From NCBI RefSeq assembly GCF_017355525.1, contig NZ_CP067395.1, positions 2,914,001 to 2,978,000 on the forward strand: DNA of 64,000 nt. The letters run 5' to 3'. Both the position numbers and the translations under genes were made by a program. The notes under the pieces are model-generated. The model was given only the letters and a program-made list of their open reading frames with translations. It did not search any database and was not told the origin of the DNA. This document shows, one piece after another, positions 1-64,000 of the stretch (the stretch's first letter is position 1; each line of letters opens with the position of its first letter). The DNA is from Lysobacter enzymogenes (GTDB lineage: Bacteria > Pseudomonadota > Gammaproteobacteria > Xanthomonadales > Xanthomonadaceae).

Positions 1-1
1 T

Positions 2-472
2 GTGGTGCCGCCGACGCGCGCGGACGTCGCGGTCAGCGTCGTCCATCCCAGCACCGCTTCGCCGCGCGGCGACTACAGCTACACCGTCACCGTGACCAAT
101 CGCGGCCCGCAGCGCGCGCGCAACGTCGGCGTCGGCTTCGCCATCGACGCGCCATCGTTCGCCTCCTCGATCTTTCCGGTGCCCGCCGGCTGGACCTGCG
201 AGGATCCGCTCGCGGGCGACACCAAGAACGCCTTCTCGTGCAGCGCTGCGGCGATGCAGGTCGGCGCGAGCGCGACGTTCACCATCACCGGACCGGCCGC
301 GCTGATTCCGGATTTCGTCATCCGCGGCGTCACCCTGGCAGTCACCGCCACGGCCACCTCGATCGACACCGACGCGAGCAACAACAGCGTCCAGGCCGAG
401 ATCAAACCGGCGCGGGATCTGACGCCGCCCGAGCCGTGCGCCATTTCCGAACCGTGCGAGGTTTTGCTGTAA
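2..472 (+). CDS. DUF11-type surface/secreted protein, C-terminal fragment
   Basis: The frame is open from the window edge and ends at 470-472, so this is almost certainly the 3' end of a longer gene; the GTG at position 2 is not a convincing start. The fragment of about 156 residues reads as a beta-sandwich repeat of the DUF11 (CARDB-like) class: a strand with 'YTVTVTNRGP', then 'GWTCE', and a Cys pair typical of these extracellular repeats, ending in a short Cys-containing tail. DUF11 repeats are found in secreted or cell-surface proteins with adhesive or structural roles. A second, complete protein with three such repeats is encoded at 34572-36632. Substrate and partner are unknown. Confidence 0.6.
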   Translation: MVPPTRADVAVSVVHPSTASPRGDYSYTVTVTNRGPQRARNVGVGFAIDAPSFASSIFPVPAGWTCEDPLAGDTKNAFSCSAAAMQVGASATFTITGPAALIPDFVIRGVTLAVTATATSIDTDASNNSVQAEIKPARDLTPPEPCAISEPCEVLL

Positions 473-573
473 GCCCGATCCGAATCCGCCGCGCTGCGCA
501 CGGATGCGCATCGCGCCGGTTCGCAGTCACGGCGGCGATGCCGTAACGTCGCCGCCGCGGCGATCGTCCGACC

Positions 574-607
574 CGCGAACTCCGGCCCCGCGCCGGAGTT
601 CGCGTTT
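574..607 (+). terminator. Rho-independent terminator-like hairpin
   Basis: A perfect 12-bp stem (574-585 with 593-604) closes a 7-nt loop and is followed by TTT. It lies about 100 nt after the stop codon of the DUF11 fragment and probably ends that transcript. From 608 to about 1000 I see no gene or clear site. Confidence 0.55.
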
Positions 608-1018
608 CCACGCTCGACACATTTGCCGAAGCAGGCGATTCGAAAGCGCGCCGCGCGATGAATGCGCGGTGCGGCAAGCGCAAACCGCGCCGGCCATCGC
701 GGCCTGCCGCGCGCGTGCGGCGCTTGTCATCGATACCCATAGCCACCGCAGTCGCCGATCCGGCACATGCGCACGCGAGCTTCAGCGCTCAGTCCGATGC
801 GGTACGGTTCACGACGGCGCATTCACGCAACGCCCGCATGCCGCGGCTAACTGCCGGGCCGGCATGAAAAAACTCCGCCGCGCCCGGGATTTCGCGCTCG
901 GCTCGTCTGCGGGCCGATTCGCGCGAACTGCGACGCCTAGCGTTTTTTCTTTCGCAATGCATGCCGCACCGCGCAACGTCGCTTAACCCCGCTTTCGGTA
1001 TCATCCGCGCCAGACGCA

Positions 1019-1165
1019 GCGCCCCCGGTTCATCTCGGGGGCGCCGCGGCTTTAGCCCGGCCCGGAACCTCCGTCGCTTTGCGACGGTCTCCGGACCCAG
1101 CCGTCTGAAGCTGACCAGCGCGCCCGGCACTGGATCCGGGACCGGAACGATTCGGACCTCATCCC
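1019..1165 (+). promoter_or_regulatory. Structured 5' leader upstream of the 2-oxoacid dehydrogenase genes
   Basis: Two hairpins lie between a plausible start region near 1008-1018 and the start codon at 1186. The first is a 9-bp stem, 1019-1027 with 1036-1044. The second is a nested stem with core CCGTCGC/GCGACGG at about 1070-1087, flanked by CCGGA and TCCGG. A TATCAT hexamer near 1008 could be a -10 element. The layout suggests a structured untranslated leader; it matches no riboswitch class that I recognise. Confidence 0.3.
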
Positions 1166-1185
1166 CACCTGAGGACCTTCTCCCG

Positions 1186-2256
1186 ATGACCGTCGCCGCG
1201 ACGTTCGAAATCGAATACCTCCAATACCTCGGCGCCGACGGCAAACCCGTCGCCGAGATTCCGGCCGCGTTCAAGGACGCCAGCACCCTGCTGCCGCTGT
1301 TCAAGCAGATGCTGTTCGTGCGCACCTTCGACAGCAAGGCCATCGCCCTGCAGCGCACCGGCAAGCTCGGCACGTATGCCGCGTGCCTGGGCCACGAAGC
1401 CACCCACGTCGGCATCGGCGCGTCGATGAAACCTGATGACGTGTTCGCGCCGAGCTACCGCGAATACGGCGCCCAGTTCATGCGCGGCGTGCAGCCGCGC
1501 GAAGTGCTGATGTACTGGGGCGGCGACGAGCGCGGCAACGACTTCGCCGGTCCGCGCAAGGACTTCGCCTGGTCGGTGCCGATCTCGACCCAATGCCTGC
1601 ACGCCGCAGGCGCCGCACTGGCGTTCAAGCTGCGCAAGGAACAAAACCTCGCCGTGGCCTGCTGCGGCGACGGCGGTTCGTCCAAGACCGACTTCTACGC
1701 CGCGCTCAATTCCGCCGGCGCTTACCAGCTGCCGCTGATCCTGTGCGTGATCAACAACGGCTGGGCGATCTCGGTGCCGCGCAAGGCCCAGACCGGCGCC
1801 AAGACCTTGGCGCAGAAGGGCATCGCCGGCGGCCTGCACTGCCTGCAGGTCGACGGCAACGATCTGATCGCGGTGCTCGAAGGCATGCGCCGCGCCGCCG
1901 AGCTCGCGCGCAACGGCGACGGCGGCAGCGTGATCGAATTCATGACCTACCGCCTGCACGACCACACCACCGCCGACGACGCGCGCCGCTACCGCGACGA
2001 GGCCGAGGTCAAGGACGCGTGGACGCGCGACCCGATGCCGCGCCTGCGCACTTATCTCACCGACCAGGGCGTGTGGAACGAGGAACTGGAAAAAGCCTGG
2101 CTGGAGGAATGCGGCAAGAAGGTCGACGTCGAGATCAACGCCTATCTGGAAACGCCGGTGCAGCCGGTCGAGGCGATGTTCGACTTCCTTTACGGCGACA
2201 TGCCGGCGGACCTCGCCGCGCAACGCGAACAGGCGCTGCAGGAGAACCGTCGATGA
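1186..2256 (+). CDS. pdhA: 2-oxoacid dehydrogenase E1 component, alpha subunit (PDH/BCKDH type)
   Basis: Thiamine-diphosphate-dependent subunit of the alpha2beta2 E1 that decarboxylates a 2-oxoacid and passes the acyl group to lipoyl-E2 in the cytoplasm. The 356-residue product carries the ThDP/Mg motif GDG at 161-163 and NN at 190-191, exactly 26 residues apart, and the ending 'HDHTTADDARRYR' typical of the alpha subunit. The start at 1186 was chosen because GAGGA sits 10 nt upstream and homology begins there; the frame is open further upstream without support. The stop overlaps the beta subunit start (ATGA). The alpha2beta2 form is shared by Gram-positive-type pyruvate and branched-chain dehydrogenases. 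Since Lysobacter membranes are rich in iso-branched fatty acids, a branched-chain substrate is plausible; the sequence alone does not decide. Confidence 0.9.
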   Translation: MTVAATFEIEYLQYLGADGKPVAEIPAAFKDASTLLPLFKQMLFVRTFDSKAIALQRTGKLGTYAACLGHEATHVGIGASMKPDDVFAPSYREYGAQFMRGVQPREVLMYWGGDERGNDFAGPRKDFAWSVPISTQCLHAAGAALAFKLRKEQNLAVACCGDGGSSKTDFYAALNSAGAYQLPLILCVINNGWAISVPRKAQTGAKTLAQKGIAGGLHCLQVDGNDLIAVLEGMRRAAELARNGDGGSVIEFMTYRLHDHTTADDARRYRDEAEVKDAWTRDPMPRLRTYLTDQGVWNEELEKAWLEECGKKVDVEINAYLETPVQPVEAMFDFLYGDMPADLAAQREQALQENRR

Positions 2257-3284
2257 ACGCCGCCACCCAGAGCAAGATCGAAACCGCGCAGACCGCCGCC
2301 ACGCCGGCCGCGATCACCCTGATCGAAGCGATCACCCAAGCGCTCGCCTACGAGATGCGCAACGACCCGAGCGTGCTGGTGCTCGGCGAGGACGTCGGCG
2401 TCAACGGCGGCGTGTTCCGCGCCACCGCCGGCCTGCAGCAGATCTTCGGCAGCGAGCGCGTGCTCGACACGCCGCTCGACGAAACCACCATCGCCGGCCT
2501 CAGCGTCGGCCTCGCCGCGCAGGGCATGAAGCCGGTGGCCGAAGCGCAGTTCGACGGCTTCGTCTATCCGATGCTCGATCATCTGATCTGCCACGCCGCG
2601 CGCCTGCGCCACCGCACCCGCGGCCGTTTGACCTGCCCGCTGGTGCTGCGGGTGCCGTGGGGCGGCGGCATCCGCGCGCCGGAACACCACAGCGAAGCCA
2701 ACGAAGCCTTGTTCACCAACGTGCCGGGCCTGCGCGTGGTGCTGCCGTCGTCGCCGGCGCGCGCGTACGGCCTGCTGCTGGCGGCGATCCGCGATCCGGA
2801 TCCGGTGATCTTCTACGAACCCAAGCGCATCTACCGCCAGTACAAGGAAATCGTCGCCGACGACGGCGAGGCGCTGCCGCTGGACGTGTGCTACGTGCTG
2901 CGCGACGGCAGCGACATCACCCTGGTCAGCTGGGGCGCGCAGGTCAAGGAAGCGCTGGAAGCCGCCGACAAGCTCGCCGGCGAAGGCATCAGCGCCGAGG
3001 TGATCGACGTGGCCACGCTCAAGCCGCTGGACTTCGCCACCATCGCCGAATCGGTGGCCAAGACCGGCCGCTGCGTGATCGTGCACGAGGCGCCGAAGAC
3101 CGCCGGTTTCGGCGCCGAAATCGCCGCGCGCCTGGCCGAGGAATCGATGTACGACCTGCTCGCGCCGGTCGAGCGCGTCACCGGCTTCGACACCCACATC
3201 CCGCTGTTCCGCCTGGAAATGAAGTACCTGCCCAGCGTCGACAAGATCGTCGCCGCGGCCAAGCGCACGCTCGGCCACGGCTGA
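2253..3284 (+). CDS. pdhB: 2-oxoacid dehydrogenase E1 component, beta subunit
   Basis: Partner of the upstream alpha subunit in the E1 heterotetramer. The 343-residue product has the transketolase pyrimidine-binding fold in the N-terminal half ('LGEDVGVNGGVF', 'DTPLDE', 'GGGIRAPEHHSE') and the C-terminal transketolase domain ('LVSWGAQVKEALEAA'). It overlaps the alpha gene by 4 bp, so the two are surely translated together. The usual length of the family is about 325-345 residues. The first 20 residues are Ala/Thr-rich and non-conserved. E2 follows after 152 nt, and no E3 (lipoamide dehydrogenase) gene is seen in the window. Confidence 0.92.
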   Translation: MNAATQSKIETAQTAATPAAITLIEAITQALAYEMRNDPSVLVLGEDVGVNGGVFRATAGLQQIFGSERVLDTPLDETTIAGLSVGLAAQGMKPVAEAQFDGFVYPMLDHLICHAARLRHRTRGRLTCPLVLRVPWGGGIRAPEHHSEANEALFTNVPGLRVVLPSSPARAYGLLLAAIRDPDPVIFYEPKRIYRQYKEIVADDGEALPLDVCYVLRDGSDITLVSWGAQVKEALEAADKLAGEGISAEVIDVATLKPLDFATIAESVAKTGRCVIVHEAPKTAGFGAEIAARLAEESMYDLLAPVERVTGFDTHIPLFRLEMKYLPSVDKIVAAAKRTLGHG

Positions 3285-3436
3285 GCGATGGGTTCGCGCC
3301 GGGGTCTTCGCCGCGCGCCGGATCGCTGCATCCTCCGGCGCGCGTCGGCGCGCGCAGCGATATCGCGCCCGAACCCGGCATCGAGCCGCGACGAACGCAA
3401 CGACATTCGAAAGCATTCAATTAGGGACGACCGGCA

Positions 3437-4816
3437 ATGAGCGATACCAAGACCTTCCTGCTTCCCGACCTCGGCGAAGGCCTGCCCGACGCGACCATCG
3501 TCGAATGGTCGGTCAAGGTCGGCGACACCATCCGCCTCGACGACACCCTGGTGTCGATGGAGACCGCCAAGGCCGTGGTCGAAGTGCCCTCGCCCGTGTC
3601 GGGCAAGGTACTCAAGCTGGCCGGCGCCGCGGGCGACGTGATCGTCACCGGCACCATGCTGGCCGAGTTCGAGATCGATCCGAACCTGCCGCAACGCGCC
3701 GACGGCCAGGACACCGGCCACCACCACGGCGGCGGCCACGCCGCGCCGGCGGCGCCCGCGCCTGCGAAGGCGGAAGCAGCGCCGGCCAAGGCCGAAGGCG
3801 GCGAACGCGCCGACAGCGGCACCGTGGTCGGCGCGATGCAGTCCTCCGACGCCGTGCGCAGCGAACAGGCGGTCGCGGTCGGCGGGGTCAAGGCGATGCC
3901 GGCGGTGCGCGCGCTGGCGCGCAAGCTCGGCGTCGACCTGGGCCGCGTGCGCGCCACCGGCGCCGACGGCACGGTCAGCAGCGACGACGTCAAGCGCGCC
4001 GCCGCCGACGGTTCGGCCAAGGCGGGTTCGATCAGAGCCGGCGCCGCGCCGGCCGCCGCGGTCGCGCCGCGCGCGGCTGAGGTCGCACAAGCGCCCGCTC
4101 CCGCCGCCGCGCCCGCGCGCAGCACCTTGTCGCAGTCGGGCCGGCCGATGCGCACCCAGCCGCCGGGCGCCGCCGTCACCGGCCAGCCCGAGCAGCTCAA
4201 GGGCGTGCGCCGCAACATGGCGCGGGTGATGGCCGACGCGCACAGCAAGGTCGTGCCGACCACGCTCGCCGACGACGCCGACATCCACGCCTGGGCGCCC
4301 GGCAACGACATCACCGGCCGCCTCGTGCGCGCGATCGTCGCCGCATGCAAGGCCGTGCCGGCGCTCAACGCCTGGTTCGACGGCGACAAGCTGACCCGCA
4401 CCCTGCACCCGCACGTCGACATCGGCATCGCCGTGGACACCGACGACGGCCTGTTCGTGCCGGCGCTGCGCAACGCCGACGTGCTCGACACGCGCGGCGT
4501 GCGCGAGGCGATCAACCGCCTGCGCGTGCAGGTCGAAGACCGCAGCATTCCGGCCTCGGAACTGACCGGCTACACCATCTCGCTGTCGAACTTCGGCATG
4601 TTCGCCGGCCGCTACGCGACCCCGGTGGTGGTGCCGCCGACGGTCGCGATCGTCGCCGCGGGCAAGGGCCGCCACCAGATGACCCCGGTCATGGGCGGGT
4701 TCGAATCGCACAAGGTCATTCCGCTGTCGCTGACCTTCGACCACCGCGCCTGCACCGGCGGCGAGGCGGCGCGGTTCCTGAAGGCGATGATCGACGATCT
4801 GGCGCGGGCGAACTGA
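3437..4816 (+). CDS. Dihydrolipoamide acyltransferase (E2) of the 2-oxoacid dehydrogenase complex
   Basis: Core subunit that takes the acyl group from E1 and transfers it to CoA. The 459-residue product has one N-terminal lipoyl domain (residues 1-80; lipoylated Lys45 in 'METAKAVVEV'), an Ala/Pro-rich linker with a His patch, a peripheral subunit-binding domain (about 148-190, 'AMPAVRALARKLGVDLGRVR'), a second Ala/Pro linker and the catalytic domain (about 255-459). One oddity: in the C-terminal HxxxDG catalytic motif, His436 is present but the Asp position is Thr440 ('DHRACTGGE'). The leader before it (3285-3436) may hold its own ribosome entry. It probably forms one transcript with the two E1 genes. 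Confidence 0.88.
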   Translation: MSDTKTFLLPDLGEGLPDATIVEWSVKVGDTIRLDDTLVSMETAKAVVEVPSPVSGKVLKLAGAAGDVIVTGTMLAEFEIDPNLPQRADGQDTGHHHGGGHAAPAAPAPAKAEAAPAKAEGGERADSGTVVGAMQSSDAVRSEQAVAVGGVKAMPAVRALARKLGVDLGRVRATGADGTVSSDDVKRAAADGSAKAGSIRAGAAPAAAVAPRAAEVAQAPAPAAAPARSTLSQSGRPMRTQPPGAAVTGQPEQLKGVRRNMARVMADAHSKVVPTTLADDADIHAWAPGNDITGRLVRAIVAACKAVPALNAWFDGDKLTRTLHPHVDIGIAVDTDDGLFVPALRNADVLDTRGVREAINRLRVQVEDRSIPASELTGYTISLSNFGMFAGRYATPVVVPPTVAIVAAGKGRHQMTPVMGGFESHKVIPLSLTFDHRACTGGEAARFLKAMIDDLARAN

Positions 4817-4925
4817 GCCCCGCGTCCGGCCCGCACCGACGCGTGCGGGACGGACGCCGCCGCGGCGATCCGGCCGACCGGATCGCCGCGCGCATTCCCC
4901 GCGAAATCGAACGAGCTCGCCGCCC

Positions 4926-5693
4926 ATGCCTGCTTCAACGCCGCCCACGATCGAAGGACAGCCCTCGGTTCTGCTGGCGCAATGGGCGCTTCGCGCGGAA
5001 GACGCAACGACGCTGGGCATAACGTCCGCGCGCGAATTTTTCGTCTACGGCGCCAAGGCGCCCGCTCCCGCGTACGGCCCCGACGCCTGGCGCAGCGAAT
5101 ACGCGGTGCGCGAACGCCGCGCCGACGGCGCGACGCTGCAACACCATCTGGCCCAGCGCGAGGGTCATCGCAGCGCGATGTGGATCGCCGCCGATGCCGA
5201 CAACGCCGACGAGATGGCCGACATGATCGCGCCCTCGGCCATCGCCTGCCTGACCGCGAAGCCGCGCTGGAAACGCGACGCCGGCGCGATCCCGGTGCGC
5301 GCCGACGGCGGTCTGTACGTGTTCCTCAAACAGTTCTACGTGCCCGACCGCGCCGACTTCCGCGCGCGGTTCCACGGCGGTTTCTCGCTGTTCCTGTTCG
5401 CCACGCCGCGCGACGGCGACGGCCTGGAACTGGCCCTGTTCGAGCAGGACATGAGCGAGCAGACGGCGGAAGACCACTACCGGCTCGAGGAGCGCATCGG
5501 CCGCTTCCTCGCGGCGCCGCGCGATCTGGCCAGCGTGGAAGCGCTGATCCGCGCCGGCGACCCGCACTTCCACGCGTTCGTGCTCGAAAGCCCGCACAGC
5601 ACCCGGCCGGTGCTGGAAGCGCTGCTCGGGCACGCCAAGACCCAGGCGCTGAAGAAGGCCATCCAGAAGCGCATCGCCGGGATGTCGGCCTGA
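4926..5693 (+). CDS. Conserved hypothetical protein
   Basis: A 255-residue acidic, soluble protein with no signal peptide or membrane segment; I do not recognise a family with confidence. It has a patterned hydrophobic core ('GGLYVFLKQFYVPDRADF', 'GFSLFLFATPRDGDGL') and a C-terminal helical region ending in a basic 'KALKKAIQKRI'-like tail. The codon bias matches its neighbours and the GC pattern by codon position supports translation. It follows the E2 gene after 109 nt on the same strand, but that distance gives little evidence for a shared function. Confidence 0.6.
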   Translation: MPASTPPTIEGQPSVLLAQWALRAEDATTLGITSAREFFVYGAKAPAPAYGPDAWRSEYAVRERRADGATLQHHLAQREGHRSAMWIAADADNADEMADMIAPSAIACLTAKPRWKRDAGAIPVRADGGLYVFLKQFYVPDRADFRARFHGGFSLFLFATPRDGDGLELALFEQDMSEQTAEDHYRLEERIGRFLAAPRDLASVEALIRAGDPHFHAFVLESPHSTRPVLEALLGHAKTQALKKAIQKRIAGMSA

Positions 5694-5847
5694 CCGCGGT
5701 CCGGACGGTTTCCAGTCGGCCCGCGGCGACGGCGAAGAACGACGAACGAGCCTGAGCGCCCGGCGCGGCCCGCCGGCACCGCGCAGCCCCCTTCCCCAAA
5801 ACGAGCAACCGCGACTGCGATCACGGCGGTTCTTCCTTGCGCGTCTA

Positions 5848-5862
5848 GGAATAATAAATTCC
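5848..5862. promoter_or_regulatory. AT-rich palindrome upstream of the first M23 gene
   Basis: GGAAT and ATTCC are exact inverted arms around AATAA. In this GC-rich stretch it is the only AT-rich patch in the 325-nt gap before the peptidase gene, so an operator or promoter-proximal site is possible. The rest of 5694-6018 shows no gene. Confidence 0.3.
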
Positions 5863-6018
5863 GCCAGGAACGCGACAGGGAATATCGCTAGCGTGCGCTA
5901 TGCGACTCCGGCGCGCGCCGGCCGGGCCTCCTGTCAGCCCGGCCGGCGCCGCCCCGGAGCGCTCCGCCCGGTGCGCCGGCGCGGACGCGCAAGCCCATCG
6001 ACCGCTAGGGGATTCACC

Positions 6019-6819
6019 ATGAACCACCGCTCACGCCGCGCGCTCGCGCTGGCGTCGCTCGCCGGCAGCCTGCTGGCCGCCGGCGCCGCCCAGGCCGCCG
6101 CGCCGAACTTCCAGATGCCGTTCGCCTGCAACGACGTCTGGGTCGCCAACACCTGGGACGGCCACAAGCCCGCCAATTCGGTCGACATGAACCGCCCGGC
6201 CGGCGGCGGCTCCACCGCCGGCTCCACCGTGGTCGCCTCGGCCGCCGGCACCGTGCAGACCTCGACCTATTCCACCAACACCGGCTACGGCCATTACGTG
6301 GTCATCGACCACGGCGGCGGCTGGAAGACCCTGCACGCGCACCTGCAATCGCGCGCGGTCGCGGCCGGCGACAAGGTCAAGCAAGGCCAGAAGATCGGCG
6401 CTGTCGGCAACTCCAGCGCGATCTACACCCTCGCCCCGCACCTGCACTACGAACAGATCTACAACGGCGCGGTGCAGAAGGCGAAGTGGAACGGCGTGGC
6501 GCTGAAGTACTTCGAGAAGAAGAACTACACCAGCAAGAACAGCTGCGGCAGCGCGCCCGGCGGCGCGCCGGGCACGGTCGGCACCAGCGGTTCGCCGCTC
6601 AACGTGCGCTCCGGCCCGGGTACGAGCTACAGCGTCGTCGGCACGCTCGCCAACGGCGCCGCGGTGACGATCCGCTGCCAGAAGACCGGCGAAACCATCA
6701 GCGGCACCTACGGCACCAGCAGCCTCTGGAACAACGTCGGCGCGGCCGGAACCAACAAGTACATCCCCGACGCCTACACCCAGACCGGTTCCGACGGCCG
6801 GGTCGCGCCGGACTGCTGA
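6019..6819 (+). CDS. Secreted M23 family peptidase with C-terminal SH3-like domain
   Basis: Predicted zinc endopeptidase that cleaves peptidoglycan cross-bridges outside the cell. The 266-residue product begins with a signal peptide (basic MNHRSRR, hydrophobic core, AQA|A cleavage near residue 28). The M23 domain follows (about 30-175), with the HxH ligand pair in 'PHLHYEQ' and an upstream 'HKPANSVDMN' in which the likely His and Asp ligands are seven residues apart, unlike the canonical HxxxD. A bacterial SH3 domain ('SPLNVRSGPGTSYSVVG') ends the protein. The start has AGGGG upstream. A paralogue follows after 167 nt. Proteins of this type in Lysobacter lyse competing bacteria; that is family knowledge rather than something shown here. 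Confidence 0.85.
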   Translation: MNHRSRRALALASLAGSLLAAGAAQAAAPNFQMPFACNDVWVANTWDGHKPANSVDMNRPAGGGSTAGSTVVASAAGTVQTSTYSTNTGYGHYVVIDHGGGWKTLHAHLQSRAVAAGDKVKQGQKIGAVGNSSAIYTLAPHLHYEQIYNGAVQKAKWNGVALKYFEKKNYTSKNSCGSAPGGAPGTVGTSGSPLNVRSGPGTSYSVVGTLANGAAVTIRCQKTGETISGTYGTSSLWNNVGAAGTNKYIPDAYTQTGSDGRVAPDC

Positions 6820-6986
6820 CCGCCGCGCAGCGGCGCATCGAACAAGACGCGCAGCAACGCGCCGATGCGACCTGCGCAACTTCGCGCGACAGCGCATCAC
6901 GCAACGCAGCACGCCGCACCCGCCTCGGCACCCACGTAACCGAGGCCTCTGCCCAGCACTCCATCCATGCCAGAGAGGTTTCGACC

Positions 6987-7826
6987 ATGCCGACTTCCCG
7001 TATCCATACCCCGCCGCGCCGCCGCGCGCCGCGCACCGCCGCCCTGCTGGCCGTGCTCGGCCTCGGCCTGTGCGCCAGCGCCGCGCACGCCGCGCGCCCG
7101 AACTTCCAGATGCCGTTCGCCTGCAACCAGACCTGGTACGGCGACACCTATCCCGGCCACGGCCTGCGCTACGCCGTCGACCTCAACCACAAGCCGCGCC
7201 CGCTCAGCGACGCCGACCTCGGCTCGCCCGTGGTCGCTTCCGCCGCCGGCAAGGCGACCACCTACAACCCGCATCCGGGCACCGGCTACGGCAAGCTGGT
7301 GGTGATCGACCACGGCGGCGGCTGGACCACCTGGTACGCGCACCTGGACAGCATCGCCGTCGGCAACGGCGCCAACGTCAGCCAGGGCCAGAAGATCGGC
7401 ACGCTCGGCAAGACCACGCGCCCGGGCAACAGCATCTCCGCGCACCTGCACTACGAACAGCGCCTCAACGGCGACGACCAGAAGATCGTCTGGAACGGTT
7501 CGACCATCGTCTACGACCAGTACGAAGTCGCCTACAAGAGCCGCAACAGCTGCGGCACCGCGCCGGGCGGCGTCGCCGGCACCGTGCGCACCGCCGGCAG
7601 CCCGCTCAACGTGCGCTCCGGCCCGGGCACGACTTACAGCGTGGTCGGTTCGCTCGCCAACGGCGCCGCGGTGACGATCCGCTGCCAGAAGACCGGCGAA
7701 ACCATCACCGGCACCTACGGCACCAGCAATATCTGGAACAACGTCGGCGCGGCGGGAACCAACAAGTACATCCCCGACGCCTACACCTTCACCGGTTCCG
7801 ACGGCCGGGTCGCGCCGGATTGCTGA
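6987..7826 (+). CDS. Secreted M23 family peptidase with C-terminal SH3-like domain (paralogue)
   Basis: Tandem duplicate of the preceding gene: 279 residues with the same order of signal peptide (cleavage near 'AHA|ARP', residue 36), M23 domain and SH3 domain. Long blocks are nearly identical in the SH3 half ('NVRSGPGT.YSVVG', 'IRCQKTGETI'), while the catalytic half has diverged. Catalytic features are 'HGLRYAVDLN' and 'AHLHYEQ'. The start at 6987 has AGAGAGG about 8 nt upstream. The greater conservation of the SH3 half suggests either recent duplication or gene conversion in the targeting domain with a changing peptidase specificity. Confidence 0.85.
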   Translation: MPTSRIHTPPRRRAPRTAALLAVLGLGLCASAAHAARPNFQMPFACNQTWYGDTYPGHGLRYAVDLNHKPRPLSDADLGSPVVASAAGKATTYNPHPGTGYGKLVVIDHGGGWTTWYAHLDSIAVGNGANVSQGQKIGTLGKTTRPGNSISAHLHYEQRLNGDDQKIVWNGSTIVYDQYEVAYKSRNSCGTAPGGVAGTVRTAGSPLNVRSGPGTTYSVVGSLANGAAVTIRCQKTGETITGTYGTSNIWNNVGAAGTNKYIPDAYTFTGSDGRVAPDC

Positions 7827-7911
7827 CCGCATCGCCGCAAGCAACGACCCTCGCGGCGGCGCGTCCCGCCGCCGCGAGTCCGCCGCGCGCCGCGCGCGCA
7901 GGAGCACACGC

Positions 7912-8841
7912 ATGAACAACCCGCTGCAATTCGCCAGCGCCCTGCTCGCTGCCGCCGTGTTCGGCGGCATCGTCGGCAGCTCGCTGACCCGCGCCTCGGT
8001 CGCGCCGAACGCATCGCCGGCGCAAACGCGCGGCGGGGCGGCGAACGCCGCGCCCGCATCGGGCGCGCCGCGCGGCAACGATCTGGCCGCCTACACTTAC
8101 CCCGCGCGCGGCGCCGACAGCTTCGACCGCAACATCCAGCGCGCGCGCCGCGACCCGGCCTACCTGCGCGAACTGATCGGCAACTACCGCTTCGAAACCG
8201 AACTCGACCGCCGCGGCGCTCTGCTCGCGGTGCTGCAAGGCGTGGCCAACCAGGACGTGCTGCGCGCCGGCCGCGAACTGGCCGACAGCGGCGACCCGCG
8301 CCAGCGCCAGCTCGGCCTGGACCTGCTCAAGTCGTTCCCGCTCGACGTGACCGAAGTGCGCGAACTGCTGCAACGCCAGCTGCAGGACGAACGCGACCCG
8401 GCGATGCTCAAGCAGCTCGTCGACATGCTCGCGCCGACCGTGATCGCCAGCGAAGACGCCGCGCCCGTGCTGAACCGTCTCGACGCCCTGCGCCGCCACC
8501 CCGACCCGGCGGTGCGCGCCAGCAGCGTGCTGCAATCGGTGCAGTGGAACAAATCCGGCGACAACGAAGACATCCTGCACCGCGCCATCCTCGACAGCGA
8601 CGCCGGCGTGCGCCAGGCCGCGATCGCCGGCATCAACGCCAGCGGCGTGCGCTCGGACCGGCTCAAGGACGCCCTGCTCGCGCTCGCCGGCGACCCGCGC
8701 AGCGACGGCGAGACCCGCAACGCCGCGGTGTTCGCGCTGCAGAACTTCGCCATGAACCGCAGCGAATACGCGCTGTACCGCCAGGCCGCCGAACGCGCGG
8801 TCGACGGCGACGGTCACGAACGCGAGTATCCGATGCGCTGA
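7912..8841 (+). CDS. HEAT-repeat-like exported or membrane-anchored protein
   Basis: A 309-residue protein with an N-terminal hydrophobic segment (residues 7-27, 'ALLAAAVFGGIVGS') that could be a signal anchor, a low-complexity Ala/Pro linker, and then a run of paired helices with HEAT-like spacing ('RQLGLDLLKSF', 'PAVRASSVLQSV', 'AGVRQAAIAGI', 'ETRNAAVFALQ'). HEAT solenoids are protein-binding scaffolds. It lies 85 nt after the second M23 peptidase on the same strand, so it may act with the peptidases, for example as a periplasmic inhibitor, chaperone or secretion partner; that is inference from position only. Confidence 0.6.
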   Translation: MNNPLQFASALLAAAVFGGIVGSSLTRASVAPNASPAQTRGGAANAAPASGAPRGNDLAAYTYPARGADSFDRNIQRARRDPAYLRELIGNYRFETELDRRGALLAVLQGVANQDVLRAGRELADSGDPRQRQLGLDLLKSFPLDVTEVRELLQRQLQDERDPAMLKQLVDMLAPTVIASEDAAPVLNRLDALRRHPDPAVRASSVLQSVQWNKSGDNEDILHRAILDSDAGVRQAAIAGINASGVRSDRLKDALLALAGDPRSDGETRNAAVFALQNFAMNRSEYALYRQAAERAVDGDGHEREYPMR

Positions 8842-8913
8842 ATGCCGGTCCCGGCACTACCGCCCAGGGCGCGGACGCGGCAGTCTGGCCGCTCCCTGCA
8901 CCGGAGACAGCCC

Positions 8914-9297
8914 ATGGCGCACCGCAGCCGCTTGGCCGGTTTCATCATCGATTGCGAGACCGGCGACATCGACGCCGCCGCGCGTTTCTGGGGCGGCGCG
9001 CTGGGCCTGCCGCCGGGCAAGGCCGAGGACGACGAGGGCGCGCTCTACGTCAGCCTGGACCAGCATCCCGCGCACCTGTACGTCGCGGTGCAGAAGGTCG
9101 ACCACCCCTCACGCGTGCACCTGGACATCGAGAGCGACGATATCGACGCCGAAGCCGCGCGGCTGGAGAAGCTCGGCGCGAAGAAGCTCAAGTTCGTGAA
9201 GCGTTGGTGGGTCATGGAAGCGCCGACCGGGCATCGCTTCTGCGTGGTGAAGATGCACCACCCCGAAAAGGGTCCGGCGCCGAACGTCTGGGAGTGA
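8914..9297 (+). CDS. VOC superfamily (glyoxalase/bleomycin-resistance-like) protein
   Basis: A 127-residue single vicinal-oxygen-chelate domain of the short type ('GFIIDCETGDIDAAARFWGG', 'VHLDIESDDIDAEAARLEKL', 'WVMEAPTGHRFCVV'), which ends just after the conserved 'P.GHRFCVV' strand. The start at 8914 was chosen because CGGAGA lies 7 nt upstream and the family begins near this point; a longer frame starts at 8842 without support. Members bind metal and small molecules, but the substrate cannot be told. It is a cytoplasmic protein and probably monocistronic, with a REP-like repeat immediately downstream. Confidence 0.72.
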   Translation: MAHRSRLAGFIIDCETGDIDAAARFWGGALGLPPGKAEDDEGALYVSLDQHPAHLYVAVQKVDHPSRVHLDIESDDIDAEAARLEKLGAKKLKFVKRWWVMEAPTGHRFCVVKMHHPEKGPAPNVWE

Positions 9298-9300
9298 ACC

Positions 9301-9398
9301 GTTGTGGGACGGCCTTCGGGCCCGGCGTTTTCGTTTCGGGTCGCCGCGAACCGGAACCAAAGCGTCGCGCCCGAAGGCCTTCGTGCAAGCAAGACCGC
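9301..9398. repeat. REP-like element, family B (inverted arms)
   Basis: Two arms related to the word GTCGGGCCTGAAGGCC face each other (GGCCTTCGGGCCCGGCGTTT at the left, GCGTCGCGCCCGAAGGCCTT at the right) around a GC-rich spacer. It lies between two convergent genes. Related copies are at 14535, 25884 and 60153, with a degenerate one at 56936. Confidence 0.6.
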
Positions 9399-9407
9399 GC
9401 CCTGAAC

Positions 9408-10784
9408 TCAGGCCTCGCCGCGCGTCTTCGCCGCCAACGGCAGCGACACCCGGAAACACGCGCCGCCGCCGTCCGCATCCATCGCCTCCACCGCGCCGCG
9501 GTGCAGGCTGACGATGTCGCGCACCAGGTTCAGCCCGACTCCGGCGCCGCGCTCGTGCGGCTGCAGACGGAAGAAGCGTTCGAACACGCGCTCGCGATGC
9601 GCCGGCGGAATGCCCGGCCCTTCGTCGCAGACCTCGACCACGCCGTCGCTGCCGCGGCAGCCGACCCGGATCGTCACCGTGCCGCGGTTGCCGCCGTACT
9701 CGATCGCGTTCTGGACCAGATTCACCAGCACCCGCTCCAGCGCCAGCGCATCGCCGTTGACCGGCACCGGCGCGGCCTGGGCATCGAACGCGAGTTCGTA
9801 GCCGGCGGCGATCGCCAGCGGCGCCAGATCGGCGGCCACGCGCTGGCCCAGCTCGCCCAGGTCCAACGGTTCCAGCTGCGGCTCGGTGCGGTCGAGCCGT
9901 TGCAGGTCCAGCAGGTGCTCGGCCAGCACCGACATCCGCGCCACGTCCTGCAGCAGCCGCTCGCGCTCGGGCGAGGCCGGCATCGCTTCCAGGCGCGCGC
10001 TGAGGATCGCGATCGGCGTGCGCAACTCGTGCGCGGCGTCGGCGAGAAAGCGCCGGCGCCGTTCGAACCCCTCGTCGTAGCGCGACAGCGCGCCGTTGAC
10101 CGCGCTGACCAGCGGCCGCACCTCGTCGGGCACGCCGGCCTCGGGCAGGCGCGCGCCGCGCCGCTCCACGTCGAGCGCGCGCGCCTGTTCGATCACCGGC
10201 TCCAGGCTGCGCAGCGACCAACGCACCACCTTCGGCGTGGCGATCGCGGTCACCAGCGCCATCACCGCCAGCAGCGGCAGGATCAGGGTCGCGAACAGCG
10301 ACAGCGTCATCCACATCAGGCGCGAGGCCGACATCACCCGGCCCTTCTCGGTGGTCAGGATCCGCACCGGGCCGAAGCCCGCGTCGACGCGCTTGAGCCG
10401 CGCGCCGGCGATGCGGTCGTCGCCGAACAAATAGCCCAGGCGCGCCTGGCTGACCTGATCGAGCGCGCCGCCGATGCCGGCGAACTCGGCCGGCACCGGG
10501 CCGTGGCGCAGCTCGCGGCCGCCCTCGTCGCGGATCACGTACCACAGCCGCGGGATCTCCTCGCGCAACTCGCGCAGGTCGGCGGTGTCGCGCAGGCTCA
10601 GGCGGCCGGCGGCGTCGCGTTGCAGCGCCGCCTGCAGCACTTCCACCGCATTGTCTTCGTCGACCGCGACGTTGGCCGCGTGCAGGCTCAGCGCCACCAG
10701 CACGCCGAACGCGGTCAGCAACAGGCATTGCAGCCCGAGCATGCGCCACAGCAAGCGGCTGCGCAGCGAGCCGGAGGATTTCAT
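9408..10784 (-). CDS. Sensor histidine kinase of a two-component system
   Basis: A 458-residue membrane sensor. TM1 is at about 11-34, a periplasmic loop of about 115 residues follows, then TM2 (about 157-182), a HAMP-like linker, a HisKA domain with phospho-acceptor His252 ('DAAHELRTPIAI'), and an HATPase_c domain with N box 'LVNLVQNAIEYGG', 'DEGPGIP' and 'GVGLNLVRDI'. It is of the QseC/TctE general type. The start at 10784 overlaps the regulator's stop codon by 4 bp, so the pair is translationally coupled. The signal is unknown. Confidence 0.88.
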   Translation of the reverse strand: MKSSGSLRSRLLWRMLGLQCLLLTAFGVLVALSLHAANVAVDEDNAVEVLQAALQRDAAGRLSLRDTADLRELREEIPRLWYVIRDEGGRELRHGPVPAEFAGIGGALDQVSQARLGYLFGDDRIAGARLKRVDAGFGPVRILTTEKGRVMSASRLMWMTLSLFATLILPLLAVMALVTAIATPKVVRWSLRSLEPVIEQARALDVERRGARLPEAGVPDEVRPLVSAVNGALSRYDEGFERRRRFLADAAHELRTPIAILSARLEAMPASPERERLLQDVARMSVLAEHLLDLQRLDRTEPQLEPLDLGELGQRVAADLAPLAIAAGYELAFDAQAAPVPVNGDALALERVLVNLVQNAIEYGGNRGTVTIRVGCRGSDGVVEVCDEGPGIPPAHRERVFERFFRLQPHERGAGVGLNLVRDIVSLHRGAVEAMDADGGGACFRVSLPLAAKTRGEA

Positions 10785-11455
10785 GCGCTCTCCCGCAACA
10801 GATAGCCGACCCCGCGGATGCCGTGGATCTCCACGCCCGCGCCGGCTTCGGCCAAGCGCCGGCGCAGGCGCGAGACGTGGGCGTCGAGCGTGTTCGACTG
10901 GATCTCGTCGTCGTAGCCGTACACCGCCTGTTCGATGGTTTCGCGCAGCACGGTGCGGCCGCACCGGCGCAGCAGCGCTTCCAGCAACAGCAGCTCGCGC
11001 CGCGGCAGCTCCAGCGCGCGGCCGTCGACTTCGCCGGTGCGCGCGTCCAGGTCGAACGCGAGCCGGCCGATCCGCACCGTGTCGGTCTCCGCGCGCGGCG
11101 GCCGCCGGCGCAGCGCGCGCAAGCGCGCCAGCAGTTCTTCGACCGCGAACGGCTTGACCAGATAATCGTCGGCGCCGGCGTCCAGGCCGACCACGCGGTC
11201 GGCCAGATCGCCGCGCGCGGTCAGCACGATCACCGGCGTGTCGAGCCCGCGCGCATGCAGGCGCGGGATCAGCGCCAGCCCGTCGCCGTCCGGCAGTCCG
11301 CGGTCGAGCACGATCACATCGTGCGCCTGGCTCGCCGCCGCGGCCTCGCCGTCGGCCAGGCTGGCGGCGTGGTCGGCGACCATGCCGTAGCGCTTGAGCG
11401 CGGCGGCCAGGGCCGCGGCCAGCTCGGGTTCGTCTTCGATCAACAGGATGCGCAT
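10781..11455 (-). CDS. OmpR/PhoB-family response regulator
   Basis: A 224-residue transcription factor. The receiver domain (1-115) has phospho-acceptor Asp51 in 'VIVLDRGLPDGDG', the acidic pair in 'LLIEDEPE' and Lys in 'DDYLVKPF'. The C-terminal winged-helix domain (about 125-222) has 'LPRRELLLLEALL' and 'LDAHVSRLRRRL'. It is the first gene of a two-gene operon with the downstream kinase (4-bp overlap). The regulated genes are not evident from position. Confidence 0.9.
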   Translation of the reverse strand: MRILLIEDEPELAAALAAALKRYGMVADHAASLADGEAAAASQAHDVIVLDRGLPDGDGLALIPRLHARGLDTPVIVLTARGDLADRVVGLDAGADDYLVKPFAVEELLARLRALRRRPPRAETDTVRIGRLAFDLDARTGEVDGRALELPRRELLLLEALLRRCGRTVLRETIEQAVYGYDDEIQSNTLDAHVSRLRRRLAEAGAGVEIHGIRGVGYLLRESA

Positions 11456-11506
11456 GCGCCGATCATCGCCCGCCCGGGTCCGGCGCGCACTGCGCCGTCG
11501 CCGCGC

Positions 11507-12151
11507 TCATACCCCCATCGACCGCCAGTCGCGGCGACGGGTGACCCGGTACACCGAGGCCGGCGGCAGGTTCAAGCGCGCCCGGCCCAGACGCTGGACC
11601 TTGAAGCCGTAACGCTCCAGCCACGCGCGCGGCAGCGGGAAGCTCAGGCCGTAAGTGAACTGGTAATAGGCGCCGTCCTCGCCGAGCTGGGCGAACGCGC
11701 CGAGCAGCACCGCCAGGCGCTGGCGCGGCGGCAGGTTGCGCAGCGGTAGGCCGCTGACCACCGCGCCGGCGCCGGCCTCGCCGAACAGGCGCGCGCGGCG
11801 CAGGCGGCGCGCGTCGGCGCACAGCACCCGCGCTTGCGGGAAGCGTTCGCCGAGCAGCTGCGCGAACTCCGGGCCGAACTCGATCAGGGTCAGGTCGCGT
11901 TCGGCCACGCCGCGTTCGAGCAAGGCGCGGGTGAACACGCCGGTGCCCGGGCCCAGTTCCAGCACCGGCCCGGTGCCGGCGTCGATCTGCGCGGTGATCA
12001 GCCGCGCCAGCGCCGCGCCGGACGGGGCGATCGCGCCGACCCGCCCGGGCGCGCGCGACCACGAACGCAGGAACGACCACAAATCGCCGCGCGCGGGCGC
12101 TGGGCGCGGCGCGGCGGCGCGGACGGCGGGGGTCAGGGGCGGGCTGCTCAT
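11507..12151 (-). CDS. Class I SAM-dependent methyltransferase, phospholipid N-methyltransferase-like
   Basis: A 214-residue Rossmann methyltransferase with SAM motif I 'VLELGPGTGVFTRALLE' and motif II 'LTLIEFGPEFA', followed by 'VVSGLPLRNLPP'. This order and the missing N-terminal extension resemble PmtA-type phosphatidylethanolamine N-methyltransferases and rRNA adenine dimethylase-like enzymes; the second assignment is less likely because the NPP[YF]-type motif is absent. The start at 12151 was preferred over 12199 because GGAG lies about 10 nt upstream and the longer version has no ribosome-binding site. It is probably cytoplasmic or membrane-associated and lies 51 nt upstream of the response regulator, perhaps in the same transcript. 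Confidence 0.65.
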   Translation of the reverse strand: MSSPPLTPAVRAAAPRPAPARGDLWSFLRSWSRAPGRVGAIAPSGAALARLITAQIDAGTGPVLELGPGTGVFTRALLERGVAERDLTLIEFGPEFAQLLGERFPQARVLCADARRLRRARLFGEAGAGAVVSGLPLRNLPPRQRLAVLLGAFAQLGEDGAYYQFTYGLSFPLPRAWLERYGFKVQRLGRARLNLPPASVYRVTRRRDWRSMGV

Positions 12152-12229
12152 GCGGGCGTGGCTCCGAAGCGGGTCTGCCTCGATTGTCCGCATCGGCATT
12201 GCGTCAACATTGCGTCGCCGCGACCGCGC

Positions 12230-13351
12230 TCAGCCGTCGTCCGCCACCAGCCGGTCGCGGCCGCCGGCCTTGGCGCGGTACAGAGCCTGATCGGCGCGGT
12301 CGAACACGTGATCCGGCGCGTCGCGCCCGGGCTCGCCCGCGGCCACGCCGATCGACACGGTCAGCGCGAACGGCAGCGCCGAGCGCGCGACCCGCGCGCG
12401 GATGCGCTCGCCGACCTCGGCCGCGACCGCCAGCCGCGTGCCCGGCAACACCACCAGGAATTCCTCGCCGCCGTAGCGGATCGCCACGTCGCCTTCGCGG
12501 ATCGAACCGGCCACCGCATCGGCGACCGCGCGCAGCGCGCGATCGCCGAGCAGATGGCCGTAGCGGTCGTTGACCTGCTTGAAGTGGTCCACGTCGATCA
12601 ACATCATCGTGTACGCGACCCGGCCGAGCTGGCGCATGGTCTCGGGATTGCCCTGCAACTGCGCCAGCGCGGTGCGGTTGAGCAGCCCGGTCAGGGCATC
12701 GTGGCTGGCGCTGTGCAGCAGTTCTTCGTTGCGCAGCTGCAGGTCGGCCTGCGCGCGTTCGAGCTGCAGCGCGAACGCCTCGCGCTCGGACAGCAGCCGG
12801 CGCTGCTCCATCGCGTAACGGCGCAGTTCGAACAGGTGCTGGATCTGCCGCCCCAGCGCCGCCAGGCCTTCGGCCTGCGCCGCGCGCAGCGCGCGCGGCG
12901 CCGCGTCGAGCACGCACACCGTTCCCAGCGGATGGCCGTCGGGCGTCCACAGCGGCGCGCCGGCGTAGAAACGCAGCGGCCGGCCGTCCTCCAGGCTCAG
13001 GCCGAGCGCGGCGAAGCGCGGGTCGGCGGCGACGTCGTCGATCACCAGCAAGCGGTCGGGCTGCGAATGCCAGATCAGTTCCGAACAGATCGAATGCGAA
13101 CGCGGCAGTTCGCTCGGCGCGACCCCGACCCGGGCCTTGAACCAGACCCGCTCGCGGTCGAGCAGGGCGATCGCCGCGGCCGGCGTGTCGCACAGGGTCG
13201 CGGCGAGGCGGACGATGTCGTCGTAGGCGCTCTCCGCCACGCTGTCGAGCAGGCCGTACGCGCCCAGCGCCAACAGCCGCGCGGATTCGTCGGCCGGCGG
13301 CGACGGCGCGGACGGAACGGGCACGGCGTGCAACGGGCGGGGGCGGGACAC
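12230..13351 (-). CDS. GAF-GGDEF diguanylate cyclase
   Basis: Predicted to make cyclic di-GMP. The 373-residue soluble protein has an N-terminal GAF domain (about 25-170, 'AAAIALLDRERVWFKAR'), a helical coiled linker (about 175-215, 'LLSEREAFALQLERAQ') and a GGDEF domain (about 216-370) with an intact active site GGEEF ('IRYGGEEFLVVLPG') and the inhibitory I-site RxxD just upstream ('REGD'). With no membrane segments it should be cytoplasmic and sense a small ligand or redox state through GAF. It starts at GTG 13351 with no good ribosome-binding site, so the exact start is uncertain. Confidence 0.85.
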   Translation of the reverse strand: MSRPRPLHAVPVPSAPSPPADESARLLALGAYGLLDSVAESAYDDIVRLAATLCDTPAAAIALLDRERVWFKARVGVAPSELPRSHSICSELIWHSQPDRLLVIDDVAADPRFAALGLSLEDGRPLRFYAGAPLWTPDGHPLGTVCVLDAAPRALRAAQAEGLAALGRQIQHLFELRRYAMEQRRLLSEREAFALQLERAQADLQLRNEELLHSASHDALTGLLNRTALAQLQGNPETMRQLGRVAYTMMLIDVDHFKQVNDRYGHLLGDRALRAVADAVAGSIREGDVAIRYGGEEFLVVLPGTRLAVAAEVGERIRARVARSALPFALTVSIGVAAGEPGRDAPDHVFDRADQALYRAKAGGRDRLVADDG

Positions 13352-13476
13352 GGTCGGCGCGGCAGGCTTAGGCTCGGGGCCCCCGCAGGCTACTGCGGCG
13401 GCGATTCAGCATTCGTGACGGCGTCCGCGGCCTGTCCAGCGTGCGGCGCGACCGTCGGCGCACCGGGGGCGGCGGC

Positions 13477-14427
13477 TCAGCCGGCGCGCGCCAGCCAGAC
13501 CTCCAGCCCCTGCGCGTTGAGCTCCACGTCGACCGCCAGCGCCTCGCGTACCTGCGCCTCGTCGAGCGGACTGCCGTGTTCGCGCGCGCGGGCCAGGAAG
13601 TAATCGGCCAACGCCGCGCTCAGGCGCGCATGCAGATCCTCGCCGCCGGCCTGCGCGGCCGCGCGCGCGATCCGCACCATCGCGTCGATCTGTTCGATCA
13701 ACTCGGCGCCGAGGCGCTGCACGTCCTCGACCCGGCCGTAATGGGTCAGGTACATCGCCGCCGGGTCGCGCGCCAGCATCGTGCGGATCGATTGTTTCAG
13801 CGGTTCGGGTTCGAACTGCACCGGCGAACTGGTCGGCAGCGCGAACGCGCCGCGCGCCGAATCGAACTCGCGATACGACAGACCGAAGGTGTCGCCGGTG
13901 AACCAGGCGCGGCTGCGCTGGTCCCACACGCACAGGTGATGGCGGGCATGGCCCGGCGTATCCACGCACAGCAGCGGGCGGCCGGCCAGATCGACCGTGT
14001 AGCCGTCGCCGGCGACGACCACGCGCTCGGCCGGCACCGGCAGGATCTCGCCGTAGCTGCGCGCCATCTCCGCCTCGCCGTACACCGCGGTCGCGCCGGC
14101 GACCAGGCGCGAGGGATCGATCATGTGCGGCGCGCCGCGCGGATGCACCGCCAGGCGCGCGTTCGGCAAACGCCGCATCAGCGCGCCGGCGCCGCCGGCG
14201 TGGTCCAGGTGCACGTGGGTCAGGATCAGCCAATCGACCTGCGCCGGGGTCAGCCCGTGCGCGTCGAGCGCGCCGAGCAGGGCCGGAATCGAATGCTGGG
14301 TGCCGCAGTCGACGAAGGCGGCGCGGCCGTTCTCGATCAGCAGATACGCGGCATCGAAATTCGGCCGATGGAAGCCGGTGTCGACGGTGACGATGCCGAG
14401 ATCGGCGGTGGCGTGGGCTGCGCTCAT
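13477..14427 (-). CDS. MBL-fold metallo-hydrolase
   Basis: A 316-residue protein with the zinc-binding signature HxHxDH in 'THVHLDHAGG', a further His in 'VDTPGHARHHLC', Asp in 'WFTGDTFGLSY' and His in 'YLTHYGR', i.e. a full dinuclear-metal set. A C-terminal helical extension of about 80 residues follows the MBL core. It is a general hydrolase (lactonase, thioesterase or glyoxalase II-like); the substrate cannot be assigned. It has no signal peptide and is probably monocistronic. Confidence 0.8.
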   Translation of the reverse strand: MSAAHATADLGIVTVDTGFHRPNFDAAYLLIENGRAAFVDCGTQHSIPALLGALDAHGLTPAQVDWLILTHVHLDHAGGAGALMRRLPNARLAVHPRGAPHMIDPSRLVAGATAVYGEAEMARSYGEILPVPAERVVVAGDGYTVDLAGRPLLCVDTPGHARHHLCVWDQRSRAWFTGDTFGLSYREFDSARGAFALPTSSPVQFEPEPLKQSIRTMLARDPAAMYLTHYGRVEDVQRLGAELIEQIDAMVRIARAAAQAGGEDLHARLSAALADYFLARAREHGSPLDEAQVREALAVDVELNAQGLEVWLARAG

Positions 14428-14534
14428 GACGAAGGCGGGGCGGGGGCCGGCCTTCAGTCTAGGCCGCGGCGCGCGCCGGCCGCGATGCGGCTTTGGTCGG
14501 AATGGCCTGCGCTGGGCGCGATAGCCGACGCGAC

Positions 14535-14640
14535 TGCCGTGGCAGGGGCTTCAGCTCCGAGGCTTTCGGCTCGGTTCGCCGGGAACTCCGCAGCAGCGTA
14601 TCGAAAAGCGTCGGGCCTGAAGGCTCTCCCACAGGCGGGT
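14535..14640. repeat. REP-like element, family B
   Basis: The right arm reads AAAGCGTCGGGCCTGAAGGC followed by TCTCCCACAGG; the left arm (GGCAGGGGCTTCAGCTCCGA) is a diverged inverse copy. It lies between the MBL hydrolase gene and the small membrane protein gene. Apart from it, 14428-14668 holds nothing I can name. Confidence 0.55.
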
Positions 14641-14668
14641 CCTTCAGTGCGCGTCCACAGCCGCCGGC

Positions 14669-14992
14669 TCAGTCGCGGTAATCCTTGACCCCGCGCAACC
14701 ACCGCCAACGCAGCGCCACCGCCACCGCCAGCACCGCCAGGAACACGCCGTAGCCGAGCGAGGTGGCCAGGATCTGCGGCCACATCGTCCCGTACTCGCG
14801 CCCGGCGTGCACATGCGCCCAATGCACCGCCAGCACGAACGCGCACGCCGACACCACCAGCGACACCGCATCGAACAGCTTGCGCGCCGAGGTGCGCGGA
14901 CGCCGCGGATACAGCCAGAACAGCGCGCCGAGGATCGCGAACCACGGCAGGAACAGGATCAAGGCCAGATTGAGCTCGACGAAGCGGCTCAC
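14669..14992 (-). CDS. Small integral membrane protein, hypothetical
   Basis: A 107-residue protein with three predicted membrane helices ('LALILFLPWFAILGALFWLY', a second at about 43-62, a third at about 77-96) and a basic C-terminus. No enzymatic motif is visible. It starts with GTG at 14992, overlapping the trpS stop codon (GTGA), so it is translated together with trpS. Its partner and function are unknown. Confidence 0.65.
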   Translation of the reverse strand: MSRFVELNLALILFLPWFAILGALFWLYPRRPRTSARKLFDAVSLVVSACAFVLAVHWAHVHAGREYGTMWPQILATSLGYGVFLAVLAVAVALRWRWLRGVKDYRD

Positions 14993-16356
14993 GAGGCGGC
15001 GCGTTCCTGCGCGGCGGCGGCCTTGGCCTGGCGTGCGGCTTCGTCGGCCTGGCGGATCGCGGCCAGCGCCTGCGCGACGCGCTCGCGCGCCGCGGCGTCG
15101 ACCGGTTCGCTCGCCGCCAGCAGCGCGTCGAGCAGTTCGGCCGACGCGTCGGACTTGGCCCGGCCGAGCAACTGCCCGATCTCCTTCGGCGCGGCGAAGC
15201 CGCGGCTCTGCAACAGCACTTCGTCCTCGAGCGCGAGCTTGAAGTAGAACTGCCCGTCGGCTTCGCGGTACTGCTTGAACGCCGGCAGCGCCGTCGCCGC
15301 GACGATCTCGCCCGCCACGGCATCGGCCGCCGAGCGATCGCCCGCGGTGGACAGATCGCGCAGCCCCACCGCCTCGCGCAGCTCGCGCATCTGCGCGATC
15401 ACGTAGCGCTCGCGCACCCGGCGCGCGCCGTCGCGCAGCAGCGCCTCGATGTCCTGCGGCCGCGCCATCAGCGCCTCGTACTTCTCGCGCAGCGGCGCGA
15501 TCTCGCTGTCGATGCGTTCGAACAGCGCCTGCTTGGCCTCGCCCCAGGCGATGCCGTCGGCGAAGGCCTGGCGCATGGCCTGGGTCTCCTCGGCGCTGGC
15601 GAAGGCCTGATAGATCTGGAACAGCGCCGAGCCTTCGGTGTCCTTCGCCTCGCCGGGCGCGCGCGAGTCGGTGACGATCGAATAGATCAGCTTCTTGAGC
15701 TGCTCGCGCGGCACGAACAGCGGAATCGTGTTGTCGTAGCTCTTGCTCATCTTGCGGCCGTCCAGGCCCGGCAAGGTCGCCACGCTTTCTTCGATCAGCG
15801 CTTCGGGCAGGACGAAATGTTCGCCGTACAGATGGTTGAAACGCTGGCCGAAATCGCGCGCCATCTCGATGTGCTGGATCTGGTCGCGGCCGACCGGCAC
15901 CTTATGCGCGTTGAAGATCAGGATGTCGGCGGCCATCAGCACCGGGTACATGAACAATCCGGCGTTGATGCCGGCGTCTTCGTCCAGGCCTTCTTCGCGG
16001 TTCTTGTCCACCGCCGCCTTGTAGGCGTGCGCGCGGTTGAGGATGCCCTTGCCGGCGACGCAGGTCAGGAACCACGACAGCTCGGGGATCTCGACGATTT
16101 CGCTCTGCCGGTAGAACCACACCTTGTCCGGTTCCAGGCCGCAGGCCAGCCAGGTCGCGGCGATTTCCAGGGTCGAGCGCTGCACGCGCCCGGGCTGCTG
16201 CACCTTGATCAGCGCATGCAGGTCGGCCAGGAAGTAGAAGCTCTCCACGCCGGGGTCGCGGCTGGCGGCCACCGCCGGGCGGATCGCGCCGACGTAGTTG
16301 CCGAGGTGGGGAGTGCCGGAGGTGGTGATGCCGGTCAGAACGCGGGTCGTGGTCAT
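14989..16356 (-). CDS. trpS: Tryptophanyl-tRNA synthetase
   Basis: Charges tRNA-Trp. The class I synthetase signatures are the HIGH-like 'GTPHLGNYVG' near the N-terminus and KMSKS in 'DGRKMSKSYDNT'; the specificity region 'GRDQIQHIEMARDF' is also intact. The product is 455 residues long, about 100 more than the E. coli enzyme, owing to a C-terminal Ala/Glu-rich extension with a hydrophobic core ('QFYFKLALEDEVLLQSRGF'), which I believe also occurs in related gammaproteobacterial forms. It is co-transcribed with the small membrane protein gene (4-bp overlap). Confidence 0.95.
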   Translation of the reverse strand: MTTTRVLTGITTSGTPHLGNYVGAIRPAVAASRDPGVESFYFLADLHALIKVQQPGRVQRSTLEIAATWLACGLEPDKVWFYRQSEIVEIPELSWFLTCVAGKGILNRAHAYKAAVDKNREEGLDEDAGINAGLFMYPVLMAADILIFNAHKVPVGRDQIQHIEMARDFGQRFNHLYGEHFVLPEALIEESVATLPGLDGRKMSKSYDNTIPLFVPREQLKKLIYSIVTDSRAPGEAKDTEGSALFQIYQAFASAEETQAMRQAFADGIAWGEAKQALFERIDSEIAPLREKYEALMARPQDIEALLRDGARRVRERYVIAQMRELREAVGLRDLSTAGDRSAADAVAGEIVAATALPAFKQYREADGQFYFKLALEDEVLLQSRGFAAPKEIGQLLGRAKSDASAELLDALLAASEPVDAAARERVAQALAAIRQADEAARQAKAAAAQERAAS

Positions 16357-16568
16357 GGGGAATCTGTGGTGGAGCCTGATCGGCCAGTGTAGCGGCTCGC
16401 GCCGCGCGCAGAGTGCGCACCGGCGCGGATTGGCTAAACCGCAGGCAACGACGCCGCCCCGCCCCGCAGCCGGCCAGCGACCGCGCTAACCCCGTCACCG
16501 GCCGGGGCGCGTTAGCAGCCTGCGTACCCGGCCCCGCCGCGCCGCGCGCGGCCCCACAGGAGATCGTC

Positions 16569-17414
16569 ATGTTCCGCTCATTCGCCTTGCTCGCCGCCGC
16601 GCTGACCGCCGGCGCCTGCGTCCCGGTCCAGGCCCGCCCGCTGGTCGAACTGGCGGTGATCGACCGCGACAACGGCGACTGGCTGCCGGCCTGGTCCTGG
16701 CGCGGCCAGCAGTGGATCGCCGGCGCCCCCGGCCATCGCTATTCGGTGCGCCTGACCAACAACACCGGCCAGCGCGTGCTGGTGGTGCTGTCGGTCGACG
16801 GCGTCAACGCGGTCAGCGGCCAGACCGCGAGCCCGTCGCAATCGGGCTATGTGCTCGACGCCTGGCAATCCACCGAGATCAACGGCTGGCGCAAATCGCT
16901 CGACGATGTCGCCCAGTTCGTGTTCACCGACCTCGGCGACAGCTACGCCGCGCGCACCGGCCGCCCCGACAACATCGGCGTGATCGGCGCGGCGGTGTTC
17001 CAGGAGCGTCAGGTCTACCGACCGGCGCCGCGCCCGTATCCGTCGCCCTACCCGTATCCGCCGTACGCGCGCGCCGAGGACGGCGCGGCCAAGGCCGAAA
17101 GCCGCGCCGCCGGCAATGCCGCGCCCGCCGCGCCGGCGGCCGAGCGCGCGCGCGAATCGGTCGCCGCCGACTCCGTCGCCGCGCAAAGCATCGGCACCGG
17201 CCACGGCGCGCGCGAATGGTCGCCGGTCTCGCAGACCGAATTCGTGCGCGCCTCGCGTTCGCCGGCGCAGCTGGTCGAACTGCGCTACGACGACTACACC
17301 AGCCTGGTCGCGCGCGGCGTGGTTCCGCGCTACCGCGATCCGGTCTATCGCCCCGACACGCCGCGCGCGTTTCCCGACGGCTTCGTCGCCGATCCGCCGC
17401 CGCGCCGCTGGTAA
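16569..17414 (+). CDS. Secreted hypothetical protein
   Basis: A 281-residue protein with an N-terminal signal peptide ('FALLAAALTAGACVPVQA', with a possible lipobox-like Cys17). A beta-rich domain follows at about 25-140 ('YSVRLTNNTGQRVLVVLSVD'), then a Pro/Tyr-rich stretch ('RPYPSPYPYPPY'), an Ala-rich linker, and a conserved-looking C-terminal segment ending 'DPPPRRW'. AGGAGA lies 7 nt before the ATG. I do not recognise a functional family; an envelope or periplasmic role is inferred from the export signal. Confidence 0.62.
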   Translation: MFRSFALLAAALTAGACVPVQARPLVELAVIDRDNGDWLPAWSWRGQQWIAGAPGHRYSVRLTNNTGQRVLVVLSVDGVNAVSGQTASPSQSGYVLDAWQSTEINGWRKSLDDVAQFVFTDLGDSYAARTGRPDNIGVIGAAVFQERQVYRPAPRPYPSPYPYPPYARAEDGAAKAESRAAGNAAPAAPAAERARESVAADSVAAQSIGTGHGAREWSPVSQTEFVRASRSPAQLVELRYDDYTSLVARGVVPRYRDPVYRPDTPRAFPDGFVADPPPRRW

Positions 17415-17444
17415 GCCTCACTCGCATCAATTCGTGTACTGCCT

Positions 17445-17606
17445 GCAGGAGCGGCGCAAACCGCGACCGCGCCAACAGAACCACGACGCACGTTTCCTGA
17501 CCCGGTTGCATCAACGACAACAACGAACGACCGCTGCATTCGCAACGGAACCAGCGGTCGTCGTTGTCGCATTGGCGCGGTCGCGGCTCGCGCCGCTGCT
17601 ACAAGG
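17445..17606. repeat. REP-like element, family A (inverted pair)
   Basis: A copy of the word GGAGCGGCGCAA.CCGCGACC at 17445-17471 faces an inverted copy at 17573-17604. The spacer holds a second inverted repeat (ACGACCGCTG with CAGCGGTCGT). Perfect copies of this family lie at 29224. Confidence 0.6.
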
Positions 17607-17621
17607 GGCACAGGCCGCAAC

Positions 17622-17652
17622 GCGAAAGGCCGGGCATTGCCCGGCCTTTCGC
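17622..17652 (-). terminator. Terminator hairpin of the CsbD gene
   Basis: A perfect 14-bp stem (17622-17635 with 17639-17652) with a 3-nt loop lies 21 nt after the csbD stop. The stem ends in AAA/TTT, so it may work in both directions. Confidence 0.7.
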
Positions 17653-17673
17653 GTCGCTGATGCTCGCTCGCGA

Positions 17674-17874
17674 TCAGTTCAAGGTCTTGCCGAACTCGCG
17701 CACTTCCTTCTCCGCGCGATCGCGTTCCCAGCCGTAGCGTTCCTGCAGCTTGCCGGCGAGGTATTCGGCATTGCCTTCGGCGACGTCGAACACATCGTCG
17801 GTCAGATCGCCCCACTTGGCCTGGGCCTTGCCTTTGATCTGGGTCCACTTGCCGGCAATGATGTCTTTGTTCAT
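17674..17874 (-). CDS. CsbD family stress protein
   Basis: A 66-residue hydrophilic protein starting '[20 protein letters not shown]', the hallmark of the CsbD/YjbJ family. Members are abundant, stress-induced (general stress response or stationary phase) cytoplasmic proteins of unknown mechanism. The start at 17874 is preceded by GGAGTGG; the longer reading frame upstream is not supported. Its own strong terminator follows. It is near an entericidin gene in the same orientation, another stress-linked small gene. Confidence 0.85.
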
Positions 17875-18082
17875 CGTTCCACTCCTTCGTTGGGGGAATG
17901 CGTTGCGGCGCTGGCATCGCGACGTCGCGAACGACGCTGCGCATCGCCGCTGTCCGGTCACGCAGGGCCAGCTTCGCATCGGCCGCATTCGCGATCGGTC
18001 ACGAATGCGTTAGCTGGCGCTTGATCTCGATGAACGCTTTGAACGCTTCAGCTTCGAAGCGCGACCTGGAACGCAACAAAAA

Positions 18083-18110
18083 GCGAAGGCCGGGTTTCCC
18101 CGGCCTTCGC
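18083..18110 (-). terminator. Terminator hairpin of the entericidin gene
   Basis: A 12-bp perfect stem (18083-18094 with 18099-18110), loop TTTC, lies 39 nt after the entericidin stop. The sequence is similar in composition to the CsbD terminator (GAAGGCCGGG against AAAGGCCGGG). Confidence 0.65.
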
Positions 18111-18148
18111 GGCGTATCGCGTGAATGCGGCTCAGGCGCCGACCGGCA

Positions 18149-18298
18149 TCACTTGCCGTCGCGCACTTCCTCGGCCTTCTGCTCGACCTTCTCGCCGGCC
18201 TTCTTCACGTCCTTGCCTGCGCCGGCGACGGTGTTGCACGCGGTCAGGGTTCCCAGCGAAAACAGGGCCAGCAGCAACAGGGCGGTCAAACGCTTCAT
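18149..18298 (-). CDS. Entericidin A/B-family small lipoprotein
   Basis: A 49-residue precursor with a signal peptide ending in the lipobox 'GTLTAC', followed by 'NTVAGAGKDVKKAGEKVEQK', the typical entericidin amphipathic helix. Entericidins are small lipoproteins tied to stationary-phase lysis and envelope stress; here it is simply a recognisable family member. AGGAG precedes the start by 7 nt. It has its own terminator. Confidence 0.85.
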   Translation of the reverse strand: MKRLTALLLLALFSLGTLTACNTVAGAGKDVKKAGEKVEQKAEEVRDGK

Positions 18299-18497
18299 GG
18301 GAATCTCCTCGTTTCGTCGTTGCGGGTCGTGGTTGCGGCCGCGCCGTGGGTCGCGTCCTGGGTCGGGATAAAACGCGAGCGAATGTGAAGCCGGCGTGCA
18401 GCGGCATCGGCCCGCACTGCGAAACAAGGCCTTACGCGCGCCGCGGCGGCGGCCGGCGTCAGCCGCGATTCATTCGCGGCCGCGCCGCCGCCGCGCC

Positions 18498-19421
18498 TCA
18501 GTCGCGCATCAGGGTCGACTTGCCGAACAGGCTCTCGACCAGATTCACCGCGAGCTTGGCGGTGCGGTTGCGTTTGTCCAGGATCGGATTGAGTTCGACG
18601 ATGTCGAGCGAGGCCAGCCGGCCGCTGTCGGCGATCATCTCCATCACCAACTGCGCTTCGCGATAGTTCGGGCCGCCCGGCACCGTGGTGCCGACGCCCG
18701 GCGCGATGCTCGGGTCGAGGAAATCGACGTCGAAGCTGACGTGCAGATGGGTGTTCTCGTCGAGGCCTTCGAGCGCTTCCTCCATGACCCGGCGCATGCC
18801 GATCTCATCGATGTAGCGCATGTCGTACACGTCGAGCCCGTGCTGCTTGATCAACTGCTTCTCGCCCGGATCGACCGAGCGGATGCCGATCTGGCGGATC
18901 TCGTCGGCGCGCATCGCCGGCGCGTCGCCGCCGAGCTGGGTCAGCTCGTCCGGGCCGATGCCGCACAGGCACGACACCGGCATGCCGTGGATGTTGCCCG
19001 ACGGCGTCACCTGGCTGGTGTTGAAGTCGGCGTGCGCGTCGAGCCACAGCACGCGCAATTGCTTGCCCGTGTCGCGGCAATGGCGCGCGACCGCGGTGAT
19101 CGAACCCAGGCCGAGGCAGTGATCGCCGCCGAGCAGGATCGGTAACCGGCCGACGCGCAGTTCCGCGCCGACCGCGTCCATCACCGCGCGGTTCCACGCC
19201 ACCACTTCGGCCAGATGGCGATAACCGGCGACCGGCTTTTGCCAGGGATTGCGCGGGCCGTCGAGATTGCCGCGGTCGACCACGTCGACGCCGCGCGCGA
19301 CCAGCGCCTCGCCGAGACCGGCGATGCGCAACGCTTCCGGCCCCAGCCGCGCGCCGCGATGGCCGGCACCGACGTCGGTGGGCGCGCCGATCAGCGAAAC
19401 CGGGGGATAAGTGCGACTCAT
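18498..19421 (-). CDS. rocF: Arginase
   Basis: Hydrolyses arginine to ornithine and urea with a binuclear Mn centre. The 307-residue protein has all three ureohydrolase signatures: 'LLGGDHCLGLGS' (98-101 GGDH), 'WLDAHADFN' (128-132) and 'SFDVDFLDP' (about 232-240). The start at 19421 has GAGGA 9 nt upstream. 'TVPGGPNYREA' fits arginase better than agmatinase, but formimidoylglutamase-like relatives cannot be fully excluded. It is monocistronic with about 300 nt of intergenic DNA upstream. Confidence 0.88.
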   Translation of the reverse strand: MSRTYPPVSLIGAPTDVGAGHRGARLGPEALRIAGLGEALVARGVDVVDRGNLDGPRNPWQKPVAGYRHLAEVVAWNRAVMDAVGAELRVGRLPILLGGDHCLGLGSITAVARHCRDTGKQLRVLWLDAHADFNTSQVTPSGNIHGMPVSCLCGIGPDELTQLGGDAPAMRADEIRQIGIRSVDPGEKQLIKQHGLDVYDMRYIDEIGMRRVMEEALEGLDENTHLHVSFDVDFLDPSIAPGVGTTVPGGPNYREAQLVMEMIADSGRLASLDIVELNPILDKRNRTAKLAVNLVESLFGKSTLMRD

Positions 19422-19721
19422 GCGAATGTCCTCATCGCCGCACCGGAAAGCTCCACGGCGCGGCATCGTTAGGTGAACGCGCCAATGCCGGCGGCACCGC
19501 GCGATCGCCGCAACAGGGCCGTTGCGGCCGCCGACGATGCGGGCATTTTAGGGCGCCACCGCTAAGGTGGCTATCGGCGCGACAACACGGACCCAGGGCA
19601 CATCATCCGCCGAACCTCGCGCGGAATCCGACCAGCGGTCGGGCTCCGGCCCGGTTTCCGTTGCCCGCGATCGCCTGAGTTTGCTAATGATGGCGGCACA
19701 GCAGGATCCAAGGAGGGCCTT

Positions 19722-20336
19722 GTGCGGCTTGCCGAATCCCCATCCGCCGTACTGTTCGCCGCGCTGTGCGGCTGCGCCTTGAGCGCCTGCGCGAGCGCCC
19801 CATCCCCTTCGACACCGACGCCGGCCAAGGAGAGCGCCGCCATGTCCCAGTCGTCCGCACCGTCCGACCGCATTCCCGACGCCGAACAAATCGGCACGCG
19901 CTTCCTGCAACTGCTGGGCGGGCTCCACCGCCGCGACGACCTGAGCCTGGCCCGGCTCGAACAGGCGACCGGCGTCGCCCTCAAGCCGGGCGGCGGCGGC
20001 CCGTTCTACACCCGCGACCTGCAAGCGGGTTGGTACTACCTGTTGAACTACGTCGAGGGGTCCGGCGCGGTCAAGCGCGGCGTCGGCCTGGAATTCGGCC
20101 ATCGCGGCGATGCGCCGGCCGATCCGCGGCCGATCTGTTCGCTGAGCTTCCAGGACTATCACCAGCGCTTGCGCGCGCTGGGCTTCAGCGACGAACCCAA
20201 CTACGGCGAGATCGGCCAGTTGATCGACTGGCGTTACCGCAAGGGCGATCTGACGGTCGCGGTGGTGCCGTGGCCGCAGGATCCTGCGGACGCGAAGGCG
20301 CCGGTCTGCGTGAAATCGATCGCCACGCTCAATTGA
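19722..20336 (+). CDS. Putative immunity lipoprotein for the adjacent T4SS effector (X-Tfi-like)
   Basis: A 204-residue lipoprotein precursor with a GTG start preceded by a strong AGGAGGG (19711-19717). It has a signal peptide with lipobox 'LSAC' (Cys23), a short linker, and a globular domain of about 160 residues ('YYLLNYVEGSGAVKRGVGLE', 'VCVKSIATLN'). It lies 16 nt upstream of a gene with an XVIPCD-like tail and HExxH toxin motif, the standard layout of Xanthomonas X-Tfi/X-Tfe pairs, where the lipoprotein protects the periplasm of the producer. The assignment rests on position and export signal; no sequence match to a known immunity family is claimed. Confidence 0.62.
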   Translation: MRLAESPSAVLFAALCGCALSACASAPSPSTPTPAKESAAMSQSSAPSDRIPDAEQIGTRFLQLLGGLHRRDDLSLARLEQATGVALKPGGGGPFYTRDLQAGWYYLLNYVEGSGAVKRGVGLEFGHRGDAPADPRPICSLSFQDYHQRLRALGFSDEPNYGEIGQLIDWRYRKGDLTVAVVPWPQDPADAKAPVCVKSIATLN

Positions 20337-20352
20337 GCAAGGAAGCCCGGCC

Positions 20353-22104
20353 ATGCCCATCGAGCCCAACACCGAACTCAACGCGGCGCTGACCAGTTTC
20401 GAAAAGCAGCCCGGCGTCACCGCGCAGCAGGTCGCGCAATTGCGCCACGCGCTGGCGTCCGATCCCGGCATGCTGCGCGACCTGAACCAGGAAGCCACCG
20501 CGGGGCAGTTGCGCGGCTTCGCGGTGCAGCCGGCCGCGACGACACCGCCCAGCCTGGTCGGCAGCTACGACCTGAGCACCGGCGTCGTCACCTTGCCCGC
20601 GGCGAGTTTTCAGGCGACCGGCACCACCTCCAGCGCCGACCTGCGCGCGGTGGTCCAGGTGCAGGAAATGTCGGTGCGTTTCGGCAACAGCCGGTTCCAG
20701 GACCCCAATAACGCCGCGGCGACCCTGCCCGTCACCCAGGACATGATCGACAACCTGCAGGGCGCCATCAACGGCTCGCCGGTGCTGGCGCGCGAGGTGA
20801 AGAAAGCCGCGACCACGGCCGATCCCGGCGACACCCAAACGCCGCACCGCAACCATCTGGAGAACTTCGGCTTCGTCTCCGGAATGAGCGCCGGCGGCGC
20901 CTATTACGGCGGGGACAAGACCATGCGCCTGCCCGCGGCGCGCCTGCAGACGCCGAACTACGATCCGGTGGACATGACCTTCGTGCTCGGGCACGAAATC
21001 GAACACGGCTTCAACCATCCGACCACCCGCGCCGCCACCCAGACGCTGCGCACCGGCGCTGCGGCCATCGCCGCGCAACCCGGCGCGACGCACGACTACA
21101 CCGGCACCATCGGCGCTTATCTGGAATCCAGCCGCAAGGACGAGGCCGAAGCCGAAATCGCGGGTTGGAACGCCGCGCTGAGCCGGCTGCAGCAGACCAA
21201 TCCGGCCGCCAACCAGACCGACATGCTCAACACCAACAACTCGCGCATGCGCGATTTCGTCCAGCGCGATCCGACCAGCGGCGCGGTGGTTCCGCTGCCC
21301 GCGCCGGCCGGAAAGCAGCCGCTGAGTTTCAACGCCGACGGCTCGCTCAACCCCACGCCCGACAATGTCGCGGCAATGGGGCGGCAGTACTTCGACCGTC
21401 CGCCGAATCCGGCGCCCGCCGTCGACCGTCCGCTCGGCGTGGGCGAGCGCGGATCCTCGGATTACTCCAACTATTACGGCACGTTCGCCATCGAAACCGC
21501 GATCGGCGCCGAGCGCGCGCATGCCCAGACCCATTCGGGCAGCGTGCATCCGGGCGTGACCCATCGCATGACCATCAACATGGGCAGCCTGCGCTTGAAC
21601 GAAAACCTGCTCGAACGCGAAGGCATCGACATCCGGATCAATCCGGGCACGCCGCAACCGTATTACGACAGCGGCCAAACGCCGCCGGCGCTGCATCATT
21701 TCGATCACACCCAAAGCGGCGCCAACGACCACACCCACGTCCCCATCGCCGGCACGCCGCCCGCACCGTCGGCGCTGGAGCGGCTGTCGCCGAACGACCG
21801 GGCGATGTTCGAGCGCTTACGCGAGCAGGCGCCGGCGCATCTGCCCGAGGACGTGCTCGGGCGCGCGCTGGCGGCGACCAAGGCGGCCGGCATCGAGCGG
21901 CCGGATCAGATCGCCTCGGCACGGCTCAGCGGAGAGCGCCTGTGGGTCGAGGGCACTACACCGGGCTTCCATGCCGCGGTGGAAGTCTCCGGCAATGGCC
22001 CGGGGCTGCGGGAGCTCGCGCAAACGCCGCAACCGGCGCAGGCGCAGCAGGAACAGCAGTCCCAGCAGGAACAGGTCAAAGCGACGGCGCCGCGCGCGCA
22101 TTAG
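20353..22104 (+). CDS. Putative type IV secretion antibacterial effector (X-Tfe): HExxH metallopeptidase-like domain with XVIPCD
   Basis: A 583-residue protein without a signal peptide. Helical N-terminus (1-60); central region with a zincin motif HEIEH at 214-218 ('FVLGHEIEHGFNHP') and a downstream acidic helix 'KDEAEAEIAGW' (about 262-272) that could give the third zinc ligand. Further His-rich segments lie at 390-460. The C-terminal 105 residues ('LSPNDRAMFERLREQAP', 'RLSGERLWVEGTTPG', 'HAAVEVS') follow the XVIPCD pattern recognised by the VirD4 coupling protein of Xanthomonadaceae T4SS, ending in a Gln-rich tail. AAGGAAG precedes the ATG. It is likely injected into rival bacteria; the target bond is unknown. 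Confidence 0.7.
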   Translation: MPIEPNTELNAALTSFEKQPGVTAQQVAQLRHALASDPGMLRDLNQEATAGQLRGFAVQPAATTPPSLVGSYDLSTGVVTLPAASFQATGTTSSADLRAVVQVQEMSVRFGNSRFQDPNNAAATLPVTQDMIDNLQGAINGSPVLAREVKKAATTADPGDTQTPHRNHLENFGFVSGMSAGGAYYGGDKTMRLPAARLQTPNYDPVDMTFVLGHEIEHGFNHPTTRAATQTLRTGAAAIAAQPGATHDYTGTIGAYLESSRKDEAEAEIAGWNAALSRLQQTNPAANQTDMLNTNNSRMRDFVQRDPTSGAVVPLPAPAGKQPLSFNADGSLNPTPDNVAAMGRQYFDRPPNPAPAVDRPLGVGERGSSDYSNYYGTFAIETAIGAERAHAQTHSGSVHPGVTHRMTINMGSLRLNENLLEREGIDIRINPGTPQPYYDSGQTPPALHHFDHTQSGANDHTHVPIAGTPPAPSALERLSPNDRAMFERLREQAPAHLPEDVLGRALAATKAAGIERPDQIASARLSGERLWVEGTTPGFHAAVEVSGNGPGLRELAQTPQPAQAQQEQQSQQEQVKATAPRAH

Positions 22105-22380
22105 CGCGCTGCGCGTCGGCTGTCGCGGGGCGACAAGGCCGTATCCGGAAACGTGCGGTGCGTGGATCGATCGATACCGAGCGACGACCATGCGCAAGAT
22201 TGCGGACGACGCCAGGCCGCGTTTCGATGCAGCGGTGGGTCGCAGCGATGCCGGCCTTCTGCGGGCGGGTGAGTTCGTCGATGCGGTGTGCGCGGGGATC
22301 GGCGCGGTTGCGGCGGGGGGCCGGAACGAGGGCGGCCTTCGGATGAGGCGGCCGGGCGGTTGCGTTGTCTCGGTTTCACG

Positions 22381-22456
22381 TGGTGCCGCTTGTCCGAATC
22401 GAACGGACGACCGCTCGCTTACAAGGCGAGTGCTCTACCAACTGAGCTAAAGCGGC
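22381..22456 (-). tRNA. tRNA-Thr (anticodon TGT)
   Basis: A complete cloverleaf on the minus strand. The acceptor GCCGCTT pairs with AAGCGGC, the D arm is AGCTCAGTTGGTAGAGC, and the anticodon loop CTTGTAA is closed by CTCGC/GCGAG, giving anticodon TGT (Thr). The T arm contains GTTCGATTC. CCA is encoded in the DNA (22381-22383). About 280 nt between the effector gene and this tRNA show no gene. Confidence 0.95.
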
Positions 22457-22539
22457 AACGAAACGCGAGCCGGCACGGCCGGCCGGGGCATTCTATCGCG
22501 CCGGCGCGCCCGGCGGACAAGCGCGGCCGGCGCCCGCCT

Positions 22540-23376
22540 TCAGCGGACCTTGTCGCAGGAAATGCCGCGCCAGCGCTGCGCGCCGGCGGCCACGCGCAGG
22601 GCTTCGCCCTTGGCGCCGACGCTGGCGGCGTCCAGCCACACCTGGCCGCTGCTCTCGCCGAGCGCCTCGACCTTGACCGCGAACCCCTTGGCGGCCAGTT
22701 CGTCGCCGCGCCGGCGCGCGGACTCCTCGCTGCGGAAACGGCCCAGGGCGATGGCATTGGCTTCGGCGCCGCTCATCACGAACAGATCGCTGAAGCCGGC
22801 CGCACGGATGCGCTGCGCGGCGGCCTGCGCGGCCTCGGAGTTCGCGGCCGGCAAGTACACCCGCCAGCCGCGCGAGTTGCCGCCGCCGGCCAGGCTGCGG
22901 CTGGAGACTTTCTGCGTCAGCGGCGCCAGCTTCGCCCGCGCCGCGGAGGCGGCCGCGTCATCGGCGAACGGCCCGACGCTGAAACATTGCGGCGGCGTCG
23001 CCGGCGCGGGCGGCGGTGTGGCGGCCACGGCGGCGGCCGGTTCGGGCTTGGCTTCGCCGGGCTTGGTTTCGGCAAGCTTGGCGTCGTTGGGCTTGCTGTC
23101 GCTGGGCTTGCTGTCGCCGGCTTTGGTTTCGCCGGCCTTCGCTTCATCCGCCTTCGCTTCGAGCGGCTTCGCCTCGGCGGGCTTGAGCGCTTCGACCGGC
23201 CGGCTGGCGGCCGCAACCGGCGCGCCGCGCCGGCCTTCGTCGGCCAGTTGCAGCCGCGCCACGCCGAGCGGCAGTGTTTCTTCGGCCGGCGGCGGCGGCG
23301 CGGGACGCGCGATCCACCACGCGGCGACGCCGAGGTTCAGAGCGGTCAGCAGGACGATGAGGGCGCGAACGAGCAT
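22540..23376 (-). CDS. SPOR-domain membrane protein
   Basis: A 278-residue protein with an N-terminal membrane anchor (residues 4-22, 'RALIVLLTALNLGVAAWWI') and a periplasmic Lys/Ala/Glu-rich repeat linker of 'EAK/DSKP/ETKPGEAK' units (about 62-112). SPOR-like segments follow ('QCFSVGPFADDAAASAARAK', 'ANAIALGRFRSEESARRRGD'). SPOR domains bind glycan strands lacking stem peptides at division sites. It lies 22 nt after coaX and is the last gene of the plsY-birA-coaX operon. The low-complexity linker is probably a periplasmic spacer. Confidence 0.78.
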   Translation of the reverse strand: MLVRALIVLLTALNLGVAAWWIARPAPPPPAEETLPLGVARLQLADEGRRGAPVAAASRPVEALKPAEAKPLEAKADEAKAGETKAGDSKPSDSKPNDAKLAETKPGEAKPEPAAAVAATPPPAPATPPQCFSVGPFADDAAASAARAKLAPLTQKVSSRSLAGGGNSRGWRVYLPAANSEAAQAAAQRIRAAGFSDLFVMSGAEANAIALGRFRSEESARRRGDELAAKGFAVKVEALGESSGQVWLDAASVGAKGEALRVAAGAQRWRGISCDKVR

Positions 23377-23398
23377 GCGGGGATTCTAGCCTGCGCGG

Positions 23399-24157
23399 TC
23401 AGGATGAAGTTTCGACCGCCGCCCAGATCGCCAGCCCTTCCAGCACCAGCGACGGCGCGGCCTGCGCCATCGGCAACGCGGCCGCGAGCGCATCGCTGCC
23501 GCCGCCGTGCAACAGCAGCCGCGGCGTCGCGCCCAGGCGCTGCGCGGCGCGGGCGAGGCTGCGCTCGATCAGCGCGATCGCCGCGCCGTCGGCGCCGGAC
23601 GCGAGCGCGTCCTCGGTGTCGGCGGCGAAATCCAGGGCGCGTCCGCCGTGCTCGGGCAGTTGCGGCGCGCGCGCGTGCAGGGCTTCGCGCATCAGCGTCG
23701 GCGACGGCGCGATCAGGCCGCCGTGGTGCGATCCGTCGGCGTCGAGCAGGTCGATCGTCAGCGCGGTGCCGACGCCGCAGATCAGGCTCGCGCCGCGCGC
23801 CTGCGCATGAGCGCCGAGCAGGCCGAGGAAGCGGTCGACGCCGAACTTGCGCGGTTCGGCATAGGCGATGCGCACTTCGCCGAAACCGGGCGCGCGGAAA
23901 CGGGTCTGGGTGCGGGCGATGGAAATGCGGCCGCAGCGCGCGCTCAGCGCCTGCAACACCGCCATGCGCTGGGCCGGATGGGCGACGCTGGCCAGATAGG
24001 CCACGTCGATGCGCTCGCGCGGCAGGTGTTCGCTCAGCGCGGCGGCGATGTCTTCCTCGCGGTGCGGCAACGCCAGCGCCGCGCCGGGACGGCCGTCGGC
24101 ACGCAGCGGCGCGCACTTGAGCCGAGTGTTGCCCAGATCGAACAGCCAAGCGTTCAT
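23399..24157 (-). CDS. coaX: Type III pantothenate kinase
   Basis: Phosphorylates pantothenate, the first step of CoA synthesis, using ATP and a monovalent cation. The 252-residue product has the ASKHA-fold phosphate motif 'WLFDLGNTRLK' at the N-terminus, 'KFGVDRFLGLLGA' and 'LICGVGTALTIDLLD', matching the CoaX family. It overlaps the birA stop by 4 bp (ATGA). The BirA-CoaX neighbourhood is common in bacteria, where the two are sometimes fused. Confidence 0.92.
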   Translation of the reverse strand: MNAWLFDLGNTRLKCAPLRADGRPGAALALPHREEDIAAALSEHLPRERIDVAYLASVAHPAQRMAVLQALSARCGRISIARTQTRFRAPGFGEVRIAYAEPRKFGVDRFLGLLGAHAQARGASLICGVGTALTIDLLDADGSHHGGLIAPSPTLMREALHARAPQLPEHGGRALDFAADTEDALASGADGAAIALIERSLARAAQRLGATPRLLLHGGGSDALAAALPMAQAAPSLVLEGLAIWAAVETSS

Positions 24158-25149
24158 CGCGGCGCTCCGCCGCGGCGCACGCTGACTTCGCCGGCATGGA
24201 AGCGGCGCTCCTCGCCGTCGTCCAGGCGCACGCGCAGCGAGCCGTCGTCGGCCAGGCCGAGCGCGGTGCCGCGGTGCTCCGCGTCGTGGCCGAGCACGCC
24301 GACCGCTTGTCCGGCCAACGCGTCGAACGCGGCGTAACGATCGCGGAACGGCGCCAGGCCGTGCGCGTCGAATTCGTCCAGCGCCGGCAGCAGCGCGTCG
24401 AGCAGCGCGGCGACGACGTCGTTGCGCGCCAGCGGCCGCGCGCCGGCCAGCGCGGCCAGATCGCACCAGGGCTGATCGATCTGCGCCGCGGCCGCGGCCG
24501 GCATGCGCACGTTGAGGCCCAGGCCGATCACCGCGCGCGCCGGGCCCGCGTATTCGCCGCCGCCTTCGACCAACAGCCCGCCGAGCTTGCGCAGGCCGTC
24601 GCCGTCGAGCGCGACCAGATCGTTCGGCCACTTCAGCCGCACCGAATCGAACCCGAGCGCGTGCAGCGCTTCGGCCGCGGCGATGCCGGCGACCAGACTC
24701 AGGCCGCCCAGCCGCGCCAGCCCGCCGCCGAACGCGCGCGCCAGCGACAGATACAGGTGCGCGGCCAGCGGCGACGCCCAGACCCGGCCGCGACGGCCGC
24801 GGCCGCCGGTCTGGCGTTCGGCCAGCAGCACCGCGGCGCCGCGCGCCGGCGTGTGGCGGCGCAGCAGCTCGCTGTTGGTCGAATCGATGGTCCAGGCGAT
24901 GTCGAGCGAATCCAGGCGCGCGCGCGCCGTCGGCGCCAAGGCGGCTTGGATCGTTGCGGCGTCGAGCAAATCGAGCGGTTGCGACAAGGCATAGCCGCGC
25001 CCGGGCTTGGCTTCGATCGCCACGCCGGCTTCGCGCAACGCCTCGATGCGTTTCCATACCGCGGCGCGGGTCTGCCCCGCCGCCGCGGCGAGCGCATCGC
25101 CGGTGGCCGGGCCCGCGATCAGGCGTTGCAACAGCGCGCGGTCGTCCAT
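24154..25149 (-). CDS. birA: Bifunctional biotin-protein ligase / biotin operon repressor
   Basis: Attaches biotin to the acetyl-CoA carboxylase carrier protein and may repress biotin genes. The 331-residue product has an N-terminal winged-helix domain (about 1-60, 'QTRAAVWKRIEALREAGV'), then the ligase domain with 'STNSELLRRH', the biotinyl-AMP loop 'ERQTGGRGRRGRVW' and 'RLKWPNDLVAL', and a C-terminal SH3-like domain. The length fits the E. coli enzyme (321). It overlaps plsY by 1 nt and coaX by 4 bp. Confidence 0.93.
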   Translation of the reverse strand: MDDRALLQRLIAGPATGDALAAAAGQTRAAVWKRIEALREAGVAIEAKPGRGYALSQPLDLLDAATIQAALAPTARARLDSLDIAWTIDSTNSELLRRHTPARGAAVLLAERQTGGRGRRGRVWASPLAAHLYLSLARAFGGGLARLGGLSLVAGIAAAEALHALGFDSVRLKWPNDLVALDGDGLRKLGGLLVEGGGEYAGPARAVIGLGLNVRMPAAAAAQIDQPWCDLAALAGARPLARNDVVAALLDALLPALDEFDAHGLAPFRDRYAAFDALAGQAVGVLGHDAEHRGTALGLADDGSLRVRLDDGEERRFHAGEVSVRRGGAPR

Positions 25150-25826
25150 CAGCCCTTGCGCCAACGATGCAGCAGGCGCGCGCGGGCGAAGCGCGATTCG
25201 GTGCCGGCGCGCAGCCGCGCCAGATTGCCGCGATGGGTGAACGCCACCAGCGCCGCCGCGGCCACGCAGAACCACAGCCGCGGCGCGCCGGCGTCGCTCA
25301 GCCAGGCCAGCAACGGCAGGCACAGCGCGGCGACCACGCTGGCCAGGCCGACATAGCCGCTGACGACGAGGGTCGTACCCCACACCAGCAACAACACCGG
25401 AATCGCGAACGGCCACAACACCGCGAGCCCGCCGACCACGGTCGCCACGCCCTTGCCGCCGCGGAAGCCGTGCCACAGCGGCCAGACGTGCCCGAGCACC
25501 GCCGCGAACGCGGCCAGATAGCCGTGCGCGGTCACCGACAGCCCGTCGCCGAGCGGCGCGTACCGCAGCGCCAGCCATGCGGCCAGCGCGCCCTTGCCGA
25601 TATCGATGGCGACCACGCCGAGGGCGAAGCGCAGGCCTTGCGTGCGCAGCGCATTGGTGCCGCCGGCGTTGCCGCTGCCTTGAGTGCGGATGTCGACGCC
25701 GCGCAGCTTGCCGAGCGTCAGGCTGCCGGACACCGAACCGATCGCGTACGCCGCGGCCAGCAGCGCCAGCGAGCGCGGCTCCGGGACGGCGAGGGACAGG
25801 GTCGGCGCGAGGGCGGAAAACGGCAT
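25149..25826 (-). CDS. plsY: Glycerol-3-phosphate acyltransferase PlsY
   Basis: Transfers the acyl group from acyl-phosphate to glycerol-3-phosphate, the first step of phospholipid synthesis, at the inner membrane. The 225-residue protein has five to six membrane segments and the conserved motifs 'GSGNAGGTNALR' and 'HGFRGGKGVATVVGG'. It is the first gene of the plsY-birA-coaX-SPOR operon. The neighbouring DhaL-DegV gene could supply acyl-phosphate, the PlsY substrate, if it works as a fatty acid kinase; that link is inference. Confidence 0.92.
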   Translation of the reverse strand: MPFSALAPTLSLAVPEPRSLALLAAAYAIGSVSGSLTLGKLRGVDIRTQGSGNAGGTNALRTQGLRFALGVVAIDIGKGALAAWLALRYAPLGDGLSVTAHGYLAAFAAVLGHVWPLWHGFRGGKGVATVVGGLAVLWPFAIPVLLLVWGTTLVVSGYVGLASVVAALCLPLLAWLSDAGAPRLWFCVAAAALVAFTHRGNLARLRAGTESRFARARLLHRWRKG

Positions 25827-25883
25827 GGCGCGGATTATGCGGGAGGCGGCGGGATTTTCGCTGCGGGCGCGACGCGACTGACT

Positions 25884-26079
25884 GTTGTGGGAGCGCGCTT
25901 TTGTGAGGGCGCCCTATTGTGAGGGCGCCCTATAGCGAGAGCCGGCTTTTGCGAGAGCCGCCTCTTTGTGGGCGGCCGCTTTTGTGGGAGGGTCTTCAGG
26001 CCCGACGCTTTCCGGTCGATTCGCCGCGATCCGGCACAACAGCGTCGGGCCTGAAGGCCCTCCCGCAAAAGCCCGGCCA
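25884..26079. repeat. REP-like element, family B, with degenerate tandem units
   Basis: A block of short units based on TTGTGGGAG: TTGTGAGGGCGCCCTAT occurs twice in tandem (about 25900-25933), then GCGAGAGCC twice, then a full inverted pair (TCTTCAGGCCCGACGCTTT near 25992 facing AGCGTCGGGCCTGAAGGCCC at 26041). It is the most elaborate copy in the window and lies between plsY and the DhaL-DegV gene. Confidence 0.65.
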
Positions 26080-26114
26080 CAGCAATGCTCCCTCGAACGC
26101 CGCAGCCCGCGACC

Positions 26115-27953
26115 TCAAACCGCTCCCGGCACCGGCTGCAACGACGCCAGCAGCGCCCCGCGCCCCGCATGCGCGCCCAGCGCCGGCCCGGTTTCGACCA
26201 GGAAGGCCTGCTCCAGATCGAGCCGCCGCCGCAACGCCTCCAGCAGCCGCTCGCCGTCCTCGCGCGCGTCGCAGTGGCCGACGATGGCGCGCCAGCGCTG
26301 CCCGCGCGGCGTGCGCCGGGCGATGTAGCCGGCGAACGCCTCCGGCGCGCCGGCGCGGGCGAACACCCCGCCGACCACGCCGAGGCGGCCGTCGGCGCGG
26401 ATCCGCGCGATCGGGGTCAGCCCGGTCCAGCGCACCAGCCGCCCGGCCCACGGCGGGATCCGGCCGCCGCGCACCGCGTGCGAGATGTCGCGCGCCATCG
26501 CCCAGGTCGCGGTCAGCGGCTTGAGCCGCTCCAGTTCGGCCAGCACCGCGTCCGCGGCGATCCCGTCGGCGGCCAGTTCGGCCGCGCGCCAGGCCAGCAG
26601 CGCCTGGCCGCCGGCGGCGTTGCCGGTGTCGAACACCCGCACCCGCCGCGCATCGCTGCGCGCGGCGGCCTGTTCGCCGGCCTGCAAGGTGCCGGAGACC
26701 GCGCGCGACAGGCCCACGTACAGCACCTGTTCGCGATGGCCGAGCAGGAAATCGAAGACCCGGCGGAAATCGCCCGGCGGCGGCTGACTGGTGCGCGGCA
26801 GCTCGCCGCCGGCGGCCATGCGCCGGTAGAACTCGGCGGTGCTGAGCCCGGCCTTGTCGAGATAGTCGCGGCCGTCCACCGACACCCGCACCGGCACCAG
26901 CGCGATGCGGTAGCGCTCGGCCAGTTCCTCGGGCAGATCGGCGGCGCTGTCGGTGGCCACCGCCAACGCCTGCGCACGCTCGATGCTGCGCTGCTGGGCG
27001 AGCATGTCGTCGGCCTTCATGCCTTCGACCGAACCGAACCTTGCGCAGACGTCGAACAGCGCCTGCGGCGCGCCGACGTGGCCGTGCACGCGCATGCGTG
27101 TGGCGCCGCCGGCGAGCACCAGCGAATCGGCGCCGATCGCCTCAAGCGCGTCGCGCAGCGCCTCGCGCGGCAAGCCCTCGCCGAGCAGCAGGCATTCGCT
27201 GCACCAGCGCTTGAGCGGGTCGACCGCGTCGTGCGCGGCCGGCACCGCCTCGCCGTGGCCGTGTTCGTGTCCGCAGGCCTCGTTGGCCGCGGCCGCCGCC
27301 GCGCGCATGCGCAGCGCGCGCGGGCCGCCGTCGACGAATTCGGCGATGCCTTCGAGCAGGTCGACGAAGCCCTGCGCGCCGGCGTCGACCACCCCGGCGC
27401 GCTGCAGCACCGCCATCTGCGACGGCGTGCGCGCCAGCGCGCTGCGCGCACGCGCCAGGGCCTGGACGAAGCCCGGGCGCGGGTCGCCGTCGGCGCTGGC
27501 GCGCGCGGCCTCGTCGAGGGCGTCGGCGAAGGCGTTGATGACGCTGAGGATGGTGCCCTCGACCGGATGCGCCAGCGCCGCGCGCGCGTTGCCGGCGCCG
27601 TGGCGCACCGCCGCGGCCAGGGTCGCCGCGTCCAGCACGGGTTGGGCGCGCGCGTACTCGGCCACGCCGAACAGGAACTGGGCCAGGATCGCCCCGGAAT
27701 TGCCGCGTGCGCCGTCGATGGCGTCGTCGCCGACCTGCCTGAGCAACTCGCCGATGTGCCGGCTGCGCCGGCTCAGCGCCCCGTTCAGCAGGCTGCCCAG
27801 GGTGTAGGCCAGGTTGCTGCCGGTGTCGCCGTCGGCGACCGGGAAGACGTTGATGCGGTTGAGCGCGTCGCGCCCGGCGATGACCCGGCGCGCGCCGGCG
27901 ATCAAGGCCCGGCGCAGGGCCGGGGCGGTCAACGGCGGGCGGGGCGTCGGCAT
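26115..27953 (-). CDS. DhaL (DAK2)-DegV fusion protein, FakA-FakB-like fatty acid kinase
   Basis: A 612-residue cytoplasmic protein. The N-terminal DhaL domain (1-200) has the Mg-ATP motif 'NVFPVADGDTGSNLAY' (Asp41, Asp43, Asn47) and 'DGARGNSGAILAQFL'. A middle region (about 225-325, 'CSECLLLGEGLP', 'MRVHGHVGAPQALF') resembles the FakA middle domain. A complete DegV fatty-acid-binding domain spans 329-612 ('VATDSAADLPEELAERY', 'RTSQPPPGDF', 'SRAVSGTLQAGEQAA'). In Gram-positives FakA and FakB are separate proteins that together phosphorylate fatty acids; here both are in one chain. The ATG at 27953 is the best start; the frame is open much further upstream with no support. Confidence 0.82.
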   Translation of the reverse strand: MPTPRPPLTAPALRRALIAGARRVIAGRDALNRINVFPVADGDTGSNLAYTLGSLLNGALSRRSRHIGELLRQVGDDAIDGARGNSGAILAQFLFGVAEYARAQPVLDAATLAAAVRHGAGNARAALAHPVEGTILSVINAFADALDEAARASADGDPRPGFVQALARARSALARTPSQMAVLQRAGVVDAGAQGFVDLLEGIAEFVDGGPRALRMRAAAAAANEACGHEHGHGEAVPAAHDAVDPLKRWCSECLLLGEGLPREALRDALEAIGADSLVLAGGATRMRVHGHVGAPQALFDVCARFGSVEGMKADDMLAQQRSIERAQALAVATDSAADLPEELAERYRIALVPVRVSVDGRDYLDKAGLSTAEFYRRMAAGGELPRTSQPPPGDFRRVFDFLLGHREQVLYVGLSRAVSGTLQAGEQAAARSDARRVRVFDTGNAAGGQALLAWRAAELAADGIAADAVLAELERLKPLTATWAMARDISHAVRGGRIPPWAGRLVRWTGLTPIARIRADGRLGVVGGVFARAGAPEAFAGYIARRTPRGQRWRAIVGHCDAREDGERLLEALRRRLDLEQAFLVETGPALGAHAGRGALLASLQPVPGAV

Positions 27954-28104
27954 GAACGGGAGTCTGGCGCAAATGCGTGCCACGGTTTGCTGCGGCGCAC
28001 AATGGGCGCCGCCGCGAGCCGCCGGATTCGGTACGGTTTTCGCGTTATAGTCGGCAACTGCCACGACCCCCGGGCGGGGTCGCGCCGCTCCCAAGGATTC
28101 CGCC

Positions 28105-28383
28105 ATGTTACGGATCTGCCTGTGCCTGCTGTTCCTGTCCGCGAGCCTGGCGGTGACGCATGCGAGCGCGCGCGAGGTCAGCAAGCTCAGCCCGAACGAC
28201 GCCTGCTCCAGCAGCAACGCGGCGGCCAAGGACGTCCCGGCGCGGGCCCAGTCGCGCGGCGGCAATCCGCCGCAGACCGCGCGCGACACCAAGGCCAAGC
28301 CCAGCGTGCATAGCGACAGCGACAGCGGCAACCGGCTGCAGTCGCCGCGCTGGCATAATTTCCTGCCGGGCATGTTCCGCTGA
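28105..28383 (+). CDS. Small secreted hypothetical protein
   Basis: A 92-residue precursor with a clear signal peptide ('ICLCLLFLSASLAVTHASA', cleavage near residue 22) and a short polar mature part rich in Ser, Asn and Lys with a single Cys ('DACSSSNAAAK'), ending 'WHNFLPGMFR'. AAGGA lies 7 nt before the ATG. It is divergent from the DhaL-DegV gene with about 150 nt between them, which must hold both promoters. I do not recognise the family. Confidence 0.6.
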   Translation: MLRICLCLLFLSASLAVTHASAREVSKLSPNDACSSSNAAAKDVPARAQSRGGNPPQTARDTKAKPSVHSDSDSGNRLQSPRWHNFLPGMFR

Positions 28384-28419
28384 CGCGCGACGCTTAGCCC
28401 GCCTTTCGCCGGGTCCGCC

Positions 28420-29166
28420 TTGTTCGAGTTCCTGCGCCGCCTGCGGCGGCCCGCCGTCATCGACGATGCCCTGTGGCGCGACACCGTCGCCGCGGTGCCG
28501 TGGGCGCAAGCGCTCGACGCGCCGCGCCGCGAGCGCCTGCGCGAACTGGCCGCGCGCTTCCTGCACGAAAAAACCATCAGCGCGATCGGCGAGTTCGAAC
28601 TCGCCGACCTGCAACGCGCGCAGTTGGCGACCTTGTGCTGCCTGCCGCTGCTGGAGTTCGGCAGCGAAGGCCTGCGCGGCTGGTCGCAGCTGATCGTCTA
28701 TCCCGAGGCGTTCCGGGTCGGCCGCACCCACCTCGACGCGGCCGGCGTGCTGCACGAATGGGAAGACGAGTTGATCGGCGAATCCTGGGACGCCGGCCCT
28801 TTGATCCTGTCCTGGGCCGACGTCGCCGCCGACTGCGCCGACCCGCGCGCCGGCTTCTGCGTGGCCGCGCACGAGATGGCGCACAAGCTCGACGTGCTCG
28901 ACGGCGCGCTCGACGGCACCCCGCCGCTGCCGCGGCCGTGGCAACGCGAATGGGCGCGCGATTTCCAGAGCGCGTACGACGCGTTCATCGAGGAGGTCGA
29001 CAGCGGGCGCGAGACCTTGATCGATCCGTATGCGGGCGAAGCGCCGGAAGAATTCTTCGCCGTCGCCACCGAGTACCACTTCAGCGATCCGCAGTTGCTG
29101 CGCGAGGCGATGCCGGAGGTGGCCGAGCATTTGCGGCGGTTGTATGGGGCGTCGCCGTTCGCTTGA
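28420..29166 (+). CDS. mtfA: M90 family metallopeptidase, MtfA-like
   Basis: A 248-residue zinc protein with the motif HEMAH at 151-155 ('VAAHEMAHKLDVLDG') and a downstream Glu-rich helix 'APEEFFAVATEYHF', as in MtfA of E. coli, which binds the repressor Mlc and has aminopeptidase activity. The hydrophobic N-terminus 'MFEFLRRLRR' and 'LIVYPEAF' are also family features. It starts at TTG 28420, 36 nt after the small secreted gene, with no strong ribosome-binding site, so a slightly different start is possible. Whether a sugar-PTS link exists here cannot be told. Confidence 0.85.
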   Translation: MFEFLRRLRRPAVIDDALWRDTVAAVPWAQALDAPRRERLRELAARFLHEKTISAIGEFELADLQRAQLATLCCLPLLEFGSEGLRGWSQLIVYPEAFRVGRTHLDAAGVLHEWEDELIGESWDAGPLILSWADVAADCADPRAGFCVAAHEMAHKLDVLDGALDGTPPLPRPWQREWARDFQSAYDAFIEEVDSGRETLIDPYAGEAPEEFFAVATEYHFSDPQLLREAMPEVAEHLRRLYGASPFA

Positions 29167-29223
29167 GGATGCGGCGGCTGGCGTCGATGCCGCAATAGGC
29201 TGGCGGCGTCGTTGACGACGATT

Positions 29224-29296
29224 CGCGGTCGCGGCTTGCGCCGCTCCTACAGGTAGATCGCGTTTTCCTGTAGGAGCGGCGCAAGCCGCGACCGCG
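29224..29296. repeat. REP-like element, family A, perfect inverted pair
   Basis: Two exactly complementary 30-nt arms (29224-29253 and 29267-29296) built on GTAGGAGCGGCGCAAGCCGC flank a 13-nt spacer. In transcripts this would form a long perfect hairpin. It lies between the convergent mtfA and sensor kinase genes. Confidence 0.75.
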
Positions 29297-29357
29297 ACAA
29301 CACACCTACATCGAAATCCTCGCGGCGCCCGCGCTCTCCCGCGCCGTGCCCACCCGC

Positions 29358-30764
29358 TCACAACCCCGGCGGCAACTTCACTTCGAACCGCGTACCGCCG
29401 AGTTCTTCGGACGCGATGACATCGAGCGTCCCGCGATACCCGCGCACCAGATCCTGCACGATCGCCAGACCGATGCCGTGGCCCTGCACGCGCTCGTCGC
29501 CGCGCACGCCGCGCTGCAGGATCGTGGCGACCTTCTCGGCCGGAATGCCCGGGCCGTCGTCGTCGACCGCGAGCAACAAACCGGGACGCCGGTTGGACGC
29601 GGTCTCGCCGGGCTTGACCGTCAGCAGCACCCGCGAATTGGCCCACTTGAACGCGTTTTCCAGCAGGTTGCCGAGCAGTTCCTGCAGATCGCCCGGCTCG
29701 CCGTGGAACTGCACGCCGTCGGCCAGATCGAACTCGCACAGGATGCCCTTGGACGCGTACACCTTCTCCAGCCCGCGCACGATTTCCTCGGCGTGCGGCT
29801 CGATCGCGATCGGCGCAGCGAACAAGGCGTGGCCGCCGGACGCGGCGCGCGCGAGCTGGTACGACACCAGCTCGTTCATGCGCCGCAGTTGCAGGTTCAA
29901 GTCCTCGCGCAGCTCCGGATCCAGCGGCGCGCCGTTGCGGTCGTCCAGGCGCGCGTGCAGCACCGCCAGCGGCGTTTTCAGGCTGTGCGCGAGGTCGGCC
30001 AGGGTGTTGCGCTGGCGGTCGAGGTTCTCGCGCTCGCTCTCGATGAAGGCGTTGATGCTCTCGGTCAGCGGCTCCAGCTCGCGCGGATGGCGCTCGCTCA
30101 TGCGCGAGGCCGCGCCGCGCTGCACGCGCTTGAGCTCCTCGATCACGCGCTGCAACGGACGCAGGCTCCACTGCATGATCAATGCCTGCAACAGCAGCAG
30201 GATCACGCCGGCGCCGCCGAGATAGCGCCACAGCGCCTGGCGGAACACGCCGACCTGATGGCGCAGCTCGCTGGTGTCCTCGAGGATGTAAATCGTGTAC
30301 TGGAACTCGCTCTTGGGATCGCCGTCGACGCTCCAGATCAGGCCGCGCCCGTAGCGGTACGCCTCGCCGGACTTGCCGTTGATCTCGGTCAGCGACAGCG
30401 GGCCTTCGAAGGACTCCTCGGCGGCCTTGAGCATGCCGCCGTCGGGCAGCACCGGCCCCTGCGCCGACATCGAATCCCAATGCCCGTTGGGCAGGATCAC
30501 TTCCGCGTACAGGCCGCTGCCCGGACGGTCGAAACGCGGGTCCGGCGGGTCGTAGGGCGGGATGATTTCGCCGCCGCGGCCGAAGTCGGTGTCGGCGGCG
30601 TAGGCCAGCGCATAGCTGGTCAGGCGCTGGCGCAGGTTGTTCTCGGCGGTTTCCAGGAATGCCCGGTCCAGGGCGACGCCGGCCAGGGCCAGGAACGCGA
30701 GCAGGCCGAGGCTGGCGGCCAGCAACTGGCGCGCGCGCAGCGAGCGGGGTTGGCCCCAGCTCAT
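29358..30764 (-). CDS. PhoQ-like sensor histidine kinase
   Basis: A 468-residue membrane kinase: TM1 (about 12-34), a periplasmic sensor domain of about 140 residues with acidic patches, TM2 (about 179-198), a HAMP-like segment, a HisKA domain with His260 ('LADLAHSLKTPLAVLHARL') and an HATPase_c domain ('LLGNLLENAFKWA', 'DDDGPGIP', 'GHGIGLAIVQDLV'). 'HSLKTPL' is the PhoQ-type H box. It lies 190 nt downstream of its regulator rather than overlapping it. The predicted signal (Mg2+, acid or cationic peptide) is family knowledge only. Confidence 0.85.
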   Translation of the reverse strand: MSWGQPRSLRARQLLAASLGLLAFLALAGVALDRAFLETAENNLRQRLTSYALAYAADTDFGRGGEIIPPYDPPDPRFDRPGSGLYAEVILPNGHWDSMSAQGPVLPDGGMLKAAEESFEGPLSLTEINGKSGEAYRYGRGLIWSVDGDPKSEFQYTIYILEDTSELRHQVGVFRQALWRYLGGAGVILLLLQALIMQWSLRPLQRVIEELKRVQRGAASRMSERHPRELEPLTESINAFIESERENLDRQRNTLADLAHSLKTPLAVLHARLDDRNGAPLDPELREDLNLQLRRMNELVSYQLARAASGGHALFAAPIAIEPHAEEIVRGLEKVYASKGILCEFDLADGVQFHGEPGDLQELLGNLLENAFKWANSRVLLTVKPGETASNRRPGLLLAVDDDGPGIPAEKVATILQRGVRGDERVQGHGIGLAIVQDLVRGYRGTLDVIASEELGGTRFEVKLPPGL

Positions 30765-30954
30765 GGCGATGCGTGGGCCGTCCGGCCCGCTGCGGTGGAA
30801 GACGCGGGCCGCATGGGTCCGAACTGCTCCTGGGACCGAACTGGGAGAAAGTGCTTGCCGCCGCGAATGCGGCGGCCTATTGGATCGCCGCCGTGCGAAA
30901 CCTGTCAATCGGCGGACGATGGCGCCGCGAGGGGCGCGTCAGCGGACGGACAGC

Positions 30955-31638
30955 TCAGTCGCCGCTGCGGGGGATGGCGAAACGGTAGCCGCGGCCGCGC
31001 ACGGTCTCGATCGGCTTGAGCGCGCCGTCCGGATCGAGCTTCTTGCGCAGACGGCCGATGAAGACTTCCAGCACGTTGGAGTCGCGGTCGAAATCCTGCT
31101 GGTAGATGTGCTCGGTCAGGTCGGCCTTCGAGACCAGCTCGCCGGCGTGCATCATCAGATATTCCAGCACCTTGTATTCGTAGCTGGTCAGATCGACGTT
31201 GCCGCCGTTGACGCTGACCGTCTGCGCGGCCAGGTCGAGCATCACCGGGCCGCATTCCAGGGTCGGCTTGCTCCAGCCGGCGGCGCGGCGGACCAGGGCG
31301 TTGAGGCGCGCCAGCAGTTCTTCGACGTGGAAGGGCTTGACCAGATAATCGTCGGCGCCCTGCTTGAGGCCTTCGACCTTGTCCTGCCAGCTCGAACGCG
31401 CGGTCAGGATCAGCACCGGGAATTTCTTGCCCTCGTCGCGCAGGGCCTTGATCAGTTCCATGCCCGACATCTTGGGCAGGCCCAGGTCGATGATGCCCAG
31501 GTCGAACGGCACTTCGCGGCCCATGTACAGGCCCTCCTCGCCGTCTTGCGCGGCATCGACCGCGAAGCCCTCGCGCTTGAGGCGCGCGGCCAGGGTCTCG
31601 CGCAGCGGCGCTTCGTCTTCGACCAGCAGAATTCGCAT
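30955..31638 (-). CDS. PhoP-like response regulator (OmpR family)
   Basis: A 227-residue regulator: receiver domain with Asp51 ('DLGIIDLGLPKMSG'), 'LILTARSSWQDKVEGLK', and Lys in 'DDYLVKPFHVEELL', plus a winged-helix output domain ('LTSYEYKVLEYLMMHAGELV', 'DSNVLEVFIGRLRKKL'). 'DFDRDSNVLEVFIGRLRKKL' is the PhoP-subgroup recognition helix. The ATG at 31638 has GGGAG upstream; a GTG two codons earlier is an alternative. It is preceded by a PepSY-like gene and followed by the PhoQ-like kinase, in one orientation. Confidence 0.88.
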   Translation of the reverse strand: MRILLVEDEAPLRETLAARLKREGFAVDAAQDGEEGLYMGREVPFDLGIIDLGLPKMSGMELIKALRDEGKKFPVLILTARSSWQDKVEGLKQGADDYLVKPFHVEELLARLNALVRRAAGWSKPTLECGPVMLDLAAQTVSVNGGNVDLTSYEYKVLEYLMMHAGELVSKADLTEHIYQQDFDRDSNVLEVFIGRLRKKLDPDGALKPIETVRGRGYRFAIPRSGD

Positions 31639-31699
31639 GGGCACTCCCTTGATAAATTGCGGCCCGACAGGATCGTTTTGCGGACCGTCGGAGCGAAGG

Positions 31700-32038
31700 T
31701 TAGTCGTTATTGTTGTCGTCGCGGCGTGTAGGGCGGTCGTCGTCGCGGCGCCCGCCCCGTTGCTGCGGGTCGTCCATGTATACCCGGACCCGGCCGCTGG
31801 AATCGACCACTTTCACCCGATTGACGTCGCGGCCGTCGAAGGGAACGCGCTCGGCGCTCAAGACCTGGCCGCCGCCGCTCTCGCGCTCGAACCGACGTAC
31901 CGAGTCGGACAGGGAGCTGCGTTCCTCGCGGCGCTCGTGCCCGCGCCAGCGGCCGTCGTCGTGCTGCGCCCAGGCGTTGCCGGCCGCCAGAAAGGCGACG
32001 AGCAGCAGCGAAGGAGCACGGGCAGTGCGGAGGCGCAT
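31700..32038 (-). CDS. Secreted PepSY-like protein upstream of the PhoPQ-like system
   Basis: A 112-residue precursor with a signal peptide ('APSLLLVAFLAAGNAWA', cleavage near residue 24), a PepSY-like segment ('LSDSVRRFERESGGGQVLSA' through 'VKVVDSSGRVRVYMDD') and a highly charged Arg/Asp/Asn tail ('RRDDDRPTRRDDNNND'). It is 61 nt upstream of the response regulator and probably heads the same operon. PepSY proteins of this size are periplasmic inhibitors or sensors; a role in signalling to the kinase is inference. Confidence 0.68.
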   Translation of the reverse strand: MRLRTARAPSLLLVAFLAAGNAWAQHDDGRWRGHERREERSSLSDSVRRFERESGGGQVLSAERVPFDGRDVNRVKVVDSSGRVRVYMDDPQQRGGRRDDDRPTRRDDNNND

Positions 32039-32217
32039 GGCGTTCGTGACGAGTCCCCGGCGGAACGATATGGTGGCGAATAAGCGACGTGCCGGCATTT
32101 TCGGAACGCAGCGGTGAATCCGATCTGAACTTTCCCGGGCCTTCCGGGCGGCATTCAGCCCGTGCGGAACCGGGTCACATCGTAGCCGTGCGGACGGTTG
32201 CCGGGCCCGCGCGGCGC

Positions 32218-33144
32218 TCAGAACACCTCGCCGACGCAGCAGCGCAGCGAGCCGCCGGCGGCCTCGATCGCGTCCAGCTCGACCGCGGCCACGGCGAATC
32301 CGGCCGCCGCCAGCGCCTGTTGGGTGGCCGGGCGGGCCGCGCGGGCGGCGCCGGCGCTCATCCAGACCGTATACGTCGACAGGGCGATCGCGTTGGCGAC
32401 GAAACCGGCCTGCTCGGCCGCGTCGAGCACGATCCCGCGCGGGCCGTAGAACCCGGCGATGGCCGCGGCCACCGCCGGATCGGCGAAGCCGGCGGGGCTG
32501 ACCAGCGCGGCGCGGCCGGCCAGCACCGCCAGCACCACATTGGTGTGGTATTCGCCGGGGGCCAGGTCGAACAACAGGGTCGCGCGCAGGCCGAAGGCCT
32601 CGTGCATCAGCGCCGCGCCGCGCTCGTCGCAGCGCTCCGACAGCCCGGCGTAGCCGAGGCCGCGGGCGCGGTCGATCACCAGCGCGCCGGTCAGTTCGCA
32701 CGGGTGCGGCTGCTGCGACAGGTCGCGTTCTTCGTAGCCCAGCACCTGCTCGAAGAAGCGGCGGATGTCGGCGCGCCCGGCTTCGAGCTGGCGCACCGGA
32801 TGGCGCATGCGCCCGACCAGGTAGCGCGGGCCGGCGCCGGCCGCGCGCGCGGTGGCGAAGACGTTGTTGGGGAACAACGCGTCGGGGGTGGCGGCGTCGC
32901 CGGCGAAGCAGATCGTCGGCAGGGTCTGCGACAAGGCCAGATGCAGATCGCGGTGCTGGGCGCCGGCGCGGACGGGGTCGAAGTCCTCGGCCGCGGCCAT
33001 GTAGCGGTTGTCGCCGGCCGACTGCTCGGCGCGGGCGAAACCGTCCGGGGCGACCAGGAACGCCGCGCGCGCGGTGGCCGCGCCGAAGTCGGGCGCGAGG
33101 CCGCGGGCGTGGTCGAAGAAAGCGGTCGGGTCGCGGGTGATCAT
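32218..33144 (-). CDS. ctlX: Amidinotransferase-fold hydrolase, CtlX/citrulline-utilisation type
   Basis: A 308-residue pentein-fold protein: 'PDALFPNNVFAT' near residue 90, 'CELTGALVIDRARGLGYAGL', 'APGEYHTNVVLAVL' with the catalytic His, and the C-terminal 'GGSLRCCVGEVF' supplying the nucleophilic Cys. This set matches the CtlX subgroup related to dimethylarginine and arginine deiminases. The start at 33144 is the best-placed ATG, although its ribosome-binding site is weak. Arginase is encoded elsewhere in the window, so both could serve arginine turnover, but they are 13 kb apart. Confidence 0.78.
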   Translation of the reverse strand: MITRDPTAFFDHARGLAPDFGAATARAAFLVAPDGFARAEQSAGDNRYMAAAEDFDPVRAGAQHRDLHLALSQTLPTICFAGDAATPDALFPNNVFATARAAGAGPRYLVGRMRHPVRQLEAGRADIRRFFEQVLGYEERDLSQQPHPCELTGALVIDRARGLGYAGLSERCDERGAALMHEAFGLRATLLFDLAPGEYHTNVVLAVLAGRAALVSPAGFADPAVAAAIAGFYGPRGIVLDAAEQAGFVANAIALSTYTVWMSAGAARAARPATQQALAAAGFAVAAVELDAIEAAGGSLRCCVGEVF

Positions 33145-33218
33145 CGGTCGGCGCTCATGCGGACAATCGATACGCGGCGGCGCGGCCGCGCCGGCCACGG
33201 CAGGAACGGGACGCGCGC

Positions 33219-34253
<1,035 letters not shown>

Positions 34254-34571
34254 TGTAAGGCCTCGGGCGCGGGCGCCCCGGACGCGGCCGGTCGGCCCGG
34301 TGCGGCCGTCGCGGCTCGGCGCGCCTGCGGGTGCCACACCGCTCCGCCCTGCCTGGAGCGGTGCTGCGGCGAGCCGGCTTGCGCACAACCCCGTCCAGAC
34401 GGTTCGCCGGGTGTGCCTTGGATCGCCGAAAAACTGCGACTGTCTCTAGGCATTCGGCGCCGGATCTCGTCGGCGCGAGCGATCTTTACGTGTTTTTCAT
34501 CTGCGAAGGCAGAGCTTCAAGCAGCGCCTGGACGCGCCCAAGGGGGACGTCGGCCTACCGCCGCCATCGCT
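34254..34571 (+). other. Intergenic region between dusA and the lectin-DUF11 gene
   Basis: Divergent promoters must lie here. Near 34484-34502 there is a T-rich patch (TTACGTGTTTTTCATC) unlike the surrounding GC-rich DNA and a candidate promoter for the secreted protein. No gene or repeat is seen. Confidence 0.3.
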
Positions 34572-36632
34572 ATGCACCCACTCCATCGACGTTCGCGCAA
34601 CGCCGCCGCGCGTCTGGCTGCCCCGCTGGCGGCGCTCGCGCTGCTGTGCGCGCCGGCTGCGCAGGCCCAGTTCAAGGTTTCCTCGACCTTCCGCAACAAC
34701 ACCGAGGCTGGCTGGACGATCACCGGCACCAACCCCGGCACCAACCGCAGCGGCATCCTCACCGGCGGCTACGGCGCCATTCCGAACAACGTCAACGATG
34801 CCAACGGCAGCGGCTGGCTGCGCCTGACCACCAACCTCAACAACCATCAGGGCCAGGCGCTGTATACCGGCGGCTCGTTTCCCTCGACCCAGGGCGTGAC
34901 CATCGAGTTCGACTACGTCAACTGGGGCGGCAACGGCGCGGACGGCACGACCTTCTTCCTCTACGACTCCGGCGGCACGATGAACGGCGCGCCCGGCGGC
35001 AGCCTCGGCTATTGCGGCGGCAACGGCGCCTATCTCGGCCTTGGCCTGGACGAGTTCGGCAATTTTTCCGGCCAGTTGCCGGGCGTCTCCGGCGGCTGCC
35101 CGGCCAACAGCGGCAGCCCTGGCAGCCAGGCCGACCGTCTGGTGCTGCGCGGTCCGGCCAGCGACAACTATCGCTGGCTGGCCAATGCGGCGGTGAGCGG
35201 CGGCATCGACTCGCCGAGCGCCACCACCCGCCCGACCAGCAACCACCTGATGGTGGCGTTGATCCCGAACACGCCGCAACCCGGCTACACCGTCACTGTT
35301 TCGCAAGGCCCGACCGGCGGCACCCAGGCGACGCTGCTCAACAACGTCAACTTCAACTACACCGCGCCGGCTACGCTGCGCATGGGCTTCGCCGCGTCCA
35401 CCGGTGGCGTCAACAACATCCACGAGGTGCGCAACGTGCTGGCCTCGGTGCCGGCCGACGTCGGCATCACCAAGACCGTTTCCGCCGCGCGCATCCGCCG
35501 AGGCCAGCCGGTGACCTACACTTTGGTCGTCAGCAACAACGACATCAATGCGGTGGTCGCCGGCAATCAGGCGCCGACCATTCCCGGCACCGACGCGGCC
35601 GACATCACCGACACCTTCCCCGCCCAGGTGACCGGCGCGAGCTGGACCTGCGCCGCCAGCGCCGGCTCGACCTGCCCGGCCGCCAGCGGCACCGGCAACA
35701 TCGCCATCACCGGCGGCTATTCGATGCTGCCCGGCGGCACCTTGACCTTCACCGTGACCGGCACGGTCGCCAACAACGCCACCTGCAACGGCAACGTCGC
35801 CAACACCGCCACCGTCGCCTTCTCCGACACCGACCGCTTCGGCGACATCAACGCCGCCAACAACAGCGCCAGCGCGAACTTCGCGGTCGACTGCGTGAAC
35901 CTGTCGGTCGACAAGACCGCGACGCCGGCCAGCTTCACCGCCGGCGGCACCGGCACCTACGCCATCGCCGTCGCCAACGCCGGCAACATCGCCACGGTCG
36001 GCCAGCTCACCGTCACCGACGCGCTGCCGGCCGGGCTCAGCGTGCCCGACGGCGCGGTCGCCCTCGGCGGCGCGAACGCGGCCAACTGGGCCTGCACCGC
36101 GGCCAGCAACGTCCTCACCTGCCAAAGCAATACCGCCATCGCGGCGGCCGGCAGTTCCAGTTTCTCGTTCGCCGTCAACGTCGCCTTCGCCGCGACCGGG
36201 CCGTTGGTCAACACCGCGCGCGTCGCCGGCGGCGGCGATCCCAACTGCACCCTGGCCACGCCTTGCCCCGACTCGACGCCGACCAGCACGCCGGTGGTGC
36301 GGCCGTCGGTCAACCTGCGCATCCGCAAGGATGACAGCAGCGCCACCTACACGCCCGGTGGCAGCACCAGCTACGTCCTTACCGCCTGCAACCAGAGCGG
36401 GCCGGACGCGGCCAACGGCGCCACCATCACCGACAACCTGCCGGCCGGCGCGACCCTCGCCGCGCCGGGCTGGACCTGCGCCGGCAGCGGCGCCACGCCG
36501 GGCACCTGCCCCGCCGGCGGCGGCGCCGCGGGCAACACGTCGATCAGCGTGACCGGCATCGTCCTGCCGGTCGGCGGCTGCGTCAGCGTGACCGTGCCGG
36601 TGAACTTCAGTTCCAATCCGGCCAACTACTGA
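34572..36632 (+). CDS. Secreted L-type lectin-like protein with DUF11 repeats
   Basis: A 686-residue secreted protein. The signal peptide ('LAALALLCAPAAQAQ') is cleaved near residue 32. A concanavalin-like lectin/glucanase domain follows (about 35-300), with 'GVTIEFDYVNWGGNGADGTT', 'GAYLGLGLDEFGNFSG' and a metal-site-like Asp/Asn pattern of L-type lectins. Three DUF11 domains then repeat (about 302-440, 443-570 and 577-686), each opening 'ADVGITKTVS', 'NLSVDKTATP' or 'NLRIRKDDSS' and holding paired Cys ('GASWTCAAS', 'GWTCAGSG'). It likely binds glycans at the cell surface or in the matrix. A perfect terminator follows. The partial protein at the window start has the same repeat type. Confidence 0.72.
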   Translation: MHPLHRRSRNAAARLAAPLAALALLCAPAAQAQFKVSSTFRNNTEAGWTITGTNPGTNRSGILTGGYGAIPNNVNDANGSGWLRLTTNLNNHQGQALYTGGSFPSTQGVTIEFDYVNWGGNGADGTTFFLYDSGGTMNGAPGGSLGYCGGNGAYLGLGLDEFGNFSGQLPGVSGGCPANSGSPGSQADRLVLRGPASDNYRWLANAAVSGGIDSPSATTRPTSNHLMVALIPNTPQPGYTVTVSQGPTGGTQATLLNNVNFNYTAPATLRMGFAASTGGVNNIHEVRNVLASVPADVGITKTVSAARIRRGQPVTYTLVVSNNDINAVVAGNQAPTIPGTDAADITDTFPAQVTGASWTCAASAGSTCPAASGTGNIAITGGYSMLPGGTLTFTVTGTVANNATCNGNVANTATVAFSDTDRFGDINAANNSASANFAVDCVNLSVDKTATPASFTAGGTGTYAIAVANAGNIATVGQLTVTDALPAGLSVPDGAVALGGANAANWACTAASNVLTCQSNTAIAAAGSSSFSFAVNVAFAATGPLVNTARVAGGGDPNCTLATPCPDSTPTSTPVVRPSVNLRIRKDDSSATYTPGGSTSYVLTACNQSGPDAANGATITDNLPAGATLAAPGWTCAGSGATPGTCPAGGGAAGNTSISVTGIVLPVGGCVSVTVPVNFSSNPANY

Positions 36633-36653
36633 CGCGCGCCGCGGGCGCCATGA

Positions 36654-36686
36654 AAAAGGCCGCGCGGCCTGGCCGCGCGGCCTTTT
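36654..36686. terminator. Bidirectional Rho-independent terminator
   Basis: A 14-bp perfect stem (36654-36667 with 36673-36686) with A/T tracts at both ends and loop CCTGG sits between the convergent lectin-DUF11 and rtcA genes, so it can end transcription from both sides. Confidence 0.8.
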
Positions 36687-36710
36687 GGTTTGCGCTGTCG
36701 GAGGGCGTCA

Positions 36711-37745
36711 TCACGAGCTCACCGTCACCCGCCAGCAACGCTTGCCCTGCTGGACCCAGTCGATCTCCACCGGCAGGAACTTCTCGATCAGACGCGCATT
36801 GCTGGACAGATGATCGCTGACGAAGGCGGTGGTGAACTCGCCGCCACCGGCCAGCGCCATCGGCAACAGCAACTGGTCGGACAGGTATTCGCCGACCGCC
36901 GCATCCGAGCTCAGGTACTCGGACACGCGCCGCGCGAGGCCGACGGCGATCTGCTCGGCGCCGACGCCGCGCTCGCCGAGCGCGTCGAACAGCTCGGTGT
37001 GCTGGCCTTCGCCGTCGACCCGCAGCATCAGCACGTTGGCCGGGCTCTGCGCAGTCGGCGCGCGGCGCAGCTGCAGCGCGTCGGGGCCCAGCTTCAACTG
37101 CTCGGCCAACACCTGCAGCTCGCGCTGGCCGATCGAGTCGGCCAGCGAGGCCAGCAACGCGGTCGCCTGCAGGCGCGGCGCGGGGTCGCGCTCGACGAAA
37201 CTCGCCTCGCGCAAGGCCGCGCCCGGCGCGATCCGCAACTGCACGCACCCGCCGCCGGCCGGGAAGAAACCGTGCCGCTGCAGCGCGAACGAAGCGTCCA
37301 CGCCGAAACGGCGCAGCGCCGGCAGATAGCACTCGGCCAGGAAGTCGGCGCTGGGCGCGAGCGGGTTGTGGGTGCCGCCTTCCACGATCAGCTCCGACGC
37401 CGCAGCGCAGGACCACAGCGCCGGCAACACCGTCTGCAACACCAGCGTCGCCGAACCGGCGGTGCCGATCGAGAAGCGGTAGCGGCCGGGCTGGACCTGG
37501 CCGGGCACGAAGCGCAGCGTGGTAGCGCCGAGCTGGGCGCCGTCGACGTAGGCGCGGCCGATCTGCGCGGCCGCGCCGACCGCGGTGAGGTGCTGGCGCA
37601 TCAGGCCGGGGCGCTTGCGCTTGGCGCGGATGTGCTGCATCTCGAACGCGGTGCCGGTGCACAGGCTCAGCGCCAGCGCCGTGCGCAGCAGCTGGCCGCC
37701 GCCGCTCGCGCCGCTGATTTCGATCATTTCCATTTTCTTGTCCAT
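36711..37745 (-). CDS. rtcA: RNA 3'-terminal phosphate cyclase
   Basis: Converts RNA 3'-phosphates to 2',3'-cyclic phosphates through an adenylated His, preparing ends for RtcB. The 344-residue product has 'EISGASGGGQLLRTALALS', 'RAKRKRPGLMRQHLTAV' and the nucleotidylated His312 in 'FVSDHLSSNARLIEKFL'. The start at 37745 has GAGAAAG upstream; the longer frame is unsupported. It is the last gene of the ro60-Y RNA-rtcB-rtcA island, 118 nt after rtcB. Confidence 0.93.
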   Translation of the reverse strand: MDKKMEMIEISGASGGGQLLRTALALSLCTGTAFEMQHIRAKRKRPGLMRQHLTAVGAAAQIGRAYVDGAQLGATTLRFVPGQVQPGRYRFSIGTAGSATLVLQTVLPALWSCAAASELIVEGGTHNPLAPSADFLAECYLPALRRFGVDASFALQRHGFFPAGGGCVQLRIAPGAALREASFVERDPAPRLQATALLASLADSIGQRELQVLAEQLKLGPDALQLRRAPTAQSPANVLMLRVDGEGQHTELFDALGERGVGAEQIAVGLARRVSEYLSSDAAVGEYLSDQLLLPMALAGGGEFTTAFVSDHLSSNARLIEKFLPVEIDWVQQGKRCWRVTVSS

Positions 37746-37863
37746 GGTCTTTCTCGCGCGCGCGGGCTCCGCCGCGCGCTGTCGTTTCCTTTCGTGGTTC
37801 GGTGCGGGCGGCTTGCGCAGCCCGCGGTACTGGTTGAATTCGCCGCTCGCATCCATTCGTCGC

Positions 37864-39093
37864 TCAACCCTTCACGCAGACGACTTGACGCAAGGTGTGC
37901 ACGATCTCGACCAAATCGCTCTGCGCGGCCATGACCGCGTCAATCGACTTGTAAGCGGCCGGCGATTCGTCGACCACTTCGGCGTCCTTGCGGCATTCCA
38001 CGTGCGCGGTGGCGCGGGCGTGCTCCTCCAGGCTGATGCGCTTCTTCGCCTCGGTGCGGCTCATCACGCGGCCGGCGCCGTGGCTGCAGCTGTGGAAGCT
38101 GTCGGCGTTGCCGAGGCCGCGCACGATGAAGCTCTTGGCGCCCATGCTGCCCGGGATGATGCCGAGCTCGCCCTTGCGCGCGCTGACCGCGCCCTTGCGC
38201 GTCACCAGCACGTCCTTGCCGAAGTGATGCTCGCGGTTGACGTAGTTGTGATGGCAGTTGACCGCCTCGGCCTGGGCCTCGAACGGCTTGGCGATGGCCT
38301 TGCGCGCCGCCTCGACGACGTGCCGCATCATGATCTCGCGGTTGCTGCGCGCGAACCGCTGCGCCCAATCGACCGCGAACACGTAGTCGTCGTAGTGCTC
38401 GCTGCCTTCCGGCAAGTACGCGAGGTCCTGGTCCGGCAGGTTGATCATCCAGCGGCGCATGTCCTGCTTGGCCAGCTCGATGAAGTGGCTGCCGATCGCG
38501 TTGCCGACGCCGCGCGAACCCGAGTGCAGCATGAACCACACGCGCTGTTCCTCGTCCAGGCAGACTTCGACGAAGTGGTTGCCGGTGCCCAAGGTGCCCA
38601 GGTGGTTCAAGTGGTTGCTGCGCTCGAGCTTGGGATGCTTGGCGACGATGCGGTCGAAACCCTCGTGCAGGTTTTCCCAGGCCTGCAGCGACGCCGCCGG
38701 CGGGTTCGCCCACGCGCCTTTGTCGCGCTGGCCTCGGCCGATGGTGCGGCCGTGCGGCACGGCTTTTTCGATCGCCGCGCGCAGCGGGCCGAGCTGATCC
38801 GGCAGATCGCTCGCGACCAGGGTGGTGCGCACCGCGATCATGCCGCAGCCGATGTCCACGCCGACCGCCGCCGGCACGATCGCGCCGAGGGTCGGCACCA
38901 CCGAGCCCACGGTCGCGCCCTTGCCCAGGTGCACGTCGGGCATCACCGCGATCCAGCGGTGCACGAACGGCAGCTTGGCGATGTTGCGCAGCTGCTGGCG
39001 CGCTTCGTCTTCGAGCGGTACGCCGCGGGTCCAGTGCTTGATCGGCACCGAGCCCGGGTCGTGGATGACGTCGTAGTTGGCGTTTGCGTTCAT
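37864..39093 (-). CDS. rtcB: RNA ligase RtcB (3'-phosphate/5'-hydroxyl ligase)
   Basis: Joins RNA ends left by metal-independent ribonucleases, using GTP and Mn2+. The 409-residue length equals the E. coli enzyme. Metal and active-site residues are present: Cys83 in 'VDIGCGMIAVRT', 'TLGTGNHFVEV' (171-173), 'NCHHNYVNREHHFG', and the guanylylated His338 in 'SFHSCSHGAGRVMSR'. The start at 39093 is favoured over the longer frame by the AGGA upstream and by homology. It follows the Y RNA array by about 140 nt and is expected to be driven by the RtcR-dependent sigma-54 promoter upstream of ro60. Confidence 0.96.
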   Translation of the reverse strand: MNANANYDVIHDPGSVPIKHWTRGVPLEDEARQQLRNIAKLPFVHRWIAVMPDVHLGKGATVGSVVPTLGAIVPAAVGVDIGCGMIAVRTTLVASDLPDQLGPLRAAIEKAVPHGRTIGRGQRDKGAWANPPAASLQAWENLHEGFDRIVAKHPKLERSNHLNHLGTLGTGNHFVEVCLDEEQRVWFMLHSGSRGVGNAIGSHFIELAKQDMRRWMINLPDQDLAYLPEGSEHYDDYVFAVDWAQRFARSNREIMMRHVVEAARKAIAKPFEAQAEAVNCHHNYVNREHHFGKDVLVTRKGAVSARKGELGIIPGSMGAKSFIVRGLGNADSFHSCSHGAGRVMSRTEAKKRISLEEHARATAHVECRKDAEVVDESPAAYKSIDAVMAAQSDLVEIVHTLRQVVCVKG

Positions 39094-39235
39094 GGGTGCA
39101 GTTCCTGCTGTTCGGGCTTCGTGCCCGTGGCTCGGTCGAGCCGGTGAGATCGGATTCGTAGACATTCAAGAGCGCGGCCAGCGCATGCGCCGGGCCGCGG
39201 ATGCGGCTGATACAGAAAACGCTACGCACGGAGAC

Positions 39236-39300
39236 GAGGATGCGGCGGACACGTTCAAACGGTCAGGTTTATGTAGTCCGCCGCGCATTCGCCGCGCGGG
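39236..39300 (-). ncRNA. Minimal Y RNA-like unit (copy 4, no tRNA-like module)
   Basis: Read on the minus strand, GCGGCGGAC at the 5' side pairs with GTCCGCCGC at the 3' side, around ACTACATAAACCTGACC and TTTGAAC. It has the same 5' box (GCGAATGC then GGACTACA) as the three other copies but lacks the T arm, acceptor-like stem and D arm. It is the unit closest to rtcB. Confidence 0.5.
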
Positions 39301-39309
39301 GCGTCAAAG

Positions 39310-39450
39310 GGTGCGGCCGTCCTGCGACCAGGTTTGGCGGAACGTTTTCCCTGTGCTCTCCCACTGAGCTACCGTCGTTACAGTCCGTGACGGGCGGGAG
39401 TCGAACCCGCGACCGCAGGGGTACGATGTAGTTCCACCGGCATTCGCCGG
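39310..39450 (-). ncRNA. Bacterial Y RNA-like unit with tRNA mimic (copy 3)
   Basis: On the minus strand: box GCGAATGCCGG, helix strand GGTGGAAC, ACTACATCG, T arm GCGGG-TTCGACT-CCCGC, acceptor-like stem CCGTC/GACGG with a longer 12-nt loop, D arm TAGCTCAGTGGGAGAGC, then helix strand GTTCCGCC. The T arm before D arm order rules out an ordinary tRNA and matches YrlA. It shares GGTCGCAGGACGGCCGCACC downstream with copy 2. Confidence 0.7.
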
Positions 39451-39479
39451 ACGACCGCGTAAACAAGCAAATCAAAAAC

Positions 39480-39625
39480 CGAAACATCGAGACCGAAGGT
39501 GCGGCCGTCCTGCGACCAAGGACGTGGAACGTCTTCCTCGGGCTCTGACGCTGAGCCGCCGTCTTGCGACGTGGTCGGGTTCGAAGCCGACCGCAAGGTT
39601 CATGTAGTTCCGACAGCATTCGCAG
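39480..39625 (-). ncRNA. Bacterial Y RNA-like unit with tRNA mimic (copy 2)
   Basis: On the minus strand: box GCGAATGCTG, helix strand TCGGAAC, ACTACATG, a degenerate T arm GGTCGG-CTTCGAAC-CCGACC, stem CGTC-GCAA-GACG closed by a GNRA tetraloop, D arm GGCTCAGCGTCAGAGCC, helix strand GTTCC. It ends with TCTCGATGTTTCGGTTTTT, shared in near-identical form with copy 1 and possibly a processing or termination signal. Confidence 0.7.
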
Positions 39626-39661
39626 AACAACCGCATAAACCGAAAACAAAAAACCGACACA

Positions 39662-39781
39662 TCGAGACCAGTGGCGACGGAACGTTTCCTGCTCTAACCA
39701 ACTGAGCTACCGCCTTGCGGCGGGCGGGACTCGAACCCGCGACCCGGACATTAATGGTGTAGTTCCGCCAAGCATTCGCGA
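39662..39781 (-). ncRNA. Bacterial Y RNA-like unit with tRNA mimic (copy 1)
   Basis: On the minus strand: box GCGAATGCTT, helix strand GGCGGAAC (39769-39762), ACTACACC, T arm GCGGG-TTCGAGT-CCCGC (39740-39724), acceptor-like stem CCGCC/GGCGG closed by GCAA (39715-39718), D arm TAGCTCAGTTGGTTAGAGC, then helix strand GTTCCGTC (39683-39676) pairing over 8 bp with the first strand. This is the YrlA architecture: a tRNA-like domain whose acceptor stem is capped and whose free ends lie where the anticodon arm would be. It is the best-formed copy. Confidence 0.78.
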
Positions 39782-39801
39782 TGCGTCGGCCGCCCAACCG
39801 G

Positions 39802-39961
39802 GCCGGCGGGCCCTATCGCCCGCCGGCGTCTTCCCTGCGCCGCCCCGCACCTCCGTGGCGCGTGCGGCCGGCGGGCCGTCCTGGCCCGCCGCGCGGATGC
39901 GATCCGTGCATCCACGTCGCGGCGCGTCCTTGCGCCGCTGCGGCGACTTCCGTGTCGCCGC
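39802..39961 (-). ncRNA. Chain of six hairpins with GGA-containing loops, 3' of ro60
   Basis: On the minus strand, stems of 5-9 bp follow each other almost without spacers: 39961-39940 (loop ACGGAA), 39938-39919 (AAGGAC), 39913-39895 (ACGGATC), 39890-39870 (AGGAC), 39861-39837 (loop starting ACGGAGG) and 39827-39802 (CGATAGGG). Loop ANGGA repeats are the mark of CsrA/RsmA-binding RNAs. The region starts 24 nt after the ro60 stop and ends before Y RNA copy 1. It has no plausible coding frame of its own. Confidence 0.5.
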
Positions 39962-39985
39962 TTGTCGCTGCTCGGCAGCCCAGCC

Positions 39986-41536
39986 TCACAACGGTATCGA
40001 TCCGATCCGCTCGGCCCAGCGCGCGCTGTCGCCGCCCTGCGCGGCGAACACCGCGATCAGGTCGAACACCGCGTCGCTGAAACCGCCGACGTGCAACACG
40101 TCGGCCGACTCCACGGTCTGCGCGGTCGCCACCGGCTGCAAGTCGATGCAGACCAGCCGCGCCTGCGGGTTGCGCGCCTTGATCTGCGCCCACTCGCGCA
40201 TGGTCGCGGTCGCGCCGCCGTGGCGGGTGTCGCGCCAGCTTTCGTTGTCGGACACCAGCACCATCAGGTCGACCTTGGCCTTGCTGCGGTTCAACTCCGC
40301 GAACGGCGCGCTGACCGAGGTGCCGCCGCCGCACAACGCGGCGAGCTGACCGGCCTGGGTCATGACGCTGTCGCGCGGGTTCAAGCGCAACGGCCGCACT
40401 TGGGTGTCGAACGGCAACACCCGCGCGCCCGGGTTGCTGCGCTGGATGCAGGCGGCGATCAACGCCGCCACGTCCACGCAACGCACCTTGCTGGTCGCGC
40501 CGGGGCGGTAACCGGTGACCGGCGAGCTCATCGAGCCCGACACGTCGACCGCCACCACCACCGCGCCGTCCAGCGTCGGCACCTGCCGGGTCGCGATCTC
40601 CATCGCGTCCTGCAAGGCTTCCAGGATCGGCGCCGGCAAGCCGGCACCGGCGCTGTACGCGCTCATCAGCTGGTACGGGAACACCCGCCCCCGGCCGATC
40701 GCTTCGGCGTCGGTCAACCGCGCCGCCACCTCGACCACCATCGCCGGGTCGTCGAACACGCCGTTGCGCTGCAAGGTGTTGAGGTTCATGCGCAGGCTCT
40801 GCCACGACATGCTCCGCGCCAACTGCGCCCACTGCGCCGCACTCAGCGGCAGCGAGCTGAAGTGCTGGAACGGCAGCTTCGGCAGCGGCCCGGACGGATC
40901 GCGCTTGAACGCCTCGTACGCGCGCACCGGCGCCGGCAACGCCGACTCGTCGCAGGGCTTGCCGATCAGCCAGGCGTACAGCGCGGCGCGCTGCGCGTCG
41001 GCCGGCTTCGGCCGGACCATCTTGATCACGTCGGCGAGCGAGGGATCGTTGCCGACCGCCGCGGCCAGCAACTGCTCGACCGAGGCGTTCTGGATCCACT
41101 GCCGCACCAGCCGCTTCGGCCGCGAGCCCAGCGAACGGCGGCCGACCCGGCCGCTGCGCAGGATCTGCACGAAGTTGCGCAGCATGCGGCCGTTGTCGAT
41201 CACCTGGCCGAACGCGCGCTCCATCGACTCGCCGTCGCGCAGGCTCAGGCTGGCCAGCAACAGCGCCGGCATGTCCTTCATGTGGCCGCGCTGGCGGGCG
41301 TAGACCGCGGTCTTGGCGACGAACTCGGCATCGACCGCGGCGCTGAGCTGGAGCACGTAATCGAGCTGCTCGCCGGCGCTGGCGTAGAAGGTGCCGTTCA
41401 AGCAACCGGTGGCCGCGTACAGCGCCAGCGCCGACTCGGGACGACGGGCGTAGGCCACGCCGCCGGCCTCGTTGCGCACGCGCGCCGCCGGAGCCAGGCG
41501 GCTACGGAGGGAAGCGAAGAGCGAAGTGTTGGCCAT
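39986..41536 (-). CDS. rsr: Ro60 orthologue (Rsr), TROVE and vWA domains
   Basis: Ring-shaped RNA-binding protein that holds the ends of misfolded or damaged RNAs and is gated by Y RNAs. The 516-residue product has the TROVE HEAT-like region (about 1-310, 'FVAKTAVYARQRGHMKDMPA', 'NFVQILRSGRVGRRSLGSRP') and a vWA domain with an intact MIDAS motif Asp331-x-Ser333-x-Ser335 ('VAVDVSGSMSS') and 'CGGGTSVSAPF'. The start at 41536 has AAGGAA upstream and lies downstream of a sigma-54 promoter at 41574-41589, which excludes the longer frame. The island ro60-Y RNAs-rtcB-rtcA resembles the rsr-yrlBA-rtcBA operon of Salmonella. Confidence 0.92.
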   Translation of the reverse strand: MANTSLFASLRSRLAPAARVRNEAGGVAYARRPESALALYAATGCLNGTFYASAGEQLDYVLQLSAAVDAEFVAKTAVYARQRGHMKDMPALLLASLSLRDGESMERAFGQVIDNGRMLRNFVQILRSGRVGRRSLGSRPKRLVRQWIQNASVEQLLAAAVGNDPSLADVIKMVRPKPADAQRAALYAWLIGKPCDESALPAPVRAYEAFKRDPSGPLPKLPFQHFSSLPLSAAQWAQLARSMSWQSLRMNLNTLQRNGVFDDPAMVVEVAARLTDAEAIGRGRVFPYQLMSAYSAGAGLPAPILEALQDAMEIATRQVPTLDGAVVVAVDVSGSMSSPVTGYRPGATSKVRCVDVAALIAACIQRSNPGARVLPFDTQVRPLRLNPRDSVMTQAGQLAALCGGGTSVSAPFAELNRSKAKVDLMVLVSDNESWRDTRHGGATATMREWAQIKARNPQARLVCIDLQPVATAQTVESADVLHVGGFSDAVFDLIAVFAAQGGDSARWAERIGSIPL

Positions 41537-41573
41537 CGGGGCATTCCTTGGTTCGGGACTTGCCAGGACTAGA

Positions 41574-41589
41574 GCAATGACCGTGCCAA
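41574..41589 (-). promoter_or_regulatory. Sigma-54 (-24/-12) promoter of the RNA repair operon
   Basis: On the minus strand TTGGCACGGTCATTGC: TGGCAC, five bases, TTGC, an excellent match to the sigma-54 consensus. It sits 38 nt upstream of the ro60 start codon and next to the divergent gene for the sigma-54 activator RtcR. Transcription should start about 12 nt beyond the -12 element. Confidence 0.88.
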
Positions 41590-41614
41590 CTTTTCCGGAG
41601 CAACACCAACCGAT

Positions 41615-41631
41615 TGATTTAAAAGAAATCA
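41615..41631. promoter_or_regulatory. Candidate RtcR upstream activating sequence
   Basis: A perfect 6-bp inverted repeat, TGATTT and AAATCA separated by AAAAG, lies 26 nt upstream of the -24 element in an AT-rich patch of the ro60-rtcR gap. It is a plausible enhancer for RtcR or an operator for rtcR itself; with one copy seen, the evidence is limited. Confidence 0.4.
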
Positions 41632-41716
41632 GATGAAATACGACCGTCGGCACTCGTCAGCAGACCCGATCCGTTTCTATACTTGAATATACGAATTTAT
41701 CTGATCGGATATCCCC

Positions 41717-43306
41717 ATGAAGCGCCAGGTCGTCATCGGCATGCTCGGCACCCAGCTCGACGCCGCCTCCGGCGCCGGGCGCTGGGAGAAGTGGCGTCCG
41801 ACCGTGTCGCTGGGCATGCACGAGGACTTCCTGCTCGACCGCATGGAGCTGCTCGCCGACGAGCGCCGCTTCGCCAAGCTCGCCGGGCAGGTCGCCGCCG
41901 ACCTCGTCCAGGTCTCGCCGGAAACGCAGCTGCGCCGCCACGACCTGTACCTCAACGATCCCTGGGACTTCGAGACGGTCTACGGCGCGCTCGACGACTT
42001 CGTCCGCGGCTACGAGTTCCGCCCGGACGAGGAGGACTACTACGTCCACATCACCACCGGCACCCACGTCTCGCAGATCTGCTGGTTCCTGCTGGCCGAG
42101 AGCCGGCTGTTCCCGGGCCGGCTGTTGCAGACCGTGCCGCCGCGCAAGCAGGACGGCCGCTCGCCGGGCGGTTTCGCGGTCATCGATCTGGACCTGTCGC
42201 GCTACGACCGCATCGCGCAGCGTTTCGCCGAACAGCGCCTGCACGATCGCGACCTGCTCAAGAGCGGCATCGCCACGCGCAACCCGGCCTTCAACCGCAT
42301 GATCGAGCAGATCGAAACCGTGGCCACGCGTTCGAAGTCGCCGCTGCTGCTGATGGGCCCAACCGGCGCCGGCAAGAGCCAGCTGGCGCGGCGCGTGTTC
42401 GACCTGAAGAAGCAGAAGCATCAGCTGCCGGGCCGCTTCGTCGAGGTCAACTGCGCGACCCTGCGCGGCGACGGCGCGATGAGCACGCTGTTCGGCCATA
42501 TCAAGGGCGCCTACACCGGCGCCTCGGCCGACCGCGCCGGCCTGCTGCGCTCGGCCCACCAGGGCCTGCTGTTCCTCGACGAGATCGGCGAACTGGGCCT
42601 GGACGAGCAGGCGATGCTGCTGCGCGCACTGGAAGAAAAGCGCTTCCTGCCGGTCGGCGGCGACAAGGAAGTGGAGAGCGATTTCCAGCTCATCGCCGGC
42701 ACCAACCGCGACTTGCAGGTCAGCGTGCTGGAAGGCCGCTTCCGCGAAGACCTGCTGGCGCGCCTGAATTTGTGGACGTACCGGTTGCCCGGCTTGGCCG
42801 AGCGCGCCGAGGACATCGAACCGAACCTGGAGTTCGAACTGGAGCGGCACTCGCGCGAGAACCACCAGCGGGTGACCTTCAACCGCGAGGCGCGCGAGCG
42901 CTACCTCGCCTTCGCGCTCAGCGGCGAGGCCAGCTGGAGCGGCAATTTTCGCGATCTCGGCGCCTCGGTGATGCGGCTGGCGACGTTGGCCGAGGGCGGG
43001 CGCATCCGCGCCGATCTGGTCGACGAGGAGATCGGCCGGCTGCGCGCGCAATGGCACGGCGCGCGCCCGGCTTCGCTGCTGGACGAAGCGCTCGGCGCGC
43101 AGGCCGCGCAGCTCGACCGCTTCGATCGCGTGCAGCTCGACGACGTGCTGAGCGTCTGCCGGCGCAGCAAGAGCCTGTCGCAGGCCGGCCGCGAGCTGTT
43201 CGCGGTGTCGCGCGCGAGCAAGGCCAGCAGCAACGACGCCGACCGGCTGCGCAAATACCTCGCGCGCTTCGGCCTGGATTGGGAACGCGTGCGCGGGTCG
43301 GGCTGA
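41717..43306 (+). CDS. rtcR: Sigma-54-dependent activator RtcR
   Basis: Activates the RNA repair operon. The 529-residue product has an N-terminal CARF-like regulatory domain (about 1-180, 'RQVVIGMLGTQLD', 'YYVHITTGTHVSQICWFLL'), an AAA+ domain with Walker A 'GPTGAGKS' (214-221), the sigma-54-contact loop GAYTGA at 264-269 (a common variant of GAFTGA), Walker B 'LLFLDEIGELG', an arginine-finger segment 'GRFREDLLARLNLW', and a C-terminal HTH region. In RtcR the CARF domain holds the ATPase off until a damaged-RNA ligand binds. It is divergent from ro60 with about 180 nt between them. Confidence 0.95.
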   Translation: MKRQVVIGMLGTQLDAASGAGRWEKWRPTVSLGMHEDFLLDRMELLADERRFAKLAGQVAADLVQVSPETQLRRHDLYLNDPWDFETVYGALDDFVRGYEFRPDEEDYYVHITTGTHVSQICWFLLAESRLFPGRLLQTVPPRKQDGRSPGGFAVIDLDLSRYDRIAQRFAEQRLHDRDLLKSGIATRNPAFNRMIEQIETVATRSKSPLLLMGPTGAGKSQLARRVFDLKKQKHQLPGRFVEVNCATLRGDGAMSTLFGHIKGAYTGASADRAGLLRSAHQGLLFLDEIGELGLDEQAMLLRALEEKRFLPVGGDKEVESDFQLIAGTNRDLQVSVLEGRFREDLLARLNLWTYRLPGLAERAEDIEPNLEFELERHSRENHQRVTFNREARERYLAFALSGEASWSGNFRDLGASVMRLATLAEGGRIRADLVDEEIGRLRAQWHGARPASLLDEALGAQAAQLDRFDRVQLDDVLSVCRRSKSLSQAGRELFAVSRASKASSNDADRLRKYLARFGLDWERVRGSG

Positions 43307-43357
43307 GCGGCGGCGCCCGCGCGGACCTGGCGCGGCGCTTGCGCCGCCGCGAGACAG

Positions 43358-44185
43358 TTACAGCACGCCTGCGTTGCGCAGTTCGTTGTTCGCCACCACC
43401 GCCGCCGCGTCCTGCGGCAGCCCGGCCGGACCGGTCACGCAGCTGACGAACACGTAGCGGCGGCTGCCGCTGGTCAGCAGGCCGACTTGCCAGCGCACCG
43501 CTTCGGCGCCGGCATCGACCGCGCCGGTCTTGATCATCGGCGGCACGCCGCCGCGCATCGCCCCGGCGGCGGCGATCACCCGGCCGCGCGAGGTCATGAT
43601 CCAGCCCGGCGGCTCCAGGCCTTCGCTCACGGCGGTCGTGGCCTGGCGCGAAACCGGCAGCTGATTGCCGAACAGCTTCTGCAGGAAGCTCATCTGCTCG
43701 CTCGGCGAGATCCGCAGCGAACCGCCGTTCCAGTACTCGCCGCCGCTGCGGGTGTCGGCGTTGCCGTAGCCGAAGCGGCTGAGGTATTCGCCCATGCGCA
43801 CCGAACCCATCTGCTGGTCGATGTCGCGGAAATAGCCGGGGTTCGACGAGGCCAGCGCGGAATCCAGGGTCTGGCCGTTCGACACGCTGTTGGCGCGCAC
43901 CACCGAGGCGTCGAGCCCCGCGACCGCCGCGGCCAGTTCGAAGGTCGCGGCCGGCGACACCTGGCGGTCGCAGCCGTCGGCCGGCCGCCGGCGCAGTTCG
44001 CCGCCGCCGAGTTCGCTGAGCAGGAAGCAGGCGCGCACCGGCGTCGGCTGCGGCGCCTGCGCGGCTTGCGCCTGCGCCCGGTAGCGGTAGTCCTGCGCCG
44101 CCAGCGGCGCCGCGGCCGCGGCGCACAACGCGGCGACGACGAGGGGAACGAGACGGCGACGGGTGGCGCGATCGATGGCGTACAT
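43358..44185 (-). CDS. Class D beta-lactamase-like protein lacking catalytic Ser and Lys
   Basis: A 275-residue secreted protein (signal peptide 'LVVAALCAAAAAPLAAQ') that follows the OXA fold throughout: 'SPAATFELAAAVAGL' where OXA enzymes have PASTFK, 'RFGYGNADTRSG' (the YGN motif), 'SPSEQMSFLQKLFGNQLPVS', 'MIKTGAVDAG' (KTG motif) and 'WQVGLLTSGSRRYVF'. The STFK motif reads ATFE, so the acylated Ser and its partner Lys are both gone. It is unlikely to hydrolyse beta-lactams; binding or a regulatory role is possible. It has a good frame and composition, so it is not obviously a pseudogene. Confidence 0.8.
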   Translation of the reverse strand: MYAIDRATRRRLVPLVVAALCAAAAAPLAAQDYRYRAQAQAAQAPQPTPVRACFLLSELGGGELRRRPADGCDRQVSPAATFELAAAVAGLDASVVRANSVSNGQTLDSALASSNPGYFRDIDQQMGSVRMGEYLSRFGYGNADTRSGGEYWNGGSLRISPSEQMSFLQKLFGNQLPVSRQATTAVSEGLEPPGWIMTSRGRVIAAAGAMRGGVPPMIKTGAVDAGAEAVRWQVGLLTSGSRRYVFVSCVTGPAGLPQDAAAVVANNELRNAGVL

Positions 44186-44518
44186 GCCTGCGGCTCCTTG
44201 CAGCGGCGCGACCGGCCTCACGCCGGCCCGCCCGGGCAGACGCGCGCGAACGCGCGCGGGAGGCCCAGGATGCCATGCCCGGCGCGCGGTTTTCGAGCGC
44301 GCCGGCGCCGATCCGGCGAACGCCGCCGGATTGCGCACGATCGCCATTGCGCCAGCGGGATCGATCCCGCCCGACCGATTTCGCCGGTTCGATCCCTCCG
44401 TCCCGATCCCGCCCGCTCGACCAACGCCGCGTCCGCACGCAACTCCGCCAGCGCCCGGCTTGACCGCAAGCGCGCTTGAGGTCCTATCCTCGCGTCTTTC
44501 CCGCCGCGACCCGACCGC
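44186..44518. other. Intergenic region before the ABC transporter
   Basis: This stretch between two divergent genes has short GATCCCGCCCG-type repeats (about 44360-44415) and a GCGCGCG hairpin near 44230. No gene or clear promoter is seen. Confidence 0.3.
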
Positions 44519-46360
44519 ATGAGCGCTGCCCCGCCCCCGCCCGACCCCATCGCCGACGGCGACGCCCAGGAAGGCGCCGCGCCGGTCGCGCGCGCCGAAG
44601 GCCGTCGCGGCGAGTGGTCGGTGATCGCCTCGCTGCTGCCTTACCTGCGCCCGTACGCCGGCCGCATCGCCATCGCCCTGCTGATGGTGCTGGCGGCCAA
44701 GCTGTTGAACCTGTACGTGCCGATGGCGCTCAAGCAGCTGATCGACCGGCTCAACGTCCCGGTCACGCCGCTGTTGCTGCCGGTCGGGCTGTTGCTGGCC
44801 TACGGCGCCTCGCGCGTCGGCGTGACCTTGTTCACCGAACTGCGCCAGGTAGTGTTCGCGCGGGTCATGGCGCGCACCTCGCGCCAGGTCACCCTGCAGG
44901 TGTTCCGCCATCTGCACGGCCTGAGCCTGCGCTTCCACCTCGCCCGCCGCACCGGCGGCGTCGCCCGCGACGTCGAGCGCGGCGGCAGCGCGATCGCCGA
45001 CCTGCTCGACTGGACGCTCTACACCATCGTCCCGGTGCTGATCGAAGTGGCGCTGGTGACCACGATCCTGGTGTGGATCTACGACTGGCGCTTCGCCGCG
45101 GTCGCGATCGGCACGCTGCTGCTCTACGGCCTGTGGACGGTCGCGGTGACCGAATGGCGCACCCGCTACTACCGCGCCTCGGTCGAAGCCGACACCCGCG
45201 CCAACGAGCGCGCGGTGGATTCGCTGCTGAACTACGAAACGGTCAAATACTTCAACAACGAGGAGCACGAAGCGCGCCGCTACGACGACAACCTGCGCCA
45301 GCTCGAAAACGCCCAGGTGATGTCGATCAAGACCCTGGCCGTGCTCAACCTCGGCCAGAGCCTGACCGTGGCCTTGGGCGTGACCGCGATGATGTGGCTG
45401 GCCGCGCAAGGCGTGGTCGAAGGCCGCATGACGGTCGGCGACCTGGTGCTGGTCAACGCGTATCTGCTGCAACTGTCCGCGCCGTTGTTCATGCTCGGCA
45501 TGATGTACCGCGAGGTGAAGCAGGCGCTGACCAATATGGAACGCCTGTTCGGCCTGCTCGACGAGCGCCAGGACGTGCGCGACGGCGACGCCGCCGCGGC
45601 GCTGGCCTCGACCCGGCCGGCGGTGCGTTTCCGCGACGTGCGCTTCGGCTACGACCCGCGCCGCGAAATCCTGCGCGGCGTGGATTTCGAAATCCCCGCC
45701 GGCGCCACCGTCGCCGTGGTCGGCCACTCCGGCTCGGGCAAATCGACCCTGGCGCGCCTGCTGTACCGCTTCTACGACGTCGACGCCGGCGCGATCGAGA
45801 TCGACGGCATCGACCTGCGCGCGCTGGCCCAGTCCTCGCTGCGCGGCGCGATCGGCATCGTTCCGCAGGACACGGTGCTGTTCAACGACACCATCGGCTA
45901 CAACATCCGCTACGGCCGGCCCGAAGCCGATACCGCCGAAGTCGAAGCGGCCGCGCGCGCGGCGCACATCCACGACTTCATCGCCGGCCTGCCCGACGGC
46001 TACGACACGCCGGTCGGCGAGCGCGGCCTGAAGCTGTCGGGCGGCGAGAAGCAACGCGTGGCGATCGCCCGCGCGCTGCTCAAGAACCCGTCGATCCTGA
46101 TCTTCGACGAAGCCACCTCGGCCCTGGATTCCAAGTCCGAACGCGCGATCCAGTCCGAACTGGACCGGCTGGCGGTGGGCCGCACCACCCTGGTGATCGC
46201 GCACCGCCTGTCGACGGTGATGGACGCCGACCAGATTCTGGTCATGGACGCCGGGCGCATCCTCGAACGCGGCACGCATGCGCAGTTGCTGGCGATGGAC
46301 GGGGTGTATGCGCAGATGTGGGATCTGCAATTGCGGCAGGGCGAAGAAACCCCGGCTTGA
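44519..46360 (+). CDS. ABC transporter of the ATM1 (heavy metal/Fe-S) type
   Basis: A 613-residue half transporter: six membrane helices (about 35-320) and an ATPase domain with Walker A 'GHSGSGKST' (near residue 401), signature 'LSGGEKQRVAIARAL', Walker B 'ILIFDEATSALDS' and the H loop 'IAHRLST'. The membrane part carries 'NYETVKYFNNEEHEARRYD', a hallmark of the Atm1/ABCB7 group that exports glutathione-linked sulfur or metal complexes. The ATG at 44519 was chosen from homology; the ribosome-binding site is weak. It works as a homodimer at the inner membrane. It is probably monocistronic. Confidence 0.9.
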   Translation: MSAAPPPPDPIADGDAQEGAAPVARAEGRRGEWSVIASLLPYLRPYAGRIAIALLMVLAAKLLNLYVPMALKQLIDRLNVPVTPLLLPVGLLLAYGASRVGVTLFTELRQVVFARVMARTSRQVTLQVFRHLHGLSLRFHLARRTGGVARDVERGGSAIADLLDWTLYTIVPVLIEVALVTTILVWIYDWRFAAVAIGTLLLYGLWTVAVTEWRTRYYRASVEADTRANERAVDSLLNYETVKYFNNEEHEARRYDDNLRQLENAQVMSIKTLAVLNLGQSLTVALGVTAMMWLAAQGVVEGRMTVGDLVLVNAYLLQLSAPLFMLGMMYREVKQALTNMERLFGLLDERQDVRDGDAAAALASTRPAVRFRDVRFGYDPRREILRGVDFEIPAGATVAVVGHSGSGKSTLARLLYRFYDVDAGAIEIDGIDLRALAQSSLRGAIGIVPQDTVLFNDTIGYNIRYGRPEADTAEVEAAARAAHIHDFIAGLPDGYDTPVGERGLKLSGGEKQRVAIARALLKNPSILIFDEATSALDSKSERAIQSELDRLAVGRTTLVIAHRLSTVMDADQILVMDAGRILERGTHAQLLAMDGVYAQMWDLQLRQGEETPA

Positions 46361-46380
46361 GCCGTCGCCGCGATCGCTCC

Positions 46381-46512
46381 CTGCAGGAGCGGCGCGAGCC
46401 GCGACCGCGCAGCTTCGAGCCCGCGTCGCGAGCCAGGATTCGCGCATTCGCAGCTTCAGGCTTGCGCCGCAAGCCGGGATTCGCGGTCGCGGCTTGCGCC
46501 GCTCCTACAGGC
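46381..46512. repeat. REP-like element, family A (inverted pair)
   Basis: The left copy (GCAGGAGCGGCGCGAGCCGC at 46383) and the inverted right copy (GCGGCTTGCGCCGCTCCTAC, about 46489-46508) flank a spacer of about 70 nt. It lies between the convergent ABC transporter and GNAT genes. Confidence 0.65.
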
Positions 46513-46531
46513 AGGCCAGCGGGCAGCGCGG

Positions 46532-47032
46532 TTATTCGGCGCTTTCGGGTTGCCAGATCATGTAGACGTCGGCGCGCTGGTAGTGCGAGCCGGGCCGCGG
46601 CGCCGGGTGGTGGCGGAAGCCGACGCTCTCGTACAGCTTCAGCGCCGGGGCGAGCTTGGTGCTCGATTCCAGGAACAGTTCGCGCCCGCCCATCTGCTGG
46701 AACGCGGCGATCACCCCGCGCATCAGCTGGCGCCCGATGCCGGCGCCGCGCAGTTCCGGCGCCACCGCCATCTTGGTCAGCTCCACGCTGCCGTCCGGAT
46801 GCGGCAGCAACGCCACCGTGCCCAGCGCGCGGTCGTCCGCGTCGACCGCGAACAGGATGCGGCCGCCGCCGGCGAGCAAGTGGGTTTCCGGATCGCCGAG
46901 CACTTCGCGGTCGATCGGTTCGACCGCGAACCAGCGCTCCAGCCATTCGATGTTGAGGCGGGCGAAATCGGCGCGCCAGCGCGGGTGGTAGTCGACGATG
47001 CGGACCGATGCGGCGGGTGAAGAATCGTTCAT
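46532..47032 (-). CDS. GNAT family N-acetyltransferase
   Basis: A 166-residue cytoplasmic acetyltransferase. The acetyl-CoA loop Q/RxxGxG/A is seen in 'APELRGAGIGRQLMRGVI', with the preceding strand 'VELTKMAV' and the C-terminal 'ALKLYESVGFRH'. The start at 47032 was chosen from homology; there is no strong ribosome-binding site. The acceptor substrate is unknown. Confidence 0.82.
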   Translation of the reverse strand: MNDSSPAASVRIVDYHPRWRADFARLNIEWLERWFAVEPIDREVLGDPETHLLAGGGRILFAVDADDRALGTVALLPHPDGSVELTKMAVAPELRGAGIGRQLMRGVIAAFQQMGGRELFLESSTKLAPALKLYESVGFRHHPAPRPGSHYQRADVYMIWQPESAE

Positions 47033-47120
47033 GCCGCGATCATAGCCGCGCCCGGGCGCAGCGCGCTGCGGCGAGGCGATGGGATGATCCGTATACGACG
47101 GCCAACCGCCGCCGCGACGC

Positions 47121-47777
47121 TCAGCCCTTGCCCTGCCCCTTGCCGGACTTGTCCTTGGTCGACGCCTTGCCCGCGGGCTGCGGCTTGCCGGACTTGCCCT
47201 TGTCGCCCGGCTTGCTCTTGCCGCCGCCGGCCTTGGCGTCGTTGGCCTTCGCCGGCGCCGGCGTTTCCACATCGCGGAACGGCCGGTTCGGAAAGTCGCG
47301 GCGCAGTTCGCTGTCGATCAGGATCGGCCGGCCCCAACGGTCGTACGTCGGCACGAAGCCGCGCTTGAGTTTGTGGAAATCGCCCGAACCCGGCTTGATC
47401 CCCAGACGCTGCGCGACCGCGCCCCAGCCTTCGGCGTGGTCGCGGTCCCACTCGTCGACCACGTAGCGGCACGGCCGGCCGAGCACCTGGGCGATGGCGC
47501 AGGCGTAATAGACATCGCCCGGGGTCCAATGGCGGCGGTCGAGCAATTCGCCGACCAGTTCGCGCGGCGCGCCGTAGTAGCGCACCATCTCGTCCACGAA
47601 CGGCTCGCGATAGCGCGCGCCGTAGCGGTTGATGTCGCCGAGCCACACATCGACCCAACCGTCGCCGCTGCGCGGCTGCCAGCCCGCCGGCAAGTCCTGG
47701 GCGTGCAGCGGCGTGCCCAGCAACGCGGCCAGCGAGGCGGTCAGGGCGAAGAATTTTCGTTTCAGCGGATGCGGCAT
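47121..47777 (-). CDS. Secreted hypothetical protein with Lys/Gly-rich tail
   Basis: A 218-residue precursor with a signal peptide ('ALTASLAALLGTPLHAQ', cleavage near residue 26), a globular domain of about 125 residues ('WVDVWLGDINRYGARYREPF', 'PGDVYYACAIAQVLGRPC', 'DRWGRPILIDSEL') and a low-complexity basic C-terminus of Lys, Gly and Pro ('KSKPGDKGKSGKPQPAGK'). The domain is not one I recognise. The tail resembles nucleic-acid- or anion-binding linkers. It is probably periplasmic or extracellular. Confidence 0.62.
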   Translation of the reverse strand: MPHPLKRKFFALTASLAALLGTPLHAQDLPAGWQPRSGDGWVDVWLGDINRYGARYREPFVDEMVRYYGAPRELVGELLDRRHWTPGDVYYACAIAQVLGRPCRYVVDEWDRDHAEGWGAVAQRLGIKPGSGDFHKLKRGFVPTYDRWGRPILIDSELRRDFPNRPFRDVETPAPAKANDAKAGGGKSKPGDKGKSGKPQPAGKASTKDKSGKGQGKG

Positions 47778-47995
47778 GGCGGGTTCCTCGCGTCGTCGTC
47801 GCGTCGGCAGCGTCGCTGGAGCCGCAGGGCGCAAACCTCTGCTCTGGACTCCCGGGTCGAACGTGCGGGCCGGGTCGCGCCCGAATCGCTCGTGCCCGGA
47901 CTAGATCGGGCTGAGCGCGCGCGGATCAACGCGCGCCGTTTTCCCGATTCAGCCGGCAGCCACCGCACGTTAGCGATCCAGTCAGCGCGGTGGCG

Positions 47996-48466
47996 TCAGC
48001 GCGAAATCGTGAACTTGCCGAACGCCACGCCGAGATCCCAGCCGCGGCCGGTACCGGCCAGCGCCAGCGAGACCTCGCCCTTGGTCATCACCTGGGCCTT
48101 GCTCGAACGCGCCGCGCCGGCGTGGGCTTCGGCGGTGGCGTAGCTGCCGAGCACGTCGGAGATGCTGTGCACGCCGGCGAATTCGCCGGTGCCGTGATCG
48201 ATCCGCGACTTGCCGACGGTCAGGCCGCCGCCCTTGGCGCTGATCTTGACCCCGAAACTCTGGCCGTTGCTGCAACTGACCGTGCCCGAGCCCGACGAGG
48301 TCTTGTAGAACACCGACCAGCCCGACATCGAGAAGCGCAGCTTGCAGGTCAGCGTGTCGCGCGCCGCGGCGGTGCCCGGCAGCGCCAGCGCGGCCAGCAG
48401 CGCGATGGCGAGCGCGACGCCGCGCAGGCGGCGGGGTCCGGAAGCGGAGACGGAAACGTGGGGCAT
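47996..48466 (-). CDS. Secreted beta-barrel-like hypothetical protein
   Basis: A 156-residue precursor with a signal peptide (cleavage near 'TAA|ARD', residue 33) and a mature domain of alternating beta strands rich in Gly and Ser ('WSVFYKTSSGSGTVSCSNGQ', 'GVKISAKGGGLTVGKS'), with Cys at two positions. The pattern resembles small DUF992-type exported proteins, but I would not assign the family. The start at 48466 begins 'MPHVSVSASGPRRLRG', a basic N region. Confidence 0.55.
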   Translation of the reverse strand: MPHVSVSASGPRRLRGVALAIALLAALALPGTAAARDTLTCKLRFSMSGWSVFYKTSSGSGTVSCSNGQSFGVKISAKGGGLTVGKSRIDHGTGEFAGVHSISDVLGSYATAEAHAGAARSSKAQVMTKGEVSLALAGTGRGWDLGVAFGKFTISR

Positions 48467-48605
48467 GACGGGCCTCGTGCGGACGGAGCGCGGTCGCCGG
48501 CGGCGGCCGCGGGAGGGCAGGCTATCACTCCCGGCTTGCGCTCGCTGTCGCAACGGACGCGCACCGCGACGTTCTGGATCGGCGGCCAGCGCGCGCCGGC
48601 CGCAA

Positions 48606-48633
48606 ACAGCGACGGCGCCCGAGGGGCGCCGTC
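48606..48633 (-). terminator. Terminator hairpin of the Tyr/Arg-rich protein gene
   Basis: A perfect 10-bp stem (48611-48620 with 48624-48633) with a 3-nt loop lies 58 nt after the stop codon on the minus strand. The T tract after it is weak. Confidence 0.5.
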
Positions 48634-48690
48634 GTGGCAGGACTGGCGTGGCGCCGGCCTACGAAGCCGATGCGCCGCGGCGAGCCCGGA

Positions 48691-49155
48691 TCAATCGTCG
48701 TCGCGGCCGCGCCAGTGGCCGTTGTGGCGGCCGCGGTCGTAATAGCGGTTGTCCCAGCGATGGTCGTTGCGGCGGTCGTAGCGCGCATCGTAATAGCTGC
48801 TGCGGCACTTGCCGTGGTGGTTGCAATCGCGGTCGTAGTAGCGATTGTTGTAGTAGCGGTCGTTGGCGTAATAGCGCGGCGGCGGCGCCGGGCGATAGCG
48901 GTAATCGACGTAGCGCGGGGCGTTGCGGTAGTAGGTCGGGCGGCCCCAACGGTCGCGCACCACGATCAGGCGGTCGTTGTAGCCGTAGTTGCCGTAACGC
49001 CAGTACGGGGTGTTGTTGCGCACGATCACGTCGGCGATATCGACGATGACCCGGGTCAGATCGTCGGCACGGGCCGGCGCGGGCAGCGCGACGGCCGCCG
49101 CGCCGAGACCGGCGGCGAGGGCGACGGGGGCGAGCCAACGGGTAAAAGCGGTCAT
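48691..49155 (-). CDS. Secreted Tyr/Arg/Asp-rich protein
   Basis: A 154-residue precursor with a signal peptide ('APVALAAGLGAAAVALPAPARA', cleavage near residue 30). A mature N-terminal segment ('DLTRVIVDIADVIVRNN') is followed by a tract dominated by Tyr, Arg, Asp and Asn ('YYANDRYYNNRYYDRDC', 'RRNDHRWDNRYYDRG') with one Cys-His-Cys cluster ('DCNHHGKC'). AGGAG precedes the start. Such tracts occur in small periplasmic proteins thought to bind nucleic acid, polyanions or metals; here the function is unknown. Confidence 0.65.
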   Translation of the reverse strand: MTAFTRWLAPVALAAGLGAAAVALPAPARADDLTRVIVDIADVIVRNNTPYWRYGNYGYNDRLIVVRDRWGRPTYYRNAPRYVDYRYRPAPPPRYYANDRYYNNRYYDRDCNHHGKCRSSYYDARYDRRNDHRWDNRYYDRGRHNGHWRGRDDD

Positions 49156-49306
49156 GGCGGTCTCCTGGGGGATGCCCGCATCGTCGGCGGGCAGTGCGAC
49201 TGTGCGGCCGCCAGGGTGAACCGGTTTTTAACCGTTCGCGTCGCCTTCACGGCCGCTCAGTCGCGGTTGTCGCGCGCCGCCGCGCCGTTGCGGACCGATA
49301 ACGTTT

Positions 49307-50035
49307 TCAGTCGGCGTCCGCCGCGCGCGCCAGTTCGCGCACCGCCTGCGGCAGCTCGGCGGCCGCGGCCACGCGGCGCAGGCGCGGCGCGTCGGCGGCG
49401 ACCTCGGCCTCGTTCTCGTGCGCCCAGGTGGTGTGGTACGGGACGTGGATGCCCCAGCCGCCGAGTTCCAGCACCGGCGCGATGTCCGAGCGCAGCGAAT
49501 TGCCGATCATCGCGAACTGCGCGGCCGGCAGGCCGAACTCGCGCAGCAGGCGGGCGTAGGTGCCGGCGTCCTTCTCGCTGACGATCTCGATGCGCCGGAA
49601 CAGGTCGGCCAGGCCGCATTGCTTGACCTTGGCTTCCTGGTGGAACAGGTCGCCCTTGGTGATCAGCACGATCTCGAAATCGGCGGCGATCGCCGCGACC
49701 GCTTCGGGAATGCCCGGCAGCATTTCGACCGGATGCCGCAGCAGGTCCTTGCCGAGCTCGACGATGCGGTGCAGATCGGCGGCGCCGATGCGCTGATCGG
49801 TGATCGCCACCGCCGCCTCGATCATCGACAAGGTCATGCCTTTGACGCCGTAGCCGAACACGCCGATGTTGTTCTTTTCGATCTCGTACAGGCGCTCGTG
49901 CAGACGCGCGTCGCCGAGGTCGACGTACTGGCCGACGATGCGCTCGAAATCGAGCTGGGCCTGGTCGAAATAATCCTGGCTGCGCCAGAGAGTGTCGTCG
50001 GCGTCGAAGCCGACCATGCGGAGAGGTGCGCTCAT
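49307..50035 (-). CDS. HAD-like hydrolase (phosphatase)
   Basis: A 242-residue haloacid-dehalogenase-fold protein with motif I 'VGFDADDTLW' (nucleophile Asp10, with Asp12), motif II Thr in 'IVLITKGD', motif III Lys and motif IV 'FAMIGNSLRSDIAPVLELGG', with a helical cap between motifs I and II (about residues 20-100). It is cytoplasmic and probably a small-molecule phosphatase; the natural substrate is unknown. The gene is monocistronic. Confidence 0.82.
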   Translation of the reverse strand: MSAPLRMVGFDADDTLWRSQDYFDQAQLDFERIVGQYVDLGDARLHERLYEIEKNNIGVFGYGVKGMTLSMIEAAVAITDQRIGAADLHRIVELGKDLLRHPVEMLPGIPEAVAAIAADFEIVLITKGDLFHQEAKVKQCGLADLFRRIEIVSEKDAGTYARLLREFGLPAAQFAMIGNSLRSDIAPVLELGGWGIHVPYHTTWAHENEAEVAADAPRLRRVAAAAELPQAVRELARAADAD

Positions 50036-50230
50036 GCGCGGATTATCGCCGATTTGTACGGCGCCGATTTGCCCGGCGCCGACGGCCGTTACCGGCGCGG
50101 CGGCGGTTCCGCCAGCGCGCGCACATTCGCGCCGACGACGGGCCGCGACCTAGGTCGCAAAACCGCGAGCTATCGGTGGCGGCCGCACCAGACCGCCGCA
50201 GGTCCGCACCCACCGCCCTGGCCCGGCACG

Positions 50231-50260
50231 AAAAAAAGGGCGACCCCAACGGGCCGCCCT
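50231..50260 (-). terminator. Rho-independent terminator of the EF-hand gene
   Basis: On the minus strand AGGGCG pairs with CGCCCT around an inner GC-rich loop, followed by TTTTTTT. It lies about 70 nt after the EF-hand stop codon. Confidence 0.82.
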
Positions 50261-50328
50261 CGCACAACGCAGGAAGTTCCTGCACCCCAAGGGAGCGGCC
50301 GGGCACGCCCGGCCGCCCTGACTTGCGC

Positions 50329-50709
50329 TTACTTGCCGCCGCTGTTGCCGCTGGCGGCGCCGCCGCCCGACTGGGCCTTGGCCACGTAATTCTTGTATTC
50401 GTCCGGCGTCAGCTGGCCGTTGGCGTCGCTGTCGGCCTGTTCGAACACCTGGCTCAGCGCCGGCACGGCCGCCGCTTCGCCCTTGCTGAGGTTGCCGCTC
50501 TTGTCGGTGTCGACGTCGGCCCAGCTCTTCTTCTGCGCGCTCGGCGCCGGCGCGGCGGTGGCGGCGGCCGGATCCTGGGCGGCGGTAGCGGCGGCGTCAC
50601 CGCCCGGGGGCGCCTGTTCGGTCGCGGATTGAGCGAAGGCCATCGGCGTGGCGAGCGCGGCGGTCAGGGCCAGAGCGGCGATCAGCGGCTTGCGGGACTT
50701 GATGTTCAT
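50329..50709 (-). CDS. Exported EF-hand calcium-binding protein
   Basis: A 126-residue precursor with a signal peptide ('KPLIAALALTAALATPMAFA', cleavage near residue 26), an Ala/Thr-rich linker and two EF-hand loops: 'DVDTDKSGNLSKGE' (Asp, Asp, Asp, Ser, Asn, Glu ligands) and 'QADSDANGQLTPDEY'. It ends in a Gly/Ser-rich tail. GAGGAG precedes the start by 10 nt. It is predicted to bind calcium in the periplasm. Its upstream region contains one of two homologous 140-bp elements (50849-50997). Confidence 0.82.
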   Translation of the reverse strand: MNIKSRKPLIAALALTAALATPMAFAQSATEQAPPGGDAAATAAQDPAAATAAPAPSAQKKSWADVDTDKSGNLSKGEAAAVPALSQVFEQADSDANGQLTPDEYKNYVAKAQSGGGAASGNSGGK

Positions 50710-50848
50710 CCGTCGGTACTCCTCGATAGTGGGCCGTGGTGCGCGATCGCCGCCTCTGCCGGCGGATCGCGGGGTGTGTGGTGCTGCTAAGCACGGGGCC
50801 AACCTTGCCGATGCGGTTCTGAACCGATCGCTGCGCGAGAGAGTTAAA

Positions 50849-50997
50849 GCTACGTTCGTTTAACCACAGCGCGCAGCGCAGACGTTAGGCACGACGCGAA
50901 TCGAGGCGACGCGGCACGGCAAAACGTGACTCTCGGCGGCAAATCGTTAGCGCTTCGTTCGACGCTTCTGGCTGAATGCAACACAACGTTTACGAAC
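50849..50997. repeat. Conserved intergenic element, copy A (149 bp)
   Basis: The left end GCTACGTTCGTTTAACCA, the central CGTTAGGC and the right end CTGAATGCAACACAACGTTT followed by ACGAAC all recur in the same order at 57690-57826. In both loci it lies upstream of a minus-strand gene for a small exported protein. It could be an extended promoter, a leader RNA or a miniature mobile element. The remaining DNA up to 51149 shows no gene. Confidence 0.6.
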
Positions 50998-51149
50998 GCG
51001 CGTGGCGACGCGCGCGCCGTGTGTTGCGTTCGCGGAAGGTTGGCGACAAGCGACGCCCGTCGCCGCGACGAAACGCTGCGCGAACGAGAAAACGATTTCG
51101 ATTGCGTGCGTTGGGCGCCGGATTGCAACGCACGCGCCCTGCCCGCCGG

Positions 51150-52298
51150 CTACGCCGGCTTGTGCACGCGCGCGAAGCGCACCTCGTGCTTTCCGCGATC
51201 CGCCGCGGCCACGCGCAGGCAATCGGCGGCCTGCGCTTCCAAGGCGGCGCGCTCGGCCGCGGCCAGGCGCCGGAACGGCGATATCGTCAGCGTCGCCGAA
51301 CGCGCGTCGCGTTGCAGCGTCCACACGCCGGCGACGAAGCCGTCGAGCAACACCGTGGCGGCGACCAGGCCGTTGCGGGTGTACACCGCCGCGCGCACGG
51401 AATCGTCGAGGATGCGTTCGCGCCGCGCATGCGCGAGCACGACGTTGTCGAACTCCGGCAGCAGCCGCGGCGGCGCCGGCAGGTCCGCCGGCGGCAGCGG
51501 CGCGTCGGGCAGATCGAACAGCTCCGTGCCGTGTTCGTCGCGGAAGACGCGCAGTTGCGGCCGCAGCCGCTGCAAGCGCTCGGCCGGCGCGGACAGGCCC
51601 GACCACGCGCCGAGGTCGCGCGCGCTGGCCGGGCCGAACGCGCCGAGGTAGCGCAGCACCATCGCATCCACCGCCGCCTCGTCCGGCGCGTCGGCGACGG
51701 CGGCGCCGAGCCAGTCCAGCGCGGTGGCGAAGGCCGCCGGCTTGTGCCAGTCCCATTCGCCGGCCGGCGGCACGTGCACCAGCGGCTCGGCGCTGCGCAC
51801 CAGCGCCGCGAGTTGCGCGCAATCGCGATCCGGCCAGTGCGCGCGCAACGCTTCGGCCAGCGCGGCGGCGTTCAGCGGCTGCGCGCGCAAGGCCTCGAAG
51901 CCGGCGCGCCGCAGCGGTTCCAGTTCCAGCCCGCGCAGCGCCTTGGCGTGGCCGCTGGCCAGGCTCAGGCGCCGCAGCGCCGGCTGCAACACCGGGCGCA
52001 GCGCGCGGTAATCGTCGGCGCTGACCAGATGCAAGGTGCCGCGCATCATCGTCGCGCGGACGATGCGGCGTTCGCGCAGGGCCGCGCTCAGATCGTCCAG
52101 CGCGAACCGCTGCAGGCGCGTCCACAAGCCCAGGTACGGCGGATTCGGCGCCTGCGCCTGCAAGCCGATCAGACGCTCGGCCATCGCCACGACCGATTCG
52201 TCGCTGCGCTCCAGCAGGCTCTGCCGCGCCAGCAAGGCGCGATTGAGCGCGCGCGCCGACAGGGTCGCCGGCGCGGCTCCGCGCGCGTTCGCCGCCAT
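51150..52298 (-). CDS. Winged-helix DNA-binding protein, AlkZ/YcaQ-like
   Basis: A 382-residue protein of the tandem winged-helix (HTH_42) class that includes DNA glycosylases acting on crosslinks and alkylated bases: 'LLERSDESVVAMAERLIGLQ' with the catalytic-region 'QAQ' motif ('LIGLQAQAPNPP'), 'RIVRATMMRGTLHLVSADD', 'LPEFDNVVLAHARRERIL' and 'GFVAGVWTLQ'. QxQ is the active-site signature of AlkZ-type glycosylases. The start at 52298 lies 11 nt downstream of the PD40 gene stop, so the two are in one operon. Glycosylase activity is inferred. Confidence 0.75.
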   Translation of the reverse strand: MAANARGAAPATLSARALNRALLARQSLLERSDESVVAMAERLIGLQAQAPNPPYLGLWTRLQRFALDDLSAALRERRIVRATMMRGTLHLVSADDYRALRPVLQPALRRLSLASGHAKALRGLELEPLRRAGFEALRAQPLNAAALAEALRAHWPDRDCAQLAALVRSAEPLVHVPPAGEWDWHKPAAFATALDWLGAAVADAPDEAAVDAMVLRYLGAFGPASARDLGAWSGLSAPAERLQRLRPQLRVFRDEHGTELFDLPDAPLPPADLPAPPRLLPEFDNVVLAHARRERILDDSVRAAVYTRNGLVAATVLLDGFVAGVWTLQRDARSATLTISPFRRLAAAERAALEAQAADCLRVAAADRGKHEVRFARVHKPA

Positions 52299-52309
52299 CG
52301 CGCCGGGCC

Positions 52310-53221
52310 TCAGCGCGGCCGCGGGCAGCGCGGCGGCCAGTTCGGATCGCCCTTGCCGTCGCGCCACAGGAACAGTTCGCCGGAACGCTCGCCCTTGAGA
52401 TCGCGGGCGAACAGCATCGAATGCCCGTCCGGCGACAGCAGCGCGCCGATCTCGCTGCCGTTGGCGTCGATGCGCGGGCCGAGCTTGGTTCGCTTCGACC
52501 AGCCATGCGCGCCGCGCAGGCTTTGGTACAGGCCGTCGGCCGCCATCAGCACCATGCGTTTTCCGTCGGCCGACACCAAGGGTTCGTACTCGTCGTCGGG
52601 CGTGTTGAGGTTGGGGCCGAGGTTCTCTACCGTCCACGCGCCGTCGCCGCCCTGGCGCGCGCGCCACAGGTCGGTCTTGCCGAGGCCGCCGGGGCGGCCC
52701 GTCGAGCCGAAGTACAGCCAGCCGTCCGCGGCCAGACGCGGAAACCACTCGGCGCCGGGCGAATTGACCGGCTCGGGCAGGCGCTGCGGCCGGCCCCATT
52801 GCCCATGCGCGTCGCGCTCGACCCGCCACAGATCGAGGTCCTTGCGTTTGGCGCCGGCCGGCGGCGGCGCGCCGTCGGGGCTGCGCGAGGAAATGAAGTA
52901 CAGCGTGCGGCCATCGGGCGTGAACCAGGGATCGGCTTCGACCCCGTCGCCGGCGAACGCGGGTTCGACCGGCTCGCTCCAGCCGTCGTTGCCGCAATGG
53001 CTGGTGAGGATGCGCCAACCGGTGAAGTCCGGCGCGCTGCGCACGAAATACAGATCGCCGGTCAGCGGATCGAACGCCGGGTGCGATTCGAAACGGTCGC
53101 TGGCGATGCGCGCCGGCGCCCACGGCTCCACGCTTTCGCCGCGCGCGCCGAAGCCCGGCACCGCTGCGGCCGCCGCGCCCGCGCTCAGCCACAGCGCCGC
53201 GATCGCCAGCGCGCGCCTCAC
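52310..53221 (-). CDS. Secreted PD40/TolB-like beta-propeller protein
   Basis: A 303-residue exported protein starting at GTG 53221, with signal peptide 'ALAIAALWLSAGAAAAAV' and five to six PD40 beta-propeller blades, each with a DPxFSPDG-like turn ('SHPAFDPLTGDLYFV', 'ADPWFTPDGRTLYFIS', 'EYEPLVSADGKRMVLMA', 'GALLSPDGHSMLFARD'). The GTGA overlap with the upstream zinc-ribbon gene means translation is coupled. Propellers of this type bind proteins or glycans; a function cannot be assigned. Confidence 0.75.
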   Translation of the reverse strand: MRRALAIAALWLSAGAAAAAVPGFGARGESVEPWAPARIASDRFESHPAFDPLTGDLYFVRSAPDFTGWRILTSHCGNDGWSEPVEPAFAGDGVEADPWFTPDGRTLYFISSRSPDGAPPPAGAKRKDLDLWRVERDAHGQWGRPQRLPEPVNSPGAEWFPRLAADGWLYFGSTGRPGGLGKTDLWRARQGGDGAWTVENLGPNLNTPDDEYEPLVSADGKRMVLMAADGLYQSLRGAHGWSKRTKLGPRIDANGSEIGALLSPDGHSMLFARDLKGERSGELFLWRDGKGDPNWPPRCPRPR

Positions 53222-53406
53222 GCGTCGTTCTCCGCGTACACGGACACTTCCGCCGCGCCGTCTTCGTCGATGTTGACCGCGACCACGATCGGGCGGCAGC
53301 AGACCTGGCAGTCCTCGATATAGCGCTGATCGCCGGCCGATTCGTCGACCAGCAATTCGATCGGCTCGCCGCAATAAGGGCAGTGCACTTCCACGCTGGG
53401 CAGCAT
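53218..53406 (-). CDS. CPXCG-motif zinc-ribbon protein
   Basis: A 62-residue protein with two Cys pairs: CPYCG at residues 9-13 ('VHCPYCGEPIELLVDE') and 'DCQVCCRP' at about 33-38, together likely a zinc ribbon. The CPXCG family is found as a short stand-alone cytoplasmic protein in many Gammaproteobacteria. It is the first gene of the operon with the PD40 and winged-helix genes. Its function is unknown. Confidence 0.8.
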   Translation of the reverse strand: MLPSVEVHCPYCGEPIELLVDESAGDQRYIEDCQVCCRPIVVAVNIDEDGAAEVSVYAENDA

Positions 53407-53650
53407 GCGCGACTCCGGAAGGTTCGGGACGGAAGCAGACGAGGCGGCGGCAGGATGCGCGGCCCGGGCCGTGCGCGTCCAGTGACGTTCCTCACCCCCG
53501 GCGGCGAACCGTCGGCGGCGGGCTCACCGCGGCTTAACCCGGCCCGGCGGACGCTGGCGGCACACGGTCCGGCGGGCACGCCGCCGTGCCGGACCGGTGC
53601 CTGCGGCGACGCTCGCGCGAACGCCGCGACGGCGGCGCGCGGAGGGCGTC

Positions 53651-54154
53651 ATGAAAACCCGCCATGTGTTCAGCACTCCGGACCTGATCGTCGCGCAGAC
53701 CGCGATGGACGCCGCGCGCGAAGCCGGCGTGCGCGACGACGACATCCTGTTGATCGCGCGCTCGGACATCGAGCTCGAATCGATCCCCAACGAACGCAAG
53801 GAAGCCGACACCGACCTGATGCCGGCGGCCTTGCGCGGCGCCGGCTACGGCGGCGCGGCCGGTCTGCTGGCCGGCTTGCTCGCGGTGGTGGTCACGCCGA
53901 TCGGCCTGACCGTGGCCGGCACCGCCGCCGCGCTGGCCGCCGGCGCGATGGTCGGTTGCTGGGCCTCGGCGCTGATGGGATCGGCCCTGCCCGATCCGAT
54001 CCGGCGCAAGTTCGACGCGCATATCCGCGCCGGCCGCATCCTGGTGGTCATCGACGGCGACCGCGAGCTGCTCGGCCGCGCCGAAGCCTTCGTGCTGGCG
54101 CGCGCGCCCGGCGTGGAAATCCTGCCGTTCGATGCGCCGAAGGCCTTGGCCTGA
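53651..54154 (+). CDS. Glycine-zipper membrane protein, hypothetical
   Basis: A 167-residue protein with an N-terminal soluble segment ('TRHVFSTPDLIVAQTAMDAA', 'DILLIARSDIELESI') and a central Gly/Ala-rich hydrophobic stretch ('GAGYGGAAGLLAGLLAVVVT', 'GLTVAGTAAALAAGAMVG') typical of glycine-zipper proteins, followed by a soluble C-terminus ('RILVVIDGDRELLGRAEAF'). It resembles low-complexity general-stress membrane proteins. GGAGG lies 4 nt before the ATG at 53651; the longer frame is not needed. Confidence 0.68.
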   Translation: MKTRHVFSTPDLIVAQTAMDAAREAGVRDDDILLIARSDIELESIPNERKEADTDLMPAALRGAGYGGAAGLLAGLLAVVVTPIGLTVAGTAAALAAGAMVGCWASALMGSALPDPIRRKFDAHIRAGRILVVIDGDRELLGRAEAFVLARAPGVEILPFDAPKALA

Positions 54155-54469
54155 AAGATCGGTGCGCGGCGCCGGCGTGCCGGCGCGAGCGAACGCGCGT
54201 TCGCAACATGCGCCGCATCCGCGCGCGGCGCGCGCACGCGCAGCAATCGCGTGACGCCGGTACGGCGCCGAGGCGCACGCACGCTTCGCGGCATCTCGCG
54301 CGCTTACGATTTCCTAGCGCGCAAGCCTCATTGCCCGCGTGATCGCGGTTGAAGATCGCTCGCGGTGGCCGCGCGCGCGCGGGGAACTGCCGAGGCGGTC
54401 GCAAGATCGCGCGCGCGGCGGGTGGCACTCTCGGCCGGCCTTCCCCACGCACCACGCCGGAGAACCGCC
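54155..54469. other. Intergenic region before the sugar dehydrogenase gene
   Basis: The stretch is dominated by GCGCGC-type simple repeats. Apart from a CCGGAGAA ribosome-binding site at about 54457-54464 I see nothing defined. Confidence 0.3.
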
Positions 54470-55639
54470 ATGAAGCCCAACACCCTCAGCCTGCTGTGCG
54501 CCGCCGCGCTGGCGCTGCCCGCGAGCGCAGCGCTCGCCCATGACGCGCCTGCCGCGCTCGCTCACCAGGCGCGCAGCGAAGCCGCCGACACCGCGACCGC
54601 CGCCAAGGCCAATCCGTTCACCGCCACCGAAGTGGCGCGCTTCAACGAACCGTGGGCGATGACGTTCCTGCCGAACGGCCGCCTGCTCGTCACCGAAAAA
54701 CGCGGCGTGCTCAAGGTGCTGACCATTGGCGGCACCGCGCAGACGATCACCGGCGTGCCGGCCGTGGCCTACGGCGGCCAGGGCGGATTCGGCGACGTGA
54801 TCCTGCATCCGCAGTTCGCGACCAATAATCTGGTCTACATCAGCTACGCCGAAAAAGGCACGACCAGCGGCACCGCCGGCGCCACCGTCGCGCGCGCCAA
54901 GCTGACCCTGACCAGCAGCGGCGGTTCGTTGAGCAATCTGCAGGTGCTGTGGCGCCAGCCCAAGGTCACCGGCAGCAACCATTACGGCCACCGCCTCGCG
55001 TTCGGGCCGGACCGCAAGCTGTGGATCACTTCCAGCGAACGGCAGAAGTTCGATCCGGCGCAGGACCTCAATTCGCCGCTGGGCAAGGTGATCCGGCTCA
55101 ACGACGACGGCAGCGTGCCGACCGACAATCCCTTCTACAGCCGCGGCGGCGTCGCCGCGACGGTGTGGTCGTACGGCCACCGCAACCTGCTCGGCATCGC
55201 TTTCGATGCGCAGAACAAGCTGTGGATCCACGAGATGGGGCCGATGGGCGGCGACGAGCTCAACCTGATCGAGCGCGGCTCCAACTACGGTTGGCCGCTG
55301 GTATCGCAGGGCGACCATTACGACGGCACGCCGATCCCGCGCCACAACACCCGCCCCGACCTCAACGCGCCGGAAGCGTGGTGGAACCCGGTGATCGCGC
55401 CGGCCGGTTTCGTGATCTATTCGGGCACGCGCTTCCCGAACTGGGCCGGCAGCGGGCTGATCGGCGGCCTGGCTTCGCAGGCGCTGGTGCGGGTCAAGTT
55501 CAACGGCAACACCGCGGCGGAAGCCGAGCGCTATCCGATGGGCAAGCGCATTCGCGAGGTCGAGCAAGGGCCCAACGGCGATGTGTGGTTGCTGGAGGAT
55601 GGGACGAATGCGCGGTTGCTGCGTTTGACGCCGATCTGA
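54470..55639 (+). CDS. Secreted PQQ-dependent sugar dehydrogenase-like protein
   Basis: A 389-residue exported beta-propeller oxidoreductase of the Asd/glucose-sorbosone dehydrogenase (GSDH) family. The signal peptide '[16 protein letters not shown]' is cleaved near residue 23. Family features are '[19 protein letters not shown]', '[15 protein letters not shown]', '[16 protein letters not shown]', '[14 protein letters not shown]' and '[20 protein letters not shown]' with the PQQ/calcium-site residues. It would oxidise aldose sugars in the periplasm and pass electrons on; the acceptor is unknown. A terminator follows. Confidence 0.87.
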
Positions 55640-55667
55640 GCCGTAGCGGTGTAATCCGATACGCGAG

Positions 55668-55692
55668 AGAGCGGGCTTCGGCCCGCTCTTTT
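55668..55692 (+). terminator. Rho-independent terminator of the sugar dehydrogenase gene
   Basis: The stem AGAGCGGGC/GCCCGCTCT closes a TTCG tetraloop and is followed by TTT, 28 nt after the stop codon. Confidence 0.85.
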
Positions 55693-55782
55693 CGTCAGGA
55701 GCGTCGGATGCGTTGCGTCGCGATCCTGCGATGCCGTGTTCGCACCGGGGCTGAAAGCTGTCGCGGCATCGCGCTGAAGTCT

Positions 55783-55945
55783 CTGGATCCCCGCGTTCGC
55801 GGGGATGACGGTCGGGGAGAGACGCCGCGAAAGCGATAACGGCGCGGAAGAAACGCAACGAAAGCGATAACGGCGTAGAAAAGGCCCACCAAGTACCGAC
55901 CGACGCAACCTACCTGTCGTCATGCCCGCGAACGCGGGCATCCAG
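55783..55945. repeat. REP-like element, family C (inverted pair)
   Basis: CTGGATCCCCGCGTTCGCGG at 55783 faces its inverse (CCCGCGAACGCGGGCATCCA, 55925-55944). The spacer has a direct repeat GAAAGCGATAACGGCG at 55829 and 55860. This word is widespread in proteobacterial genomes. The element lies between convergent genes. Confidence 0.6.
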
Positions 55946-55975
55946 GGCTTCATCGCGACGCGACTACGCGATGCC

Positions 55976-56779
55976 TTACTGCGCCGCGCGCAGCGCCGGC
56001 TTGCGCGTCCCCAACGCCAATTGATAACGCTGCACCAAAGCCTCGACCTTGGCGATGTACTCCTGGGTCTCGCGGTACGGCGGCACGCCGCGGTAGCGCG
56101 TCACCGTGCCGATGCCGGCGTTGTACGCGGCCGTGGCCAAGGTCACGTCGTTGTTGTAGCGCCGCAGCAGCGACTTGAGGTGGCGCGCGCCGGCCTTGAT
56201 CGATTCGTCCGAGGAGAACGGATCGCTGACCCCGTATTCCTTCGCGGTCTCCGGCATCAGCTGCATCACGCCTTGCGCGCCCTTGCTCGACACCGCCTTG
56301 GCGTCGAAGCCGCTTTCGGCGTGGGCGATCGCGCGCAGCCAGGCGTCGTCCAGGCCGTTGGCCTTGGCCGCGCTGCGGAACTGCACGGCGAACTTGTCCA
56401 GTTGCGGCTTGCCGACCTTGCCCAGGCCCGGATGCGCCGGTTCACCCGGCGGCGTTTCCACGCTGAAGCCCATCACCCGGACCGAGCCCGGCAGGTTGCG
56501 CGTGCTGTAGACGGTCTTGCCGTCCTGCTGGCGTTCGTAGAGGTTGCCGTTGATGACGCCGAGTTCGCCCCACAGGTTCGGCAGCTTCACTGCGTTGTCG
56601 TCGAACTGCTTGGGCTCGCAGCGCGAGCCGGGTTCGGGCGCGGTGGCGAGGCTGACGGTGCCGTCGCGCACGCAGCGGTACACGGTGCGCGCCTGCGCGG
56701 CGGTGCTGGCCAGCGCCAGCAGCGCCACGGCGGCGGCCAGGCGCAGGGCGGCGGTGCGGGCGGGCGCGGCGACGGTCAT
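55976..56779 (-). CDS. Lytic transglycosylase (SLT domain)
   Basis: Cleaves peptidoglycan glycan strands with formation of anhydro-muramic ends. The 267-residue protein has a signal peptide ('LRLAAAVALLALASTAAQA'), a short N-terminal domain with two Cys ('VYRCVRDG', 'SRCEPKQF') and a C-terminal goose-lysozyme-like domain with catalytic Glu in 'AIAHAESGFDAKAVSSKGA', 'GVMQLMPETAKEYGV' and 'LATAAYNAGIGTV'. It is presumably periplasmic. It is single-gene, with a REP element downstream. Confidence 0.9.
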   Translation of the reverse strand: MTVAAPARTAALRLAAAVALLALASTAAQARTVYRCVRDGTVSLATAPEPGSRCEPKQFDDNAVKLPNLWGELGVINGNLYERQQDGKTVYSTRNLPGSVRVMGFSVETPPGEPAHPGLGKVGKPQLDKFAVQFRSAAKANGLDDAWLRAIAHAESGFDAKAVSSKGAQGVMQLMPETAKEYGVSDPFSSDESIKAGARHLKSLLRRYNNDVTLATAAYNAGIGTVTRYRGVPPYRETQEYIAKVEALVQRYQLALGTRKPALRAAQ

Positions 56780-56935
56780 GGGGCGCGATTCTAGGCCCGC
56801 GCGGGCGGCGGCACAGCGCCGGAAGTCAGGGGTCGGGGGCGACGTTCATTCAGGTAAAGAGACTGTGCATTCGCCGGTGCCGCGCAGCGGCTGCGGGGTT
56901 TGCAGGCCGATGGGGCCATGGGTGCGACGATCCGG

Positions 56936-57040
56936 AGCGAAGGCGTCGGGGCTCAAGCCCCTGCCGCAACGGTGCCCGATGCCAGCGGCGCCTGGTAGTG
57001 GAAGCCTCTCTGGGACGGCCTTCAGGGCCGGCGCGTTCCT
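56936..57040. repeat. Degenerate REP-like element, family B
   Basis: GAAGGCGTCGGGGCTCAAGC (56939) and TGGGACGGCCTTCAGGGCCG (57011) are diverged, oppositely oriented family B words. This 525-nt gap (56780-57304) has no gene. Two further perfect hairpins near 57240-57300 lie just beyond the lipoprotein stop codon and could act as its terminator. Confidence 0.45.
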
Positions 57041-57239
57041 GTCCGCCGCAGCGGCGATCGCCGAGACGACGCCGACTGTCCGACAAAAAGCGGGCGCAAC
57101 GCGATCGACTCGCCCAACCGCGCCGCGCCCGAGTAAACCCGTTCCGGGCTTGGCGATCCGACCGGTGCGTCCCGGCCGGTGTTGTCTGAGCGACGCCGCC
57201 GGATCCGCACGGCGGCGGCGTTCTCAGAGCGGATTCAGC

Positions 57240-57300
57240 GCCGGGTCCGCCGCATCGCGCGCGGACCCGGCAGCGGCGGCCGGATTCACCGGCCGCCGCG
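57240..57300 (-). terminator. Double hairpin after the small lipoprotein gene
   Basis: Two adjacent perfect stems (GCCGGGTCCGC with GCGGACCCGGC, and GCGGCGGCCGG with CCGGCCGCCGC) lie immediately downstream of the lipoprotein gene on the minus strand. There is no T tract, so termination is only a suggestion. Confidence 0.35.
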
Positions 57301-57304
57301 TCGA

Positions 57305-57481
57305 TCAACCGCCGCCGTTGGCCGGCGGCGGCGCGGTGGCCGCGTCGGCCGGCGCGCTCGACGGTGTGGTCGACGCCGCCGGCGCGTCCGGCGTGGTTTC
57401 GCCCTTGCTCTTGCACGCGGCGAGCGACAACGCGCCGAGCACGATGGACGCATAGGCGGCAGTACGCAGATCGATCTTCAT
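57305..57481 (-). CDS. Small lipoprotein
   Basis: A 58-residue precursor with a lipobox 'LSLAAC' (Cys25) after the hydrophobic segment 'YASIVLGALS'. The mature part is short, low-complexity and rich in Ala, Pro, Thr and Ser ('KSKGETTPDAPAASTTP'). The start at 57481 is preceded by GAGGT. The function is unknown. Its upstream region carries copy B of the conserved intergenic element. Confidence 0.62.
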   Translation of the reverse strand: MKIDLRTAAYASIVLGALSLAACKSKGETTPDAPAASTTPSSAPADAATAPPPANGGG

Positions 57482-57689
57482 GGAAGCATGCACCTCGGGT
57501 TGGTTCGGCCGGCCTCGGGGTCGCGGCGCGGCCGATGTGTGGCCACGGCCGCGGCTGCGGCGCGGTGCGGGGGAACACCGGGGGACCGCCGCAGCCGCGG
57601 CCGGCTGCTCGTGCCGCAGGGGAAGTGGACGGCACGGGCTGCACACTGCCGTCATCGCGATGAACGAAAGCGGTGCCGCGCCGGCCATG

Positions 57690-57826
57690 GCTACGTTTGT
57701 TTAACCAACCCGCGTTGGCGCTGCGTTAGGCCGCGACCGGATCGTCGCGAAAAGCGTGATCGCTTAGTCGCTAATCGCGCGGCCGCGCGTCGCTGCGCGG
57801 CTGAACGCAACAAAACGTTTACGAAC
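57690..57826. repeat. Conserved intergenic element, copy B (137 bp)
   Basis: It shares GCTACGTT.GTTTAACCA, CGTTAGGC and CTGAA.GCAACA.AACGTTT (followed by ACGAAC) with copy A at 50849-50997, in the same orientation and order, while the DNA between has diverged. In both places the minus-strand neighbour encodes a small exported protein. The rest of 57482-57999 shows no gene. Confidence 0.6.
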
Positions 57827-57999
57827 CGGGCTGATTCGGCGGTCATCGCCAAGGTCTGCGGCGGCCGCAGCGCGCTCATGCCCCTCGCAGCGGCGCACAT
57901 GCCGCAGTGCGCATTGCAGTCGGCGCCGCGCTGGCACTAAGGTGGCCCGACTGCGGCCGCCCGCGCGCGCCGCCCGCCACGAGCGAGGGGAACCACGTT

Positions 58000-59364
58000 T
58001 TGAGCCAGCCGTCGAGCGAGCCGACCTCCGTCGGCGCATCCGCCGTACCCGTCGCTTCTTCCTCCGGCTCCGAGCCCGGCCCCGACCACACCGTCCGCGC
58101 GGTCAGCCGCTGGCAGATCGTCGGCCTGTCGATCAACGACGTCATCGGCAGCGGCATCTACCTGCTGCCGGCCACCGCCGCCGCCCTGCTCGGCCCGGCC
58201 AGCCTGTGGGCGGTGCTGCTGGCCGGCTTCGCCGTCGCCTTGCTGGTGCTGTGCTACGCGCAGGCGGCGAGCTACTTCGACCAGCCCGGCGGCGGTTACC
58301 TGTATGCGCGCGAAGCCTTCGGCCCGTTCGCCGGTTTCGAAGTCGGCTGGATGCTGCTGGTCACGCGCATCTCCACCGCCGCCTCGCTCAGCAACGGCCT
58401 GGCCGAGGCGGTGGCGCTGTTCTGGCCGGCGGCGAAGGCCGGGCCGGCGCGGGTGTTCATCGTCGCCGGTTCGCTCGGGCTGCTGGTGCTGATCAACGTG
58501 CTCGGCGTGCGTACCGCCGCGCGCGCCGGCGTCGCGCTGGCGATCGGCAAGCTGGTGCCGCTGGTGCTGTTCGTGGCGATCGGCGCGTTCTACTTCGATC
58601 CTTCGCTGCTGCGCAGCGGCGCGCCGCTGCCGATGGATCATCTCGGCGAAGCCGCGCTGTTGCTGCTGTTCGCCTACGCCGGTTTCGAAAACCTGCCGGC
58701 GGCGGCGGGCGAATACCGCAATCCGCGTCGCGACGTGCCGTTCGCGCTGCTGACGATGATCGTGATCGTCACGGTCGTGTACTTCACCGTGCAGCTCGTC
58801 GCGCTGGGGACGCTGCCTGGAATCGCCGCATCGTCCAGTCCGTTGGCCGAAGCCGCCGCGCATTTCAGCGGCACCGGCCTGGCGCTGGTGCTGACGGTCG
58901 GCGCGGCGATCTCGATCCTGGGCACCAACAGCAACACGGTGATGATGGGGCCGCGCTATCTGCTGGCGCTGTCGCGCGACGGTTACGGGCCGCGCGCGCT
59001 GGGCGCGATCCATCCGCGCTTCCACACCCCGGCGCGGGCGGTGCTGTTCCTCGGCGCGATCGCGCTGGTGCTGGCGCTGACCGGTTCTTTCCAGCAGTTG
59101 GCGCTGCTGTCGGTGGTCGCGCGCCTGTGCACCTACATCGGCACCGCGGTGTCGGTGCTGGTGCTGCAGAAGCGCCACCACGGCCGCGAAGGCGCGCTGC
59201 ACCTGCCCGGCGGGCCGCTGATTCCGCTCGCCGCGATCGTGCTGTCGCTGGGGCTGCTGGCCAGCGCCAGCGCGCAGAACCTGATCGCCGCGGCGATCGC
59301 ACTGGTGGTCGGCGCGGCGATCTACAAGCTGCGGCGCAAGCCTGAAGCCGAGGCGGCGGGTTGA
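58000..59364 (+). CDS. APC family amino acid/polyamine permease
   Basis: A 454-residue inner-membrane transporter with 12 predicted helices. The APC signature is near the first helix ('GLSINDVIGSGIYLLPA'), with 'YAGFENLPAAAGEYRNPRRD' in the middle and 'SNTVMMGPRYLLALSRDG' before the last third. The TTG start at 58000 has GAGGGG 9 nt upstream; an upstream ATG in frame would add 31 unlikely residues. It is probably a proton-coupled amino acid uptake system of unknown specificity. Confidence 0.86.
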   Translation: MSQPSSEPTSVGASAVPVASSSGSEPGPDHTVRAVSRWQIVGLSINDVIGSGIYLLPATAAALLGPASLWAVLLAGFAVALLVLCYAQAASYFDQPGGGYLYAREAFGPFAGFEVGWMLLVTRISTAASLSNGLAEAVALFWPAAKAGPARVFIVAGSLGLLVLINVLGVRTAARAGVALAIGKLVPLVLFVAIGAFYFDPSLLRSGAPLPMDHLGEAALLLLFAYAGFENLPAAAGEYRNPRRDVPFALLTMIVIVTVVYFTVQLVALGTLPGIAASSSPLAEAAAHFSGTGLALVLTVGAAISILGTNSNTVMMGPRYLLALSRDGYGPRALGAIHPRFHTPARAVLFLGAIALVLALTGSFQQLALLSVVARLCTYIGTAVSVLVLQKRHHGREGALHLPGGPLIPLAAIVLSLGLLASASAQNLIAAAIALVVGAAIYKLRRKPEAEAAG

Positions 59365-59389
59365 GCGCGTCGATGCGGCGATAGCCCGC

Positions 59390-59475
59390 TGTAGGAGCGG
59401 CGCAAGCCGCGACCGCGAAACCGCGCTTGTGTCGTAGCCGCGATGCCGCGGTCGCGGCTTGCGCCGCTCCTACAG
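59390..59475. repeat. REP-like element, family A (inverted pair)
   Basis: GTAGGAGCGGCGCAAGCCGC (59391-59410) and its exact inverse (about 59455-59474) flank a spacer of about 40 nt. It lies between two genes in the same orientation. Confidence 0.7.
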
Positions 59476-59548
59476 GGGGCTGCGGCCGGCTTGACCTCAA
59501 CTTTAGTTAAGGTCTTAGCCTGCCGGCTTTCCCAGCAGGATTGCGCTC

Positions 59549-60124
59549 ATGGCTTCCCCTCTACGCCTCGCGCTGATCTACGGCAGCGCGCGCGAAGGCC
59601 GCTTCTGCGATGTGGTCGGCGCCTGGGCGCAGCGCCGCGTCGCCCGCCACGGCGGCTTCGATACCGATCTGATCGATCCGCTCGACTGGCCGCTGTCGGG
59701 CCGCCCCAGCCGCGCCGACGAGGCGCAGCTGCAATCGCTGCGCCAGCGCCTGGATGCGGCCGATGCGTTCCTGATCGTCACGCCCGAGTACAACCACGGC
59801 TATCCGGCGCCGCTGAAGGCGCTGATCGATGCGTGCTACGAGCCGTGGCGGGCCAAGCCGGTGGCGTTCGTCAGTTACGGCGCCAGTTCCGGCGGGCTGC
59901 GCGCGATCGAGCAGTTGCGCCAGGTGTTCGGCGAACTGCATGCGGCGACCTTGCGCGACTGCGTGTGCCTGGCGCACGCCTGGCGCCAGTTCGGTCCGGA
60001 CGGCGAACTGCGCGAGCCGCAGGCGGCGCATCAAGCGATGGAAGCGACGCTGGCGCGGTTGCGCTGGTGGGCGCTGGCCTTGCGCGATGCGCGCGAGGCG
60101 ATGCCGTATGAGGCGGCGGCTTGA
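59549..60124 (+). CDS. NADPH-dependent FMN reductase family protein
   Basis: A 191-residue flavodoxin-fold protein with the FMN phosphate loop 'LIYGSAREGRF', 'FLIVTPEYNHGYPAPLK' and 'VSYGASSGGLRAIEQL', as in azobenzene/chromate reductases. It would reduce quinones or azo compounds with NADPH and FMN; the substrate is unknown. It is 23 kDa or less and cytoplasmic. A T-rich patch (TTTAGTTAAGGTCTTAG) about 30-45 nt upstream could be its promoter. Confidence 0.85.
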   Translation: MASPLRLALIYGSAREGRFCDVVGAWAQRRVARHGGFDTDLIDPLDWPLSGRPSRADEAQLQSLRQRLDAADAFLIVTPEYNHGYPAPLKALIDACYEPWRAKPVAFVSYGASSGGLRAIEQLRQVFGELHAATLRDCVCLAHAWRQFGPDGELREPQAAHQAMEATLARLRWWALALRDAREAMPYEAAA

Positions 60125-60152
60125 GGCGGCGCAGCGGAGCTTCGATGCGGCG

Positions 60153-60297
60153 GATCGAAAGGCCCTCCCACAGCGGCGCAACCGGGTTTCGTTACAGCGG
60201 AGCGGAAAGCGTCGGGCCTGAAGGGCCCTCCCACAGCGGCGCCGCGAGGTTTCGCTACGACAGAACGGAAAGCCTCGGGCTTGAAGCCCCTCCCACC
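60153..60297. repeat. REP-like element, family B, three direct units
   Basis: Three same-direction units read GAAAGGCCCTCCCACAGC, then AAAGCGTCGGGCCTGAAGGG followed by CCCTCCCACAGC, then AAAGCCTCGGGCTTGAAGCC followed by CCTCCCACC, at a period of about 60 nt. Unlike the other copies they are directly repeated, not inverted. Confidence 0.65.
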
Positions 60298-60308
60298 ATC
60301 GCAACCGC

Positions 60309-61097
60309 TCAGCGCAGCGGCGGCGCCGGCAGCGGTTTCGGCGCGCCTTCAGGCAGCGCCAGCATCTGCTGTTGCAGGTCGTACAGCGCTTCGGCGTCGC
60401 CCGGCTGCCACTCGCGCGCTTCGTTGCCGCGGAAGCGGCGGTGGAATGCGGCCAGCGCGGCGCCGGGATCGCGCAGGTCGTAGCCGATCAGGCGCAGCGC
60501 CACCCACGGATCGAATCCCGGCGGCGGCGGCGCGAGCGAGGCGCGCGGCCACAACCCGAAGCCGGCGTCGGCGAGGCGCTGCCACGGGAACTGCACGCTG
60601 GGGTCGGTCTTGCGGCCCGGCGCGAGGTCGCCGTGGGCGAGGATCGCCTGGCGCGGCAATCCCAGTCGTTTGGTCAGGTCTTCGAGCAAGCGCAGCAGGC
60701 TCTGGATCTGCGCCTCGGCGAACGGCTCGCTGCCGTCGTTGTCGAGCTCGATGCCGATCGACGCCGAATTCAGATCCGACACATCGCCCCAACTGCCGGC
60801 GCCGGCGTGCCAGGCGCGCCGCTCCTCGGCCACCAGCTGATAGATGCGGCCGTCCTCGCCGATCAGGTAATGCGCGCTGACCTTGCCCTGCGAATTCGCC
60901 GTCTGCAGCGTGCGCAGGGCTTCGCCGACGCTGTCCATCTGGGTGTGGTGCAGCACGATCAGCTGCGCGCGGCGTTCGTTGAAGTTCGGCGAGCCGCGCC
61001 ATTGCGCGAGCGGATTGTGCGGCGGCGCGCTGGCGCAACCGGCGACGAGCAGCGCCAGCGCGATCGCGCACAGCGAAGGAAGGCGGCGAAGGTCCAT
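60309..61097 (-). CDS. N-acetylmuramoyl-L-alanine amidase lipoprotein (AmiD/AmpD-like)
   Basis: A 262-residue lipoprotein precursor: signal peptide with lipobox 'LLVAGC' (Cys21), then an amidase_2 domain with zinc ligands in 'LIVLHHTQMDS' (His), 'ILAHGDLAPGRKTDP' (His and the Asp/Lys pair) and 'ASIGIELDNDG'. It would cut the bond between muramic acid and L-Ala in the periplasm, anchored to the outer membrane as in E. coli AmiD. The C-terminal 60 residues ('YDLQQQMLALPEGAP') form a helical extension. It is preceded by a divergent region with the small Cys-rich gene. Confidence 0.88.
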   Translation of the reverse strand: MDLRRLPSLCAIALALLVAGCASAPPHNPLAQWRGSPNFNERRAQLIVLHHTQMDSVGEALRTLQTANSQGKVSAHYLIGEDGRIYQLVAEERRAWHAGAGSWGDVSDLNSASIGIELDNDGSEPFAEAQIQSLLRLLEDLTKRLGLPRQAILAHGDLAPGRKTDPSVQFPWQRLADAGFGLWPRASLAPPPPGFDPWVALRLIGYDLRDPGAALAAFHRRFRGNEAREWQPGDAEALYDLQQQMLALPEGAPKPLPAPPLR

Positions 61098-61289
61098 GCG
61101 CTAGCCAACGGCGGAAAACCGCAGTGTAGGCCAAGCGCGCCGGCGCCGTTGCGCGCGGCCCGGCGCGCTTACAACTGTCACCCCGGCCGCGTTCGGTGAC
61201 GCAGTCGGCGCCGGCGGCGCGGACGCGCGCCTACAGTGCCGGCGACGCGGGCGGTGCCCGCGTCGTCCGCCACTTCGGGAGGATCGCGC

Positions 61290-61481
61290 ATGAAACGCAA
61301 ATCGTATGGCTGGCTCGCCGCGTTCGCGCTGGCCGCGTTCGGCTTCGGCTTCGGCGTCCAGGCCGCTTCGTCGGCGCCGCCGGACAAAGCGCTGTGCAGC
61401 ATCAAAGTCTGTCAGGACCGCTGCGGCGGCCTGCCGGGCTGGAGCCCCGGCAACGGCCAGCCGTGCCGTTGTTGCGACTGA
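61290..61481 (+). CDS. Small secreted Cys-rich peptide
   Basis: A 63-residue precursor with a signal peptide ('AAFALAAFGFGFGVQAASS', cleavage near residue 24) and a mature peptide of about 39 residues with six Cys ('LCSIKVCQDRCGGLPGWSPG' and 'PCRCC'). GGGAGGA precedes the start. The Cys pattern implies three disulfide bonds. I do not recognise the family; it could be a signal, an inhibitor or a bacteriocin-like peptide, and none of these can be supported further. Confidence 0.65.
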   Translation: MKRKSYGWLAAFALAAFGFGFGVQAASSAPPDKALCSIKVCQDRCGGLPGWSPGNGQPCRCCD

Positions 61482-61577
61482 GCCGGCCGGCTCAAGCGGC
61501 CAACGCCGCGCGGGCGAAACCGCGCGGCGCTGCCGCGAAGACCGACCGAACGTCCGCGCGTCGCGCGGATACCGCGT

Positions 61578-62081
61578 TCAGCGGATACCGGGACGATCGA
61601 GCTGCGGTTCGACCCGGTTCTTCTGATCTTCGCGCCGCTGCGAGACGCTCTTACACACCTTTTCGGTGCGGTTGGAACCGATCGTACGCACGCGCTGGCA
61701 GACGACTTTTTCTTCGGGCTCGGCCGCAGCGGCGACGGTGCCGCCGGCCTGCGCGATCCAGGCCAAGTCTTGATGCGCCTGCTCGCGTTCCGACGCGCTG
61801 AGCTGATCGTAGCTGCGGCCTTGCAGCAGCTGGCCCAGACGGTCCTGGCGCGAGCGAAGCTCGTCGCGCTTGGCCGGCTCGAGCTTGGCGTAGTCGCCGC
61901 GGCCGGCGTCGACGTCGCTGCGGATTTGCTTCTGCTGCTCCAGCACATGCGCGCTGTCGAACGGCTTGGGCTCGCCGGAGGCGGACGCCACCGCGCACAC
62001 GCCGGCCAGAATCAGGCCGACCAAGGCCTTGTTGAACGCATTGCTGCCGTTGGACAACGGCTTCGATTCGATCTTGCGCAT
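61578..62081 (-). CDS. Secreted hypothetical protein
   Basis: A 167-residue precursor with an N-terminal hydrophobic segment after a long polar N region ('KALVGLILAGVCAVASASG', about 18-36). A charged helical part follows ('QIRSDVDAGRGDYAKLEPAK', 'SASEREQAHQDLAWIAQA') and then a Cys-containing C-terminal segment ('VVCQRVRTIGSNRTEKVCKS'). It is convergent with the small Cys-rich gene. The family is unknown; it could be a periplasmic helical adaptor. Confidence 0.6.
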   Translation of the reverse strand: MRKIESKPLSNGSNAFNKALVGLILAGVCAVASASGEPKPFDSAHVLEQQKQIRSDVDAGRGDYAKLEPAKRDELRSRQDRLGQLLQGRSYDQLSASEREQAHQDLAWIAQAGGTVAAAAEPEEKVVCQRVRTIGSNRTEKVCKSVSQRREDQKNRVEPQLDRPGIR

Positions 62082-62311
62082 GGCTCCCTGTGCCTCGTCG
62101 ATGGCGGCCGCGAACGCCGCAGGATGGGGCCGCAGCGGCCCGTTCGCCTTCCATTGGGTGGTGCCGGAACCGCGTGGGGACAGGCTTGCGGCGCGCTCCC
62201 CAACGCGACCGACACACCGATCCTAGAGAGACGGCGGGCACAACTCCATAGACTTTCGACCTAGGCGACCTGTCAAAACTTTGCCGACTCGGGTGCTTGA
62301 CAGGCGCGGGA

Positions 62312-62342
62312 ACGGCCGGCCCGCGCAGCGCGGGCCGGCCGT
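62312..62342 (-). terminator. Terminator hairpin of the GH8 gene
   Basis: A perfect 15-bp stem (62312-62326 with 62328-62342; effectively a shorter stem with loop CGCAGCG) lies 11 nt after the GH8 stop codon on the minus strand. The T tract is weak. Confidence 0.65.
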
Positions 62343-62352
62343 GCGTCCTGGC

Positions 62353-63597
62353 TCAGGGCTTGAGCCAGTTGTTCGACACCGCGATCATCGACAGCAGCTT
62401 GACGCTGTCGCCGTAGTAATCGCTGGTGCCGCCGTTGGCCATGTAGGTCCACAGCTTGTCGAGCCAGGCCTGGTCGGTATCGACCGTGGCGGCGACCGCG
62501 AACGGCGCGGTGAAGAAGGTGCTGTTGTAGTTCTCGGTCACCGTGCCGTCGAGCTTGTACCCGCTGCGGATGTTGTTGGCGTTGTTGCCGGCCTTGCCCT
62601 TGATCCACTGGCTGAGCTTGCGCGCGGCGTTGCGCGAACGGCTGTCGCCGCTGACCGCCGCGTCGATGCCGATGCGCCACGGCACCCGCCCGGCGTTCCA
62701 CGAATACGCGCCGTCGTATTCGGATTCCAGGAAGTTCGCCGGCGCCGGCTTGGCGGTGGTGTTGGTGTTGACGATGAAGTCCGGCAGCAGGCCGGTATTG
62801 GGCGCGTAGCTGCTCTGCATCTTGCCGATCAGGGTCTGGTGGGCGTCGAGCACGCCGGTCCAGTAGCTGTCGCCGAGCTTGCTGGCGAAGCCGCGGAAAT
62901 GGCCGAGCATCCAGTCCGAGCTGCGGGTGGAGTTGTAGTAGTTCGGCTCGCTGCTGCTGACCCAGTCGCCGAGGGTGACCAGCTTGGTGTTGGCATTGAC
63001 GTTGCTGCTGCGGATCGCGGCGATGACCTTGCGCGCTTCGGACAGGTAATTGATCGAGCCGGCCGAGCCCCATTGCAGGTCGGCGAGCAGCAGCGCATAG
63101 GCGATGTCGAGGTCGCCGTCGGTGGCCGAATCGGGGCCGGCGACGTTCTTGCAGTTGGCGTCCTGCGCCCACGCCAGCAACGCCGGGTTGCCGCTGCTGG
63201 GATGGCCGCGGTTGTAGCGGTGCAGGCCGTCGAACAACGCCTGCGCGTCGGGATCGCTGCCGGCCATCATCACCGTGATCAGCATGCCGTAGCCCTGCCC
63301 TTCCGACACCACGTACGCGGTGTCGGTGCTGGCCTTGACCCGGTATTCGCCGGCCTTGCAGCCGGCGACCAGATAGCGCTGCTTCCAGGCGCGATAGAAC
63401 GACGCGGTGGATTGGTCGGCGGCGGCGCGGCCGACGCTGGGGCTCAGGGTGCCGCTGACGTAGCTCTGGCGATGGCTGCCGAAGGGATAGTTCGGCGCGG
63501 CCTGCGCGGCGAGCGAAGCGCCGAGCGCGGCGGCGGTGGCCAATACCAGGGCCAGGGTGTGCAAGCCGCGGCGCGGCCGGGCTGAAGCGTTGTGCAT
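62353..63597 (-). CDS. Secreted glycoside hydrolase family 8 enzyme
   Basis: A 414-residue exported glycanase: signal peptide ('LALVLATAAALGASLAAQA'), then the GH8 catalytic domain with the acid Glu99 in 'VVSEGQGYGMLITVMM' and 'ATDGDLDIAYALLLADLQWG' (Asp160/Asp162), and a C-terminal part that lacks a carbohydrate-binding module. GH8 members act on cellulose, chitosan, lichenan or xylan; in a Lysobacter-like organism chitosan or cellulose is the likely target, but specificity cannot be read here. The frame ends in a perfect hairpin. The length is near the family norm (about 350-450). Confidence 0.9.
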   Translation of the reverse strand: MHNASARPRRGLHTLALVLATAAALGASLAAQAAPNYPFGSHRQSYVSGTLSPSVGRAAADQSTASFYRAWKQRYLVAGCKAGEYRVKASTDTAYVVSEGQGYGMLITVMMAGSDPDAQALFDGLHRYNRGHPSSGNPALLAWAQDANCKNVAGPDSATDGDLDIAYALLLADLQWGSAGSINYLSEARKVIAAIRSSNVNANTKLVTLGDWVSSSEPNYYNSTRSSDWMLGHFRGFASKLGDSYWTGVLDAHQTLIGKMQSSYAPNTGLLPDFIVNTNTTAKPAPANFLESEYDGAYSWNAGRVPWRIGIDAAVSGDSRSRNAARKLSQWIKGKAGNNANNIRSGYKLDGTVTENYNSTFFTAPFAVAATVDTDQAWLDKLWTYMANGGTSDYYGDSVKLLSMIAVSNNWLKP

Positions 63598-64000
63598 GGG
63601 ATATCTCCGCTAAAGAGGGTCGGTGGGCGACCGCGCAGGCGGCGGCGCGCACGGGCGCGCAGCGCCCGCGCCGCGGCAGCGGCGGGAGGAGGGGAACGCA
63701 GGCAGCGGATGCATCGCGGCGCGCGCGGTCGTGGTCGACCGCGACGACGCGCATGCTTCGGCGCCGCGGGCGCAAGCAGGCTAGCGCGCGCGGCCACGCC
63801 AAAGCGCGACCGCCGTCAACCCACGCGCGAACATGCCTGCGCGGGTTCGCAGATCGACTTTGGTCGTACCGCGGCGCTTGCGCGGCGTCGCGGTATACGG
63901 GTGTCGGCGGCGACGGTTCGCACGCGCCGCTGCGCGCGGGCGTCGCCTCGGGACGCGAATCGCGAGCGGCGAGCGCGTCGCCGCGCCTCGAATTCGCAGC
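63598..64000. other. Window end, no gene seen
   Basis: Upstream of the GH8 gene the DNA is GC-rich with short palindromes and contains no convincing gene, promoter element or repeat unit. Confidence 0.4.

Follow-up and report, generated by a model that had tools for sequence, protein, structure and literature searches.

A probable circularly permuted tRNA-like Y RNA with an anticodon-like arm in the RNA-repair operon of Lysobacter enzymogenes

Why do RNA-repair operons carry Ro60 together with Y RNAs that mimic tRNA? The window analysed here, a 64,000-nucleotide stretch of the Lysobacter enzymogenes genome, raises this question with a locus in which four Y RNA-like units lie between ro60 and the genes rtcB and rtcA, with rtcR divergent (rtcR<>ro60–[four units]–rtcB–rtcA). 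According to the available part of PMC7790460, RtcR binds 5′ tRNA fragments that arise from cuts in anticodon loops, and Salmonella RtcR is induced by tRNA 5′ fragments bearing a cyclic phosphate; the arms of the bacterial Y RNA tRNA mimic named in the available part of a review (PMC8394870) are the D, T and acceptor arms alone. Our reading, to which we give a probability of about 0.6, is that the locus is an RNA-repair operon controlled by RtcR and sigma-54, with four Y RNA units of which the first is a permuted whole tRNA, likely a decoy or sacrificial site.

An RNA-repair operon with four Y RNA-like units

The sequence-only reading had proposed an RNA repair island of ro60, Y RNA-like units, rtcB and rtcA with a divergent rtcR, and both profile matches and relatives back it (Table 1). 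RtcA, RtcB, Ro60 and RtcR each exceed the Pfam cut-off for their own domain, and NCBIfam names RtcA and RtcR above cut-off; the NCBIfam Rsr equivalog stays below its cut-off for the window Ro60 (105 bits versus 900), and the window RtcB reaches none of the cut-offs of the RtcB-family equivalogs. For rtcA, the ATG at 37745 was our choice in a reading frame that opens at 37856, and the part searched with profiles was 36714-37763. All the elements of the rsr-yrlBA-rtcBA operon are present (divergent RtcR, sigma-54 promoter, ro60, Y RNAs, rtcB, rtcA), so that the window shares RtcR/sigma-54 control, Ro60, Y RNAs, RtcB and RtcA with Salmonella; it differs in having four units, where the family has two to six, and in that the type of module varies between units. 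The same layout is common to all 33 Ro60 loci found in 395 genomes of the family: rtcR, ro60 and rtcB keep their order in every one, the sigma-54 promoter lies upstream of ro60 in 33/33 when up to two mismatches are allowed, and rtcA is present in 32, the remaining locus being a 5-kb contig. Since two to six units per interval are usual in the family by our own scan, the array is not specially expanded, contrary to what had been supposed. The structured RNA region described next to ro60 (39800-39983) is real.

Table 1. Features of the locus, in positions of the window
Feature	Position	Strand	Evidence
rtcA, RNA 3′-terminal phosphate cyclase	36711..37745	-	PF01137 242 bits; NF003246 397 bits (cut-off 352)
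rtcB, RNA ligase	37864..39093	-	PF01139 436 bits
Unit 4: Y RNA-like stem of minimal form, no tRNA module	39236..39296	-	5′ box GCGAATGC and 9-bp stem
Unit 3: Y RNA; T arm, acceptor hairpin (12-nt loop), D arm	39315..39455	-	Rfam YrlA 65.0 bits, E 2.1e-14
Unit 2: degenerate Y RNA; T-like arm, GCAA-capped hairpin, D-like arm without GG	39500..39635	-	Rfam YrlA 28.5 bits, E 7.7e-4
Unit 1: Y RNA of class A1 with an entire tRNA module, circularly permuted	39655..39788	-	Rfam YrlA 67.5 bits, E 4.1e-15
Unit 1, U8-A9, D arm and positions 26-28	39688..39709	-	
Unit 1, acceptor-like hairpin, CCGCC-GCAA-GGCGG	39710..39723	-	
Unit 1, T arm	39724..39740	-	
Unit 1, variable loop, positions 44-48 (GGGTC)	39741..39745	-	tRNA-numbering parse
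Unit 1, positions 42-43 (CC), paired with 27-28 (GG, 39688-39689)	39746..39747	-	pair covaries in relatives
Unit 1, anticodon-like arm, ACA-CCATTAA-TGT (tRNA 29-31, 32-38, 39-41)	39748..39760	-	fixed-geometry pairing
ro60 / rsr (TROVE + vWA)	39986..41536	-	PF25045 62.6 bits, PF05731 30.2 bits, both above Pfam cut-off
sigma-54 promoter TGGCACG-GTCA-TTGCT, upstream of ro60	41573..41588	-	exact match
rtcR, sigma-54 activator with RtcR regulatory domain	41717..43306	+	NF038308 808.7 bits (cut-off 650)

The Y RNA-like units claimed at 39236-39781 stand, through Rfam YrlA matches of E 4e-15 and 2e-14 to units 1 and 3 and a layout shared by relatives. The search with the YrlA covariance model (RF02553, cut-off 69 bits), which had been suggested as a check, reports no window unit at the gathering threshold: units 1 and 3 fall slightly below it at 67.5 and 65.0 bits, unit 2 scores 28.5, and unit 4 is unmatched. 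In unit 1 an 11-nt insertion at the anticodon-like arm costs score. The R1 model gives 82.5 bits for unit 3, 43.2 for unit 2 and 115.8 for unit 1, the last not being independent because unit 1 belongs to R1's own alignment. Compared with shuffles as single strands, units 2 and 4 have low folding energies (z -2.96 and -2.78); units 1 and 3 fold no better than shuffles (z 0.86 and -0.58), so that the covariance model and the relatives carry the case for them. Matches in the region to Rfam Xoo2 (22.2 bits, E 0.087), tRNA-Sec and other Rfam models were taken as chance.

The conserved box GCGAATGC noted earlier does occur in 4/4 units, at their 5′ side. The helix GGAAC/GTTCC holds for units 1-3, its place being taken by GGAC/GTCC in unit 4. 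The order of T before D, which had been assigned to three units, is clear in units 1 and 3 (T arm, acceptor-like hairpin, D arm) and is kept in unit 2 in a degenerate form, with a T loop of 8 nt and a D loop without GG. GCAA caps the acceptor-like hairpin in units 1 and 2, as had been seen, and a 12-nt loop does so in unit 3, which retains a 5-bp anticodon stem (CAGGG/CCCTG; stem count 5) and has no anticodon loop. Unit 4, judged by its 5′ box and stem alone, would count as a Y RNA, and has counterparts in relatives (L045.4-L048.4, L042.3-L044.3 and L049.3). With YrlA (RF02553; Salmonella YrlA, PDB 6CU1) the window units share the Ro60-binding stem with GCGAAUGC and a 3′ box, the permuted T-acceptor-D module, and a site beside ro60 and rtcBA. 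We presume that the units are expressed and bind Ro60.

An anticodon-like arm in unit 1 and its relatives

Overlooked in the sequence-only reading was a 13-nt hairpin of unit 1 (3 bp, 7-nt loop), placed between the Ro-binding stem and the T arm and treated by the Rfam YrlA model as an insertion. Its position suits an anticodon arm in tRNA numbering, and its first two letters double as the end of a conserved CTAC. We define class A1 by a linker of 34-39 nt and a 3-bp/7-nt hairpin at the geometry fixed by tRNA, a loop of the form YUNNNRH being usual and not defining; class A2, exemplified by unit 3, corresponds to the Rfam YrlA consensus and lacks the anticodon loop. In that consensus AUGC and the T arm are separated by 23 nt without a hairpin, whereas in A1 units the distance is 34-39 nt and includes the anticodon-like arm. 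Unit 1 has the A1 geometry (linker 35 nt, 3/3 pairs), and its loop, CCAUUAA, fails the YUNNNRH rule with C rather than U at position 33; folded alone, unit 1 does not form the arm. Class A1 would then read, in tRNA numbers, as 29-41 (anticodon arm), 42-48, T arm, acceptor strand, cap, acceptor strand, U8-A9, D arm and 26-28, the Ro60-binding stem being inserted between positions 28 and 29, in the anticodon stem's 5′ strand. Unit 1 is no standard tRNA, being permuted and closed at the acceptor, in contrast to the linear acceptor-D-anticodon-T-acceptor order with a free CCA end. Algae and archaea have circularly permuted tRNA genes whose products mature into working tRNAs; these share the shifted start with unit 1, which differs in its loop-closed acceptor and in the Ro60 stem within its anticodon stem. 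The tRNA-like domain of tmRNA, named in the available part of PMC8394870, is likewise a partial tRNA mimic with T and acceptor parts, the difference being that tmRNA becomes charged and works on ribosomes, whereas the acceptor end is not free in A1 units.

The arm is conserved and covaries in relatives. When 120 units were parsed by linker distance alone (three, at 39 nt or more, fall in neither class), all three arm pairs formed at the fixed geometry in 63/69 units with linkers of 34-38 nt and in 0/48 with linkers of 33 nt or less; an earlier long-linker set had omitted window.3 and L042.2 by hand, the hairpin being absent in both. Across 68 distinct joined modules, an alignment that keeps the L045 row despite its misparsed D arm, the arm stem is paired in 94.1% of cells, compared with 55.3% in shuffled and 15-28% in slid versions, and carries 65 double-changed cells versus 16.5, spread over all three pairs; for the whole tRNA structure, pairing is 97.9% versus 81.3%. 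RNAalifold recovered the 3-bp/7-nt hairpin unaided from the joined-module alignment and found no anticodon-like arm in a MAFFT alignment of whole units. Over all loci the stem takes 14 different sequences and covaries. On a Ro60 tree of 73 rows, of which the seven without a fully paired arm were left unlabelled, it changes at least 22 times (66 labelled rows, 11 stem types); because only fully paired arms were chosen as labels, this tree bears on changes of stem sequence and not on pairing itself. The outer pair, 29-41, is contested: where position 41 is not U, its partner is 29 in 29/41 cases and the base after 28 in 19/41. No such rival pairing exists for the inner two pairs.

Other parts of the module agree with a tRNA plan. 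A D loop GG and UA at positions 8-9 are found in 125/127 A1-length units, and the Rfam YrlA alignment treats exactly the 13-nt hairpin as an insertion in L216 (Variovorax) and L233 (Cardiobacterium). Among A2 units, 50/72 keep at least two pairs from 27:43 inward and 15/72 keep none. With default settings ARAGORN calls a tRNA in 37/37 un-permuted A1 modules versus 0/37 in native order (the first A1 alignment held 36 of the 37 units, L068.2 being omitted for an extra hairpin). We do not take this as proof of an anticodon arm, since arm-shuffled controls are still called in 630/740 cases, un-permuted A2 units in 11/24, and native-order units in 5, 23 and 24 of 37 under relaxed thresholds.

Of the 55 distinct loops in fully paired arms, 38 follow the anticodon-loop rule YUNNNRH and 17 fail it; within-loop shuffles gave a mean of 4.6 and a maximum of 14 in 2000 runs, and at the same positions of A2 units the rule holds in 1/52. 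Position 38 is never G in loops of fully paired arms. U35 is nearly invariant in the family (18/19 distinct loops) but occurs in only 33/55 of the wider set, and the triplets vary, in 27 kinds that change at least 43 times along the Ro60 tree. Several loops are identical to real host loops (Lys CUU and UUU, Asp GUC, Arg UCU and ACG, Met CAU, Asn GUU). Mimicry of specific tRNAs is nevertheless rejected for now: measured against the tRNAs of the window genome alone (42 isoacceptors), loops are identical in 7/54 cases, where 4.8 are expected from column make-up (P 0.18) and 6.1 under triplet permutation (P 0.41).

The arm is found in Proteobacteria, Verrucomicrobia, Planctomycetes and Acidobacteria, as well as in 3/37 viral contigs, where it is fully paired in 3/9 A1-length units. 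Named genomes have an A1-length unit in 72/80 Ro60 loci and a fully paired arm in 65/80, with A1-length and A2 units side by side in 27/80. A1 arms also occur where the flanks lack rtc genes (L203; L262 is a truncated locus). A tally of R1 matches in 357/398 genomes was rejected, as those below about 55 bits resemble neighbouring tRNAs; its follow-up covered matches stronger than about 55 bits and a few others. Matches at E ≤1e-11 occur in 17/233, 8/369 and 27/398 genomes, the weakest being doubtful. Because the arm is paired, covaries, mostly obeys the loop rule and is widespread, it seems that many Y RNAs of bacteria mimic a whole tRNA in circularly permuted form, all four arms included. The available parts of PMC7790460, PMC8394870, PMC6340977, PMC11472068, PMC7824862, PMC7765460 and PMC8058203 contain no anticodon arm of a bacterial Y RNA; we claim no priority.

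Possible roles of the arm

We propose that the Ro60-bound Y RNA would act as an unchargeable tRNA surrogate, shown to proteins acting on tRNA, with an anticodon loop that is probably generic rather than codon-specific. Its main targets may be anticodon nucleases whose products switch on RtcR, and the Y RNA would thus serve as a decoy or as a sacrificial site mendable by RtcB; if real in cells, A1-type RNAs could substitute for tRNAs under attack. Most A2 units retain at least two anticodon-stem pairs without the loop, and unit 4 has no tRNA part at all. According to the available part of PMC7790460, the authors of the RtcR study suggested that YrlA might competitively inhibit the nuclease, and they saw no YrlA fragments, implying that YrlA is not cut by the Salmonella nuclease. 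From the Rfam consensus alone, Salmonella YrlA appears to be of the A2 type; if it follows that consensus, it lacks the anticodon loop that A1 units have. Since A1 units own such a loop, the idea of nuclease competition is directly testable with arm-plus and arm-minus RNAs. Nuclease recognition and repair of A1 units can be taken further, in a version we consider doubtful: the loop would be nicked or bound by nucleases, and RtcB would re-seal it or RtcR would read the cut end, so that the Y RNA would act as a gauge of tRNA damage built into the repair operon. The Ro60-held stem and the short arm would then hold both ends together after nicking, and such a gauge would cover a large share of bacterial Y RNAs and some from viral contigs.

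Among the alternatives, one that is possible though on the unlikely side is that the hairpin is an element of a three-way junction, setting the angle between the Ro60-bound stem and the tRNA-like module, with a 7-nt loop that docks on Ro60, PNPase or the module and never meets anticodon enzymes. A stem free in sequence and constrained in pairing, the variable triplets and the absence of copies of specific tRNA loops are all consistent with such an element; Y32, U33, R37 and the exclusion of G38 are, however, anticodon-loop rules that a spacer hardly explains, and the pairing of 27-28 with 42-43 extends a tRNA anticodon stem. We consider it improbable that the locus is a plain YrlA array, whose mimic tethers Ro60 to PNPase or attracts TruB or DusA while the hairpin persists as a tolerated remnant of a permuted tRNA. 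This would agree with known YrlA work (available part of PMC8394870), with the Rfam matches of units 1 and 3 and with the coexistence of both classes in named loci, but selection on the arm is favoured by the double changes that preserve all three pairs and by the repeated turnover of the stem along the Ro60 tree. That the region is degenerate tRNA-derived sequence devoid of RNA genes is disfavoured and highly improbable: neighbouring tRNA genes do match YrlA and R1 weakly, since a T arm there precedes the next D arm, but the 5′ and 3′ boxes, Y stems and array position are conserved over 33 loci and beyond, and no tRNA is called in the array region.

On this reading, the public Rfam YrlA model leaves out a conserved arm. 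The five units with a fully paired A1 arm in a set of five loci score above its cut-off in two cases (77.5 and 74.7 bits) and below it in three (68.1, 56.1 and 52.5), the latter in company with unit 1 of the window.

The repair island in the window and in its family

Profile matches identify RtcA, RtcB, Ro60 and RtcR as the sequence-only reading of the window had them (the window is part of a single-contig, 5.9 Mb genome that by Ro60 lies nearest to Lysobacter among named records), and the four Y RNA-like units that it described are borne out: four 5′ boxes (GCGAATGC) lie in the ∼0.9 kb between ro60 and rtcB, each followed by a stem, which is GGAAC/GTTCC in units 1-3 (counted from ro60) and stands alone in unit 4. 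In a covariance search with the Rfam model of the tRNA mimic YrlA, units 1 and 3 gave strong matches and unit 2 a weak one, all under the Rfam cut-off. An exact sigma-54 promoter precedes ro60 (Table).

Ro60 was present in 33 of 395 family genomes, the window genome counted. All 33 loci share a divergent rtcR, then ro60 with a sigma-54 promoter of at most two mismatches before it, and, 312-1656 nt further on, rtcB; rtcA is visible in 32, the 33rd being a contig of 5 kb. A 5′-box scan of these intervals gave 117 candidate units, 2-6 per interval, including one that is clearly spurious (L058.3, unit 3 of locus L058) and missing some that look real. The array of four is thus ordinary in the family. 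The earlier account of a complete Ro60-Y RNA-RtcBA island is confirmed as an observation and supported as an interpretation, though its expanded form is nothing special here. Within one array, units with T, acceptor and D arms are mixed with units that have a hairpin and T arm without a D arm, and with bare stems.

Coordinates of features in the window genome
Feature	Position	Strand	Remark
Hairpins in series	39800-39983	-	between ro60 and unit 1
Sigma-54 promoter	41588-41573		TGGCACGGTCATTGCT
Adjacent tRNA genes	G000:C1:1910716-1911139		weak YrlA matches

An anticodon-like arm in class-A units

Inspection of class-A units, which combine a T arm and a D arm with an acceptor hairpin, showed a short hairpin that has a loop of 7 nt and separates the Ro60-binding stem from the T arm: ACA-CCAUUAA-UGU in the window and AGC-CUCUUAA-GCU in the Xanthomonas relative L066 (contig shared with L195). 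Counting back from the T arm in tRNA numbers, through a variable loop of 5 nt (44-48), 42-43, 39-41, the loop (32-38) and 29-31, places this hairpin as an anticodon arm, and positions 27-28, the two bases after 26, pair with 42-43. Read in this way, the unit is predicted to be a whole tRNA, circularly permuted, with the 5′ strand of its anticodon stem interrupted by the Ro60 stem. Among 25 distinct family arms, a set from which two units were excluded by hand, 73 of 75 cells were paired at the tRNA-set geometry, versus 3-67% at 62 other settings of loop and offset.

Parsing from the arms and 5′ box alone yielded 120 class-A units in 66 loci. AUGC-to-T-arm distances have a bimodal distribution, with 48 units at ≤33 nt (A2, short linker), 69 at 34-38 nt (A1, long linker) and 3 longer, and all three pairs 29-31:39-41 form in 63/69 A1 units versus 0/48 A2 units. 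Of the six exceptions, two have a 6-nt loop, two lack the arm, one forms only two of the three pairs, and one is a unit of another class that was misparsed. Once joined, the modules give 68 distinct sequences, in which 94.1% of anticodon-stem cells are paired, versus 55.3% when shuffled, a control that treats related sequences as independent, and 15-28% when slid; 65 cells are double-changed. The outer arm pair is rivalled by the base after position 28; the inner two have no such rival, and are paired in 64 and 66 of the 68, with 33 and 18 double changes. RNAalifold finds the same hairpin unaided on joined modules; it is absent from the RNAalifold result on an unjoined MAFFT alignment, and folding unit 1 by itself does not show the arm. 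A Ro60 tree of 73 rows, 66 of them labelled, each by a fully paired arm, requires a minimum of 22 changes in the arm stem and of 43 in the triplet.

In the Rfam YrlA consensus AUGC and the T arm lie 23 nt apart, which is the A2 form. Against it, A1 units of Variovorax and Cardiobacterium show a 13-nt insertion that is exactly the hairpin, and unit 1 of the window an 11-nt insertion. A review likens the YrlA domain to D, T and acceptor arms (PMC8394870), and PMC11472068 describes the Salmonella YrlA entry 6CU1 as circularly permuted relative to tRNA. Its predicted anticodon-like arm puts unit 1 in a wide class of RNAs that mimic a complete tRNA in permuted order, and the arm-bearing variant is new if the primary YrlA literature does not already describe the arm.

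The loop and a proposed role

Fully paired arms have 55 distinct loops, with a pyrimidine at position 32 in 51, U33 in 47, a purine at 37 in 50 and G38 in none. YUNNNRH fits 38 of them (mean 4.6, maximum 14 in 2000 within-loop shuffles) and 1/52 equivalent places of A2 units; the window loop, with C at position 33, does not fit. Triplets are of 27 kinds, among them several that begin with A and are not usual bacterial anticodons. Mimicry of a given tRNA was set aside for the present, as the loops matched those of the host's own tRNAs, taken from the 42 isoacceptors that ARAGORN read, no more often than column make-up gives. With the loop rule kept and host identity at column level, the predicted arm loop imitates anticodon loops in general and no particular tRNA.

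According to PMC7790460, RtcR binds 5′ tRNA halves with a cyclic phosphate, and most of the tRNAs mapped were cut in the anticodon loop, 3′ of position 36 or 37; its authors suggest that YrlA might inhibit the nuclease by competition. The A1 unit may supply the loop that an anticodon nuclease reads; a nick there would leave both ends held together by the Ro60 stem and the arm, and the nicked unit could be a natural substrate of RtcB. L203, a full-length locus with Ro60 and A1, has no rtc genes in its flanks, which counts against a tight link between A1 and rtc.

Distribution and neighbouring features

Named genomes were scanned with the Ro60 alignment, taking the best 80 of 570 relatives, a sample that leans to near relatives, and parsed as before with the 3′ box added and A1 length taken as 34-39 nt; loci L188-L212 mostly duplicate genomes already in use. 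Among these best 80, class-A units occur in 75, an A1-length unit in 72 and a fully paired arm in 65; all three pairs form in 74/86 A1-length units versus 1/37 A2 units, and 4 further A1-length units have a 6-nt loop. Among the matches listed, fully paired arms occur in Variovorax, Acidovorax, Massilia, Dyella, Tahibacter, Mesorhizobium, Inquilinus, Neisseria elongata and Cardiobacterium hominis, and in metagenome-assembled Verrucomicrobia, one planctomycete and Acidobacteria; Labrys has 6-nt-loop or partly paired forms only. Class-A units were also found in 14 of 37 viral contigs bearing Ro60 (9 units of A1 length, 3 fully paired), and rtcR, rtcB and rtcA like those of the window were absent from the flanks in all 37.

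The structured RNA region previously noted beside ro60 proved to be strong hairpins in series. GGA occurs in 5/7 of its loops (ACGGAA, AAGGAC, ACGGATC, AGGAC, ACGGA; mean 0.66, maximum 3 in 50 shuffles), and 9 loci of the genus have 3-5 such loops each, the 3 of locus L045 equalling the shuffle maximum. The series looks like a CsrA/RsmA-binding RNA, a prediction from loop motifs; the window genome has one CsrA match. Adjacent tRNA genes, in this and other genomes, give weak YrlA matches because the T arm of one tRNA precedes the D arm of the next, and could give rise to false YrlA annotations.

Another class of Y RNA, whose units tend to be the last ones before rtcB (L039.1/.3, L051.3, L053.4, L060.4, L064.4, L068.4 and others), has a hairpin such as CCCTTCGGGG immediately 5′ of the T arm, then a long hairpin, and no D arm; it resembles the variable arm together with the T arm of class II tRNAs. 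At L052 a protein-gene-like stretch, read by eye at ∼1010-1480 of the interval, splits the array between two units. In family f12, three loci (L170, L174, L187) combine rtcR, rtcB and rtcA with Y RNA-like units and show no match to ro60 within ∼14 kb; the units of L187 are seen in L095, and G629, the genome of L174, has a second locus, L156, with ro60. In another class of the same phylum, the RtcB that follows the Y RNA array of Ro60-RtcR loci (L175-L178, L181) is highly divergent, at 25.6-27.2% identity.
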